A DNA stretch of 48,948 bases, taken from Vicinamibacterales bacterium (GTDB taxonomy: Bacteria > Acidobacteriota > Vicinamibacteria > Vicinamibacterales > UBA2999). A program made the translations under genes and the position numbers. The DNA lies in the NCBI GenBank assembly GCA_030680175.1, contig JAUXWO010000124.1, forward strand, positions 1 to 48,948. The letters are read 5' to 3'. Of the stretch, positions 1 to 48,948 are shown piece by piece. Position 1 is the first letter of the stretch. Every line of letters starts with the position of its first letter. The notes under the pieces are model-generated. The model worked only from the letters and a program-made list of their open reading frames with translations. It did not search any database and was not told the origin of the DNA.

Positions 1-1
1 G

Positions 2-109
2 TACAACGAGGAACGCCCGAAGAAGGGGCTCGGCGGGCTGACGCCCGCCGCCTACGCTCAGCAGTTGACGGCGAAGTCGAAGACGGCGAAAGTAACTGCC
101 GGACTCTAA
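2..109 (+). pseudogene. C-terminal end of an IS3-family transposase (cut by window edge)
   Basis: The frame opening at base 2 reads 35 codons to a TAA. It begins YNEERPKKGLGGLTPAAYA, which matches the conserved tail of IS3-type OrfB transposases (YNEERPH-x-LG-x-TP-x-x-YA) that follows the DDE integrase core. Only this tail is visible, so it cannot be said whether the transposase is complete to the left. It marks the left edge of an accessory region. The match to the family tail is seen directly; the IS3 assignment is from family knowledge. Confidence 0.75.
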
Positions 110-115
110 ACAGAT

Positions 116-141
116 CCGCTACTGAAAGCGGGGGGACGTCA
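116..141 (+). repeat. Possible right terminal inverted repeat of the IS3-type element
   Basis: Just after the transposase stop lies CTGAAAGCGGGGGGACGTCA, ending in CA as IS3-family right ends do, with the G-rich run common in these termini. The left end is outside the window, so the pairing cannot be checked. Confidence 0.35.
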
Positions 142-154
142 GTCCTCCGCCTTG

Positions 155-979
155 TCAGCGGGACGCGCCCATGACCTTGGTAACCCTCATGTTCATGAAC
201 TTCAGGACGAAGTTGAAGAGGCCGTTAACGGTCATCGCTGCGACCTCGGTCAATTCCGTCTTCGAATCTTCAGTTGCTCGCTCTACGGCTGCTTGCACGG
301 CTTCGCCCGCTGCCGCATCGGCAAAGTAGAACCTCAACCCCGCGAATGTGTCCCCCGCTGAAACGTACGCCCATCGGTTGAAGGCGGTCTTCTCCTGGTC
401 AATGAAAACGCGCTGGTACCCTAAGGCGAGAGGTTTCGCATCGGCGTAGTGGTACGACACATTATTTCTCACGCGAACCAGAAACTGCCTCCGGGGTTCC
501 TTGCCAGGTTCAAGGGCCAGCGCCATCAAAGCGTTCCACGCCACGACGTTCTTGTCGGTCATGGTTGCCAAGGTCTCGTGGACCTCGTCGTGTGAACTCA
601 GAAGGGTTTCGTGCGCCTTCAGGGTCTCCAGTGCCTCATGGGTGATCGAGGCGATCAGCCGTGTTGCCCAGCCCCGTCGCCCGGCTCGAGCGCCTTCGTA
701 TGGCGTCGGGCCGGCAGAGGCAGAGGCGCCGCCGTTCATCCGTTCGAGGATTGAGAATGCGTCGTTCATGTCGTTGCAGATCAACGCGAGCGCCAAGACA
801 ACGCGGTCAATGTCCGCATTCGGATTCAGTGCCTCTGGTGGGAAACCAATCGCGTCACCCAGATTCGTGAACTCGGCGCACACTGCGCCCATAGGAACGT
901 CTGCTGGAGACGGCATGACGTGAGGGATAACGTGAGGGCGCCGGGAGCGCCTCTTAAGTGAGCGGAAAGTGCTGGGCAT
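155..979 (-). CDS. Hypothetical alpha-helical protein with a HEPN-like RNNVSYH motif
   Basis: A 274-residue protein, counted from the ATG at 979, which has GGGAG five bases upstream. An ATG at 991 is possible but its spacing is poor. No family is recognised with certainty. The middle reads as amphipathic helices, and at about residues 171-177 there is RNNVSYH followed by Y, an R-x5-H arrangement like the catalytic motif of HEPN RNases and of some abortive-infection proteins. No signal peptide or membrane segment is seen. The PIN-nuclease gene lies 194 bp upstream on the same strand, so the two may be transcribed together as an RNase-type defence or toxin unit. That role is inference; the motif alone is weak evidence. 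Confidence 0.6.
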   Translation of the reverse strand: MPSTFRSLKRRSRRPHVIPHVMPSPADVPMGAVCAEFTNLGDAIGFPPEALNPNADIDRVVLALALICNDMNDAFSILERMNGGASASAGPTPYEGARAGRRGWATRLIASITHEALETLKAHETLLSSHDEVHETLATMTDKNVVAWNALMALALEPGKEPRRQFLVRVRNNVSYHYADAKPLALGYQRVFIDQEKTAFNRWAYVSAGDTFAGLRFYFADAAAGEAVQAAVERATEDSKTELTEVAAMTVNGLFNFVLKFMNMRVTKVMGASR

Positions 980-1173
980 AGCGGCTCCCATGGCCTCTGG
1001 TCAGAGCGAACCGTGACATGGACGCGCCACGGCGCCCGAGTGTCGGACGAAACTACTACGCGTTGAAACTCGATGCTCAAATCGAAGGGCCCCCGATTCG
1101 CTCCGGGGCTCCTTCCCAATTTCTAGGTTGCTCTCCGCTGGACGCCGAGCACTTGCCGCCCCGGGAGCCGAAG

Positions 1174-2526
1174 CTAGGGGTCGTCGTCGTCAACCGACTC
1201 GTTGGGGAGCGGCGGCCCAACCGGTGCTTCAACCGCGATCTCGACGTGGAGAGAACCCGGCTTCGGCTTGCGAATGTTCGCTGCGAACAAGATGACGTCA
1301 ATCGTGAATGACACGACAGCAGCCTCAGACTCGAATTGGAAGTAGACGACTGGCAGTTCGCAGGGCACATGATGCTTCGCGCGCTTGACCGTGTACCGCA
1401 CTTGCTGGACGCCTCCGCCCTCCGAGATGTGTGGCCCGTCCTCATTCGCCCCGGGATGAATCATGTCCAAGTGATCCAAGTGAGGGCGGTACGGCATCGG
1501 CAGATACAGATCCGTGTCGAACCGACTCCGCGGTCTTGGGACCTTCGGCACATTCGGCAATTTCGCCAGCTCTCGGAGCCACTCGCCGGCAGCCTTAGTA
1601 GAGAGTTGGATTTCCACATCGTCCGCCGGGGCAGCGCCTGTGTTTTCTAGCGTGAGAGCGAATTGCAGATTGCGACGCCGGCTGTTGATGGCAGCTGGCC
1701 ACAGCCTGAGGAACATCTCGTACTGACCGCGGTAGCCGTCGATTGTGGCGTTGTACTTCGCGGCATCCGCCGCCGACACGAACCCAGGCAAGCCCGCAAG
1801 ACCCTCTAATGAAACCACCTGCCCGAGCGACCCCTGGATCGCCTGTGGCATCGGCGTGATGTGTTGGTGTCTTGAACGCCACGTATCTAGGAGGCGCTGC
1901 AGCGTCGCTTCGTCAAAATCTTTGACTGGTCGGATACGGAATCGCTCGTGGGTGCTTCCGCCACCAAACGTGATCGTCAGGTCCGGTGCGGCGGTTTTTA
2001 GTTCATTCAGTTCACGCCGCACCCTGTCCAACTCCCGTTCGACGTCGTCCGGCTCTGGCGGCAGTTCAAGCGTGTCGGCCGGTGCAACGATTTCACAACG
2101 TCTAGAGCGCGCCTTTACGCTGAGACCGATGTCCGGGGACAGGATCAAGACACGATCCGCGCTATGGACGCTACGAAACTCGACGAAGGACGCCAGCAGC
2201 CGATCGTCGCTGGTGCGCGGATCGAGCCGGTGTTGAGCGAAGAGCGAGTCCACAGGTTCGGCATCGAGCGCGATCGCGTGGACGCCCGCTCTCACCTTGA
2301 CGGGCGACGTGGAAAGCGCAAGGCCGTTAACCTTCTTCAGGACTGACTTCGCGCGCGCTCGCTCTCGTCGTGAGCCGGACCAACCGTGTCGGTCGAGCTC
2401 TGAGAAGACAACGGGCGCGAACACGAGCGTCACTTCCGTGACGCCAAGTTGCGCAGGCCAGTCGGGTTCATCGAAGAATTGGTAGTGCAAGAGGACATTA
2501 GTGTCGATAAAGACAAATGTGTGCAC
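1174..2526 (-). CDS. PIN-domain ribonuclease-like protein with long C-terminal extension
   Basis: A 450-residue protein starting at GTG 2526, with GGAGG eight bases upstream. The first 150 residues form a PIN domain: D8 in FIDTN, E43 in FSELD, D107/D108 in TSDDRL and D132 in SPDIG are the expected acidic metal ligands. PIN domains are Mg2+/Mn2+-dependent RNases of toxins and RNA-processing enzymes. A charged helix near residues 158-180 leads into about 250 further residues of beta-rich sequence that I do not recognise. This is far longer than a VapC toxin (about 130 residues) and no antitoxin-sized gene is next to it, so a classical VapBC pair is unlikely. It is closer to the long PIN proteins of defence islands. 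The catalytic residues look intact. Confidence 0.8.
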   Translation of the reverse strand: MHTFVFIDTNVLLHYQFFDEPDWPAQLGVTEVTLVFAPVVFSELDRHGWSGSRRERARAKSVLKKVNGLALSTSPVKVRAGVHAIALDAEPVDSLFAQHRLDPRTSDDRLLASFVEFRSVHSADRVLILSPDIGLSVKARSRRCEIVAPADTLELPPEPDDVERELDRVRRELNELKTAAPDLTITFGGGSTHERFRIRPVKDFDEATLQRLLDTWRSRHQHITPMPQAIQGSLGQVVSLEGLAGLPGFVSAADAAKYNATIDGYRGQYEMFLRLWPAAINSRRRNLQFALTLENTGAAPADDVEIQLSTKAAGEWLRELAKLPNVPKVPRPRSRFDTDLYLPMPYRPHLDHLDMIHPGANEDGPHISEGGGVQQVRYTVKRAKHHVPCELPVVYFQFESEAAVVSFTIDVILFAANIRKPKPGSLHVEIAVEAPVGPPLPNESVDDDDP

Positions 2527-2790
2527 GCTGGTGTCCTCCGAAACTCTCCGCCTTCTAGTTGAAGGCCCTGGCCTGCTTCTTCACTCAGACAGTTGTGCCC
2601 ACCAGAACAAGTAACGGTCGAACGCCGCTTCTCAGGCCGTGCGCCACTAGTCGTTGGCGAAGGCGCTGCAGCCCCGCGCCCAGGACCAGCGCCCGATAAC
2701 CATCGGACATTGCCCGGGGAACGAAGTACCCGCGCAAGAGCTCCCTGCTCACGCTGATGCCGGCAAACGGAGGTTTCGCGACCAACACCC

Positions 2791-4215
2791 TCACCTGAGC
2801 CTTGGGCTGTACCGGAGGGACACGTTCAGCCTGGCCGCCGGTACGCGAAACTCGCGGTAGTACCAGTCGCTCTCCTGGGCCCACTCGTACGACAGGATGA
2901 AGTCCTCCGCAAGCTCGACTCTGAGGGCTCGCTCGTAGCCCGTCACGCGTCGAGGCCGGCAGGTCAGCTCGACGCCTGGCGTCGTCTTCTCGGAGCCGTA
3001 GTCGTGAAGCCCAGGTTCTCGGAAGCCATCCCGCTCGATGCTATCCCAGTCGTAGCCGTAGTAGTAGAGCGTCAGTGTCCTCCCGGCCCGGGCTCGGAGA
3101 TGGCGTAGAGGATCGGACGCTTCGACGTAGTCTCTCGCCCAGTCGAGCCACTCGGATAGCTCGCTGCCAGGCTCTACGTCGCCGGCTTTTGTTCTCAAGG
3201 CGCCGACGAGTTCCCGGACCTGCCGGTGGCGATTCCAGAGGGACGCCAGCCGTTCGAGCCGGTCCATGCGAGCCTGTTCCTCCCGCCACCGAAGCTCAAC
3301 CTCCGCGAGCCTTCGGGCTTCGTCCTGCCGCAGGCGCTCCTGCTCCTGGCGCCCACGCGCACTCCGTTCGGCGTCTGCGCGCTGGCGCTTCACACCGAGG
3401 GCTGCCCGGATGACGGCCACGAGAAATCGGTTCAGGAGATGTTCGAGTGGCCGCGACGGCGTCTCGGTCCAGCGTTGGCGGACGTGCCGCACGTTGAGGA
3501 TTGTCAGTGAGAGGGTGCCCGAGGGGACGTAGTCGTGCTTGGGCACCTGCCAGCCCTGACCGCGGTCGATGAGCTTCTGCTCGCTGAAGGTCACGGGGTG
3601 TTCAACCATCTTGATGCCCTCCAGGATACCGAAGGCAATCGGCTCTTCGAGGACGGTGACTTGAGAGCCCTCCTCGCCAGGTGACAGCGCCAGCCCTCGC
3701 GCCTGCAACGCTGTCAAGAGCGCCTGCATTACGCGAAGGGCCCGCTCGTGCTGCGCCCGGGAGGTGTGAACGTGCAGGCCCCCGGGCGGTACGCTGCACA
3801 GCCCCTTCGCGTCACATTTGGCCCTCGAGAGCAGGCGTTGGGTCTTCACGACGAGAGGGTCATTCAACGGGAGATCGTCAGGGACGACGATCGCGTTCTC
3901 CGGCGTTTGCTCGGCCTCAATCAGCGGGTGAACCTTGGGCTCGCCATCAGGCTCTTCCGACGTGTCGCTCAGTAGTCCGGCAAACTCGATCTTCACGGAC
4001 TTGGGGCCTTGGTCCGGCGGCAGGGGTGGAATGGGAACCGATTGGCCGGCGGCCTTGCGAGCCCAGTAGCCACGAGGCGGGACGGGGATCTCGTGGCGGG
4101 CGCAAAGCTTGCCAAGACCGCGTCCCGACAGGCCGAGTTCACGCGCGAGGGTCTCGATGGGCGTCGCCCATGCGCGCTCGTAGAGCTGCTGCCGTGTGAG
4201 TTGGATTCGAGCCAT
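2791..4215 (-). CDS. Conserved HTH / coiled-coil protein of accessory regions
   Basis: A 474-residue protein from ATG 4215. A GTG at 4245 would add ten residues, but the conserved N-terminus MARIQLTRQQLYERAW starts at 4215. Residues 6-43 look like a helix-turn-helix, followed by PVPPRGYWARKAAG at 45-58, a signature I recall from uncharacterised proteins of integrative elements and defence loci. Residues 100-270 are of unknown fold. Residues 276-335 are a strongly charged coiled coil (repeated RQRAD/EQERLRQ/REEQARM), and the last 130 residues are aromatic-rich. It may bind DNA and oligomerise through the coil, but no function is assigned. It lies 264 bp upstream of the PIN gene on the same strand. 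Confidence 0.7.
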   Translation of the reverse strand: MARIQLTRQQLYERAWATPIETLARELGLSGRGLGKLCARHEIPVPPRGYWARKAAGQSVPIPPLPPDQGPKSVKIEFAGLLSDTSEEPDGEPKVHPLIEAEQTPENAIVVPDDLPLNDPLVVKTQRLLSRAKCDAKGLCSVPPGGLHVHTSRAQHERALRVMQALLTALQARGLALSPGEEGSQVTVLEEPIAFGILEGIKMVEHPVTFSEQKLIDRGQGWQVPKHDYVPSGTLSLTILNVRHVRQRWTETPSRPLEHLLNRFLVAVIRAALGVKRQRADAERSARGRQEQERLRQDEARRLAEVELRWREEQARMDRLERLASLWNRHRQVRELVGALRTKAGDVEPGSELSEWLDWARDYVEASDPLRHLRARAGRTLTLYYYGYDWDSIERDGFREPGLHDYGSEKTTPGVELTCRPRRVTGYERALRVELAEDFILSYEWAQESDWYYREFRVPAARLNVSLRYSPRLR

Positions 4216-4304
4216 GCGGGAGGCTATACCACCCGTCACGCGCACCGGTCTAGGTCCAGACGGTTGCTATGTCGCGGGGGTGCCTTCGGTGCGGGCTCAA
4301 TCTC

Positions 4305-4854
4305 CTAGCAGGTCCGGTGGCCGCGGCACGAGAAGGTTGACCTGATACTGCCGGGCATCGACCGTCGCGGCTCCACTCGATGGTCCCGCTCTACCGGCGT
4401 CCAGCTACCGGCGTCCAGGGCCCGGGCCCTCAGCAGGAACTCGGCCGATCGAGTCGAACCTTTGATCGCCCGGGCGGTGTGGCGGGCGATCACCAGTTCC
4501 CAGACGACGTCGCTCTCGGACTTCAGCTCCTGCTCGAGCCACGCGGCCGAAACAGATGTCCCGCCGCCACTCCCAGAGTGTAGTTCTGGACATCCTGAGC
4601 CGTGGACAGATCGCCCGGTCGCTCACAGGCCGCCCCTCGTCCAGCGCCTCACGGAGGGCGTCCAAGTACCGCACCTGGGCTACGGTCGGAACAAAGTGCT
4701 CGGTGCGGGCCGTCGTCGTGCGACCCTTCGGTATGTCGTCAGAGTATGGGACAGGTGGTTTCGGATGGTTTCGCCTCCGCGGCCTGCCGTTGGCCACAGA
4801 GCCCTCCCCAGCCGCCTTTGAGCGCCCGAAACCGTCAAGGGGGCCTCTGGCCAT
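4305..4854 (-). pseudogene. Broken copy of terminase-small-subunit-like HTH gene
   Basis: This is a diverged duplicate of the gene at 5864-6409. From ATG 4854 the reading frame matches that gene (HPKPPVPYSDD, FVPTVAQVRYL, VSDRAICPRLRMSR-T-TLWEWR). It then loses frame near 4541-4560, where one extra base is present relative to the intact copy. The following part (VIARHTARAIKGSTRSAEFLL) continues in another frame. A perfect 14-bp tandem duplication at 4391-4418 (CTACCGGCGTCCAG twice) shifts the frame again. The two insertions add up to 15 bases, so the last codons are back in the original frame. No intact product is expected. The homology extends outside the coding part on both sides, so the whole segment was duplicated. 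Confidence 0.8.
4391..4418. repeat. 14-bp perfect tandem duplication causing a frameshift
   Basis: CTACCGGCGTCCAG occurs twice without a gap. The intact paralogue has a single, diverged copy at this point, so this is a recent slippage-type insertion inside the pseudogene. Confidence 0.85.
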
Positions 4855-4954
4855 CACGTGATATGTTGCGGCCGTGGCGGTCGCCCCGGAACCGGCGCAA
4901 CCCGTCGCTCTCTCGTTATGCCGACTCACAATGCTCTTCGGATGCGAGGACTGT

Positions 4955-5602
4955 ATGCACCGTACTAGACCGCTTTTCGCGCTACTCCTTCTGCTCGCAT
5001 CTGCCGCGCCGGCACGAGCGCAGGGATTCATGGATCATGTCGCGCTTGACGTCGCCGCTGGCGGCGGTTTCGTGGGCCTTGCCCGCAACCACCCGCAAAC
5101 ACAGCCGCACTTTGACTGCCCCCCCCAATCTTCAGGCGACGGCCCCCCAGTCTGCACTCCGGTTCCGACGAAGGTAGTCGTACACTCAGGTTTCTCGCGT
5201 GGGTGGCAACCAGCTCTGGCGACCGGCTTGGTGTTTAGGTACGTATTCTCGCCCAAGCAAGACGAGAGCGATAACTCCAAGGTCGATGGAATCGGGGTAG
5301 GCGTGGGCGGGCACTTTGTCTTCGTGCCGCATGAGGGGTCAACGACAGCAGCACCCGCAGTCACGATTCATGTCGGCAACCGTAACCAGCAGATATTCTT
5401 TGGTTGGGCGTTTGTCGGAGTGCCTACCGTAGACATCCCAGGCGGCGGTCCGAGCGCCATCGTTCCGTCAGACTTTCCGCTTGATTCCTTGAGGCGCGGC
5501 AATGGTTCGCGAGCGCCGACGTTTTTCGCAGGCATAGTCATTGGGGGCGCTTCGGTGACCCAGCCGAAGACACCTCGATCGGAGGGCGCCACCAAACCGT
5601 AA
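4955..5602 (+). CDS. Putative secreted/outer-membrane protein of unknown function
   Basis: A 215-residue protein from ATG 4955. The earlier in-frame start at 4874 is less likely because the signal peptide begins here: MHRTRP, then a leucine-rich core, then APARAQG with a probable cleavage after the AQ region. The mature part alternates short hydrophobic, glycine-rich stretches (LDVAAGGGFVGLA, GIGVGVGGHFVFVP, TFFAGIVIGGA) with polar loops, as in small outer-membrane beta-barrels. No family is recognised. It sits between the two copies of the HTH gene, in the opposite orientation to them, and so was probably caught in the duplication or inserted afterwards. Confidence 0.6.
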   Translation: MHRTRPLFALLLLLASAAPARAQGFMDHVALDVAAGGGFVGLARNHPQTQPHFDCPPQSSGDGPPVCTPVPTKVVVHSGFSRGWQPALATGLVFRYVFSPKQDESDNSKVDGIGVGVGGHFVFVPHEGSTTAAPAVTIHVGNRNQQIFFGWAFVGVPTVDIPGGGPSAIVPSDFPLDSLRRGNGSRAPTFFAGIVIGGASVTQPKTPRSEGATKP

Positions 5603-5625
5603 GCGTCCTCGTTACGCGGCTCGCC

Positions 5626-5805
5626 CCCGTGGTGATCCTCACGACGTCGCGCGAAGAGCGCGACCGGTTGCAGGGCTACGCGAACGACACGAATTCGTAC
5701 GTGCAGAAGCCCGTCGACTTCGGGCAGTTCATGGAGGCTGTCCGGCAGGTGGGGCTGTACTGGCTCGTACTGAACGGGCCGGCGCCGGACGCGCACGTGT
5801 ACTAG
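5626..5805 (+). pseudogene. C-terminal fragment of a response-regulator receiver domain
   Basis: The last 59 codons of a receiver-domain protein of the stand-alone (Rcp1-like) type: PVVILTTSREERD (beta-4 with its conserved T), NSYVQKPVDFGQF (the KP dipeptide of the receiver fold) and VGLYWLVLN at the C-terminus. The phosphoacceptor Asp and the N-terminal half are absent; upstream the frame runs into the end of the preceding gene with no start. It is a relic left by a deletion or insertion, ending just before the second copy of the duplicated HTH segment. Confidence 0.8.
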
Positions 5806-5863
5806 ATCCTGTGGGTCGTCGTGTTGGCGGCTGCCTTGCCGCAGCGGTGCTCTCCGTGCGGAC

Positions 5864-6409
5864 TCACTCACCCGCCAGGTTCGGTGGCCGCGGCACGAGT
5901 AGATTGACCTGATACTGGCGGGCATCGACCGTCGCTGTTTCACTCGACGGCCCCGCTCTGCCAGCAGCCAGGGCGCGAGCTCTCAGGAGGAACTCCGCCG
6001 ATCGCGTAGAACCCTTGATCGCCAATGCGGTGTGGCGCGCGATCACCAGATCCCGTGCGAAGTCGCTCTCGGCCTTCAACTCCTGTCCGAGCCACAATGC
6101 GAAGCGGGGGTCCTGCCGCCAGTCCCAGAGCGTGGCTCTCGACATCCTGAGCCGCGGACAGATCGCCCGGTCGCTCACGCGCCGCCCCTCCTCCAGCGCA
6201 TCGCGGAGGGCCTGCAGGTACCGGACCTGGGCCACGGTCGGGACGAACGGGGCCGTGCCGGCTGTCGCCACGGTGCATCCCCCCAGCATGTCGTCAGAAT
6301 CAGGCACGGGTGGTTTCGGATGGTTTCGCCGCCGCGGCCTCTTGGTGCCCACAGAGCCCTCTCCAGCCGCCCTGGAGCGTCGCGAACCGCCAAGGGGCCT
6401 CTTGGCCAT
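5864..6409 (-). CDS. Terminase small-subunit-like / phBC6A51-type helix-turn-helix protein
   Basis: A 181-residue protein, ATG 6409 (a GTG at 6412 is the alternative). After a basic N-terminal region (KRPRRRNHPKPP) comes FVPTVAQVRYLQALRDAL, then an HTH-type segment (VSDRAICPRLRMSRATLWDWR), then DPRFALWLGQELKAESDF and a C-terminal helix IKGSTRSAEFLLRARAL. This order (target-sequence helix, HTH, W-x-x-DPxF-x-x-WL) is that of small phage-derived HTH proteins often annotated as terminase small subunits. No large terminase is nearby, so it is probably a domesticated or remnant phage/island gene. A frameshifted paralogue lies 1.6 kb to the left. Family assignment is from pattern memory only. Confidence 0.65.
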   Translation of the reverse strand: MAKRPLGGSRRSRAAGEGSVGTKRPRRRNHPKPPVPDSDDMLGGCTVATAGTAPFVPTVAQVRYLQALRDALEEGRRVSDRAICPRLRMSRATLWDWRQDPRFALWLGQELKAESDFARDLVIARHTALAIKGSTRSAEFLLRARALAAGRAGPSSETATVDARQYQVNLLVPRPPNLAGE

Positions 6410-6711
6410 CACGTGGTATTCTTCGGCCTCAGAGGGTCGCCTCGGGAGCGTGACGGCTTGGTGCGAACCCCTCGAATCGGAGCGTCCAACACTCGTCGAA
6501 TCCCGTCGGGGACGCCATCCCTTTCCTGCCCGTATTCACGGGCGATGCTCTGAGACTTCCTCAGCAGAACCGCAATTCACGAGCCCCAGACCTCTCTGAT
6601 CCTCGCGTGCACACCAATCCCCAGGCCCGTTGACCCGGAACTCCCGTTTTCGGCTACCATCCACGGTACCTCTCCCGGGGTTCACCTCCGTTACCAGAAG
6701 GAGCAGCGCAC
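6410..6711. other. Intergenic region upstream of the subtilase
   Basis: No gene is seen. The first ~10 bases belong to the duplicated HTH segment; the rest has no repeat or RNA gene that I can recognise. It ends with the promoter-like site and ribosome binding site of the subtilase gene. Confidence 0.6.
6631..6661 (+). promoter_or_regulatory. Possible sigma-70 promoter of the subtilase gene
   Basis: TTGACC at 6631-6636 and TACCAT at 6656-6661 are separated by 19 bases, slightly longer than the ideal 17. AAGGAG lies a few bases upstream of the ATG at 6712. This is a consensus match only. Confidence 0.35.
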
Positions 6712-7941
6712 ATGCACACGCTCGCGCGACTTGCCCTGGTGGTCGCCGTGCTCGTGGGCGCGTCCGTCGCGTTCACCTCCGCACAGCAGCGCACGGCCAC
6801 GTTCCCAGTCATCGTCGTCTTCGACGACTTCGCACCGTTTCAGGACTACGTCGGCCAGTTCGTCCCCGATGGACGCATGGCCGAGAACCCGGCCGCCTGG
6901 GCCTACCAGGATCGAGCGGTGGTGGGTGCCGTGCAGGCGCTCGAGCGCGCCCACGGCTTTCGTGCGACGCATGCCTACAGCGCGGCCCTGCGCGGCTTTG
7001 CCGCTCACCTGACCGCACGCCAGATCGCGGCGCTCGAAGGCGACCCGCTCGTCCGGTTCATCGAGCCCGACGGCGCGATGCACATCGTGCAGCGGCCGCC
7101 CGGCAAGGGCGGGGGCGGGGGCGGCAGCGAGTCGCAGACCGTGCCCTGGGGCATCACGCGCATCGGCGCAGCCGGGAAGCCATCGGTCACCACCGTCCAC
7201 GCCTACATCATCGACACCGGCATTGATGCCGGCCACCGCGACCTGTCGGTCGTCCAGCACGTCAACTTCGCGGGTGGCCCCAACAAGGACTGCAACGGCC
7301 ACGGGACCCACGTCGCGGGCACGGTGGCGGCCATCGACAACACCGTCGACGTGGTCGGCGTGGCGGCAGGCGCGCGGCTCGTCGGCGTCAAGGTGCTCGG
7401 CTGTGGTGGGAGCGGAACAACGTCCGGCGTGATCCAGGGCGTGGACTGGGTGACGGCCAATGCCGTGAAGCCAGCGGTGGCCAACTTGAGCCTCGGCGGC
7501 GGCGCCAGCAACGCGCTCGACACAGCCGTGAAGAACTCGGCCGACAGCGGCGTCTTCTACGCCGTCGCGGCGGGTAACAGCGGCGCCGACGCGTGCACGG
7601 CGTCCCCCGCGCGCGCGGGCACACACCACGGCGTCATGACGACCGCGGCCACCGATCAGCACGATCTGGAAGCGTCGTGGAGCAACTACGGATCGTGCGT
7701 GGACGTCTGGGCTCCCGGCGTTGCCATCCTCTCCACCGCGAGCGGCGGCGGCACCACCACGCTGAGCGGCACGTCGATGGCCTCGCCCCATGTCGCGGGC
7801 ACAGGGGTCCGCTCCCTGGCGCTCGCCCCCGGCGCCAGCGCCGCACAGACCGAACACGATCTGAAGATCAGTGCCGAGATCACCGGCACGACGAGCAAGG
7901 ACGGCCGGGCGATCGAGCTCATCAACGCACGACCGTTCTGA
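6712..7941 (+). CDS. Secreted subtilisin-like serine protease (S8 family)
   Basis: A 409-residue endopeptidase with a signal peptide (1-24, ending FTSAQ), an inhibitor-I9-type propeptide (about 30-125, ending FIEPDGAMH), a short glycine linker and a subtilase catalytic domain. The triad is complete: D168 in IIDTGID, H197 in NGHGTHVAG and S355 in GTSMASPHVAG, with N289 of AAGNSG as oxyanion residue. This is a proteinase-K-like layout, and cysteines at 194, 231, 295 and 329 could form disulfides. It should act outside the cytoplasm on proteins as nutrients. A good AAGGAG precedes the start. A hairpin and a 9-bp repeat array follow the stop codon. The gene is apparently monocistronic. Confidence 0.95.
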   Translation: MHTLARLALVVAVLVGASVAFTSAQQRTATFPVIVVFDDFAPFQDYVGQFVPDGRMAENPAAWAYQDRAVVGAVQALERAHGFRATHAYSAALRGFAAHLTARQIAALEGDPLVRFIEPDGAMHIVQRPPGKGGGGGGSESQTVPWGITRIGAAGKPSVTTVHAYIIDTGIDAGHRDLSVVQHVNFAGGPNKDCNGHGTHVAGTVAAIDNTVDVVGVAAGARLVGVKVLGCGGSGTTSGVIQGVDWVTANAVKPAVANLSLGGGASNALDTAVKNSADSGVFYAVAAGNSGADACTASPARAGTHHGVMTTAATDQHDLEASWSNYGSCVDVWAPGVAILSTASGGGTTTLSGTSMASPHVAGTGVRSLALAPGASAAQTEHDLKISAEITGTTSKDGRAIELINARPF

Positions 7942-7958
7942 CCCACGCCATGACCGGG

Positions 7959-7985
7959 TCCGACGGGTCCAACAGACCCGCCGGA
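7959..7985 (+). terminator. Hairpin after the subtilase gene
   Basis: TCCGACGGGTC and GACCCGCCGGA form an 11-bp stem with one G-T pair around a five-base loop. No U-run follows; instead the right arm runs into the 9-bp array, so termination would be Rho-type or weak. Confidence 0.45.
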
Positions 7986-8030
7986 CCCGCCGGACCCGCC
8001 GGACCTGCCGGACCCGTCGGACCCGTCGAA
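7976..8030. repeat. Tandem array of a 9-bp unit (ACCCGCCGG)
   Basis: About six imperfect copies of ACCCGCCGG / ACCCGTCGG with a strict 9-base period. Read in the plus frame they spell GPAGPAGPAGP-like collagen triplets, and in the minus frame GGS repeats, but neither lies in a credible gene. The period-9 sequence may be extragenic slippage or a relic of a collagen-like coding repeat. Confidence 0.75.
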
Positions 8031-8148
8031 CCTGCCCCCCCAGACAACCAACAGCGGTCGACCGCCAGGCGGTCCTGCTATCGCCCCGAAGACCACCGCC
8101 GGCCGTTCGCGCGTCTGGCCCCAGTCGTGATTCAATCGGGGGACCCGC

Positions 8149-8742
8149 ATGAGCCGCATGACCAGACTGCCCAAGCCGGATGCCGAGGAATCGGCGCCGG
8201 CCGCCAGGGTCAAGAACTACATCACGCCGGCCGGACTGCAGCGGCTGCACGACGAGCACCGGTTCCTGCTCACCAGGGAACGCCCGGCCGTGACGAAGGT
8301 GGTGGCCTGGGCCGCGAGCAACGGGGACCGCAGCGAGAACGCCGACTACCAGTACGGCAAACGGCGGCTCCGCCAGATCGATCGCAGGATTCGCTTCCTC
8401 ACCAAACGCATCGATGCCGCGGAAGTGGTCGACCCGGCCGCGCCACGGCCCGGACGGGCGGGGACGCGCGTCTACTTCGGGGCCACCGTCCGCTACGAAA
8501 CCGCCGCCGGCGACGAACGCGAGGTGTGCATCGTCGGCACCGATGAGGTCGACCTCGATCGCCACCACATCAGCTTCGTGTCGCCGCTGGCGCGGGCGTT
8601 GATGAAGGCCGGACCCGGAGATCGCGTGGAGCTGCGCGCGCCCGGCAGCACGGAGGAACTGCTCATCCTGGAGGTGCGCTACGTACCCGTGCCCGTGGAG
8701 CCGTTCCGCGTGCCCCCCGGCGCCGAGGCCCCGGCCGAGTAG
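8149..8742 (+). CDS. greB: Transcription elongation factor GreB
   Basis: A 197-residue GreA/GreB-family protein. It rescues backtracked RNA polymerase by stimulating transcript cleavage through the secondary channel. Residues 22-95 form the N-terminal coiled coil with the tip motif NGDRSENADYQYGKRRL, in which D60 and E63 are the acidic residues that place Mg2+ in the polymerase active site. Residues 105-185 form the FKBP-like domain (RVYFGATVRYET, VSPLARALMKAGPGD). The GreB-type phrase YQYGKRRLRQIDRRIRFL favours GreB over GreA. An N-terminal extension of about 20 residues is longer than usual. The gene stands alone, convergent with the following minus-strand gene. Confidence 0.93.
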   Translation: MSRMTRLPKPDAEESAPAARVKNYITPAGLQRLHDEHRFLLTRERPAVTKVVAWAASNGDRSENADYQYGKRRLRQIDRRIRFLTKRIDAAEVVDPAAPRPGRAGTRVYFGATVRYETAAGDEREVCIVGTDEVDLDRHHISFVSPLARALMKAGPGDRVELRAPGSTEELLILEVRYVPVPVEPFRVPPGAEAPAE

Positions 8743-8748
8743 CGGCCC

Positions 8749-9456
8749 TCACCGGGGCAGGTAGTAGACGATCGAGACGTTCGGGATCGGCAGGAGCGAG
8801 TCGAAGCGGAATCCTTCCTCGTCCTTCCGGTAGCGGACCGCGAGGGGCAGCTCCAGCGAGATGCCCATGGGGCCCGGGTTCCACTCGAGACCGATCCCGG
8901 GACCGACGCTGTACACCCACTCGCCCCGCCAGCCCTGCACCGGATTGCTGAAGTCGCACTGCCCCGGCGCCGGCCTCGCCGGCACGGGATCGCAGCCCGG
9001 GTAGATGTAGGTCTCGTTGCGGTTGTAGAACACGCTGCCGCCGAGCGTCCAGTACAGGCGGGAGGCGCCCCGCCGATGGATCATGCGCAGGTACTCCACC
9101 CCCAGATTCGCATGACGATGGGTCCTGTCGCCGAAGGCGATGCCCCCGATGTGCACGCCGTGCGACGGGGTGAGGAAACGCCGATACGCGAGGCCCGCGC
9201 CGCTCGTCAGGCCGGCCGTCAGCCCGATGCCGTGACCCGTGGCGCCGTCCTCGACGTCGGCGTCCTGCGTGGACCGGCTCGCGCCGGCCGCGGCCCTCTC
9301 CAACTCGAAGCCCACGCCGCGCTCCACGACGGAGGCGGCCGCCTCACGAAGGAGGTGCTCGCACTCGGCAAACGAGCCGTGCGCATCCGGGCAACTCGCG
9401 CCCGCCACGGGCGCCGCCACGCACATCACGGCCAGCAGCATCAGACATGTCCGCAT
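8749..9456 (-). CDS. Hypothetical secreted beta-barrel-like protein
   Basis: A 235-residue protein from ATG 9456, where a signal peptide begins (MRTCLMLLAVMCVAAPVAGA followed by SC). The longer in-frame start at 9510 lacks signal character. The mature part has Cys pairs near its ends and alternating aromatic strands (GLAYRRFL, LYWTLGGSVFYNR, WVYSVGPGIGLEW, ISLELPLAVRY), ending NVSIVYYLPR with aromatics near the C-terminus, as in small outer-membrane barrels. No family is recognised. Its start lies 61 bp from a MITE-like element. Confidence 0.65.
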   Translation of the reverse strand: MRTCLMLLAVMCVAAPVAGASCPDAHGSFAECEHLLREAAASVVERGVGFELERAAAGASRSTQDADVEDGATGHGIGLTAGLTSGAGLAYRRFLTPSHGVHIGGIAFGDRTHRHANLGVEYLRMIHRRGASRLYWTLGGSVFYNRNETYIYPGCDPVPARPAPGQCDFSNPVQGWRGEWVYSVGPGIGLEWNPGPMGISLELPLAVRYRKDEEGFRFDSLLPIPNVSIVYYLPR

Positions 9457-9517
9457 ACACCGCCAGTGTAGCGGCTTTGCAGACAGCCGGCGTGCGGTCC
9501 GTCCCTCCATTGGCCTC

Positions 9518-9628
9518 CTAGTGGAGTGTATCGACTGAAGTGGTACTACCGGCGCCTCTGCTCAACCGCGATTCCGCGGGCCGCCCAACGGGCGACCCGG
9601 TAGTAAATCGTCAACAACACTCCACTAG
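9518..9628 (+). mobile_element. 111-bp MITE-like element, copy 1
   Basis: The element is bounded by CTAGTGGAGTGT and its exact inverse ACACTCCACTAG (12-bp perfect terminal inverted repeats), with inner partly inverted arms (GGTACTACC / GGTAGTA) and a central palindrome around GGGCCGCCC-AAC-GGGCG. It is about 92% identical by eye to the reverse complement of 24909-25019. It has no coding capacity. It ends one base short of the stop codon of the 9630-11792 peptidase gene, so it lies in that gene's 3' region and its stem may act as terminator. A CTAG or TA target duplication cannot be told apart from the element end. Confidence 0.88.
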
Positions 9629-9629
9629 A

Positions 9630-11792
9630 CTACGGCTCCCCTGCCCTCGCCACGGCCGCGATGAGCCGCGACAGCGTGTCGAGGTCACGGAGGTCGAGCA
9701 CCTCGCCCGGCGAATGGCTGTAGCGGCCCGGCCACGACAGGCCCTGGTTCGGCGCGCCCCAGAAGGTGAACCGCGTGCCGTCGGTGCCGCCCTGCGTCAG
9801 CCCGATCTGCAGCGGCAGGCCCGCGGCGCCGGCGATGCGGTGGACGCGCGCGCGCTCGCCGTCGGGCGACACGCCCGAGTTCTCGATCGCGCGGAACACC
9901 GGGCCGAGGCCGAGCGGCGCATACGCGAAGTGCGGCGACTCGAGCGGCGTGTCCGATGACACGAACGTATCAATCGAGTAGATCCGCGTCGTCGTTCTGC
10001 CGTACCGGCGGGCCATCGCGGCCGCGCCGCGCAGGCCGCCCTCCTCGTGCACCGACCAGGTGAAGATGACCCTGCCCGGCAGCGTCGCGGGATCGATCGC
10101 GTGGAGCGCGCGGACGAGCGCGGTCGTGCCCGCGCGATCGTCGAGCGCGCGCGCCACGTAGCGCGTGCGCCCCAGCCGCAGGCCGTCCTTGTGGCTCGTC
10201 ACCTGCAGGCCCGCCACCACGCCGCGCGCGGCGAGGCCCGCCGCGTCGAGGCCGAACCACGCCTGCATCACGCGCGGATGGCGCGTGTCCGCCTCGGCGC
10301 GGATGCGAAACACGCCGCGCAGCGGCGCCGGCGCCGTCGCCGTCAGCGACCCGGCCTTCCAGCGCGGGTTCGTGTCCGCGCCCAGCCGCCCGGACGTCGT
10401 GCTCGGCGCCCCCGGCGGGTCGAAGTGCACGAGCGCCGTCTGTCCCTCCCACGCCGAAGCGACCGCCCCGCCCTGGGCCGTGAGCGTGGCCGTGCCGTCC
10501 GGGGCGATGGACTCGATGACGTAGCCGACTTCGTCCATGTGGGCCATGAAGACGGTCGCCGGGCCGTCGGGGCCAGCCTCGATCATGATGTTGCCGATGT
10601 CGTCGACCACCGCGCGATCGCGCGCCCATCCGGGGAGCGCTTCGAGCACGGCGCGCCGCACCGCCCACTCGTGTCCCGACACCGCGTGCCGCTCGACCAT
10701 GCCGGTGAGGATCGCCGCCAGATCCCCGTGCGCCGGGTCCGTGTGCGCCGTGCGGAGCGGCACGGGCGGAGGCGCCGCGATCCAGCGCGCGGGGGACGGG
10801 AGCATGACGCCCGATGCGTCCGCCGCGGCCTCGAGCAGCCACGCCGCCTCAGCCGCGGCCACGACCTCCATATGGGAGCCCGTCTGCAGCGTCGCCGGCG
10901 CCAGCCAGCGCACGGTCTGCACGCCCACGGCCTCCAGCACCTCGCCGAAGCTGCCGAACGTGCCGGACGGACGCTCGCTCTCGACCCGCGCGTCCTCGCC
11001 CGGCGCCAGGATCGTGAGCCGGTCCACGCCGGCGTCACGCGCGATGAGCGACGACAGGCCGACCCAGCCCATGCCCTCCTGCGCGCTCAGCACGAACGTC
11101 GTGCGCCCCGCCGCCGCACGGCCCCGCGCCGCCGCCGCGAGGGCGACGACCGCCGCGCACCCCGTCCGTCGTCCGGCGTCCGGCCCCGCCACGCCGCCCG
11201 CGATGGGCCACGGCGGCAGATGCCGCGCAATCGGATCCAGCAGCGCGATGCCGAGCGCCTCCACATCGGCACGCGACGCCGCCCCGACGTCCAGCCACAG
11301 ATCGTCGGCCGTGACGACCGCCGTCTCGGTGCGATGCTGCTGGGCGAAGTGGCCGTTGGCGCGGGCGATGACGCCGGCCACCGGCCCCGTGGCCGTCAGC
11401 ACGCGCACGGGCTGCGCCTCGAACTGCTGATCCCACAACGGGTGGCGCGACCCGCGTCCGATCCGGTGCAGCCGCAGATATCCCTCGTCCGTGATCTGCG
11501 AGATGGCGTAGCTCGGGCGATCGAGCGCGCACGCGACGACGTGATGCGGCGCGCCGGATCCCACCGTGGCCACGACGTTGCCCCAGGTGTCCGCGCGCCA
11601 CTCCCCTAGCGCGGCCGCCAGCGGCGGCGCGATGCGGCGTTCGTAGCCGGTCGCCGCATCGACAGCCACCCACGAGGCGATGGCATCGAGGTCGGCCGTC
11701 TGCGCCGTGAGCATCGACGGCGAGGCCGCATGCATGCCGATGGCAGCGATGCAGGCGGCGACGAGGCGCCGGGCGCGGGGGGTCATGCGCAT
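9630..11792 (-). CDS. Exported double M42/M28-like aminopeptidase with degenerate first domain
   Basis: A 720-residue protein, ATG 11792 with GGAGA seven bases upstream, and a signal peptide (1-31, ending MLTAQ). It holds two M42-like metallopeptidase halves. The second half (about 355-720) keeps the di-zinc set: H418 and D420 in AHMDEVGY, D551/D552 in ALDDRAG, E583/E584 in VHEEGGLRG, D608 in SIDTF and H693 in RYSHSPGEV. In the first half (about 35-340) the HMDE motif is replaced by CALDRPSYA and only a single E (QEGMG) remains, so it is probably a non-catalytic or substrate-binding half. It is 35 bp downstream of a single-domain M42 gene and likely cotranscribed with it. Confidence 0.85.
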   Translation of the reverse strand: MRMTPRARRLVAACIAAIGMHAASPSMLTAQTADLDAIASWVAVDAATGYERRIAPPLAAALGEWRADTWGNVVATVGSGAPHHVVACALDRPSYAISQITDEGYLRLHRIGRGSRHPLWDQQFEAQPVRVLTATGPVAGVIARANGHFAQQHRTETAVVTADDLWLDVGAASRADVEALGIALLDPIARHLPPWPIAGGVAGPDAGRRTGCAAVVALAAAARGRAAAGRTTFVLSAQEGMGWVGLSSLIARDAGVDRLTILAPGEDARVESERPSGTFGSFGEVLEAVGVQTVRWLAPATLQTGSHMEVVAAAEAAWLLEAAADASGVMLPSPARWIAAPPPVPLRTAHTDPAHGDLAAILTGMVERHAVSGHEWAVRRAVLEALPGWARDRAVVDDIGNIMIEAGPDGPATVFMAHMDEVGYVIESIAPDGTATLTAQGGAVASAWEGQTALVHFDPPGAPSTTSGRLGADTNPRWKAGSLTATAPAPLRGVFRIRAEADTRHPRVMQAWFGLDAAGLAARGVVAGLQVTSHKDGLRLGRTRYVARALDDRAGTTALVRALHAIDPATLPGRVIFTWSVHEEGGLRGAAAMARRYGRTTTRIYSIDTFVSSDTPLESPHFAYAPLGLGPVFRAIENSGVSPDGERARVHRIAGAAGLPLQIGLTQGGTDGTRFTFWGAPNQGLSWPGRYSHSPGEVLDLRDLDTLSRLIAAVARAGEP

Positions 11793-11827
11793 GTGGTGTC
11801 TCCGTTAGGTGGCGGATCGTCGCGCGC

Positions 11828-13054
11828 TCAGGGCGCGAAGCTGGCGATGTCAGCGACGCGTGGTCCATCCAGCCGCGTCAGGACCTGGATCAGCAGCTCC
11901 ACGGCGCCATCGAAGTCCGATCGCTGGATGATGCCGGTGTGCCCGTGCAGGTAGCGCGTGGGCACGGTCATGTTCACCGCCGGCCGCCCCGTGTCGTAGC
12001 GCTGGATCTCGGCGCCGTCCTCGCCGTAGCCCGTGAGCACGTTCGGCTGCAGCGGAATGCCCGACTGCGCGGCGACATCGAAGAAGAAGTCGCGCAGCTT
12101 GCGGTTGGGGATCATGGAGCTGTCGAGCAGGAAGAGGCCCGGGCCGCCGCCCAGCCGCTCCTGCGCCTGCGTGGGCCCGATCGCCGGATAGTCGGCCGAC
12201 ACGCCGGCCTCGATCGAGATGCCGAGGTCCGGCCGGGCCAGGTCCACCGCCGTCTGTGCGCCGCGCAGCCCGATCTCCTCCTGCGTCGTCGCCACCCAGA
12301 TGACCTGCCCCGGCAGGCGCACGCCCTCCGCGCGGAGGCGCCGGGCTGCGACGATCATCACGGCGAGGCCGACGCGGTCGTCCCACGCCTTGCCCGCGTA
12401 GCGGCCATTCGGCATCACCAGAAAGTCGCTGAGCGGCGCGATGCCGTCGCCGGGCCTGATGCCCATCGCGACCACCTCGTCACGCGACGTCGCGCCCACA
12501 TCCAGGAACGTGTCCTCGATCGGCCAGACGATGTCGCGTTGGGAAGCGGGCAGGACGTGCGTGGTGCGCAGCCCGCTGATGGCGGTGACCGGCCCCTTCC
12601 GTCCGAGGACCGTCCAGCGCTGGTCCGGCAGCGCCTGCCCGAGGATGCCCCCGAGCGCCTTCACGCGCAGGTAGCCGTCCGGCGTGATGTGCTGCACCAT
12701 CAGGCCCACTTCGTCCATGTGGGCCGTCACCATGATCCGCGGTCCCGTGGTGTTGCCGGGCAGCGTGGCGTGGACCGAGCCCAGGCCGTCGTACTCGACG
12801 CCCGCGCCGAGCGCCCGGAACTCGGCCGCGACAATCGCGCGCACGTCCTCCTCGAACGCCGACGGCCCGGCCGCCTCGGACAGCGCCTTCAGCAGCTGCG
12901 CCGTGGCGTCCAGGCCCGGGTCCTGCCCCTGGGCCGGTGCGGCCGGAGGCGGCTGCCGCGCAAAGCCGGTCGTCGCGGATGTAGCGGTGCCGACGGTGGC
13001 GACGCCGAGTGCGGCGAGGAAGTCGCGACGCGTGTGCGGATGCTCGGGGGCCAT
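11828..13054 (-). CDS. Tat-exported M42-family aminopeptidase
   Basis: A 408-residue di-zinc aminopeptidase. The N-terminus carries a twin-arginine signal (TRRDFLAALG, then a hydrophobic stretch ending TGFARQ), so it is folded before export to the periplasm. The M42 ligands are visible: H112 and D114 in AHMDEVG, D225/D226 in WDDRVG, E259/E260 in TTQEEIGLRG, E282 in SIEAG and H370 in RYLHGHTG. M42 enzymes trim peptides from the N-terminus. A TTGGAGA precedes the start. It forms a two-gene unit with the downstream double-domain peptidase, and with the subtilase it points to protein scavenging outside the cytoplasm. Confidence 0.92.
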   Translation of the reverse strand: MAPEHPHTRRDFLAALGVATVGTATSATTGFARQPPPAAPAQGQDPGLDATAQLLKALSEAAGPSAFEEDVRAIVAAEFRALGAGVEYDGLGSVHATLPGNTTGPRIMVTAHMDEVGLMVQHITPDGYLRVKALGGILGQALPDQRWTVLGRKGPVTAISGLRTTHVLPASQRDIVWPIEDTFLDVGATSRDEVVAMGIRPGDGIAPLSDFLVMPNGRYAGKAWDDRVGLAVMIVAARRLRAEGVRLPGQVIWVATTQEEIGLRGAQTAVDLARPDLGISIEAGVSADYPAIGPTQAQERLGGGPGLFLLDSSMIPNRKLRDFFFDVAAQSGIPLQPNVLTGYGEDGAEIQRYDTGRPAVNMTVPTRYLHGHTGIIQRSDFDGAVELLIQVLTRLDGPRVADIASFAP

Positions 13055-13176
13055 GCGATGTCTCCAAGGGGGTGACGGTGACGATGCGACGGTGTTCGGA
13101 GCCGCCCGTATTCTCCCTCATGGACGCGCCGCGCGAACATCTTCTGCTGCCCCGTCAACGACCGGGCGTGCCGACA

Positions 13177-13299
13177 CGGGTTGCACCCCCGGCGGCGAGT
13201 GTGAGATGACTGCTGGGTTGAACGCCGTACCCGAGCTCGACCCGCCGCGCGAGGGCACGGCCGTATCGGTACGGGGCCCCGTGATCGCCGCGGTCTTCC
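13177..13299 (+). repeat. Diverged duplicate of the atpD leader and first codons (copy A)
   Basis: This aligns with 14320-14440 over the whole length (CGGGTTGCA at the start; GAGATGACTGCTG; CCCGAGCTCGACCCG; GGGCACGGCCGT; GTGATCG at the end), at roughly 80% identity with a few single-base indels. It contains about 40 bases of leader and the first 27 codons of an atpD-like sequence. The two copies bracket the reductase gene at 13319-14302 as direct repeats. Confidence 0.88.
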
Positions 13300-13322
13300 T
13301 TTCTGACTGGAGCATCTCATGA
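13206..13322 (+). CDS. 38-codon hybrid leader ORF overlapping the reductase start
   Basis: ATG 13206 opens MTAGLNAVPELDP, continues with codons copied from the atpD N-terminus (TAVSVRGPVI), and ends ...SDWSIS at a TGA that overlaps the reductase start as ATGA. In the true atpD leader the equivalent ATG makes a four-codon mini-ORF whose TGA overlaps the atpD ATG. One extra base in this copy fuses the mini-ORF to the atpD-like codons. It could couple translation into the reductase gene or simply be a relic; whether it is made is unknown. Confidence 0.45.
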   Translation: MTAGLNAVPELDPPREGTAVSVRGPVIAAVFLSDWSIS

Positions 13323-14302
13323 CAATGCGCGCCGCGTGGTACGAGAGGAAAGGCCCCGCTCGGGACGTGCTCGTCGTCGGTGAACTGCCGAAGCCGTCGC
13401 CGGGGCCGGGAGAGGTCCTGGTCGCCGTCAAGGCGTCGGGCGTGAACCCGTCGGATACCAAGGGCCGGAGCGGGGCGCGGGGGAATACGGCGATGCCGTT
13501 CCCGCTGATCATCCCGCACCAGGACGGCGCAGGCATCATCGAGGCCGTCGGCGACGGGGTCCCCCGGGCACGCATCGGCGAAGGCGTCTGGATCTACGAG
13601 GCGCAGCTCGGCCGCGCGTTCGGGACCGCGGCCGGGTATGTCGCCGTCCCGGCGGCCAACGCGGTGCCGATGCCGGACGGGCTCGGCTTCGTGGAGGCGG
13701 CGTGCCTCGGCGTTCCGGCGCTGACCGCGCACCGCTGCGTGTTCGCCGACGGCCCCGTGGCCGGCCAGACCGTGTTGGTCACCGGCGGGGCGGGCGCGGT
13801 GGGATTCTACGCGGTCCAGTTCGCGAAGCACGGCGGCGCACGCGTGATCGCGACGGTTCGCGGCGACGCGCAGGCGGATACCGCGCGCCGGGCGGGCGCC
13901 GACCTCGTGATCGACCGCACGCGCGACGACGTCTTCGCGCGGGCGGGAAGGGTCGACCGCATCGTGGAAGTCGCGTTCGGCGCGAACCTCGAGACGAGCG
14001 TCCGGATGCTGAACCGCAACGGCGTCATCGCCACCTACTCGTCGGACGCCGAGCCGGCTCCGACGATCCCGTTCTGGCCGCTCGTCATGCTGGATGCGAC
14101 GGTCCGTTTCGTGCTCGTCTATGCGATGACGGCCGCCGCGCACGCGGAGGCCATCGAGGCGACGAACCAGGCCGCGCGCGAAGGCTGGCTACAGCACCAC
14201 GTCGGCGCCACGCTCCCACTCGATCGGATCGCCGATGCGCATGAACTGGTCGAATCGGGTCGCGCTGGCGGAAAAGTCGTCGTCGAACCACTCGTCCAGT
14301 AG
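13319..14302 (+). CDS. Zinc-free MDR NADPH:quinone reductase-like oxidoreductase
   Basis: A 327-residue medium-chain reductase. The N-terminal GroES-like domain reads MRAAWYERKG, PGEVLVAVKASGVNPSD and IPHQDGAGIIEAVG; the Rossmann domain has VLVTGGAGAVGFYAVQFAKHGGARVIA, an AxxGxxG-type NADP-binding loop, then GADLVIDRTRDD. The structural-zinc cysteines of alcohol dehydrogenases are absent, as in quinone oxidoreductase/crotonase-type enzymes. The natural substrate is unknown. It lies directly upstream of the N-ATPase operon, between two copies of the atpD leader, and ends 57 bp before atpD, so it probably shares transcription with the operon. Confidence 0.88.
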   Translation: MTMRAAWYERKGPARDVLVVGELPKPSPGPGEVLVAVKASGVNPSDTKGRSGARGNTAMPFPLIIPHQDGAGIIEAVGDGVPRARIGEGVWIYEAQLGRAFGTAAGYVAVPAANAVPMPDGLGFVEAACLGVPALTAHRCVFADGPVAGQTVLVTGGAGAVGFYAVQFAKHGGARVIATVRGDAQADTARRAGADLVIDRTRDDVFARAGRVDRIVEVAFGANLETSVRMLNRNGVIATYSSDAEPAPTIPFWPLVMLDATVRFVLVYAMTAAAHAEAIEATNQAAREGWLQHHVGATLPLDRIADAHELVESGRAGGKVVVEPLVQ

Positions 14303-14319
14303 CAGCCGCTGTACCGCTT

Positions 14320-16143
<1,824 letters not shown>

Positions 16144-16151
<8 letters not shown>

Positions 16152-16479
16152 GACGACGGACCCCGGTCGCGGGCTCGGCGGGCCGGTCGCCCGGAAGGAA
16201 GCCCGCAAGCTGCGCGCGCGCCGCCACCGGGGGCGCGGCACGTGGTTCGGCCTCGGCATGTACGGGCTGGTCGGCTGGTCGATCGTCATCCCGACGCTCG
16301 GCGGCGTGGCGCTTGGCCTGTGGATCGACGGCCGATGGCCCAGCCGGTTCTCGTGGACGCTGATGCTGCTGGCCGCCGGCTTGCTGCTCGGCTGCTGGAA
16401 CGCGTGGTACTGGGTGTCGCTCGAGCAGGAAGCGATCCGCGACGAGATGCGCGAGACCGAGGAGGGGGAACGCCCGTGA
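16144..16479 (+). CDS. atpQ: N-ATPase-associated membrane protein AtpQ (AtpI-like)
   Basis: A 111-residue protein from GTG 16144, overlapping the atpC end by eight bases. A basic N-terminal stretch (ARKEARKLRARRHRGRG) is followed by two hydrophobic segments: YGLVGWSIVIPTLGGVALGLWI and LMLLAAGLLLGCWNAWYWV. The GVALGLWIDGR phrase resembles the AtpI helix pair. AtpI-like proteins help assemble the c-ring; in N-ATPases the equivalent is AtpQ. The assignment rests on position and topology as well as the short motif. Confidence 0.85.
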
Positions 16480-16775
16480 TGGAGGCCGCGATCACGTGGA
16501 CGGCGGCGGCCCTCGGCGGCGGGCTGCTGGCCCTCGGCTCCCTCGCCGGACTCTGGTGGACGGTGCGGCGGCTGCCCGTGTCACGCCGCCCGGGCTGGCT
16601 CGCCGCCGGCAGCTTCCTGGCGCGCGCGGCCGGCGTCAGTGCGGCGCTCGTCGCCGGCTCTGGCGGCGACGCCGTCCGCCTGCTGATCGCCGTGGGCGCG
16701 TTTCTCGCCGTCCGGCACGGGGTCGTCTCGGCGACGCGGGCCGGCCTGCGCACGTCACGCGTGATGGAAGGATAG
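16479..16775 (+). CDS. atpR: N-ATPase-associated membrane protein AtpR
   Basis: A 98-residue protein from ATG 16479, with GAGGGGG about ten bases upstream (GTG 16476 is the alternative; both overlap the atpQ stop). Three hydrophobic helices are visible: AAITWTAAALGGGLLALGSLAGLWWTV, PGWLAAGSFLARAAGVSAALVAG and AVRLLIAVGAFLAVRHGVV, with WWTVRRLP after the first and an Arg in the second. This matches AtpR, a small protein known only from N-ATPase operons with a likely assembly role. Identification depends on operon position; the sequence alone would be uninformative. Confidence 0.85.
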   Translation: MEAAITWTAAALGGGLLALGSLAGLWWTVRRLPVSRRPGWLAAGSFLARAAGVSAALVAGSGGDAVRLLIAVGAFLAVRHGVVSATRAGLRTSRVMEG

Positions 16776-16777
16776 CC

Positions 16778-17497
16778 GTGGACATCACCCCGGATCAGAT
16801 CGTCTACTGGCGCTGGGGCGCCGCCACGCTCAACGCCACCATCGTCTGGACGTGGGTGGTCATGGCCGTGCTCGCCGTGGGCTCGTGGGCCATCACGCGC
16901 GGCCTGACCGCGCACGAAGGCATGGGGCGGGGCCAGAACATCCTCGAGGGGATCGTGTCGCTCATCGAGCGCCAGATCCGCGACGTCAGCGACCAGGATC
17001 CGCAGCCCTACCTCGCGTTCGTCGGCACGCTCTTCCTGTTCATCAGCCTCTCGAACGTGCTCGGTATCGTGCCGGGCTACCACCCGCCGACCGGGTCGCT
17101 CTCGACCACGGCGGCGCTGGCGCTGTGCGTGTTCGTCGCCGTCCCGGTCTTCGGCATCCGCCGCCAGGGCCTGCGGCGCTACCTGGGCCAGTACCTCCAG
17201 CCCTCGATCGTCATGCTCCCGTTCACGATCATCGGGGAGCTCTCGCGCACGCTCGCGCTCGCGGTGCGGCTGTTCGGCAACGTGATGAGCGGCACGGTCA
17301 TCGCCGCGCTCCTGCTCGGCGTGGCGCCCCTCATCTTCCCGGTCATCGCCCAGATGTTCGGCCTGCTGATTGGCGTCATCCAGGCGTACATCTTCGCGAT
17401 CCTCGCCATGGTCTACATCGCGTCGGCGACCCGTGCCCACGCCGGGCCGGACGGCTCCGACGCTTCGACACAGAAGGACGGACACGCACATGGATAA
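16778..17497 (+). CDS. atpB: N-type ATP synthase subunit a
   Basis: A 239-residue membrane stator subunit, start GTG 16778 with GAAGGA eight bases upstream. It forms the ion half-channels against the c-ring. Helix phrases LAFVGTLFLFISLSNVLGIVPGY and GELSRTLALAVRLFGNVMSG are conserved, with the essential stator Arg at R164 in AVRLFGN. The C-terminal helices end IQAYIFAILAMVYIASA, followed by a short His-rich tail (DGHAHG). The tail overlaps the atpE start by eight bases, so translation of a and c is likely coupled. Confidence 0.95.
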   Translation: MDITPDQIVYWRWGAATLNATIVWTWVVMAVLAVGSWAITRGLTAHEGMGRGQNILEGIVSLIERQIRDVSDQDPQPYLAFVGTLFLFISLSNVLGIVPGYHPPTGSLSTTAALALCVFVAVPVFGIRRQGLRRYLGQYLQPSIVMLPFTIIGELSRTLALAVRLFGNVMSGTVIAALLLGVAPLIFPVIAQMFGLLIGVIQAYIFAILAMVYIASATRAHAGPDGSDASTQKDGHAHG

Positions 17498-17768
17498 CCT
17501 CGCACTCATCGGCATGGCGTCGATTTTCGCGGCGGGTTTGACGATGGCGATTGGATCGATCGGGCCGGCGCTCGGACAGGGCCGGGCGGTGGCGCAGGCG
17601 CTGACGGCCATCGCGCAGCAGCCGGATGAAGCCAACAGCATCAGCCGGACGCTCTTCATCGGGCTGGCGATGGTGGAATCGACCGGCATCTACTGCTTCG
17701 TGATCGCCATCATCCTGCTGTTCGCCAACCCGTTCTGGACCGCGCTCCTGTCGCGCGCCGGCCAGTGA
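17490..17768 (+). CDS. atpE: N-type ATP synthase subunit c with complete Na+-binding motif
   Basis: A 92-residue two-helix rotor subunit. Helix 1 has GSIGPALGQG (Q30) and helix 2 has MVESTGIY (E63, S64, T65, Y68). These match the Na+ ligands of the Ilyobacter tartaricus c-ring (Q32, E65, S66, T67, Y70) with an offset of two. The ending FVIAIILLFANPFW is also conserved. The carboxylate E63 carries the ion. On these residues the enzyme should move Na+ rather than H+; this is a motif-based inference. The polar loop AQQPDEAN contacts gamma and epsilon. Confidence 0.96.
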   Translation: MDNLALIGMASIFAAGLTMAIGSIGPALGQGRAVAQALTAIAQQPDEANSISRTLFIGLAMVESTGIYCFVIAIILLFANPFWTALLSRAGQ

Positions 17769-17772
17769 CCGC

Positions 17773-18576
17773 ATGCTGACCGATTGGTTCACCGTCGTCG
17801 TCCAGATCCTGAACTTCCTGATTCTGGTCTGGCTGCTGCGGCGCCTGCTCTACGGGCCGATCACGCGCGTCATGGCCGAGCGCGACGCGCGCATCCAGGC
17901 CGAGATGGCCGAGGCCCGGCGCCTGCGCGAGGAGGCGACCGCCGAGGGCGAGCGGCATCAGGCGCTCGTGGCCACGTTCGAGTCGGAGCGCGACGCGCGG
18001 CTCGCCGCGGCGCGCGACGAGCTCGAGGCCTGGCGCCACACGCACATGCAGGAGGTGCGCGCGGAGGTCGAAGGCCTGCGGCAGCGCTGGCAGGAGGCGC
18101 TCCAGCAGGAGAAGCACGCCTTCCTCGACGACCTGCGCCGCCGCGCCGGCCGCGAGATCCTGGCCGTGACGCGCAGCGCGCTTCGCGAGCTCGCCGACGT
18201 CGACGTCGAGGCGCGCATCGTCTCGCGCTTCCTCGCCGAACTCGGCGGGATTCCCCCTGCCGATCGCGACGCCCTCGCCGCGGCCGCCCTCGCCGACGGC
18301 GGGAAGGTGCACCTGCGGACGGCCTTTGCGCTGCCCGACACGGAGCAGGCCCGTGTGACCGAGGCGGTGACGGCCGCCCTTGGCCCCGGCCTCACGGTGA
18401 CGGCCGAGACCGCCGCCGATCTGGTGGGCGGCGTCGAGCTCCGCGCCGGCGGACTCAAGGTGGCGTGGAGCATCGACGACTACCTCACCTCGCTCGAAGA
18501 GGCGCTCACCGAGGCGTTCGGCGCCGACCAGAAAGCAGGAGACGATGGCGAAGCCGCCCGGCCACCTGCAGACTGA
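17773..18576 (+). CDS. atpF: N-type ATP synthase subunit b, long form
   Basis: A 267-residue peripheral-stalk subunit. One N-terminal membrane helix ([23 protein letters not shown]) is followed by a long charged coiled coil (about 30-140) and a C-terminal region of about 110 residues ending [29 protein letters not shown]. That ending resembles the C-terminal part of the delta subunit (GGI-xx-V-xx-D-xx-D-x-S). N-ATPase operons have no atpH and this b-delta-like tail presumably replaces it. Four bases separate it from atpE, and it overlaps atpA by 32 bases. Confidence 0.93.
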
Positions 18577-20095
18577 GCTCGGCGGCACGCTCGACCGCAT
18601 GGCGCGCGTCGTCGACGCGCATCGTCCCCACCTGACGGTGCGCGAAGTCGGTACGGTGCTGTCCGTCGGACCCGGCATCGCCCGGCTGTCGGGCCTGCCG
18701 GGCGTCAGTGCCGAAGAGCTCGTGGAGTTCCGAGGCGGCCTGCTCGGCCAGGCGTTCAACCTCGACGAGCACGAGGTGGGCGTGATCCTGCTCGGCGACA
18801 GCCGGTCGCTCGCCGCGGGCGACGAGGCGCGCCGGACCGGCCGCGTCACCGACGTGCCGGTGGGCCACGCCCTCATCGGACGCGTGATCGATCCGACGGG
18901 CCGGCCGCGCGATCGGAAGGGCCCGCTCCAGGCGCCGCTGCGCTGGCCGATCGAGCGCGAGGCGCGCGCCATCATGGATCGCGCCCCCGTGAGCGTGCCG
19001 CTCGAGACGGGCCTCAAGGTCGTCGACGCGCTCGTGCCCATCGGCCGCGGCCAGCGCGAGCTGATTCTGGGCGACCGCCAGACCGGCAAGTCGGCCATCG
19101 CGCTCGACACGATCCTGCACCAGCGCGGCAAGGACGTGATCTGCGTGTACTGCGCGATCGGGCAGCGCAGCGCCGCCGTCGCGCACTTCCTCAACGAACT
19201 CGAGCGGCACGACGCCCTCGCCTACTCCATCGTCGTCGTCGCCTCGGGCGATGAGTCGCCGGGGCTGCAGTTCATCGCGCCGTACGCGGCGACGAGCATC
19301 GCCGAGTTCTTCATGGAGGAGGGGCGCGACGTCCTCATCGTGTACGACGACCTGACGCGCCATGCGCAGGCGTATCGCGAGCTGTCGCTGTTGCTGCGCC
19401 GGCCGCCGGGCCGCGAGGCGTACCCGGGCGACATCTTCTACATCCACTCGCGCCTGCTGGAGCGCGCGACCCATCTCAAGCCGGAGTTCGGGGGCGGGTC
19501 GATGACGGCGCTGCCGATCATCGAGACCGAGGCGCAGAACCTGTCGGCCTACATCCCGACGAATCTGATCTCGATCACCGATGGCCAGATTTACCTCTCG
19601 CCGGATCTCTTCCAGAAGGGCGTGCTGCCGGCCGTGCACGTCGGGCTGTCGGTCTCGCGCGTCGGCGGCAAGACGCAGCTGCCCGCGTACCGGTCAGTGG
19701 CGGGCGAGCTCCGGCTGTCGTACAGCCAGTTCGAGGAGCTCGAAGCCTTCGCGCGGTTCGGCACGCGCCTCGACGAGGACACGCGCCGGACGCTCGCGCG
19801 CGGGCAGCGCGTGCGCGAGGTGCTCAAGCAGCCGCAGTACGCCACGTTGACGGCCGCCGAACAGGTGGTGACGCTGCTGGCCATGACGGGCGGGCTGTTC
19901 GACGGCGTTGCCCTCGATCGGATCGCCGAGGCCGAAGCCCTGGTCCGCGAGGCGGTCGGCGCCGAGCTGGCCGAGATCGGACGGGCGATCGAGCGTGGCG
20001 ACCCCCTGACCGAGGCCCAGCTCGACGCGGTGCGCGAGGCCTGTCTGGCGCGGCTCGCGCCGGTGACCGGAGAGCCCGGCCATGCAGACGCCTGA
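18545..20095 (+). CDS. atpA: N-type ATP synthase subunit alpha
   Basis: A 516-residue non-catalytic F1 head subunit. The P-loop GDRQTGKS is at 176-183, Walker B is [12 protein letters not shown], and [12 protein letters not shown] carries the arginine finger that completes the beta active site. The N-terminal beta-barrel domain ([17 protein letters not shown]) is present. The start ATG 18545 follows AGGAGACG, inside the 3' end of atpF. The last codons overlap atpG by 14 bases. Confidence 0.96.
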
Positions 20096-20957
20096 CGCCG
20101 TCAAGCGCCGGCTCGACACCTTCGAGGATCTGCGCTCCGTGGTGCGGACGATGAAGGCGCTGGCGGCCGTGAGCCTGCGGCAGTACGAGGAGGCGGTGGC
20201 CTCGCTTGGCGAGTACACGCGCATGGTCGACCTCGGCCTGCAGGTGCTGCTGCGGGAGCGGCCGGCGGCGATCGCCGGCCAGGGCGGACGGCCCACCCGG
20301 CGGCATGCGGCGATTGTGTTCGGGTCGGACCAGGGGCTCTGCGGATCCTTCAACGATCAGATCACCGCCTTCGTCGTCGAGGCGATCGGGGCGCCCGGCG
20401 CGCCGGACGGTCCGCGCCTCGCCGTAGGCGCGCGCGTGGCGGGACGGCTCGAGGAGGCAGGACGTCCGGCCGCAACGGTGCTGGCCATGCCGGCGTCCGC
20501 GCCGCTCATCACGCCCCTCGTGCAGGAACTGCTGGCGTGGGTGGACGCGCGCCGCGCCGCCGGTGAATGCGACGGCGTGGACCTGTACTTCAACCGCCCC
20601 CAGGGTGGCGCCGCGTTCCGGCCGCACCACGCCCCGCTCCTGCCGCTGGACCGTGCGCGCCTCCGCGCGCTCGCCGCGAGACCGTGGCCCTCGCGGTCGC
20701 GCCCGGCCTTCCGGACCGACTGGCACGTGCTCTTCGCCGCGTGCGTGCGCGAGCACCTGTTCGTGACGCTGCATCGGGCCGTCGCGGAATCCCTGGTCAG
20801 CGAGAACGCCAGCCGCCTGGCCGCCATGCACGCGGCCGAGCGCAACATCGACGAGCGGCTCGGCGCCCTGCGCACCGAGTTCCACCTCCAGCGGCAGACC
20901 GCCATCACCACGGAGCTGCTCGACATCGTGTCGGGCTTCGAGGTGCTGTCGTCCTAG
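20082..20957 (+). CDS. atpG: N-type ATP synthase subunit gamma
   Basis: A 291-residue central stalk subunit. It starts inside the atpA 3' end, and the two terminal helices are clear: the N-terminal [27 protein letters not shown] and the C-terminal [21 protein letters not shown]...[18 protein letters not shown]. The [12 protein letters not shown] phrase is the conserved gamma core. It ends the operon; no atpH (delta) or typical F-type order is present. The next gene is on the opposite strand. Confidence 0.94.
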
Positions 20958-20978
20958 CCGCCTGGCGCCGGTGGCGCC

Positions 20979-22088
20979 TCAGGGCGTCACGGCGATCTTC
21001 AGCACCCCGTCCCGCTGGTTCGCGAACAGGTCATACGCCTTTTCGATGTCCTCCAGCTTGAACCGGTGCGTCACGAGCGGCCGGAGGTCGGCGCGCTCCG
21101 AGGCCAGCACGTTCATCAGCCGCCGCATCCGCTCCTTGCCGCCCGGGCACAGGGTCGTGGCGATGGTGTGATCGCCGAGGCCCGCCGCGAACGCATCGAG
21201 CGGCAGCGTGAGCTTGCCCGAGTACACGCCCAGGCTCGAGAGCACGCCGCCGGGCCGCAGCACGCGGAGGCAGCTCTCGAAGGTCGGCTGCGTGCCGAGC
21301 GCCTCGATCGCGACGTCCACGCCGCGGCCGCCCGTGGCCTCGAGGATGGCGGCGACCGGGTCGGTCTCCTTGAAGTTCAGCGTCACGTCGGCGCCCAGCC
21401 GGCGCGACATCTCGAGCCGCTCGGGCAGCGCGTCCACCGTGAAGATCCGCGTCGCGCCGGCGAGCTTCGCGCCCACCGTGGCGCACAGGCCGATCGGGCC
21501 TTGCGCGAAGACGACGACCGTGTCGCCGATGCGGATGTGTCCGCTCTCGGCGCCACCGAAGCCCGTGCTCATGATGTCCGGGCACATCAGGACCTGCTCG
21601 TCGGTCAGGTGATCGGGGATGGGCGCGAGGTTCGCCTGCGCGTCGGGGATCAGCACGAACTCGGCCTGACAGCCATCGATCGTATTGCCGAGCCGCCACC
21701 CGCCCATCGCACGGCCGCCGCACTGCGAGTGCGTGCCGTCGAGACACGAATGGCACTGGCCGCAGGGCGTGATGGCGCCGGCGATGACGCGCTGGCCGAT
21801 CTCGTACCCCGTCACCGCGGCGCCGAGCTCCTCGATCACGCCGACCGGTTCGTGCCCGACCGTGAGCCCCGGCGCAACGGGATACTCGCCCTTCAGGATG
21901 TGGATGTCGGTCCCGCAGATGGTCGTCGTCGTCACGCGCAGCAAAGCGTCGCGCGGCCCGACCGTGGGGATGGGCTTCTCCTGCAGGGCGATCCGTCCGG
22001 GCTTGACGAACACGGCCACCTTCATGGTCTGTCCCGCGTCCCGGCGCTCGCGCGCCGACGGGTGCTGCGGTGTTGATACCTTCTTCAT
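20979..22088 (-). CDS. Zinc-dependent alcohol dehydrogenase (MDR family)
   Basis: A 369-residue NAD(P)-dependent dehydrogenase. The start 22088 has GGAGAAG at good distance, but the family core begins at MKVAVFVKPG (ATG 22025), so the first 21 residues may be an extension. Catalytic zinc ligands: C in TTTICGTDIH and H in TVGHEPVG. The structural zinc site is CGQCHSCLDGTHSQC. The nucleotide-binding loop is AQGPIGLCATVGAKLAG. The phrase CPDIMSTGFGGAESG is typical of the group that includes secondary-alcohol and formaldehyde-type dehydrogenases. The substrate is not predictable. It is convergent with atpG, 21 bp apart. Confidence 0.93.
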   Translation of the reverse strand: MKKVSTPQHPSARERRDAGQTMKVAVFVKPGRIALQEKPIPTVGPRDALLRVTTTTICGTDIHILKGEYPVAPGLTVGHEPVGVIEELGAAVTGYEIGQRVIAGAITPCGQCHSCLDGTHSQCGGRAMGGWRLGNTIDGCQAEFVLIPDAQANLAPIPDHLTDEQVLMCPDIMSTGFGGAESGHIRIGDTVVVFAQGPIGLCATVGAKLAGATRIFTVDALPERLEMSRRLGADVTLNFKETDPVAAILEATGGRGVDVAIEALGTQPTFESCLRVLRPGGVLSSLGVYSGKLTLPLDAFAAGLGDHTIATTLCPGGKERMRRLMNVLASERADLRPLVTHRFKLEDIEKAYDLFANQRDGVLKIAVTP

Positions 22089-22369
22089 GGCAAGTCTTCT
22101 CCGTGAGCGGCGCGGCCGCTCCGCCTGGTGCGCGCCGACGTTGATGCAAAGAGATTCCGTGCACCTCAGCCGTGGGGCGCGAATTTCAAACAGACCTGAG
22201 CGAGGAGCAAGAAGCCCGCCACGGCGGGGCGAGGGGGAACCGCTCGAAGATGGGGTGATCCGCGTCCTGCACCTGCAGGCGCTTCACGTGGCCGCCGGGA
22301 ACCCGTCGCCTTGCAGGGAGCCAGGGGCGGACTCGATTCCCTGCCTCGAACCTCAGCTGCCGCGGACGG
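22089..22369. other. Intergenic region between HIT gene end and alcohol dehydrogenase start
   Basis: No gene is seen. A short GC-rich hairpin (CCCGCC-AC-GGCGGG, 22214-22227) is present but lacks a U-run. No promoter consensus is convincing. A tRNA-like stretch near 22320 was examined and rejected. Confidence 0.5.
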
Positions 22370-22798
22370 TCAGCCGAGACGGCCGGCCAGGCGCCGGCGC
22401 AGGTCCTCGTGCGCCGACACATCAAAGGACGGCGCGAGGCTCCAGTCGTGCAGCCACACCGGCTGCGTGCGGCGCTCGGGCGGCTCGGCTGCATATCGTG
22501 GAATCACGTGCGCGTGGAGCGCGGGCTCGACGTTGCCGAGGATCTCGTAGTTGATGCGCGCGGCGCCGGTCTCCGCCAGCACCGCATCCCCGAGGCGCGC
22601 CATGTCTGCCAGGAACTGCCGTCGCGCATCGCCCTCGAGCGCGTTCAAGTCGGAGACGACGGGATCGGGCAGCAGCAGGCAATAGCCGGGTGTGATCTGT
22701 GGATCCCCGAGCACGGCCCAGCCCGACGGCAGGCGCAGGATGACGCGCGCGAGCGCACCGAGGCGGGCGGCATCGACCTGGCGATGAATGGCGGTCAT
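22370..22798 (-). CDS. HIT-family nucleotide-binding protein
   Basis: A 142-residue histidine-triad protein. The active motif is ALHAHVIPRY near residues 92-101, matching H-phi-H-phi-phi (the third triad His is replaced by P, as in several HIT-like hydrolases/phosphorylases). LINK-type upstream strands (VLGDPQITPGYCLLLP) and the helix DLNALEGDARRQFLADMARLG fit the fold. HIT proteins cleave nucleoside phosphates or dinucleoside polyphosphates. The divergent neighbour is the ExeA-like gene. Confidence 0.85.
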   Translation of the reverse strand: MTAIHRQVDAARLGALARVILRLPSGWAVLGDPQITPGYCLLLPDPVVSDLNALEGDARRQFLADMARLGDAVLAETGAARINYEILGNVEPALHAHVIPRYAAEPPERRTQPVWLHDWSLAPSFDVSAHEDLRRRLAGRLG

Positions 22799-23060
22799 GG
22801 CGGTGGATTCTACCAGCCGCCGGCGGACGGACGAGGCGCGTGGTCATGCCCACGGGTGCCGCTTGCACCGGTGGGCAGCCACGTGCAGGGCAGCCGGGCC
22901 AGGTGTCCGACCCGCAATGCCACTCCGCGCGACCACCCGGCGCAAGAAGCGTAATCAGGCTGTGCCAGGAGAGGACACCGAAACAGGAGCGGTCGCGGGC
23001 GTTCACGATAATTGTCAGAGTACCTGGCAGTTCTGGTGTTCGGGCGTCTGGCCCACTTCG

Positions 23061-23072
23061 TGCGATATCGCA
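23061..23072. promoter_or_regulatory. 12-bp perfect palindrome before the ExeA-like gene
   Basis: TGCGATATCGCA lies seven bases upstream of the ATG at 23080. A TATA-like GATAAT is at 23007-23012. A dyad this close to the start could be an operator or affect ribosome access; no regulator is identified. Confidence 0.35.
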
Positions 23073-23079
23073 CCCCGTC

Positions 23080-24795
23080 ATGGGCACGAGCGCCGATCCA
23101 CTCAGGTTCTTCTCCGCGCAGGCGGACTCGCTGACGTACGAGCCGTTCTTCGAGCTTCGCGAGAAGCCGTTCAGCCTCCTCAACACCGATCCCCGGTTTC
23201 TCTACCACAGCCCCTCCCACGCGGCGGCGTTCGAGGGCCTGCTCGGTGGCATCCGGCGCCGTGAAGGGCTGCTCGTCCTGACGGGCGAAATCGGCACCGG
23301 CAAGACCACACTCTGCCGCGCCGTCCTCCGCAGCCTGGGACGCACGACGTTCAGCTCGTTCGTCCCCGACCCGTTCGCCTCACGCGAAGACCTGCTCAAG
23401 ATGCTCCTGATCGACTTCGGTGTGATCTCGATCCAGGACCTGACGACCGGCCCCTTGAAGCAGGCCTCGCGCGCCGAGCTCAGCTACCTGCTGTCCGGCT
23501 TCCTCGAGTCACTCGACCCGCTCGACGCCTTCGTCGTGGTGATCATCGATGAGGCCCAGAACCTGTCGCTGCCGCTCATCGAGGAGACCCGCATCCTGGC
23601 GGACACCTTCGGGGCGCAGGGGCGCCTGCAGATCGTCTTCGTCGGACAGCTCGAGCTGCTCCCGAAGCTGCAGTCCCCCGAGATGCGCCAGGTCGATCAG
23701 CGCGTCTGCGGCTACCACCGGCTCGCGCCCATGGGCCTCGACGCCGTCGGCGGGTACGTGCAGCACCGGCTGCGCGTCGCGGGTGGGCCCCATGCGCTGG
23801 GGCTGTTCGCGCCCGAGGTCCTCGACACGCTCCATCGCCGTTCGGGCGGGGTGCCGCGGCTCGTCAACCGCATCTGCGACCGCGCGCTGCATCTGGCGCA
23901 CCAGCGCCACGCACCGATCGTGAACCTGGACATCCTCGAAGCGGCGCTGATTGACGTCGGCGCCACCACGCTCGCGCCGACCTGGGCGTCGGTCATGTTT
24001 CCCGAGCCGGCGCCGGCGGCGCGGCCCGCGGCCACGCCTGTCACCCCGTTGCAGGAGGCGCCGACGCCCGCACCCGTGGTCGCGGCGCCGGCCGCGCTCG
24101 CGACCGACGACGGCTTCTCGAAGCGCGTGGACGAATGGTTGACGCAGGAACTCCCGAGTTCGCGCACGCTCACGTCGCTCCCGGTTGCCAGGGCGGCGTC
24201 GCCGGATTCACCGGCGCGGGCGGCCGCCCCCACGACGATGGTCAGACGAGAGAGCCGGTCGAAGACCGCGCCCCCCGGGCGGAAGGCCAACGCGCGGTCG
24301 ACGATCGCCCCGCCGCGCCTCGCACGGCTGTGGACGAGGCCCCTCTCGATCGCCGCGGTGGCCATCGCGGCACTCGGCGCGGCCGGGGTGGGGGCCACCT
24401 ACGTGCGCGCGGAGGTCTCGAGCATGCTGACGACGCCCGCGTGGCTGCCGGCGCTACCGGCGCCGCCGGCGCTCGACATCGGACGCGTGGAGCCCCCTGC
24501 GCCACCGCCGGCCGAGCCGCTTCAGCAGGCCGTCTCGGGGGGCGAGTACCTGATCTCCGTGGGCCTCTTCGCCAGCCGGGCGCACGCCGACCGGCTCGTG
24601 GACGAGCTCACGCAGGCGGGCCTGCCCGCGAGCCAGCGACCATTTCAACTCCGCACCCGGCAGGTGCAGCAAGTGGTGCTCGGACCGTTCTCCAGCCATC
24701 CCGACGCCGTCGCCGACCTGCAGCGCCTCCGCGCGCTGGGCGGGTTCGACGACGCGAATGTGCTTGGCGCGCCGTTGGCAGCAACCGCACCGTAG
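23080..24795 (+). CDS. ExeA/GspA-like AAA ATPase with membrane anchor and SPOR domain
   Basis: A 571-residue protein from ATG 23080 (longer in-frame extensions lack homology). Residues 20-290 are an ExeA/GspA-type ATPase: LREKPFSLLNTDPRFLYHS, P-loop GEIGTGKT (69-76), Walker B VVIIDEAQN (153-161), and a C-terminal winged region (RRSGGVPRLVNRICDRAL). A proline-rich linker leads to one transmembrane helix (about 422-442). Residues 488-562 form a SPOR domain (YLISVGLFASRAHADRLVDEL, VVLGPFSS) that binds denuded peptidoglycan. ExeA/GspA helps insert secretin through the cell wall. Here a SPOR domain supplies the wall binding that GspA usually gets from a peptidoglycan-binding domain. No secretion genes are adjacent. 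Confidence 0.9.
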   Translation: MGTSADPLRFFSAQADSLTYEPFFELREKPFSLLNTDPRFLYHSPSHAAAFEGLLGGIRRREGLLVLTGEIGTGKTTLCRAVLRSLGRTTFSSFVPDPFASREDLLKMLLIDFGVISIQDLTTGPLKQASRAELSYLLSGFLESLDPLDAFVVVIIDEAQNLSLPLIEETRILADTFGAQGRLQIVFVGQLELLPKLQSPEMRQVDQRVCGYHRLAPMGLDAVGGYVQHRLRVAGGPHALGLFAPEVLDTLHRRSGGVPRLVNRICDRALHLAHQRHAPIVNLDILEAALIDVGATTLAPTWASVMFPEPAPAARPAATPVTPLQEAPTPAPVVAAPAALATDDGFSKRVDEWLTQELPSSRTLTSLPVARAASPDSPARAAAPTTMVRRESRSKTAPPGRKANARSTIAPPRLARLWTRPLSIAAVAIAALGAAGVGATYVRAEVSSMLTTPAWLPALPAPPALDIGRVEPPAPPPAEPLQQAVSGGEYLISVGLFASRAHADRLVDELTQAGLPASQRPFQLRTRQVQQVVLGPFSSHPDAVADLQRLRALGGFDDANVLGAPLAATAP

Positions 24796-24853
24796 CAGCC
24801 TATCCCTGAGAGACAGACGGTGCGTGGTGAGTAGTGAACCGTGCACTCTGCAC

Positions 24854-24895
24854 GACCACTACCCACCACCCACCACCCACTACCCACTACCCACG
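24854..24895. repeat. Period-7 tandem array (ACCCACC/ACCCACT)
   Basis: Six units with a strict seven-base period: GACCACT, ACCCACC x2, ACCCACT x2, ACCCACG. A hairpin (TAGTG...TGCACTCTGCA...CACTA, about 24834-24866) overlaps its left end. It lies in the gap after the ExeA-like gene, just before a MITE-like element. Confidence 0.8.
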
Positions 24896-24908
24896 GGGCG
24901 GCGCCGGT

Positions 24909-25019
24909 CTAGTGGAGTGTCGTTGACAAAGAACTACCGGGCCGCCCGTTGGGCGGCCCGCGGAATTGCGGTTGAGCAGAGGCGCTGGTAGTACCGCTTC
25001 AGTCGATACACTCCACTAG
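24909..25019 (-). mobile_element. 111-bp MITE-like element, copy 2
   Basis: Inverse copy of 9518-9628 with the same perfect 12-bp ends (CTAGTGGAGTGT / ACACTCCACTAG). Its centre is a clean hairpin GGGCCGCCC-GTT-GGGCGGCCC (9-bp stem, 3-base loop). Its last bases CTAG supply the TAG stop of the TonB-receptor gene, which ends in a phenylalanine as outer-membrane barrels do. Nine differences in 111 bases from copy 1 are clustered in one five-base stretch plus scattered transitions. Confidence 0.88.
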
Positions 25020-27919
25020 AACCGCACGCCGGCGGCCACGAGGAACGTGCGGCCACCCGTGAGGCCGCCACGCGGCCGCGGGTAGTGCGCGGTGGAGGTC
25101 GCCTGGCCGTAGCGCGGACCGGTCACGTAGCCGGTCGGCAGCCCGCTCGCATCGAGCGGGCTGGCCGCGTCTGGCGCGATCGTCGTGTCCCACGCGATCG
25201 CCTTCTGGTTGTTCAGCGCGTTCAGGACCTCCACCTTGACCCACGGACCGGCCGTGCGCCACACGGGCACCCGGTACGTCACGCCAAGGTCCACGAGACC
25301 GTAGCCGGGGAACGTCTCGCTCCCCCGCTCCCCGAAGAACAGCGCCTGCGTCGACGGCAGGCTCACGTAGCCGGGGTTCAGCGCGCGCTGCGCGGCGGTC
25401 ACCGGCACCGCGTTCGCCACGAGGCTGTACGTGCGGCCCGAGTCGTAGCGCCAGAGCTGTGCCACGTCCACCTGGCCGACGCGCCCAAGGTCCATGCGAT
25501 AGATGGTCCACAGCCGCACCTTGTGGCGCTGGAACTCGTCGAGCCGCCCCGACGGGTTGTTGCGCGCCGCGGTGAACACCTCCGGGTAGTCCCCAATCAC
25601 CGACCCGATCCCGGGCTGGTTGGCCGCCTCGCCTTCGAACGTGCCGTGGTTGCGGAGCTGCACCGTCCACTGGCCTTCGACCTGCCACCGTGACGTCAGG
25701 CGCTGGCTGCCGGCCACGATCACCGCCTGGTAGTCGCGCGACGGCTCGTCCGAGTTCCGGTAGTAGATGTTGTCGAAGGTGCCGAACGTCACACCGTTCT
25801 GCACGACCGTCGTCCGGCCGTCGGCCGTCGGCCGGTCGATGAACGACTCGATGAGCCCGGTGGCCGTGCGCCACACGTAGGTGCCGCGCACCACGCCCTG
25901 GCCGATTTCGCGGCCGAGCGACAGCGTCACCTCGCGCGTCACCGGCGTCCGCAGGTCCTCGTCGAGGAACACGTTCGCCGTCGGGAACACGCCCCCGATC
26001 ACGACGTAGTTGGCCAGGTTGGCCGCGGGCGCGAAGTCGCGGCCCTGACCGGCCGGCCCGACATACCCGTAGCCCACGCGCGCGGCGTTGCCCACGGGCG
26101 TGTTGCGCCCGAACTGGTACGACGAGTACCGCCCGGCGTAGTGCCCATACGACGCGTTCAGCACGGTGCGCCCGCGGCCGTCGAGGTCCACCGTCGCGCC
26201 GAGGCGTGGCACCCACGTGCTGGCCGAGATGCCGGGCGCATCGCCCGTCGCCGTGCTCGACGCGTGCTCGACGCGCAGCCCGAGGTCCAGCGTCAGCCGC
26301 GACATCGGCGTCCAGCGATCCTGGACGAAGAACGACAGCGTCGTGATGTCCATCTGGGCGCCGCGCGTGGCCACCGACTGCGTCAGGGTCGTGCCGCCCG
26401 GAATCCAGACCGGCACGAGCCGGCCGTCCGCGCCGACGACCGGCGCGCCGCCAGCGATCGCGTAGTCGGTGTTGACGATGAAGCCGGTGGCGCTCTGGGA
26501 GTTGCCGCCACGGAAGACCGACGTGAAGTGCTCGACGCCCGCCTTGACGTCGTGCGTGCCCCACGAGGGGCTCGACGCGAAGTACGCGACCGACCCGGTG
26601 AACTGGCGGTTGTCGCGGTCCTCGGGATCCGTGCGATCGAAGTACGGCGCGTTGAAGTGCTGCGATCGCGGCGCCACGCGGCCGATCGTCAGCATCGGCG
26701 AATCGGCGAATGCCGTGCTCGTGCCGCCGAACCGCGGGTGGTTCGTCTTCTGCGAGTACTGGGCCGTCGCGAAGAATTGGTTCGACACCACGCCCGACCA
26801 GCGGCCGACAAACAGCGTCCCCGGCTGCTCGGTGTCGTCACCGGCGTTCGGATCGATCGTGAACGGCAGCGACGGCTGCCGCGTGCTCTGCTGCCGGCCG
26901 GTGTACTGCGCCTGCAGGGTCTGATTGGGCCACGGCGAGCCGGTCAGCTTCACCTCGAGGCGCGTCGCGTCGGTCGTCGTCTCGAACGGCGCCCCCGTCG
27001 CGGGGAGCGCCGCGGTCGTGTCGGACGCCTGCATCCGCCCCGCCGTGAAGAACCAGAGGCGCTCGCGCAGGACCGGGCCGCCCAGCGTGGCCTCGTAATG
27101 ACGGTCGATGTGGCTCGGCCGCTCGAGGCCGGCGGTCTTCTCGAACGGCGTCTCCGTGCTCCAGGCCGCGTTCGACAGGTTGGCGCGCAGGCTGCCGGCG
27201 AACAGATCGCCGCCGCGCCGTGTGACGACGTTGACCACGGCGCCGGAGAAGCGCCCGTACTCGGCGGACATCGCCGACGTCTGCACTTCGGTCTCCTCGA
27301 CCGCGTCCTCGATGAACAGGTCGTCGGGACGCCCGAACAGGTTGTCATTGACGTCGACACCATCGACCAGGAACAGGCTGTCGTAGGCGAACGCGCCGCT
27401 GGCGGCAATCTGGTTGACGTTGGGCGTGTTGGCCGTCAGCCCCGGCGCCATCTCCGCGATGAGCGACGGCGTCCGGCCCATCGGCAGCCGGTCCACATCC
27501 GCGCCAGGCAGGTTGAGCCCCGCCGAGGGGCGATTGAGGACCGAGGGGCGCGACGCCACCACCGTCACGGCCTCGGAGGCCGTCACCGGACGCAGCACCG
27601 CGTCGAGGATGGCGACCGCCCCGAGCGGCACCGTCACCACCTGGTCGGGTGCCGAGAGCTCCGCGAGGGCGACGCGCACCGTGTACTCACCGGGCGGCAA
27701 CGCCCGCACGATATACGCGCCAGCGACATCCGTTACCGTCGACCGCGCCCCCGGCAAGGCCGGGGAGGTCACCGTGACGGTCGCGCCGGGAATGCGGGTG
27801 CCGTCCGACGCCCGGACGACCCCGGTCAGGTCGCCGGTCTGGACGCCCTGGGCGGCGGCGCCGACGACGAAGAGGAGAAGGGCCGCTACCGTGGCCACCG
27901 TCCGTACAAAAGATTGCAT
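25016..27919 (-). CDS. TonB-dependent receptor with N-terminal carboxypeptidase-like domain
   Basis: A 967-residue outer-membrane receptor; ATG 27919 has AAGGAG seven bases upstream (an upstream in-frame stretch lacks signal sequence). Signal peptide 1-24 (ends GAAAQG). Residues 28-115 form a carboxypeptidase regulatory-like beta-sandwich (LTGVVRASDGTRIPGATVTV, GAYIVRALPPGEYTVRV). The plug follows (GVDVNDNLFGRPDDL, SAEYGRFSGAVVNVVTRRGG), then a 22-strand-type barrel ending AAGVRF. This OAR/Acidobacteria architecture imports large substrates such as oligosaccharides or peptides. No TonB box was located with confidence. The stop codon lies inside the MITE-like element. Confidence 0.93.
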   Translation of the reverse strand: MQSFVRTVATVAALLLFVVGAAAQGVQTGDLTGVVRASDGTRIPGATVTVTSPALPGARSTVTDVAGAYIVRALPPGEYTVRVALAELSAPDQVVTVPLGAVAILDAVLRPVTASEAVTVVASRPSVLNRPSAGLNLPGADVDRLPMGRTPSLIAEMAPGLTANTPNVNQIAASGAFAYDSLFLVDGVDVNDNLFGRPDDLFIEDAVEETEVQTSAMSAEYGRFSGAVVNVVTRRGGDLFAGSLRANLSNAAWSTETPFEKTAGLERPSHIDRHYEATLGGPVLRERLWFFTAGRMQASDTTAALPATGAPFETTTDATRLEVKLTGSPWPNQTLQAQYTGRQQSTRQPSLPFTIDPNAGDDTEQPGTLFVGRWSGVVSNQFFATAQYSQKTNHPRFGGTSTAFADSPMLTIGRVAPRSQHFNAPYFDRTDPEDRDNRQFTGSVAYFASSPSWGTHDVKAGVEHFTSVFRGGNSQSATGFIVNTDYAIAGGAPVVGADGRLVPVWIPGGTTLTQSVATRGAQMDITTLSFFVQDRWTPMSRLTLDLGLRVEHASSTATGDAPGISASTWVPRLGATVDLDGRGRTVLNASYGHYAGRYSSYQFGRNTPVGNAARVGYGYVGPAGQGRDFAPAANLANYVVIGGVFPTANVFLDEDLRTPVTREVTLSLGREIGQGVVRGTYVWRTATGLIESFIDRPTADGRTTVVQNGVTFGTFDNIYYRNSDEPSRDYQAVIVAGSQRLTSRWQVEGQWTVQLRNHGTFEGEAANQPGIGSVIGDYPEVFTAARNNPSGRLDEFQRHKVRLWTIYRMDLGRVGQVDVAQLWRYDSGRTYSLVANAVPVTAAQRALNPGYVSLPSTQALFFGERGSETFPGYGLVDLGVTYRVPVWRTAGPWVKVEVLNALNNQKAIAWDTTIAPDAASPLDASGLPTGYVTGPRYGQATSTAHYPRPRGGLTGGRTFLVAAGVRF

Positions 27920-28325
27920 TTCGAGCTCCTTCAAATGACAGTAAGGAACTCTAGAGCAATTACTGTGCCCGCTGAGAAGGGCAGCAGGAACGCATGGCAC
28001 CGGTCAGTCCGTGAGTCGGTCCCGCCCCACGGTGTGGGCTTTTGCCCCACGAGGCTCAGGACGAGCGGCGTTCTGGCGGGACGAGCGACGGCTGGTGAGG
28101 GTGGCAGGTGGGGCGATCACCGCCGGGATTCCGCCGCCGGCCGGGCCTCGATTCGGGGTCCCGGCGGCGCGAGGTGCCTGGGATCCGGACTTCTGCATGA
28201 CGGGATCCCGAAAAGTGAATCGCCAGGCCACTGGTCCCACCGCTCGTGGCATCCGCGTGGCCTGCCGTTACACTACGGGCGATGCGCGCGCCGGTCACGA
28301 CGCGCGCGTTTCAGGAGGTCATGCG
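27920..28325. other. Divergent intergenic region between TonB receptor and CpxP-like gene
   Basis: No gene or RNA is seen in this 406-bp stretch. It holds the operator-like dyad at 27938-27966 and the ribosome sites of both divergent genes. The rest is GC-rich with partial inverted repeats such as GTGTGGG-CTTTTGC-CCCAC near 28030. Confidence 0.5.
27938..27966. promoter_or_regulatory. 7-bp inverted repeat, possible operator
   Basis: ACAGTAA, 15 bases, TTACTGT: a perfect inverted repeat 19 bp upstream of the TonB-receptor start, in an AT-rich patch of otherwise GC-rich DNA. It fits a homodimeric repressor site or the 5' UTR stem of the receptor mRNA. The regulator is not identified. Confidence 0.45.
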
Positions 28326-28949
28326 ATGAGACGGACGCACCTGGCGGCCGCGTGGCTGCTCGGCCTGGCGCTCGCGCTTCCGGCCGCGGCGCAGGAGCAC
28401 GCGCACACGCCACCCGCGGCGGATCCCGACCCCCTGCTGCGCGTGATGCTCGAGGGTCCGCACCTGGTCCTCGCCCACCATGGATTCATCCTGCTGACCG
28501 GCGCGCAACTCGATGCCCTGCGCGAGGCGCGCGGCCGCGTCTGCGCCGCGGAGGTGGACTACGTCCACGCGCGCACGCGTGCGCACGCCACGCTGGCGCA
28601 CCTGCTGGAGGATGACGCGGACGAGACGCGCACGGCGGCGGCGGTGGAGGCGCTCGCGCGGGCCGAGGCGGCGTGGACCCGCGCGCTGATCCGCGCGCGT
28701 CAGGAGACGCGGGCGGCCCTCGGCCCGGCCGAGCGCGCGCAGGTCGCGTGGCTTGGAACGCACTGGGCGCAGGAAGCGCGCGCGATGATCGACGCCACGA
28801 CCCACGCCGGCCACCGGGGCCACCCCGGCCTGCAGGTGCCGATTCGCGTGCCGGGGATGGTGGTGGCTGACACCGCCCTCGCCCCCGCCTGCGACGCCCT
28901 GCACGGCCCCGCCGTGCACCTCAGCGTGCCGCCGCCTGGCGAAAGGTGA
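28326..28949 (+). CDS. CpxP/Spy-like periplasmic protein
   Basis: A 207-residue protein from ATG 28326 (AGGAGG seven bases upstream), with signal peptide 1-22 (ALALPAAAQ). The mature chain is all-helical and begins LAHHGFILLTGAQLDALREARG; the LTxxQ-type phrase is typical of Spy/CpxP/ZraP periplasmic sensors or chaperones. Many histidines (QEHAHTPP, THAGHRGHPG) could bind metal. Divergent from the TonB receptor. The CpxP label is a motif-level call only. Confidence 0.6.
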   Translation: MRRTHLAAAWLLGLALALPAAAQEHAHTPPAADPDPLLRVMLEGPHLVLAHHGFILLTGAQLDALREARGRVCAAEVDYVHARTRAHATLAHLLEDDADETRTAAAVEALARAEAAWTRALIRARQETRAALGPAERAQVAWLGTHWAQEARAMIDATTHAGHRGHPGLQVPIRVPGMVVADTALAPACDALHGPAVHLSVPPPGER

Positions 28950-28953
28950 GACG

Positions 28954-29066
28954 GACGTACAAACACGAAGGTCACGTCCGCCTCCACGGCCGGAGGCCGC
29001 TACGGCGTGACCTCGCCGAAGCTCGCCTGATGCTGGGGCGAGCGGAGGCGGGAAGGCCACGAAGAC
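28954..29066. repeat. Foldback element of the CACGAAG family, copy 1
   Basis: Begins GACGTACAAACACGAAG and ends GAAGGCCACGAAGAC. Inside, GTCCGCCTCC pairs with GGAGGCGGGA, and CGGCCGGAGGCCG is palindromic. Nearly the same sequence is at 37562-37682. No coding potential. Confidence 0.8.
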
Positions 29067-29073
29067 AGGAAAT

Positions 29074-29136
29074 CTGTTCGCCGAGAGCCGAGAGCCGATC
29101 GCTGAAAGCCGGGAGCCGAAAGCCGATCGCTATTCG
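29074..29136. repeat. Period-7 tandem array (CCGAGAG/CCGATCG)
   Basis: Nine units at exact seven-base spacing: CTGTTCG, CCGAGAG x2, CCGATCG, CTGAAAG, CCGGGAG, CCGAAAG, CCGATCG, CTATTCG. It directly follows the foldback element and lies just past the stop of the minus-strand gene at 29141. Confidence 0.8.
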
Positions 29137-29140
29137 CCGC

Positions 29141-29998
29141 TCACCGCCCTCCGTCCACTGTCACCCGCACATATCCGTTCGTCCAGCAGCACTGGTGGCC
29201 GGGGGCGCTGTCGGTGATGCCGAAGTTGTCGACCCGCACGCGGAGCATGTAATCCCCGGGGGCGCTGAACGTCGCCATCGTCGTCGCCTCGCCGCCGCCG
29301 GGCGCCGTCCGCGCGGTGCGCGGCTCGAAGGCGACCTCGCCCGGTCCCTGATACTTGAACCACGTCATCGACGTCGGGATGGGCTTGCGCTCGCCACGGT
29401 CTTCCATCCAGATGCGGATCGCGAGCGGGCGGCCGACCATCGCGGTCTGCGGCTCGGATGTGACCCCTTCGCGCCCCTGCGACGGCGGGCCGTCGGGTGC
29501 GAAGCGGACGATGGGCATGAGGGAGCCGGCGGCCTGGGGCGTGTAGGAGAGCTCGTAGGCGGAGTCACGCGCGCGGCCAGGCACGGAGTAGGTGAACCCG
29601 TTGTGCGTGAGGGTCCAGACGACATCGCCGCGGAAGCCGGCCGGCACCCGCACCGCGAACGCGCCGCGCTCGCGGCGGCCGCCGAATCCGGTGTAGCTCA
29701 CCGGCGGGAAGTGCGTGGGCTGGCGGCCATCGAACTCCTCGGGCTCGATCCGGTTGCGATCGCCGATCGGGATGTCCACGACCTCGCGGGTGTTGCGGTT
29801 CATGAACCCGAACGAGAGCGTGAAGGTGCCGTCGGGGTTCGCGTACCACCCGTCAAAATACGGCGCGACGCCGGCGCCGGAGGGCGCCCCCGGCGAGAGC
29901 GGCAGCCGTGACTGCTGCCGCGCGTCCGCTACGATCATCCCGAGCGCCATCACCACCGCGGCGGCCAGCAGGCCGGCGGCTCCCCCCCGCCTCGTCAT
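29141..29998 (-). CDS. Conserved secreted protein of the cytochrome-monooxygenase cluster
   Basis: A 285-residue protein with signal peptide (1-26, ending VADAR). The mature part has short beta segments (FTLSFGFMNRNT, DVVWTLTHNGFTY) and a C-terminal PapD/FN3-like domain (TMATFSAPGDYMLRVRVDN) with a paired CC (HQCCWTNGYVRV). No domain family is recognised. Its start overlaps the stop of the upstream cytochrome gene (ATGA), so translation is coupled and the product probably works with it. Confidence 0.7.
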   Translation of the reverse strand: MTRRGGAAGLLAAAVVMALGMIVADARQQSRLPLSPGAPSGAGVAPYFDGWYANPDGTFTLSFGFMNRNTREVVDIPIGDRNRIEPEEFDGRQPTHFPPVSYTGFGGRRERGAFAVRVPAGFRGDVVWTLTHNGFTYSVPGRARDSAYELSYTPQAAGSLMPIVRFAPDGPPSQGREGVTSEPQTAMVGRPLAIRIWMEDRGERKPIPTSMTWFKYQGPGEVAFEPRTARTAPGGGEATTMATFSAPGDYMLRVRVDNFGITDSAPGHQCCWTNGYVRVTVDGGR

Positions 29999-31389
29999 CG
30001 ACGCTCACGCTCCCGGTCGCGCTCCGTCGTCAGGCGCTCGTAGCCCTGCGCGTCGAGATGCGTGACGGCGATCCACGCGTGCGACATCTCATCGGTCGTG
30101 CGGTCGCCCACCCCCACCCACTGATCGGGATCCGGGTTGTAGCGGTTGCGTGCGGTGTTGTCGTACCACGCCGTGTTGATGATCACCGACCCGGCCGGCA
30201 GGATCGGCGCGGCCTCCGGTGCGTAGACGTGGCTGTGGTGCCAGCCGGGGTTCCAGTTCGAGACCATGCTCAGCGTCTCGCGCCGGCCATCGGGGTACAA
30301 CACCTCGAGCCGCTTCGCCACGAGGCGCAGGTGCCCGTGCGGCTGCCAGCTGTCGATGCGCACGGGCGTCTCGAACCGGCGGTAGCCCTGCGTCATCAAG
30401 GTGCCGTGCGGCTCGATCTCGAAGTCGCCCGTGCCGCTCTGCAGGGCATAGAGGCCGAGCGTCTGGCGATAGCGCGTCTCGGGCGTCACGTCGCGATCGT
30501 GGAACCAGATGCCCACCTCGACCTGGTCGTCCACGATCTCGACGCCGTTCGGGTAGTAGTGGATGTCCCAGCGCACGTTCGAATTGGCGGGGGCGATGCG
30601 GCAGGCGTCCGACGGGATCACCTCGCCGATCTTCCCGAGCGCGTACTCGGACAGCCGGGTGCTGCCCGGGCCGCTGCCGCCCACGGCGTCCGGCTCGCGC
30701 GTCGAGCCGGCGGGCTCGAACGTGGAATTCGCATGGTGGGTCACGGCGCGGCCAGGCACCGACGGCTTCGTCTCGATCGCCTTGATGCAGCGGTCCTCGG
30801 TGAGGCCGCTCGGCACCGCGGGACGCCACCAGCGATCCTGGCCCTTGGCGGGCACGGTGTACGGCGCGGCCTTGATGACGAGGTCGGGCGGACCGAAGCG
30901 CTTCGCGAGGAGGTACTCGCCGGCCGGCGGCCACGTCACGGGCGGCGGCAGGTCGGCCGGATCCCCCATCGGCGCCCCGCCGTCGACCCAGCGCACCACG
31001 GTCTGGATGTCGTCGTCCGACATCCGCCAGTCGCCCTGCAGGTCCTGGATGCCGACGTGGGTGTCGTAGTGATACGGCGGCATCTCGCGCTGCACGACGC
31101 GCGCCTTGATGACCGGCGCCCACCGGCGAACGTCCTCGTACTCCATCAGGCGCATGGGGCCGATGCCGCCGGGCTGATGGCAGTTCTGACAGTTCTTCTG
31201 CAGGATGGGCGCGACGTGTGTCGCGTAGGTGACCGCCGTCGATGGCGCCTGCGAGACCTCGTCGGCGCCAGTCGGCCCGTCGTGCGCCGCGCGCAGGGCG
31301 CTGACACCCAGGAGAGCGATGGCCGACATTGTCAGCACACTGGCCCAGCCGACGCGCGAGGTCCTGCCACGGGAACGGGTGCGTGCCAT
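29995..31389 (-). CDS. Cytochrome c fused to PHM-like copper type II monooxygenase domain
   Basis: A 464-residue exported protein, ATG 31389 with GGAGG seven bases upstream; an N-terminal hydrophobic helix serves as signal or anchor. Residues 55-150 form a cytochrome c domain with haem motif CQNCH (67-71). Residues 200-450 resemble the two beta domains of peptidylglycine alpha-hydroxylating/dopamine beta monooxygenases, and all expected copper ligands can be placed: HH 218-219 and H277 (CuH), H351/H353 in QPHGH and M435 in DEMSH (CuM). Extra histidines occur in GWHHSH (384-387). Such enzymes hydroxylate C-H bonds using O2 and an electron donor, normally ascorbate; here the haem may feed electrons. 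It lies between a PQQ dehydrogenase and a coupled secreted protein. Confidence 0.82.
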   Translation of the reverse strand: MARTRSRGRTSRVGWASVLTMSAIALLGVSALRAAHDGPTGADEVSQAPSTAVTYATHVAPILQKNCQNCHQPGGIGPMRLMEYEDVRRWAPVIKARVVQREMPPYHYDTHVGIQDLQGDWRMSDDDIQTVVRWVDGGAPMGDPADLPPPVTWPPAGEYLLAKRFGPPDLVIKAAPYTVPAKGQDRWWRPAVPSGLTEDRCIKAIETKPSVPGRAVTHHANSTFEPAGSTREPDAVGGSGPGSTRLSEYALGKIGEVIPSDACRIAPANSNVRWDIHYYPNGVEIVDDQVEVGIWFHDRDVTPETRYRQTLGLYALQSGTGDFEIEPHGTLMTQGYRRFETPVRIDSWQPHGHLRLVAKRLEVLYPDGRRETLSMVSNWNPGWHHSHVYAPEAAPILPAGSVIINTAWYDNTARNRYNPDPDQWVGVGDRTTDEMSHAWIAVTHLDAQGYERLTTERDRERERR

Positions 31390-31487
31390 CGTCTGCCTCC
31401 AGGACGTGCCGCCGACTCCTCGCGTCCCCGGTGCGAACACCGCCCGTCACCGGGATCAGCGCAGTGTCGCCTACCGCCACGCCCGCG

Positions 31488-33554
31488 TCAAGGCTCAGCT
31501 TTCGTCGCGGCCAGGCGGTAGGCGATGAGCTCGCCGGGCACGCCGGGGCCGCTCACCGACACGGTGATGTACTGGCGTCCGTCGAGCGCGTAGGTCATCG
31601 GCGACCCGGTCTGCGGTGCGGGCATGTAGACGGCGCCCACCTCGACGCCCGTGGCCTTCTCGTAGGCACGCAGCATGGCGCCCCGCCCCTGCGGCGTCTC
31701 GTTCATCCCGCCCTCGCCCGCAATCACGAGCGTCTTCGTCGTCAGCACGCCGATGCGGCCCTGCCGCCCCGTCCGTGGGATCGTCAGCCCCTTCAGCGCG
31801 GGGTGGTTCCTGACGGCATCCGGCGTCTCGCCGTGCGCGATCTGCCACGCCAGCGTGCCGGCATTCAGGTCGAGCGCGGTGATGCGCCCGTACGGCGGCT
31901 TCACGAGCGGCAGTCCTTGGACGTTCAGCTGTGGAAACGATGGCCGCCCGCTCGTGTCGGCGGGATCGCCGGCAAAGCCGCGCACGTGCCGCATGTCGGA
32001 CTTGGTGCGCTCGCCGGGCACCAGCGCGACCGCGGAGATGTTGGTGTTCGAGAAGATGTAGAAGTAGTTGGTCTCGGGATCGAGCGATCCGCCCTGCCAG
32101 TTGGCGCCGCCGGTGATGTTCGGCAGCATGAGCGTCGCGCGCGGCCCCTCCCACTGGCTGACGACCGGCGGCGTGAACAGCGGCCCGAGCTTGAAGCGCT
32201 CGACCAGCGCGACGGCTTCCGCGCGCAGCGCCGGGGTGAAGTCGATCAGATCGTCGATCGAGACGCCCTGCCGGTCGAAGGCCGGCGGCTTCGTCACGAA
32301 CGGCTGCGTCGGCGAGTACCACTCCCCGGGGACGTCGCCGCGCTCCACGGGCCGCTCCTCGATCGGCCACACGGGCTCGCCCGTCGCCCGGTCGAACACG
32401 TAGACCCAGCCCTGCTTGGTCGCCTGGGCTACGGCCTTCACCACGCGGCCATCGATGCGCAGGTCCGCCAGGATCGGCGCGCACGGGATGTCGTGATCCC
32501 AGATGCCGTGATGCACGAGCTGGTAGTGCCAGCGCCGCTCCCCCGTGTGGATGTCCACGGCGACGAGGCTCTCGCTGAACAGGTTGTTCCCGGGGCGATG
32601 GCCGCCGTAGTAGTCGCCCGTCGGCACCTCCACCGGCAGGTAGACGAGCCCGAGCTCCTCGTCCACGGTCATCTGCACCCAGACGCCCGTGTTGCCGGTG
32701 TACTCCCACGAGCCGTCCTCCCACGTCTCGTGGCCGAACTCCCCCGGGCCGGGCACGGTCTTGAAGATCCACAGCCGCCGGCCCGTGCGCACGTCGTAGC
32801 CCCGCACGTAGCCCTTGATGTTGGTCTTGCTCGGCGGCGTACCGCCCTCGGCATGCGCCGCGCCGATGATGATGGTGTTCCCGACGACGATCGGCGCCGA
32901 GTGCAGGCCGATGTCGCCGGTGATCGGATCGATGTCCTGATCCATCTCGCGCTTCAGGTCGACGATGCCGCCGGCGCCGAAGGTGGGGATGCGGTGGCCG
33001 GTCGCCGTGTCGAGGGCGACGAGCTGGTACCCCGGCGTCACGTAGAGGATGCGCGACTCGCCGCCGCCCGCCCAGTACGCCAGGCCGCGGCCCGACAGGC
33101 GGCGCGGCGCCGCCTGCCCGCGCGGCCCTTCGTCGAGCCGGTGCATCCACTTCATCTCGCCGGTTGCCGCGTCCAGCGCGACGGCCGCGCGGCGCGACCC
33201 CGCGGTGAGGTACAGCGTGCCGTCCACCATGAGCGGCGTCGCCTGGAACGCGAACTCGGGCGTCGGACCCAGATTCTCGGTCCGGAACCGCCAGGCGATC
33301 TCGAGCCGGTTGAAGTTGCTCGCGTCGACCTCGGCCAGCGGCGAGTACCGCCGGCTGGCGAGGTCGCCGCCGTAGGTGGGCCATTGCCCGTCGAGCGTGC
33401 CGCGGGCGATCGGATCTCCCGCCTGCCCGGCCAATGGGAGCGCCGCGGCCGTGACGAGCGCCGCCCGCAGGCCCCACCGGACCGCGGCGGCGCGCCACGT
33501 CCACGCGCGTCCGCCGGAAATGTCTCGCCGTGTCTCCATCGCACTCATCTGCAT
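31488..33554 (-). CDS. Exported PQQ-dependent dehydrogenase (quinoprotein beta-propeller)
   Basis: A 688-residue protein. The start is 33554 (ATG 33539 is the alternative, at METRRD). Signal region 24-44 (WGLRAALVTAAALPLAGQ). The rest is an eight-bladed beta-propeller with repeated W-motif phrases (LNRLEIAWRFRTENLG, WPTYGGDLASRRYSPLAEVDASNF, AGTLAWQIAHGETPDA), as in glucose/alcohol quinoprotein dehydrogenases. It oxidises a sugar or alcohol in the periplasm, passing electrons onward. No CxxCH is present, so an external acceptor is needed; the cytochrome 98 bp downstream is the obvious candidate. Substrate is not predictable. Confidence 0.9.
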   Translation of the reverse strand: MQMSAMETRRDISGGRAWTWRAAAVRWGLRAALVTAAALPLAGQAGDPIARGTLDGQWPTYGGDLASRRYSPLAEVDASNFNRLEIAWRFRTENLGPTPEFAFQATPLMVDGTLYLTAGSRRAAVALDAATGEMKWMHRLDEGPRGQAAPRRLSGRGLAYWAGGGESRILYVTPGYQLVALDTATGHRIPTFGAGGIVDLKREMDQDIDPITGDIGLHSAPIVVGNTIIIGAAHAEGGTPPSKTNIKGYVRGYDVRTGRRLWIFKTVPGPGEFGHETWEDGSWEYTGNTGVWVQMTVDEELGLVYLPVEVPTGDYYGGHRPGNNLFSESLVAVDIHTGERRWHYQLVHHGIWDHDIPCAPILADLRIDGRVVKAVAQATKQGWVYVFDRATGEPVWPIEERPVERGDVPGEWYSPTQPFVTKPPAFDRQGVSIDDLIDFTPALRAEAVALVERFKLGPLFTPPVVSQWEGPRATLMLPNITGGANWQGGSLDPETNYFYIFSNTNISAVALVPGERTKSDMRHVRGFAGDPADTSGRPSFPQLNVQGLPLVKPPYGRITALDLNAGTLAWQIAHGETPDAVRNHPALKGLTIPRTGRQGRIGVLTTKTLVIAGEGGMNETPQGRGAMLRAYEKATGVEVGAVYMPAPQTGSPMTYALDGRQYITVSVSGPGVPGELIAYRLAATKAEP

Positions 33555-33731
33555 GTCGTGCCTACTCTAGACCAAATGCGCTCGACAACCGCACCGCGTG
33601 GCCGGAGGGGCGATGATCCGATCGCGTGCCGCGCCTCGCGCGGGATTCGGCATTCCACAATCGGAAATTCCTGAAGTAGACTCTGCGCACGGCACCGAGT
33701 TCCCGGGGCCAGCAGCCAACGAGGAGAGCCT

Positions 33732-35495
33732 GTGGGACTTGGCACCTTGGCGTTTCTGTCGGTGATGCCGATCGCGGTGGTGGCGCTCTTTCTCGTCATC
33801 CTCCGCTGGCCGGCCAGCAAGGCGATGCCCATCTCGTACGCGGTGGCCGTCGCGCTGGCGCTCGGCGTGTGGCAGATCACCGCGGCGCAGGTGGCGGCCG
33901 CCACCATCAACGGGCTGGTCACCGCCGCCTCGCTCGTCTACATCATCTTCGGCGCCATCCTGCTCCTGAACGTCCTGCAGGAGAGCGGCGGCCTCAAGGC
34001 CATCCGCCTCGGCTTCACCAACATCACGCCCGACCGCCGCGTGCAGGTCATCATCATCGCGTGGCTCTTCGGCAGCTTCATCGAAGGGTCCGCGGGCTTC
34101 GGCACGCCCGCCGCCGTGGCCGTGCCCCTGATGGTCGGCCTCGGCTTCCCCGGCATGGCGGCCGTCGTCGCCGGCATGGTCATCCAGAGCACGCCGGTCT
34201 CGTTCGGCGCCGTCGGCACCCCCATCCTCGTCGGCGTCGGCACGGGGCTGAACGACGATGCGGTGCGCGCCTACGCGGCGTCGATCGGCTATGCCGACTG
34301 GAACCAGTTCCTCGCGCTCATCGGCGCGAAGGTCGCCATCCTCCACGCGGTGGCCGGCACGCTGATCCCCCTGTTCGTCGTGGCCTTGATGACGCGCTTC
34401 TTCGGGCCGAGCCGCTCCTTCACCGACGGGCTGCGCGTGTGGCGGTTCGCGCTGTTCGCCGCCTTTGCGATGACGGTGCCGTACGTGCTGCTCGCCAACT
34501 TCCTCGGGCCGGAGTTCCCGTCGATGTTTGGCGGCCTGATCGGCCTCGCGATCGTCGTGCCCGCGGCCAAGCGCGGCTTCCTGATGCCGCCGGACGACGA
34601 CCACTGGGATTTCGAGGCGCGGGAACGCTGGGAGCCGGAGTGGACCGGCACGATCCGTCCCCGCGACATCGACCACCGTGACGGGCCCATGTCGCTCGCG
34701 CTCGCGTGGTCGCCGTACGTGCTCGTCGGCGTGCTGCTCGTGCTGACCCGCCTCCGGACGATCCCGATCGGGTCCACGCTGCAGTCGTGGACGCTCAGCT
34801 GGGCCGACATCTTCGGCACCGGGATCACCGCCAGCGTGCAGCCCCTCTACCTCCCCGGCACGATCTTCATCGTCGTGGCGCTCGTGACGTTCTTCCTGCA
34901 CCGCATGGACACGACGGCGTTCTCGCACGCCGTGGCCAGCTCCTCCAAGGTGATGCTCGGCGCCTCGGCGGCGCTCGTCTTCACCGTGCCGATGGTGCAG
35001 GTGTTCATCAACAGCGGGGGCGGCGCCGCCGGCTACGAGCGGATGCCCATCGTGCTGGCCGAGAGCATCGCCGCGGTGGCGGGATCGGCCTGGCCGTTCT
35101 TCGCGCCGCTCATCGGCGGCCTCGGGGCGTTCGTCGCCGGCAGCAACACCGTCAGCAACATGATGTTCGCGCTCTTCCAGTTCGGTGTCGCGCAGCGCAT
35201 CGCGGTGGACCCGACCTGGATCGTCGCCCTGCAGGCCGTCGGCGGCGCGGCCGGCAACGTCATCTGCGTCCACAACGTCGTGGCCGCCTCCGCCGTTGTC
35301 GGCCTGACGGGGCGCGAAGGCATCGTCATCCGCAAGACGCTGCTGCCCTGGGCCTACTACACGGTGCTGGCCGGATCGCTCGGCTACGCCATCGTGTGGT
35401 TCGGGCAGACCGGGATCGTCAACGCCGGCTCGATCGGCGTGCTCCTGGTCGCCGCGACCGCCGTGTGGGTGGTGGCCTCGCACCTGAAACGCTGA
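33732..35495 (+). CDS. lctP: L-lactate permease
   Basis: A 587-residue inner-membrane transporter with about 13 hydrophobic helices. It starts at GTG 33732 with GAGGAGA just upstream. Conserved lactate-permease phrases: [41 protein letters not shown], and near the end [18 protein letters not shown] and [15 protein letters not shown]. The long basic loop (about 285-320, [13 protein letters not shown]) is typical. It carries lactate (and glycolate) in symport with protons. The next gene is malate synthase, so lactate/glycolate-derived carbon may be channelled through glyoxylate. The promoter region (33555-33731) has a GGAAATTCC palindrome. Confidence 0.93.
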
Positions 35496-35499
35496 CTGC

Positions 35500-35666
35500 G
35501 ACGTACAAAACACGAAGGACACGAAGGCCACGAAGAAAGCACCCAATGGTTTTCCCTCAGCCCTGATTGGTCTGCCATGGCGCTCTTTCCAGAGCGTCGT
35601 TCCTGTTGTCTTGTGTGTGTTATTTGTGCGTCTTCGTGGCCTTCGTGACCTTCGTGTTTGTATGTC
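35500..35666. repeat. Foldback element of the CACGAAG family, copy 2 (between lctP and malate synthase)
   Basis: Starts GACGTACAAAACACGAAGG and ends in inverse orientation with CCTTCGTGTTTGTATGTC. Inside, nonamer-spaced repeats CACGAAGGA / CACGAAGGC / CACGAAGAA face CTTCGTGGC / CTTCGTGAC / CTTCGTGTT (period 9). The whole can fold into a long hairpin between the two genes, likely separating or attenuating their expression. Confidence 0.8.
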
Positions 35667-35686
35667 TTGTCTGAATCGTAGAACCC

Positions 35687-37561
35687 ATGCACACCCTTGA
35701 ATTCCGTAGCCAGGTCGCACGTGACTATGCCGATGTGCTGAGCCCGGGGGTCCGCGCGGCCCTCGACCGGCTCGCGCCGTTCGAGATCGATCGCCAGGCG
35801 CTGATGACCGCGCGCATCGCCCGGCGCCGGGCCCGCGCGGCACGGCGCGAGGCCATCCGCTTCCTCGATCCCGCGTCGACGATCGGCCGGACCTCCCTCA
35901 CCGTGGACCAGGCGCGACGCGGCGACTTCGACGGCAGCGACATCCCCGCCGATCTCACCCGCCAGTGGATCCAGGGCACCGGCCCCGCGGCCCGCCCGCG
36001 CGCCACGCTCGAGCAGAGCCTGCGGAACGTGGCCTACGCCCTGCTGTCGGGCGCTGACGGCTGGATGTTCGACGGCGAGGACGCCCTCGGTCAGACGTCC
36101 ACGATGTCGCTCGACAATCAGCGCAACCTGCGGCTGGCCCTCGCGCGCGCGCCGGAGTTCCTGCGCGTCGCCGAGCAGGTCGCCGCCGAGATGAACCGGT
36201 GGGCCGAGGGCTTCTTCGGCCGCCCCATCATCGACGACTGGCGCGCGCAGCTCGACTTCACCACGCCCATCTTCCGCGCGCGCGGCCTCCACCTCGACGA
36301 CCGGCACATCCGCCTCGCCAACGGGCACGGCTTCTCCGCCTCGATCGTCGACATGACCTGCTACGTCACCACCAACCACCAGGTCCTCCGCGACGCCGGC
36401 CGCACCGTGGTGCTCTACCTGCCGAAAATTCAGACAGCGGAAGAGGCCGCCCTCTGGCACGACATGCTGGCCGCGCTCGAGGCGCATCTCGGTCTCGCCG
36501 TGGGCACGGTCAAGACGTATGTGCTCGTCGAGCAGCTCGAGGCCTGCTTCCAGCTCATGGAGATCCGCGCCGCGCTCGGGCCGCGCTTCGTCGGCTACAA
36601 CACGGGGCGCTGGGACTACATCAACAGCGTGTCGGACGCGATCGCCTGGGACCCGGCCTTCCAGAATCCGAACATCGACGCCATCACCATGACGTACGGC
36701 TACATGCGCCACTACGAGGACCGCGTGCGGCGCGCCGTCAACACGCCCGACCGGCAGGGCCGCTCGGCCCTCTGGCAGGGCGGCATGGAGCCGAACATCC
36801 CCGTGGGCTCCGAGGCCGGTGTCGAGGCCGGGATGCGCCGCGCCGTCGGCGGCGCCGAGCGCGAGCAGGCCGCCGGCGCCAGCGGCAAGTGGGTCGCCCA
36901 CTGGAAGATGGTCCACATCGTCCGGCCCGTGTGGGAGCGGGCCGGACAGCCCAACCAGCTCGGGCGCGAGTTCCCCCCGCTCACCTACACGGACGTTGAC
37001 GCCGCCGGCCTGCGCCTCCTCGAGCCCGCGCCACGCACCATGCGCGGCGCCCGCGACCTGCTGAGCGTCGCGCTGCAGTACGGCAACGCGTTCGGCCAGG
37101 GCATGCAGGCGGCCGCGCTCAAGCCCGCCGACTTCTTCGGCAATGACGATGTGCTCTATCTGATGGAGGACATGGCCACGGGGGAGATCCGCGTGAGCAT
37201 CCTGTGGGAATGGCTCCACAAGCAGGCGCCCTTCACCGAGGCCGACGCGGCCACCGGCGTCGAGGCCGGTGACACGCTCACACCCGCGCTCTTCGCGCGC
37301 CTGCTCGACGAGGAGTACGCCAAGCTGCTGGCCGCCGGCAGCCGCGACGTGCACGATCACTCCAAGACGACGACGCTCCCCATCGCGCGCGCGATCGTCG
37401 ACGCGGTGGTCACGCACCCCACCAAGGCGCCGTGGTTCATCGATCTGCTGAACCTGACGCTCGACAACGAGGACCTGGCCGAGGCGGAGCGGCGCATCGC
37501 CGACTACATGGCCCGCTTCGCCGCCGACGGCACCCGGCTGACGCACAACCTCGACTTCTGA
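35687..37561 (+). CDS. aceB: Malate synthase (type A-like, long form)
   Basis: A 624-residue enzyme that condenses glyoxylate and acetyl-CoA to malate. Signature phrases: TVKTYVLVEQLEACFQLMEIRAAL (active-site Glu region near 285), GYNTGRWDYINS (usual GLNCGRWDY), MTYGYMRHYEDRV, GGMEPNIPVGSEAG and KWVAHWKMVH. It is about 90 residues longer than E. coli AceB, as in some Acidobacteria-type synthases. No isocitrate lyase is in the window. Its start lies 21 bp after a foldback element that separates it from lctP. Confidence 0.93.
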   Translation: MHTLEFRSQVARDYADVLSPGVRAALDRLAPFEIDRQALMTARIARRRARAARREAIRFLDPASTIGRTSLTVDQARRGDFDGSDIPADLTRQWIQGTGPAARPRATLEQSLRNVAYALLSGADGWMFDGEDALGQTSTMSLDNQRNLRLALARAPEFLRVAEQVAAEMNRWAEGFFGRPIIDDWRAQLDFTTPIFRARGLHLDDRHIRLANGHGFSASIVDMTCYVTTNHQVLRDAGRTVVLYLPKIQTAEEAALWHDMLAALEAHLGLAVGTVKTYVLVEQLEACFQLMEIRAALGPRFVGYNTGRWDYINSVSDAIAWDPAFQNPNIDAITMTYGYMRHYEDRVRRAVNTPDRQGRSALWQGGMEPNIPVGSEAGVEAGMRRAVGGAEREQAAGASGKWVAHWKMVHIVRPVWERAGQPNQLGREFPPLTYTDVDAAGLRLLEPAPRTMRGARDLLSVALQYGNAFGQGMQAAALKPADFFGNDDVLYLMEDMATGEIRVSILWEWLHKQAPFTEADAATGVEAGDTLTPALFARLLDEEYAKLLAAGSRDVHDHSKTTTLPIARAIVDAVVTHPTKAPWFIDLLNLTLDNEDLAEAERRIADYMARFAADGTRLTHNLDF

Positions 37562-37771
37562 CGACGTACAAACACGAAGCACACGTCCGCCTCCGCGGCC
37601 GGAGGCCGCTACGGCGCGACCTCGCCGAAGCTCGCCCTGAGACTGAGGCGAGCGGAGGCGGGAAGGCCACGAAGGACGTACAAAGATCACCCCTGGGATC
37701 CGGTGGCGTAACGGGATCCCTGAATGACCTTCGTCCGTCTTCGTGACCTTCGTGTCCTTCGTGTTTTGTAC
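37562..37771. repeat. Foldback element of the CACGAAG family, copy 3 (compound)
   Basis: Left part (37562-37682) is a near-copy of 28954-29066 (GTACAAACACGAAGCACACGTCC, CGGCCGGAGGCCGC, GAGCGGAGGCGGGAAGG). The right part ends CCTTCGTGTCCTTCGTGTTTTGTACGTGA, inverse of the left end. The middle contains GGGATCC-GGTGGCGTAAC-GGGATCC, a short direct repeat. It lies in the 316-bp gap between convergent malate synthase and ankyrin genes, and no gene is seen there. Confidence 0.8.
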
Positions 37772-37825
37772 GTGATCAGCGTAGACCCGGTTGCGTCGCG
37801 AACCGGACGTGTTCGTACGTGACAA

Positions 37826-37852
37826 GGGCCGGGGGGTAATGCCCCCCGGCCC
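37826..37852. terminator. Strong bidirectional hairpin after the ankyrin gene
   Basis: GGGCCGGGGGG - TAATG - CCCCCCGGCCC: a perfect 11-bp stem with a five-base loop, 26 bp past the stop of the minus-strand ankyrin gene. The plus-strand flank has a T-containing stretch (TCGTTTGT), but neither side has a proper U-run. Confidence 0.7.
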
Positions 37853-37877
37853 TCGTTTGTACTGCGCTCGTGCGGTC

Positions 37878-39851
37878 CTAGCAGGACACGCAGTTGTGGT
37901 TGTTCTTCGAGCCGAGCTTCTCGAGCAGGGCGACGGTCGCCGGGTAGGGCGAGACGCGCTGCACGGGGCCGTTGGCCATGTCGGCGACCGACTGGCCGCG
38001 GCGGCTGACGGCGGTGACGTCGGCGCCCTTCGAGACGAGATAGAGGATCATCTCGTTGTCCCCGCGCGCGGCCGCGTGGTGGAGCGGCGTGTAGCCGTTG
38101 TGGTCCCGGGCGTTCACGTCGCCGCCCAGTTCCTCGAGCATGTACTTCACGGCGGCCATCCAGCCATCCGGCGCGTGCCGGTGGGCGTTGCCCGCGAAGC
38201 CTTCGCCGTAGCCGACGCCGGAGCCGGCGTGGAGCGGGAAGACGCCGGGGCCGCCGGCCGGGATGGGCGGCAGGCCCGACTGATCCTCGTTCGGATCGAC
38301 GGCTTCGGTCGGGTTCGGCGCGGCGGCCATCGGCCGGAGCGCGGGACGGCCCGTGCCCGAGGGCGGCGTGACCGCGCCGTCCACGGCGCGCTGGTTGCTT
38401 GCGGCCGTGTTGGCGCGCACCGGTGCGGCGGGCGGAGCGGGTGCCGGCGCGGCGGCCGGCGGCGGGCCACCGCCGCCACGACGCCGCTGGGCGGGCGCCA
38501 TGGTCGGGATGTTGGGATCGGCGCCGTACTTGGCCAGCAGCTTCATCGCGGGCAGGTCGACCGCGTAGGCGGCGCGCCAGAAGGCCGTGGACCCGCCGGT
38601 GTCGGCGAGGCCGCAGTTGGCGTTGCCGCAGCCGCTGTAGACCATGTACCACGGGTGCATGCCGATGCGCGCATCCGGGTCGGCGCCCTTCTTCAGCAGG
38701 GCCTCCATGACGTCGAGGTAGTTGGCCGACTGCAGCTCCATCTGCTGGGGCTGCGGGAAGCGGGTGCGCGGCTGCCACTGGGCGTTGACGGCCGCCCAGA
38801 GCGGCGCCACGCCGTTGACCTCCGCCTTGATGTTCGGGTCGGCGCCCCGCTCGAGGAGCTGGATGGCCAGGTCGAACTGGCCGTTGATCACGGCCATCAG
38901 CAGCGGGCTCGTGCCGTCGCCCGCGCTCACCAGGTTCACGTCGGCGCCGCCGTCGATGAGCGCCATCGCCGCGTCGACGTAGCCCTGGCGGGCGGCGTGG
39001 AGAAGCGCCGTGAGCCCGCCCTTGGCGCCGACCGACGAGGCGCCCTGCATGATGAACTGCTGGATCTGCGCGTCCTGGTTGTCCGATCCGCCCGCGGCAT
39101 CGGCGGCCGGGGGCAGCGAGCCGGAGGCGTAGAGCGCGCGGGCCGCCTGCACGCCGGCCTGGACCTGCGCGGGCGACAGGTCGCGCGAGGCGCCCTGCTG
39201 CTTGCGGAAGCCGTCGTAGATCTGGCGCTGCAGCTGGTTCGCGGCGCGATCGATGACGGTGTGCTTCCCGAGGTCCACGGTGCTGGTCGTCACGTCCGGC
39301 TTCGCGCCGAGGGCGAGCAGCGCCTTGATGGCCTCGGTGCGGTTCTGGGCCGCCGCGAAGATGAGCGGCGTCTGGCCCCAGTTGGACTCCGGCGCGTTGA
39401 CGTCGGCGCCCTTCTCCGCCAGCAGGCGCACGGACTCGGCGCTGCCGGCCGCGGCGGCCAGGTGCAGCGGCGTCACGCCGCTCGTCGTGGTGGTCGCGTC
39501 CACCTTGGCGCCGGCCTTGATGAGGGCGGCGACCGCGGGCGCCTGGCCGGCGCGGCCGGCCAGGTGCAGCGGGGTGTACTGGCCGATGCGGGTCTCGGCG
39601 TGCGGATTGGCGCCCGCATAGACCAGCATCTCGATGAGCGCGGCGTTGCCGCGCTCGGCGGCCCAGTGCAGGGCCGACATGCCGTCGCCGTGCGAGGCGT
39701 TGACGTCGGCGCCCTCCTGGAGGAGCGTCCGCACGGCGGCGAGGTCGCCCCGCATGGCCGCGTCGGCCACCGGGGCGTTGGACTGAGCGGCCCCGGCGAG
39801 CGAGGCCATCAGGACGGCGGCAATCAGGCTCGTGCCAAAACGGCGAAGCAT
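37878..39851 (-). CDS. Secreted ankyrin-repeat protein
   Basis: A 657-residue protein, signal peptide 1-22 (MASLAGAAQ). About ten ankyrin repeats are read from LAAVRTLLQEGADVNASHGDGMSALHWAAERGN through PLHLAAAAGSAESVRLLAEKGADVN to the C-terminal PLHHAAARGDNEMILYLVSKGADV. An insert of low-complexity proline/alanine/glycine (about 430-470, QRRRGGGGPPPAAAPAPAPP) splits them. It ends CVSC. Ankyrin repeats bind proteins; here in the periplasm. Last gene of a minus-strand unit after DUF1592 cytochrome and DUF1552, to which it is probably bound in function. Confidence 0.9.
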   Translation of the reverse strand: MLRRFGTSLIAAVLMASLAGAAQSNAPVADAAMRGDLAAVRTLLQEGADVNASHGDGMSALHWAAERGNAALIEMLVYAGANPHAETRIGQYTPLHLAGRAGQAPAVAALIKAGAKVDATTTTSGVTPLHLAAAAGSAESVRLLAEKGADVNAPESNWGQTPLIFAAAQNRTEAIKALLALGAKPDVTTSTVDLGKHTVIDRAANQLQRQIYDGFRKQQGASRDLSPAQVQAGVQAARALYASGSLPPAADAAGGSDNQDAQIQQFIMQGASSVGAKGGLTALLHAARQGYVDAAMALIDGGADVNLVSAGDGTSPLLMAVINGQFDLAIQLLERGADPNIKAEVNGVAPLWAAVNAQWQPRTRFPQPQQMELQSANYLDVMEALLKKGADPDARIGMHPWYMVYSGCGNANCGLADTGGSTAFWRAAYAVDLPAMKLLAKYGADPNIPTMAPAQRRRGGGGPPPAAAPAPAPPAAPVRANTAASNQRAVDGAVTPPSGTGRPALRPMAAAPNPTEAVDPNEDQSGLPPIPAGGPGVFPLHAGSGVGYGEGFAGNAHRHAPDGWMAAVKYMLEELGGDVNARDHNGYTPLHHAAARGDNEMILYLVSKGADVTAVSRRGQSVADMANGPVQRVSPYPATVALLEKLGSKNNHNCVSC

Positions 39852-39873
39852 GGCGTGTCTGACTCCTCGCTGG

Positions 39874-41274
39874 TTAGCTGCTGGCGCCGACGGGCTGCGT
39901 GACCGAGAAGCGGCCGTCGCTGTCGCCGAAGCTGTTGATGTCTTCCACGCCGAGCTCGTTGAGCAGGGTGAGGAACACGTTGGCCATCGGCGTGCCGTCG
40001 GCCGCCTTCAGGTGCAGGTTGCCCTTCAGGATGCCGTCGCCCTTGCCGAGGAGCATGAGCGGGCAGCGCCGGTGGTTGTGCACGTTGGCATCGGCCATCG
40101 GCGAACCCCACACGACCACCGTCTTGTCGAGCAGGCTCTGCTCACCGTCCATCGTCTCCTTCATCTTGTCGAGGAAGTACGGGAGCTGGCCGACGCGGAA
40201 CTGGTTGATCTTGTTGAACTCGAGGATCCGGTCCTCGCGGTTCCCGTGGTGGGACGCGGGGTGGAACGGCTGGCTCGAGGGGCTCTCGGGGAACACGCGG
40301 TTCTGCGCGTCACGGCCTGTCTTGAAGGTCGTGATGCGGGTCATGTCCGTCTCGAACGCGAGGACCTGCAGGTCGAACATCAGCTGCATGTGCTCGGTGA
40401 ACGAGTCGGGCACGCCGATGGGCGCCTCGGGCAGCTCGCGGTGCTCGCCGCTCGTGTTGTGCGCTTCGACCATCTGGATGCGGCGCTCGACCTCGCGGAC
40501 GTTCTCGAGGTAGCGGTCGAGGCGGACGCGATCCGTCGGGCCGAGGTCCTTGCGCATGTCGGCGACCTCACCCTGGATCCAGTCCAGGATGCTGCGGCGC
40601 GACTTGCGGCGGGCGGCCCGGTCTTCCGGCGTCGTGCCGGCGCCGAACAGCATGTCGAAGGCGACGCGCGGGTCGCGGATCATCGGCATCGGCTCGGTCG
40701 GCGAGGCCCAGCTCACCGAGTCGGTGTACACGCACGAGTAGTTGTAGGTGCAGCCGCCGGCCTGATCGAGCGCCTCGATGCAGAACTGCATCGACGGCAT
40801 CGGCGTGGCCTGGCCGAACTTCTGCGCGTAGAGCTGGTCGAGCGAGGTGCCGCAGTAGATGTCGGAGCCCTGCGTCTGCTTCGGCTTCGACTGCGTCAGG
40901 AAGACCGCGGTCGAGCGGAAGTGGTCGCCGCCGATTTCCGGGAGCGAGAAGGCCTCGGCCATCCGGACGTCGGTGTTGCTGATGACCGTCAGGTAGTCGC
41001 GGTACGGCAGGAGCGACGTCAGCGGGTTGTCGGGCACGAGCTCGAAGTCGGCGCCCACCGTCGACGGCGCGTAGAGGCCCTGCTGGTGGCCCCACTCGTT
41101 ACAGCCCGCAAGGCCATGCACTTCCTCGATGCACACCAGGCGCGTGCGGCCGTCCGCGCGCGTCTTGGCAAACCCTGCCGGGACCATCGCGTCCAGGAAG
41201 GGCAGCGTGACCGTCACTCCCATGCCGCGCAGGAAGGTGCGGCGAGCCATGTGCTTTCCGGTGATGAAGGACAT
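39874..41274 (-). CDS. DUF1552 domain protein, Tat-exported
   Basis: A 466-residue protein of a family of unknown function. A twin-arginine signal (MARRTFLRGMGVTVTLPFLDAMVPAGFA, RR at residues 11-12) directs folded export. The rest is DUF1552 sequence (LDQLYAQKFG, VREVERRIQM, FDLQVLAFETDMTRITTFKTGRD, HHGNREDRILEFNKINQF, VVWGSPMADANVHNHRRCPLMLLG). It resembles metal-dependent sulfatase/phosphatase-like hydrolases in having SNT-type and HNHRR phrases, but no reaction is proven. It is directly downstream of the DUF1592 cytochrome gene, the usual partner, with GAGGAG before the start. Confidence 0.93.
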   Translation of the reverse strand: MSFITGKHMARRTFLRGMGVTVTLPFLDAMVPAGFAKTRADGRTRLVCIEEVHGLAGCNEWGHQQGLYAPSTVGADFELVPDNPLTSLLPYRDYLTVISNTDVRMAEAFSLPEIGGDHFRSTAVFLTQSKPKQTQGSDIYCGTSLDQLYAQKFGQATPMPSMQFCIEALDQAGGCTYNYSCVYTDSVSWASPTEPMPMIRDPRVAFDMLFGAGTTPEDRAARRKSRRSILDWIQGEVADMRKDLGPTDRVRLDRYLENVREVERRIQMVEAHNTSGEHRELPEAPIGVPDSFTEHMQLMFDLQVLAFETDMTRITTFKTGRDAQNRVFPESPSSQPFHPASHHGNREDRILEFNKINQFRVGQLPYFLDKMKETMDGEQSLLDKTVVVWGSPMADANVHNHRRCPLMLLGKGDGILKGNLHLKAADGTPMANVFLTLLNELGVEDINSFGDSDGRFSVTQPVGASS

Positions 41275-41307
41275 CGTCTTTGGTCTCCTCGATCTTCAAG
41301 TGGGGTG

Positions 41308-43818
41308 CTACCGACCAACCGCCCGATTCTCAGCCTCGGTGGACGTCTCGACGTCCGCTTGCGCCATACGGAACGCATCGCTTCTGACCACGCCCAGCAG
41401 GAACGACGACATCTTGTTGCCGTTCGCCTCGGCCTCCCGCGCAATGCGGCGGATGGTCGGCTGGTCGAAGTACTCCACCCGCCGGCCCAACGCGTAGGCC
41501 AGCAGGTTCCCGGTCATGGTGCGGATGAGCGGCACGGGCCGCTTCATCAGCGCCGCCGACAGCTCGCCCGGGGTGTTCACCGGCGTGCCGTCGTAGAAAT
41601 CGCCGCGCGTGTCGAGCGGCACCGCGTTCTCGCGCAGGCGCCACTTCGCGGTCACGTCGAAGTTGTCGAGCGCGATGCCAATCGGATCCATCATCCGGTG
41701 GCACGAGCTGCAGGTCGGGTTCGTGCTGTGAATCTGCAGCCGCTCCCGCGTCGTCAGCATCTTGCCCTCGTGCGTGCCTTCGGTCTCCTCGAGCAGCGGC
41801 ACGTTCGGCGGCGGCGGCGGCGGCGGCGACCCGAGCAGCACCTCCATCACCCACTTGCCGCGCAGCACGGGCGACGTGCGATTGGCCATCGAGGTCTGCA
41901 CGAGCACGCTGCCGTGGCCGAGGACGCCGCGGCGGTTCGTGTCGGGATACGTCACGCGCTGGAAGTCGCGGCCGGCCACCCCGGGGATGCCGTAGTGCCG
42001 CGCCAGCCGCTCGTTCATGTAGCTGTAGTCGGCCGACAGCAGCTCGAGCGCGCTGCGGTCTTCCTTGACCAGGTTGTAGAAGAACAGCGACGTCTCGCGC
42101 TTCATGGCGGCGGCGAGGTTCTCGTCGAAGTTCGGATAGAAGTTCGGGTCCGGCTTGACCTTGTCGAGGTCCTGCAGCCGCAGCCACTGGCCCGCGAAGC
42201 GCGTGCCGAGGGCCTCGGCCCGCGGGTCCGCCAGCATCCGGCGCGCCTGACGCTCCAGTTCGCGGTCGTTCAGCTTGCCGGCGCTCGCGATCTCCAGCAG
42301 TTCCTGGTCGGGCGGCATGCCCCAGAGGAAGAACGAGAGCCGCGACGCCAGCGCCAGGTCGTTCACGCGGTAGGCCGAGGCCGCCCGCGCCGTCTGCGGC
42401 GTCCGCTCCATGCGGAACACGAAGCTCGGGCTCGACAGGATGGCCTCGAGGGCCGTGCGGATCCCGTGCTCGAAGTCGCCTTCCGCCCGGCCCTCTTCAT
42501 AGAAGCGCATCAGGCTCTCGAAGCGCTCGGCGCTGAGCGGCGCGCGGTAGGCGCGGCTCGCCAGCCCGCGCACGATCTCGGCCGCGCACGGCGCCTCTTC
42601 CGCCGCCGACGTCGGCCGGCACGTGAAGACGATCCGGCGGCTCGGCGTCTCGGAGATGCCGGCGACCTTGTAGGGCCCCTTGATGACGATGTCGCGCAGG
42701 TGCGGGAGGGTCGTGATGCCCGCGCCGCCCGACCCGCCGCCCGCGTAGGACCAGTCGTGCGGGCGGATGAGGTCCTCGTACGGGCCCTCGGTGCGGCGGA
42801 TGAAGGCCGCGGCCACCGTCTGCTGGCCGGCGCGGACGAAGATGGGCTCGGTGCGCATCACCTCGCCGCCGCGTCCGTCGGCGCCGCCGCTCTCGGCGAT
42901 CTCGTAGGGCACGAACGCCACGCGGTCGCCGCCGACCGAGACGTCCACATCCTCGAAGCGCGAGTTGTCACCCGAGATGAACGTCATCTCGAACACGTAC
43001 TCGCCGTCGGCCGGAAACACGTGATCGACCACGATGCCGCCGCGCGTGCCGTAGGGCGCGCCGGGCACGTGATCCCAGGGATGCTGCGAGACGTAGCTCG
43101 GGTTCGTGTAGGTGTGGTCCAGCACGCCCGTCGCGCGGTCGCCCACGGCCATGCGGCTGATGTCGGCGGCGGCGTTCAGATACGCCTCGAGCAGCAGCGG
43201 CGAGAGCGTCTGCTCGTCGGCCACGTTGTCGAAGCCCTCGCTCATCTGGTCGAGCGGCAGCCACTTGCCCGGGTCGATATCGAGCGACAGCAGGTCGCGA
43301 ATGGCGCGCGTGTACTCGGTGCGGTTCAGGCGCTGGAACGTGCGGCGGCCCGGGTTCGGGTTCCGCGCGGCGGCGGCGTCCACCCGCGTCTCGAGCGCGG
43401 TGATGAGCGACGCGTAGGTCGCCTCGTCGGGCCGGCGCGCCGTCGACGGCGGCATCATGCCCGTCTGCAGCTTGACGATGATCTTCTCCGTGACGTCGGC
43501 GTGCGCGGCCGCCTCCGCCACGTCGTAGCCGGCCAGCGACAGCCCGCCGGCCTTCGCCCGGTCGCTGTGGCAGGTCGAGCAGTACTGCTTGATGGTGGCG
43601 TTGTGCTCCTCGACGGTGGCCGCCGTGGAGGCCGCGGTGCGCGTCGAGGCCGCGCGCGCGCTCATCATCGGCGGGGCGGCGGCCGGCGGCGCCGGCGCCG
43701 CCACGGTGGCGGACCGCGGCTCCTGCGCGTCCGTCCCACGCTGGGCGGTTTCCGTCACGACTGCAAGGCCCAGCGCGACTGCGCACACGCCCAGGACCGT
43801 CGGTATCGAACGCCTCAT
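41308..43818 (-). CDS. DUF1592-type planctomycete-like cytochrome c protein
   Basis: An 836-residue exported protein, ATG 43818 with GGGGGAG eight bases upstream; signal peptide about 1-28. First haem motif CSTCH at 80-84 (planctomycete cytochrome domain), then the DUF1587 (RRTFQRLNRTEYTRAIRDLL), DUF1595, DUF1592 (EAILSSPSFVFRMER, DLALASRLSFFLWGMPPDQ, RFAGQWLRLQDLDKVKPD), DUF1588 (FQRVTYPDTNRRGVLGHGSVL) and DUF1585 regions in order. A second CSSCH is at 703-707 (CSSCHRMMDPIGIALDNFD). Function is unknown, but genes of this type are linked with breakdown of complex carbon. First gene of the unit with DUF1552 and ankyrin protein. Confidence 0.93.
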   Translation of the reverse strand: MRRSIPTVLGVCAVALGLAVVTETAQRGTDAQEPRSATVAAPAPPAAAPPMMSARAASTRTAASTAATVEEHNATIKQYCSTCHSDRAKAGGLSLAGYDVAEAAAHADVTEKIIVKLQTGMMPPSTARRPDEATYASLITALETRVDAAAARNPNPGRRTFQRLNRTEYTRAIRDLLSLDIDPGKWLPLDQMSEGFDNVADEQTLSPLLLEAYLNAAADISRMAVGDRATGVLDHTYTNPSYVSQHPWDHVPGAPYGTRGGIVVDHVFPADGEYVFEMTFISGDNSRFEDVDVSVGGDRVAFVPYEIAESGGADGRGGEVMRTEPIFVRAGQQTVAAAFIRRTEGPYEDLIRPHDWSYAGGGSGGAGITTLPHLRDIVIKGPYKVAGISETPSRRIVFTCRPTSAAEEAPCAAEIVRGLASRAYRAPLSAERFESLMRFYEEGRAEGDFEHGIRTALEAILSSPSFVFRMERTPQTARAASAYRVNDLALASRLSFFLWGMPPDQELLEIASAGKLNDRELERQARRMLADPRAEALGTRFAGQWLRLQDLDKVKPDPNFYPNFDENLAAAMKRETSLFFYNLVKEDRSALELLSADYSYMNERLARHYGIPGVAGRDFQRVTYPDTNRRGVLGHGSVLVQTSMANRTSPVLRGKWVMEVLLGSPPPPPPPNVPLLEETEGTHEGKMLTTRERLQIHSTNPTCSSCHRMMDPIGIALDNFDVTAKWRLRENAVPLDTRGDFYDGTPVNTPGELSAALMKRPVPLIRTMTGNLLAYALGRRVEYFDQPTIRRIAREAEANGNKMSSFLLGVVRSDAFRMAQADVETSTEAENRAVGR

Positions 43819-44236
43819 ACGACCGGCTCCCCCTTCCGCCAGCCAGGCACACCCGGTGCCCTGGCCGAAGGATATCTGGATTATCGGGCTGACTATACAC
43901 CCATCGATGCACTCCATATCCCCGCGAAAGTGCAACAAGTTGTCTCCGTATATGCCGGGCACGTAGACACTTAGCGCCTTCCGACCGGTCCGTGGCACCG
44001 GCGTCCGCTGGCGGCCTGTCGACGTAAACAGCTGGCAAACATGCGTTTAGCGCATGCTCGAGGCCCGCGGGCCCGCCCTGCACCCCCTTGATCAATAAAA
44101 ACAGACCAAACGACCGGTCAGGACGAAGGCCTGCAGCGATCGGCGCGCGGCGATCGGCTTCCCGCGGCCCCCGTCCCACTGCAGAGGCCGCCGGTCCCGC
44201 GGCCGCCCGCGATCCGATGCGAATCGACTACTGTCT
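43819..44236. other. Intergenic region between DUF1592 operon and DASS transporter
   Basis: No gene is seen in 418 bp. Parts are AT-rich for this genome: TATAGT on the minus strand (43892-43897) is a possible -10 for the DUF1592 operon, and TTGATCAATAAAAACAGAC near 44088 may serve the plus-strand transporter. Neither has a convincing partner hexamer. Confidence 0.4.
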
Positions 44237-45718
44237 ATGCCCATGCCCGTCTCCGATCGCATCGCGTGGCTCGGCCTGGTGTTCGGGCCCGTGCTCGGCC
44301 TCGTCTGCTACTGGGCGCTGCCCGACGCCGACGCCGGCGGCCTGGCCCACGCCGGCCGCGCGACGGCCGCCATCGGCGTCTGGATGGCCCTCTGGTGGAT
44401 GACGGAGGCGATTCCGCTCGCCGCCACCGCGCTCCTCCCCGTCGTCGTCTTTCCCCTGGCGGGCGTGCTCCCGGCCGCCGAGGCCATGCGGCCGTATGCG
44501 TCGGACATCGTCTTCCTGTTCATGGGCGGCTTCATGATCGGGCTCGCGATGCAGCGCTGGTCGCTCCACACGCGGATCGCGCTCGGCATCGTGCGGCGCG
44601 TCGGCACCGCGCCCGCGCGGCTCGTCGCCGGGTTCATGCTCGCGACGGCGTCGCTCAGCCTCTGGATTTCGAACACGGCGGCCGCCGTCATGCTCCTGCC
44701 CGTCGGCACGAGCGTCATCCTGCTGCTGCAGCAGCGGCTGGACCGGCGTGATCCCGCGGTCGACGCGGCGCTGTCGAATCTCGCCACCTGCCTCATGCTC
44801 GGCATCGCGTATGGCGCCTCGATCGGCGGCCTCGGCACCCTCATCGGGTCGCCGCCCAACCTGGTGCTCGCGCAGTACGCGCGTGCGGAGCTCGGCATCG
44901 AGCTCACGATGCTCGAGTGGATGCGCATCGGGCTGCCGCTCGTGGCGCTCATGCTGCCGCTCACCTGGCTCTTCCTCACGCGCGTGGCGTTTCCCGTGCG
45001 GCTGTCGGTGCCGCCCGAGGTCGCCCGTGAGATCGATGACGAGCTGAACCGGCTGGGGGCGATGACGCGTGGCGAGCGCATCGTGCTGCTGGTGTTTGCG
45101 TGCACGGCCCTCGGCTGGATCTTCCGTCCGCAGATCGCGGCGGCGACGGGGCTGACCGGCCTCTCAGACGCCATCATCGGCATGACGGGCGCGCTGGCGC
45201 TCTTCGTGATTCCGGTGCATTGGCGCACGCGCGAATTCGCGCTCGACTGGACCACCGCCCAGACGCTGCCGTGGGGGATCCTGCTGCTCTTTGGCGGCGG
45301 GCTCAGCCTGGCGGCGGCCATCAGCGGCAATCAGGTGGATGCGTGGCTCGCGTCGGGCTTCAGCGGGCTGGCGGGCGTCAAGACGCTCTGGGTCCTGCTG
45401 GCGGCGACGACGCTCGTGATCTTCCTGACGGAGCTCACGAGCAACACGGCCGTGGCCAACACGTTCATTCCGATCCTGGCGGCCGCGGCCGTCGGCCTCG
45501 GCATCGACCCGATGCCCGTGCTCTTCGCCGCGGCGCTGGCGTGCACGTGCGCGTTCATGTTGCCGGTGGCCACGCCGCCGAATGCGATCGTGTTCTCGTC
45601 GGGCTGGGTGACGGTCGGGCAGATGATGCGCGCCGGGTTCGGCCTGAATCTGATGGCGATCGTGCTCATCGCCGTCGTGATCCGCGTGTTCGGCCGCTGG
45701 CTGCTGCCGGTGTTCTGA
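44237..45718 (+). CDS. DASS-family (SLC13) carboxylate transporter
   Basis: A 493-residue inner-membrane carrier with about 11-12 helices, probably Na+-coupled and importing C4-dicarboxylates (or citrate/sulfate). The two family SNT motifs are present: SNTAAAVMLLP (145-147) and SNTAVANTFIP (402-404), which bind Na+ and substrate in VcINDY-like carriers. ASIGGLGTLIGSPPNLV and GILLLFGGGLSLA are further signatures. Na+ dependence would suit the Na+-type N-ATPase in this genome, which is an inference. The start ATG 44237 has no strong Shine-Dalgarno sequence; ATG 44243 is a near alternative. Confidence 0.92.
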   Translation: MPMPVSDRIAWLGLVFGPVLGLVCYWALPDADAGGLAHAGRATAAIGVWMALWWMTEAIPLAATALLPVVVFPLAGVLPAAEAMRPYASDIVFLFMGGFMIGLAMQRWSLHTRIALGIVRRVGTAPARLVAGFMLATASLSLWISNTAAAVMLLPVGTSVILLLQQRLDRRDPAVDAALSNLATCLMLGIAYGASIGGLGTLIGSPPNLVLAQYARAELGIELTMLEWMRIGLPLVALMLPLTWLFLTRVAFPVRLSVPPEVAREIDDELNRLGAMTRGERIVLLVFACTALGWIFRPQIAAATGLTGLSDAIIGMTGALALFVIPVHWRTREFALDWTTAQTLPWGILLLFGGGLSLAAAISGNQVDAWLASGFSGLAGVKTLWVLLAATTLVIFLTELTSNTAVANTFIPILAAAAVGLGIDPMPVLFAAALACTCAFMLPVATPPNAIVFSSGWVTVGQMMRAGFGLNLMAIVLIAVVIRVFGRWLLPVF

Positions 45719-45720
45719 CG

Positions 45721-45818
45721 CGATTCGCGATTCGCTTTTCGCTATTCGCTATTCGCTGTTCGCTGTTCGCTGTTCGCGATTCGCTTTTCGCTTTTCGCGA
45801 TTCGGTCTTCGCTCTTCG
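45721..45818. repeat. Period-7 tandem array of 14 units (CTATTCG/CGATTCG)
   Basis: Fourteen consecutive heptamers with no break: CGATTCG x2, CTTTTCG, CTATTCG x2, CTGTTCG x3, CGATTCG, CTTTTCG x2, CGATTCG, GTCTTCG, CTCTTCG. TTCG is kept in all. It fills most of the gap between convergent genes (DASS transporter and helicase). Confidence 0.92.
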
Positions 45819-45835
45819 CGGGCGGCGCGGCGCCG

Positions 45836-47575
45836 CTACTCGCCGGCGCGGTCGCGCCGCACGAGCACCTTCTTGCCGCGCAGCATCGTCTTCCGCATCG
45901 TCTCGACAATGTGATCGGCCGCCTCTTCCGGGACGTCCACCAGGGAGAAGCGATCGGTGATCTCGATGGCCCCGAGGTCGCGCGACGAGATCCCGGCTTC
46001 GTTGGCGATGGCACCCACGAGGTCGGCGGGACGAATGCCCGCCTCGCGGCCGGCGCCGAAGAAGAGGCGCGCCGTGGGGCCCGATGGCGCCGCGCGCCGC
46101 GGGGCGCGGCCCTCCGCCCGCTCACGGGGGGCCCGGCCCTCCGGCCGTTCGCGCGGACCGCGATCGAACCGGCCCTCGCGCGGCGGCGGGGCGGCCGGCA
46201 GTTCCTGTTCCTCGCCGTCACCGGTCAGGGCGCTGTGTGCCAGCTTGACGGCCGCGGCGGCGACGTCCAGAATCCCGAACTCCCCCGCCAGCTGCTCCAC
46301 CACCACACGCACATCGTCCAGCTCGCCGGCGAGGATCTGCTCGCGGAGCGAGGCGCTCGTCAGCTCCAGGCGGCGCGCGCGGAGGTCCGCCACGGTCGGC
46401 AGCGTCGCGACCTCGATCTTCTGGCGCGTCGCGCGCTCGAGCGCCTGCAGCTGGCGATGCTCGCGCGGCTCGGCGAGCGTGATCGCCGTCCCCTCACGCC
46501 CCGCGCGGCCGGTGCGGCCGATGCGGTGGATGTAGGCTTCCGGCGCCGACGGCACGTCGTAGTTGATGACGTGCGACAGCTGCTCGATGTTGAGCCCGCG
46601 CGCCGCCACGTCGGTGGCCACGAGCAGGTCGGCGCTCGCCGCACGGAACCGGCGCATCACGGCTTCGCGCTGGCGCTGCTGCATGCCGCCATGGAGCGCC
46701 TCGGCCCGATAGCCGTGCGCGTTCAGGGTTTCGACGAGGGTGTCGACTTCGAGCCGGGTCCGGCAGAACACGATCGCGGACGTCGGGCTCTCGATGTCGA
46801 GCACGCGCTGCAGCGCCGCCGCCTTGTGCGCGCGCGGCACGATGTAGGCGACCTGGCGCACGCGCGGCAGCTTGCCGGCGGCCGGCGTCTCGCGCTGCAC
46901 GGTGATGCGCTCGGGCTTGCGCAGATGGCGCTCGGCGATCGCCCGCAGGCGCGGCGGCATCGTCGCCGAGAAGAGCGCGGTCTGCCGGGCCTCGGGCGTG
47001 GCCTCGAGGATGGCGTCGATGTCCTCGGCGAAGCCCATGTCGAGCATCTCGTCCGCCTCGTCGAGCACCAGCATCGCGACGGCGCTCAGGTCGAGCGACT
47101 GCCGCCGCAGGTGGTCGAGCGCACGGCCCGGGGTGGCGACGACGATGTCGACGCCGCGCTCGAGGGCGCGGATCTGCTGCAGCATCGACGCACCGCCGTA
47201 GAGCGGCACCACCGAGACCCCGGTGCCGTGGGCGTACTTGTGGACCGCCTCGGCCACCTGCATCGCGAGTTCGCGCGTCGGAACGAGCACGAGCCCGCGC
47301 GTGGCGCGCCGCGAGGCCCGCCGCGCGCCGGCCGCCGGCGGGTCCGTCTCGGTGAGCCGCTGGATCATCGGGAGCGCGAACGCCGCGGTCTTTCCGGTGC
47401 CGGTCGCCGCCTGGCCGATCAGGTCGCGCCCCGAGAGCATCAGGGGCATCGTGGCGGTCTGGACCGGCGTGGGCTCCTCGTACCCGAGGGCCGCGACCGC
47501 CTTGACCAGAGCCTCGCCGAGGCCGAGTCCTTTGAAGCCGGGGGTGACAGGAGCGGTGCGCGGGGTAGCAGGCAT
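45836..47575 (-). CDS. DEAD-box RNA helicase with DbpA-type RNA-binding domain
   Basis: A 579-residue helicase. Q motif FKGLGLGEALVKAVAALGYEEPTPVQ, motif I ATGTGKT (57-63), motif II DEAD, motif III SAT, motif VI HRIGRTGRAG. A charged RG/RE-rich linker (about 480-515, REGRFDRGPRERPEGRAPRE) leads to a DbpA RNA-binding domain at the C-terminus (RLFFGAGREAGIRPADLVGAIANEAG, then VDVPEEAADHIVETM), as in DeaD/CsdA. It unwinds RNA during ribosome assembly or cold adaptation. It lies 30 bp downstream of the one-haem protein gene and may share its transcript. Confidence 0.94.
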   Translation of the reverse strand: MPATPRTAPVTPGFKGLGLGEALVKAVAALGYEEPTPVQTATMPLMLSGRDLIGQAATGTGKTAAFALPMIQRLTETDPPAAGARRASRRATRGLVLVPTRELAMQVAEAVHKYAHGTGVSVVPLYGGASMLQQIRALERGVDIVVATPGRALDHLRRQSLDLSAVAMLVLDEADEMLDMGFAEDIDAILEATPEARQTALFSATMPPRLRAIAERHLRKPERITVQRETPAAGKLPRVRQVAYIVPRAHKAAALQRVLDIESPTSAIVFCRTRLEVDTLVETLNAHGYRAEALHGGMQQRQREAVMRRFRAASADLLVATDVAARGLNIEQLSHVINYDVPSAPEAYIHRIGRTGRAGREGTAITLAEPREHRQLQALERATRQKIEVATLPTVADLRARRLELTSASLREQILAGELDDVRVVVEQLAGEFGILDVAAAAVKLAHSALTGDGEEQELPAAPPPREGRFDRGPRERPEGRAPRERAEGRAPRRAAPSGPTARLFFGAGREAGIRPADLVGAIANEAGISSRDLGAIEITDRFSLVDVPEEAADHIVETMRKTMLRGKKVLVRRDRAGE

Positions 47576-47605
47576 CCCGCCATTGTACTTCGGGGCGCGC
47601 TCCGC

Positions 47606-48889
47606 TCAGCGGAGATCGGCGGGCAGATCGGGCTTCGTCTCGCGCAGAATCTCGCGCACGGCCTGCCGCACGGCCGGCGTGAGGTGGCGGTACTTCGGGG
47701 CCGCGTCGTCGCCCGCGAGCACCGCCCCCAGGCGTCGATACACCGCCTGCTTCACGACCGGCGGCAGCGCGTCGAACGCCGCCGTGTAGATCATGTAGCT
47801 GAGCGGATGGCGCATCAGGCGCCCCTCGAGCTGCAGGTCGCGGAGCGAGCGCCCCTTCGCATCGCGCGGCCCCTGGGCGCTGAACCACTCGGCGAACCCG
47901 GACCCGCCCTCGATCCGGCCCGCGATGGGCGCCTCGTCCACGAAGAGCATGTAGTCGGCGAGTTCGTCGACGGCCTGTTGCACCCGCGGCGGCAGCGTCG
48001 CGGTCGAGGCATTGGCCGCCAGCCAGCCGTCGTGGACGGCCACCCGCGCCTCCCACCCCGCCCGCGTGAGCAGGTTCGTCAGGTGCGCCTGGTGATCGAG
48101 CACCATCAGCGCCACGACGTCGCTCGTGCCGGCCAGGTAGCCCGCGCCCTCCGGCAGGCCCTCGACGACGGTCAGCGCGCGCGGCCGCGACGCGCGGCCC
48201 GTGAGCGCGGGCTGAATCAACGCCTGATTGCCGACGTGCGCCGGCGGCGTCCGCCGGCCCGTCACGAACCAGCCGCCCCACCGCTCATCGAGCGGCACGC
48301 GATGGTCGACGACGAAGCCGTTGGCGTACTCGCGGTCGTGGCGGCGCGGGAACGCCGTCTGCACGAGCGGTCCGGGCACGGCGCGCGTATCCCACGAGAT
48401 GTGGCACGCCAGACACCGATCGTTCCGCGTGAACCGGGGCGCCGCCTCGGGCGTCTGGCGCAGCTCGTAGTAGATCGTGCCCTGGCGCGGGTCGAGCGCC
48501 GAGACTTCGAGCACCTCCCCGGGAGGCACCCACCCCACCGCGACCTCGTCGGTGAAGAAGAGCGCGCGCGGCTGCTCGAAGGTGATGAGCGGCGCCTGGA
48601 AGCTGGTTTGCGAATAGACGAGGACCTGCGACGACACCGGCACGCCGAGCGCCTCGAGCACGGATCCGAGATAGCCGTGCCGCGGGTCGAAGCGCAGCGT
48701 CACGTCCCCCGACGCCAGGCGCCGGTTGAGCCGCGCCACCGCATCGTCCGGCGCCGTCGCCGTGTAGGCGATCGCCGGATGATCGCGCGACTCGCCGAAC
48801 GCATCGTCGCGCTGCGTCGCGGCGGTCGCGAGCGCCGCCGCCAGCCCGAGGCCGACGGCCGCGCCCACGGCGAGCGTCTTTCCGGTCAT
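47606..48889 (-). CDS. Secreted one-haem protein of unknown function
   Basis: A 427-residue protein, ATG 48889, signal peptide about 1-24 (ending ATAATQ). One CxxCH haem-attachment motif (CLACH, 159-163) lies in the middle of the chain (FTRNDRCLACHISWDTRAVPG). Conserved phrases such as HGYLGSVLEALGVPVSSQVLVYSQTSFQ and HPLSYMIYTAAFDALP occur; I recall such proteins as uncharacterised cytochrome-like proteins of Acidobacteria and Planctomycetes. The C-terminal part is helical. Likely periplasmic electron-transfer role, inferred only from the haem motif. Confidence 0.82.
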   Translation of the reverse strand: MTGKTLAVGAAVGLGLAAALATAATQRDDAFGESRDHPAIAYTATAPDDAVARLNRRLASGDVTLRFDPRHGYLGSVLEALGVPVSSQVLVYSQTSFQAPLITFEQPRALFFTDEVAVGWVPPGEVLEVSALDPRQGTIYYELRQTPEAAPRFTRNDRCLACHISWDTRAVPGPLVQTAFPRRHDREYANGFVVDHRVPLDERWGGWFVTGRRTPPAHVGNQALIQPALTGRASRPRALTVVEGLPEGAGYLAGTSDVVALMVLDHQAHLTNLLTRAGWEARVAVHDGWLAANASTATLPPRVQQAVDELADYMLFVDEAPIAGRIEGGSGFAEWFSAQGPRDAKGRSLRDLQLEGRLMRHPLSYMIYTAAFDALPPVVKQAVYRRLGAVLAGDDAAPKYRHLTPAVRQAVREILRETKPDLPADLR

Positions 48890-48921
48890 GGGTCCACTGT
48901 AGCAAAGTCGCGACGACAGGG

Positions 48922-48948
48922 GTGGGCGGTGGGGAGTGGGGAGTGGGG
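48922..48948. repeat. Period-7 tandem array at window end (GTGGGGA)
   Basis: GTGGGCG, GTGGGGA x2, GTGGGG, continuing past the window edge. It lies upstream of the one-haem protein gene and shares the seven-base period of three other arrays here, with the G-rich strand opposite to that at 24854-24895. Confidence 0.7.

Follow-up and report, generated by a model that had tools for sequence, protein, structure and literature searches.

The window analysed here is a 48,948-nucleotide stretch of contig JAUXWO010000124.1 from a Vicinamibacterales bacterium (Acidobacteriota; assembly GCA_030680175.1). The preliminary description had drawn attention to three consecutive minus-strand genes, and all three are present where it had placed them: a gene for a PQQ-dehydrogenase-type protein, a gene for a c-type cytochrome fused to a putative copper protein of the PHM/DBM fold, and a third gene, referred to as the companion herein (Table 1). 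The PQQ-type gene lies 98 nt upstream of the copper-protein gene, whose ATG is directly preceded by ctggaggcag. A gene for a TonB-dependent receptor follows about 1.1 kb past the companion on the same strand, with a plus-strand frame in between, and a gene that we take to encode malate synthase lies on the opposite strand.

Table 1. Genes of the locus (nucleotide positions in the window) and predicted domains of the copper protein (residue numbers; limits approximate, set by the secondary-structure elements of the AlphaFold model)
Feature	Positions	Strand	Product or content
PQQ-dehydrogenase-type propeller gene	31488-33554	minus	688 aa
Cytochrome c - PHM/DBM-fold copper protein gene (probable)	29995-31389	minus	464 aa
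Companion gene	29141-29998	minus	285 aa, N-terminal signal helix
TonB-dependent outer-membrane receptor gene	25016-28000	minus	OMP_b-brl_4 + CarboxypepD_reg
Malate synthase gene (presumed)	35687-37561	plus	
Copper protein, signal/anchor	~1-47		
Copper protein, c-type cytochrome	~48-150		C67-Q-N-C70-H71, likely axial M103
Copper protein, CuH domain	~165-300		H218, H219, H277
Copper protein, CuM domain	~305-446		H351, H353, M435

Fold and ligands of the copper protein

When the AlphaFold model of the copper protein (mean pLDDT 83) was searched with Foldseek, human DBH was the top match (E 1.2e-12) and PHM entries came next. VIA comparison of the same model gave Z 20.6 for DBH (PDB 4zel; 301 residues, 3.6 Å, 15% identity) and Z 19.4 for PHM (249 residues, 3.1 Å), with the best unrelated chain reaching only Z 8.6. 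The predicted structure therefore agrees, at the level of the fold, with the PHM/DBM-like domain that had been proposed for this protein. A phmmer search of the PDB set with the window copper protein found neither PHM nor DBH, nor did a profile of 46 close family members. A more diverse 16-member family profile, to which a companion-less branch had been added, ranked DBH first among 177,635 PDB sequences (E 0.0021). In the resulting alignment, the histidines of the HH, H and HxH elements fell on DBH His262, His263, His333, His412 and His414, which PMC4846438 gives as copper ligands of DBH. The alignment stops short of DBH Met487, leaving M435 outside the aligned part. Judged by sequence position, M435 follows the PHM/DBM order with similar spacing, given the PHM ligand numbers that we assume.

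The window copper protein had no match to Pfam PF03712 up to E 1, and 10 of 46 close relatives matched this family weakly (best E 0.026). Forty related genomes yielded 16 PF03712 matches, nine of them over the cut-off. The 15 that were tested all fell within the wider family of the copper protein, keep its haem motif and copper ligands, and had no companion within 600 nt on the short stretches that carry them.

The residues previously named as haem and copper ligands (C67-C70-H71, H218-H219, H277, H351/H353 and M435) sit exactly as numbered. C67, C70, H71, M103, H218, H219, H277, H351 and H353 were invariant in 80/80 aligned family members and M435 was kept in 98%, in an alignment with some rows retrieved by patterns containing part of the scored residues. 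A genome search made with no motif selection recovered all ten residues, M103 and M435 included, in 41/41 companion-bearing members of the searched regions (L141, which has no companion, stands outside this count), and a search for relatives that keep the gene order and lack the ligands found none among these members. The M435 equivalent was present in 28 of the 29 members of another set, with an X in the remaining one. Conservation across the family thus places the motif residues far beyond chance. The cytochrome domain scored under its Pfam cut-off (20.9 vs 27 bits); the host genome has three Cytochrom_C_asm matches over the cut-off, so cytochrome c assembly genes are present. These results support the proposed fusion of a CQNCH-bearing c-type cytochrome to a PHM/DBM-like domain through fold, profile and ligand conservation, and suggest that the protein is a probable PHM/DBM-fold copper oxygenase with its own haem, both copper sites being predicted by sequence and fold. 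Its activity would be that of a hydroxylase.

The companion and the conserved pair

The third gene had been described as translationally coupled and of unknown fold. The companion start lies within the copper-gene stop in a 4-base overlap (ATGA), and the unknown fold gives way to a weak prediction for the C-terminal half. The window companion had no Pfam or NCBIfam match. Its structure matches fell mostly in residues 155–285, with a best Z of 7.2 that is within the range of common arrangements, and on these weak matches the C-terminal half is predicted to form an Ig/PapD-like sandwich. The protein, its sparsely covered N-terminal part above all, may still be of the DOMON type or of another family outside the listed matches. 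Close to the C-terminus there is a conserved vicinal Cys270-Cys271-Trp272, and CCW was found in 39 of 41 members.

Among the best 40 copper-protein matches outside the host, the companion adjoined the copper gene on the same strand in 39 regions, as compared with 0/20 controls. In a wider set of full-length copies that includes the companion-less branch (fetched via PF03712) and cut contigs, it lay within 600 nt in 71/100. The copper protein occurred in 37 of 59 genomes and the companion in 27, all of them within those 37; the plasmid collection gave no copper-protein match. The identity matrices of 84 pairs were correlated at 0.86, which was reached in 0/1000 permutations; such matched matrices are also expected from plain co-inheritance. 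Gene order was reversed in 22 of the 84 pairs, an arrangement compatible with the companion being either a substrate or a helper. One genome (G042) had 35 copper-protein matches, a figure that may count several pieces of one gene, at no fewer than 21 distinct places among the matches listed. PQQ-type genes, defined by E < 1e-20, were close to 5/40 of the same pair regions vs 3/20 controls. The conserved unit is two genes, copper protein and companion, with a PQQ-type gene as an occasional neighbour; the three-gene order put forward in the preliminary description is not kept across genomes.

In the copper-gene tree, the window gene falls in a 100/100 clade with six Gemmatimonadota. RpoB of the host is 72% identical to that of an Acidobacteria gp5 genome and 51% identical to that of a Gemmatimonadaceae genome (identities covering six of nine comparison genomes). 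Since the copper gene groups inside Gemmatimonadota and the host is acidobacterial, the pair was probably acquired from outside the host lineage, the tree being that of the copper gene alone.

TonB-dependent receptors of the same family as the one in the window were encoded in 11/40 pair regions vs 0/20 controls (Fisher p 0.011), a count in which several regions share one genome or genus, L121 and L124 overlap, and the controls come from longer contigs. The association is suggestive, and the receptor may import the substrate. Genes for M28, M14, formamidase, beta-lactamase-like, metallo-beta-lactamase-like, NHL and FG-GAP proteins were each found at only 3–6 of 52 loci; in some Gemmatimonadales, peptidase M28 and M14 genes lie near the pair. 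Helicase and methyltransferase neighbours look like shared chromosomal context.

Proposed mechanism and alternatives

We consider it likely that the locus holds a two-gene cassette, made up of two exported proteins, a PHM/DBM-fold copper monooxygenase with a fused cytochrome and a companion built of beta-sandwiches, in which haem electrons drive periplasmic hydroxylation and to which the PQQ gene does not belong. A respiratory or periplasmic electron carrier would reduce the fused haem (His71/Met103), which would pass single electrons to CuH (H218, H219, H277). CuM (H351, H353, M435) would activate O2 and hydroxylate a C-H bond of a periplasmic substrate. The fused haem would stand in for ascorbate, the companion would bind the enzyme and shape substrate access or stability, and the upstream PQQ-type dehydrogenase would be the product of a separate, native gene. 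We infer catalysis, the direction of electron flow, the location and the role of the companion, the helper role being a guess.

A protein with the PHM/DBM fold and its copper might instead serve in copper handling, as an oxidase or in peroxide use. Hydroxylase activity of the family is itself a prediction and the companion has no assigned function, and Redoxin-like genes, present in 5/40 pair regions and 0/20 controls, might point to redox stress or to a part in delivering copper. Against this, two copper sites with different ligand sets are kept in every one of the 41 companion-bearing members, and many diverged copies per genome, as in G042, look like substrate diversification and not metal housekeeping. 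We therefore regard a non-hydroxylase role as unlikely.

The second alternative is that the upstream PQQ dehydrogenase is a dedicated donor, its electrons passing to the fused haem and from there to copper. Its position directly upstream on the same strand would fit, and at G006:C19 (L024) a PQQ-type gene likewise lies directly upstream of the copper gene. At G006:C3 the upstream distance is about 630 nt, and at G042:C182 such a gene stands shortly before the pair. In five of the six nearest Gemmatimonadota relatives, one is found 0.8–1.1 kb downstream of the pair on the same strand, but these genes are just 49–52% identical to the window gene. The window protein has the PF01011 propeller (E 4.1e-186) and scored under the cut-off of NCBIfam TIGR03074, the glucose/quinate type (369.2 vs 832.65 bits). 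At the places that we take to be PQQ-binding or metal positions of E. coli Gcd, the equivalents of D466, K493, R266, W404 and T424 are kept, the Asp and Lys among them favouring a donor, but those of H262, E217 and N355 are changed, in an alignment that is uncertain at the metal site.

The relatives of the PQQ-type gene argue against a dedicated donor. Five sister genomes carry a relative of 76–80% identity, and in four of them the relative (79–80%) stands without the pair: G030, G025 and G009 have long flanks with no relative of the pair, and G034 has no copper-protein match in its genome. The contig of G021 is too short to judge and is outside these four. G017 (stretch L210) likewise has a 68–69% relative without the pair, in a genome that has no copper-protein match. 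Six sister stretches were compared, and L207 and L209, too short downstream, were not counted; apart from L210, the remaining three hold relatives of 78–80% identity.

PqqC was found in 0/59 genomes, host included, with a detector that was positive in 3/17 genomes and negative in four that have a linked Gemmatimonadota PQQ gene. PqqE, for which there was no positive control, likewise passed its cut-off in 0/59, with background matches in 58/59. When the host was searched with E. coli PqqU, the matches were weak (best E 2.5e-7, 25% identity), and by them an importer is neither shown nor excluded. PMC12124388 reports PQQ import without biosynthesis in some Acidobacteria of the class Vicinamibacteria, and scavenged PQQ is a possible cofactor source. 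The comparison with controls, and the places where the closest relatives of the PQQ gene lie, led us to reject a three-gene unit, and the PQQ dehydrogenase-monooxygenase-companion system first proposed is unsupported. We judge the PQQ-type gene to be a neighbour, separate from the conserved unit, and find it quite improbable that its product is the dedicated donor.

Another possibility is that the copper enzyme acts on the companion, which would then be a protein to be modified and no helper subunit. Close pairing, matched divergence and the CCW near the C-terminus would all suit a substrate; its sequence bears no sign of such a modification, and we consider this very unlikely. That the protein is a peptidylglycine alpha-hydroxylating enzyme in the strict sense, with peptides as its substrates, is suggested by the PHM fold match and the nearby peptidase genes of some Gemmatimonadales, but is the least credible alternative. 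The places of what we take to be the carboxylate-holding Arg240, Asn316 and Tyr318 of PHM are occupied by Q349, H437 and W439 (located by offset from the ligands only), and the protein has only four cysteines, of which the haem motif takes up two, with no counterpart of the disulfides of the animal enzyme. Among the recurrent neighbours no lyase stood out. Peptide amidation linked to glyoxylate use by the presumed malate synthase was set aside, that gene being on the opposite strand.

Comparison with named systems

A wider reading of the haem-driven cassette, which we put forward as a tentative possibility and hold to be less probable than the mechanism itself, is that bacteria have an extensive branch of the PHM/DBM family, so far unrecognised, that runs on haem electrons in place of ascorbate. 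Its main line would need a dedicated secreted partner and would, in several Acidobacteriota, be fed by an adjacent TonB-dependent receptor; at least two dozen diverged pairs in a single genome would hydroxylate different imported compounds, and pairs would be traded between phyla as cassettes. The family-less partner and the many copies that some bacteria carry hint at unexplored periplasmic oxidative chemistry. In the open-licence PMC text, we recognised no paper on a cytochrome-fused bacterial PHM/DBM enzyme or its companion, subscription journals and preprints lying outside that text, and the available part of PMC6529398 makes no mention of bacteria.

The PQQ-type protein shares a propeller with E. 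coli Gcd at 29% identity over most of its length; unlike Gcd, it has no membrane domain. The locus is a caution that an adjacent PQQ dehydrogenase gene need not encode the electron donor. Closer to the copper protein, the tested bacterial members of Pfam PF03712 belong to the same wider family and have the haem motif and ligands, although the window protein itself does not match PF03712.

In animals, ascorbate is the electron source of PHM/DBM, and the enzymes serve in noradrenaline synthesis (DBH) and in making amidated hormones (PHM). PHM (PDB 6ala, 1phm) has the core fold and ligand order in common with the copper protein, with similar spacing on the PHM numbers that we assume, but has no fused haem. 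DBH shares the two-domain catalytic core, the CuH and CuM histidines and an accessory domain N-terminal to the core. This is a DOMON domain in DBH, for which we know of no settled function, and a c-type cytochrome in the window protein; the DBH DOMON is without typical haem ligands according to PMC4846438. The C-terminal dimerisation domain of DBH is absent from the window protein, which ends shortly past the core. We see in the copper protein a variation on the PHM/DBM enzymes that comes with a hitherto undescribed partner. If true, a covalent haem at the N-terminal position would be another route feeding the same two-copper site, and in a haem-fused enzyme the entry of electrons could be followed by optical spectroscopy.

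Predicted fold and copper ligands of the cytochrome-fused protein

The preliminary description had proposed that the middle gene of a three-gene cluster (see table) fuses a c-type cytochrome to a PHM/DBM-like domain. In a family scan of the single sequence, this copper protein gave no match to the copper-monooxygenase family and a sub-threshold cytochrome match (20.9 bits versus a cut-off of 27). It carries CQNCH at residues 67–71, and the copper-ligand histidines and methionine that had been proposed lie at exactly those residue numbers (CuH: H218, H219, H277; CuM: H351, H353, M435). When an AlphaFold model built from a 46-sequence alignment (mean pLDDT 83.1, pTM 0.80) was searched with Foldseek, human DBH ranked first (E = 1.2e-12), followed by thirty more PHM or DBH chains. 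Using VIA-align, the model matched DBH with Z = 20.6 (301 residues, 3.6 A) and PHM with Z = 19.4 (249 residues, 3.1 A), versus Z = 8.6 for the top unrelated chain, PNGase. The predicted fold thus agrees with the proposed fusion.

Features of the window around the copper protein gene
Feature	Coordinates	Strand	Remark
TonB-dependent receptor	25016–28000		family recurrent near the pair
Frame between companion and receptor	28011–28949	+	internal ATG leads to signal peptide, then helical, periplasmic-looking protein; no Pfam match
Companion	29141–29998	-	285 residues
Copper protein	29995–31389	-	464 residues
PQQ-type propeller gene	31488–33554	-	
Presumed lactate/glycolate permease	33732–35495	+	divergent from PQQ gene
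Presumed malate synthase	35687–37561	+	divergent from PQQ gene

A structure-independent comparison gave the same relative: when 177,635 PDB sequences were searched with a profile built from 16 members of the family, one of them the window protein, DBH came first (E = 0.0021). By hand count on the profile alignment, the family HH, H and HxH pair with 4zel chain positions 223, 224, 294, 373 and 375, which an offset of 39 converts to DBH His262, 263, 333, 412 and 414, the CuH and CuM histidines given in PMC4846438. DBH Met487 falls past the end of this alignment, and M435 is assigned putatively, from its order, spacing and conservation.

Across 80 aligned family members, no variation was seen in the haem motif (C67-C70-H71), M103 or the five ligand histidines, and M435 was kept in 98%. 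As some of these rows had been retrieved by patterns containing such residues, the count was repeated on 41 companion-bearing members, taken from the 40 pair regions of the next section and picked by match score alone. C67, C70, H71, M103, H218, H219, H277, H351, H353 and M435 were each present in 41/41; none of these relatives had lost a ligand. A wider 29-row set, including a companion-less branch, was likewise invariant at all ligand and haem residues, bar one undetermined residue at M435. The axial haem ligand is probably M103, since this methionine is constant whereas M79 is variable. Five of the 29 rows carry both C201 and C263 and the remaining 24 carry neither, suggesting a disulfide in one subclade. 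The copper protein therefore has a haem motif, a predicted PHM/DBM fold and, by sequence, a complete ligand set.

The companion and the conserved pair

The copper protein and companion genes share an ATGA overlap. We compared the 40 best copper-protein matches outside the host, each with up to 6 kb per side, with 20 control stretches taken mostly 20 kb off on the same contigs. A companion relative adjoined the copper protein on the same strand in 39/40 regions, the sole exception (L141) having room for one, and neither protein occurred in any control. Among the 59 genomes compared, host included, the companion was matched in 27, all within the 37 with a copper protein; in the remaining 10, every copy was more distant (best E 4e-50 or weaker). 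Of 100 full-length copies in a wider and less balanced set, to which truncated contigs and the companion-less branch also contribute, 71 were found with a companion no more than 600 nt away. It lay downstream in 62/84 pairs and upstream in 22/84. The identity matrices of the two proteins correlate at 0.86, which 0/1000 permutations reached, as expected of genes staying together. The host has a single copy of each; genome G042 has 35 copper-protein matches at no fewer than 21 distinct places and 28 companion matches, split pieces included.

The companion model (pLDDT 90.5) has a signal helix and then beta strands throughout. The structure matches listed covered mostly residues 155–285, were Ig- or PapD-like (best Z 7.2) and barely touched the N-terminal part. 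PKD was scored weakly by 14/38 relatives (best E 3.9e-5), Cys270-Cys271-Trp272 was kept in 39/41, and no enzyme signature was seen. We take the companion as a putative binding or stabilising subunit.

PF03712 was matched at 16 places, 9 over the cut-off, in 11 of 40 related genomes, and not in the host. With L089 excluded for its shortness, 15 of these places were tested, and all fall within the same cytochrome-fused family, so the fusion is probably visible in automated annotation; we found no paper on it in open-licence PMC text. In the sequence covered around them, no companion lay within 600 nt of any of the 15, and three members (L088, L090, L098) bear C-terminal TPR repeats.

The PQQ gene and other neighbours

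The preliminary description had also envisaged a three-gene unit in which a PQQ dehydrogenase feeds the copper enzyme. The window PQQ gene encodes a good propeller (PF01011, E = 4.1e-186), below NCBIfam subfamily cut-offs and 29% identical to E. coli Gcd; of the functional residues of Gcd, those aligned with D466 and K493 are kept, whereas H262, E217 and N355 are not. In favour of the arrangement, a PQQ-type gene lies 0.8–1.1 kb downstream on the same strand in 5/6 of the nearest Gemmatimonadota relatives (L031, L032, L034, L035 and L070, not L033), albeit only 49–52% identical to the window gene; at three further loci, G006:C19 (L024), G006:C3 and G042:C182, such a gene precedes the pair on its upstream side. 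Overall, PQQ-type genes (E < 1e-20) occurred in 5/40 pair regions versus 3/20 controls. Relatives of the window gene, 76–80% identical, occur in five sister genomes: long flanks in G030, G025 and G009 (L205, L206, L208) lack the pair, G034 lacks a copper-protein match, and in G021 the contig does not extend far enough to judge. A 68–69% relative in G017 (L210) is likewise without the pair. The conserved unit is thus the pair rather than the trio; the electron chain is not supported, and nothing firm ties the dehydrogenase to the copper enzyme.

The host has five PQQ-type genes. PqqC was not detected in any of the 59 genomes, the host among them (the same detector was positive in 3/17 others), and no PqqE exceeded the cut-off. 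As PQQ import without biosynthesis is described for some Vicinamibacteria in PMC12124388, the host dehydrogenase may work with scavenged PQQ. Separately, G042, G051 and G053 each hold 29–35 copper-protein matches and at least 21–28 PQQ-type matches, an expansion of periplasmic redox enzymes.

One TonB-dependent receptor family occurred in 11/40 pair regions versus 0/20 controls (p = 0.011), directly downstream on the same strand in six (L119, L122, L129, L131, L134, L148), three of which share one genus. In the window, the plus-strand frame separates the member of this family (25016–28000) from the companion. L119 and L129 show the one-strand order copper protein, companion, receptor, Redoxin-like protein and a second copper protein, cut by the stretch end. 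Given this neighbourhood, a reasonable guess is that the substrate enters through the outer membrane.

Origin of the pair and proposed chemistry

Host RpoB shares 86% identity with its counterpart in a genome of the same family, against 72% for an Acidobacteria gp5 genome and 51% for a Gemmatimonadaceae one. The window copper protein is 69–75% identical (best segments) to six Gemmatimonadota proteins and at most 59% to matches in the host's own family and order. It groups with those six at 100/100 support, and this clade sits inside another starred group, of 20 Gemmatimonadota; the copper gene thus branches within another phylum. The companion, outside this copper-gene tree, is 70–71% identical (tblastn) to the same six. 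The host lineage probably acquired both genes. The contig itself looks native, since its PQQ gene has close relatives in sister genomes. Base composition gave no sign of recent arrival of the pair; GC3 is 0.92–0.94 for all three genes, and long plus-strand frames across them (e.g. 29908–31521) were taken as high-GC shadows.

Two record titles are probably wrong: L049, titled Acidimicrobiia, equals in length a G013 contig from the window's family (L112) and has a copper protein identical to the one on it, and L082, a metagenome bin titled Bordetella parapertussis, has an RpoB 68% identical to the host's, a value between those of the two acidobacterial genomes compared (72% and 66%).

Haem-assembly genes are present in the host. 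The copper protein would be exported and act in the periplasm, where electrons would pass from a carrier through the fused haem to CuH and O2 would react at CuM. A bacterial branch that would draw its electrons from haem and that has multiplied so strongly should, together with its partner, be notable to specialists. The basic reaction belongs to an established class; new are the undescribed partner and the presumed haem-fed variant, in which the fused haem would take over the role of ascorbate.
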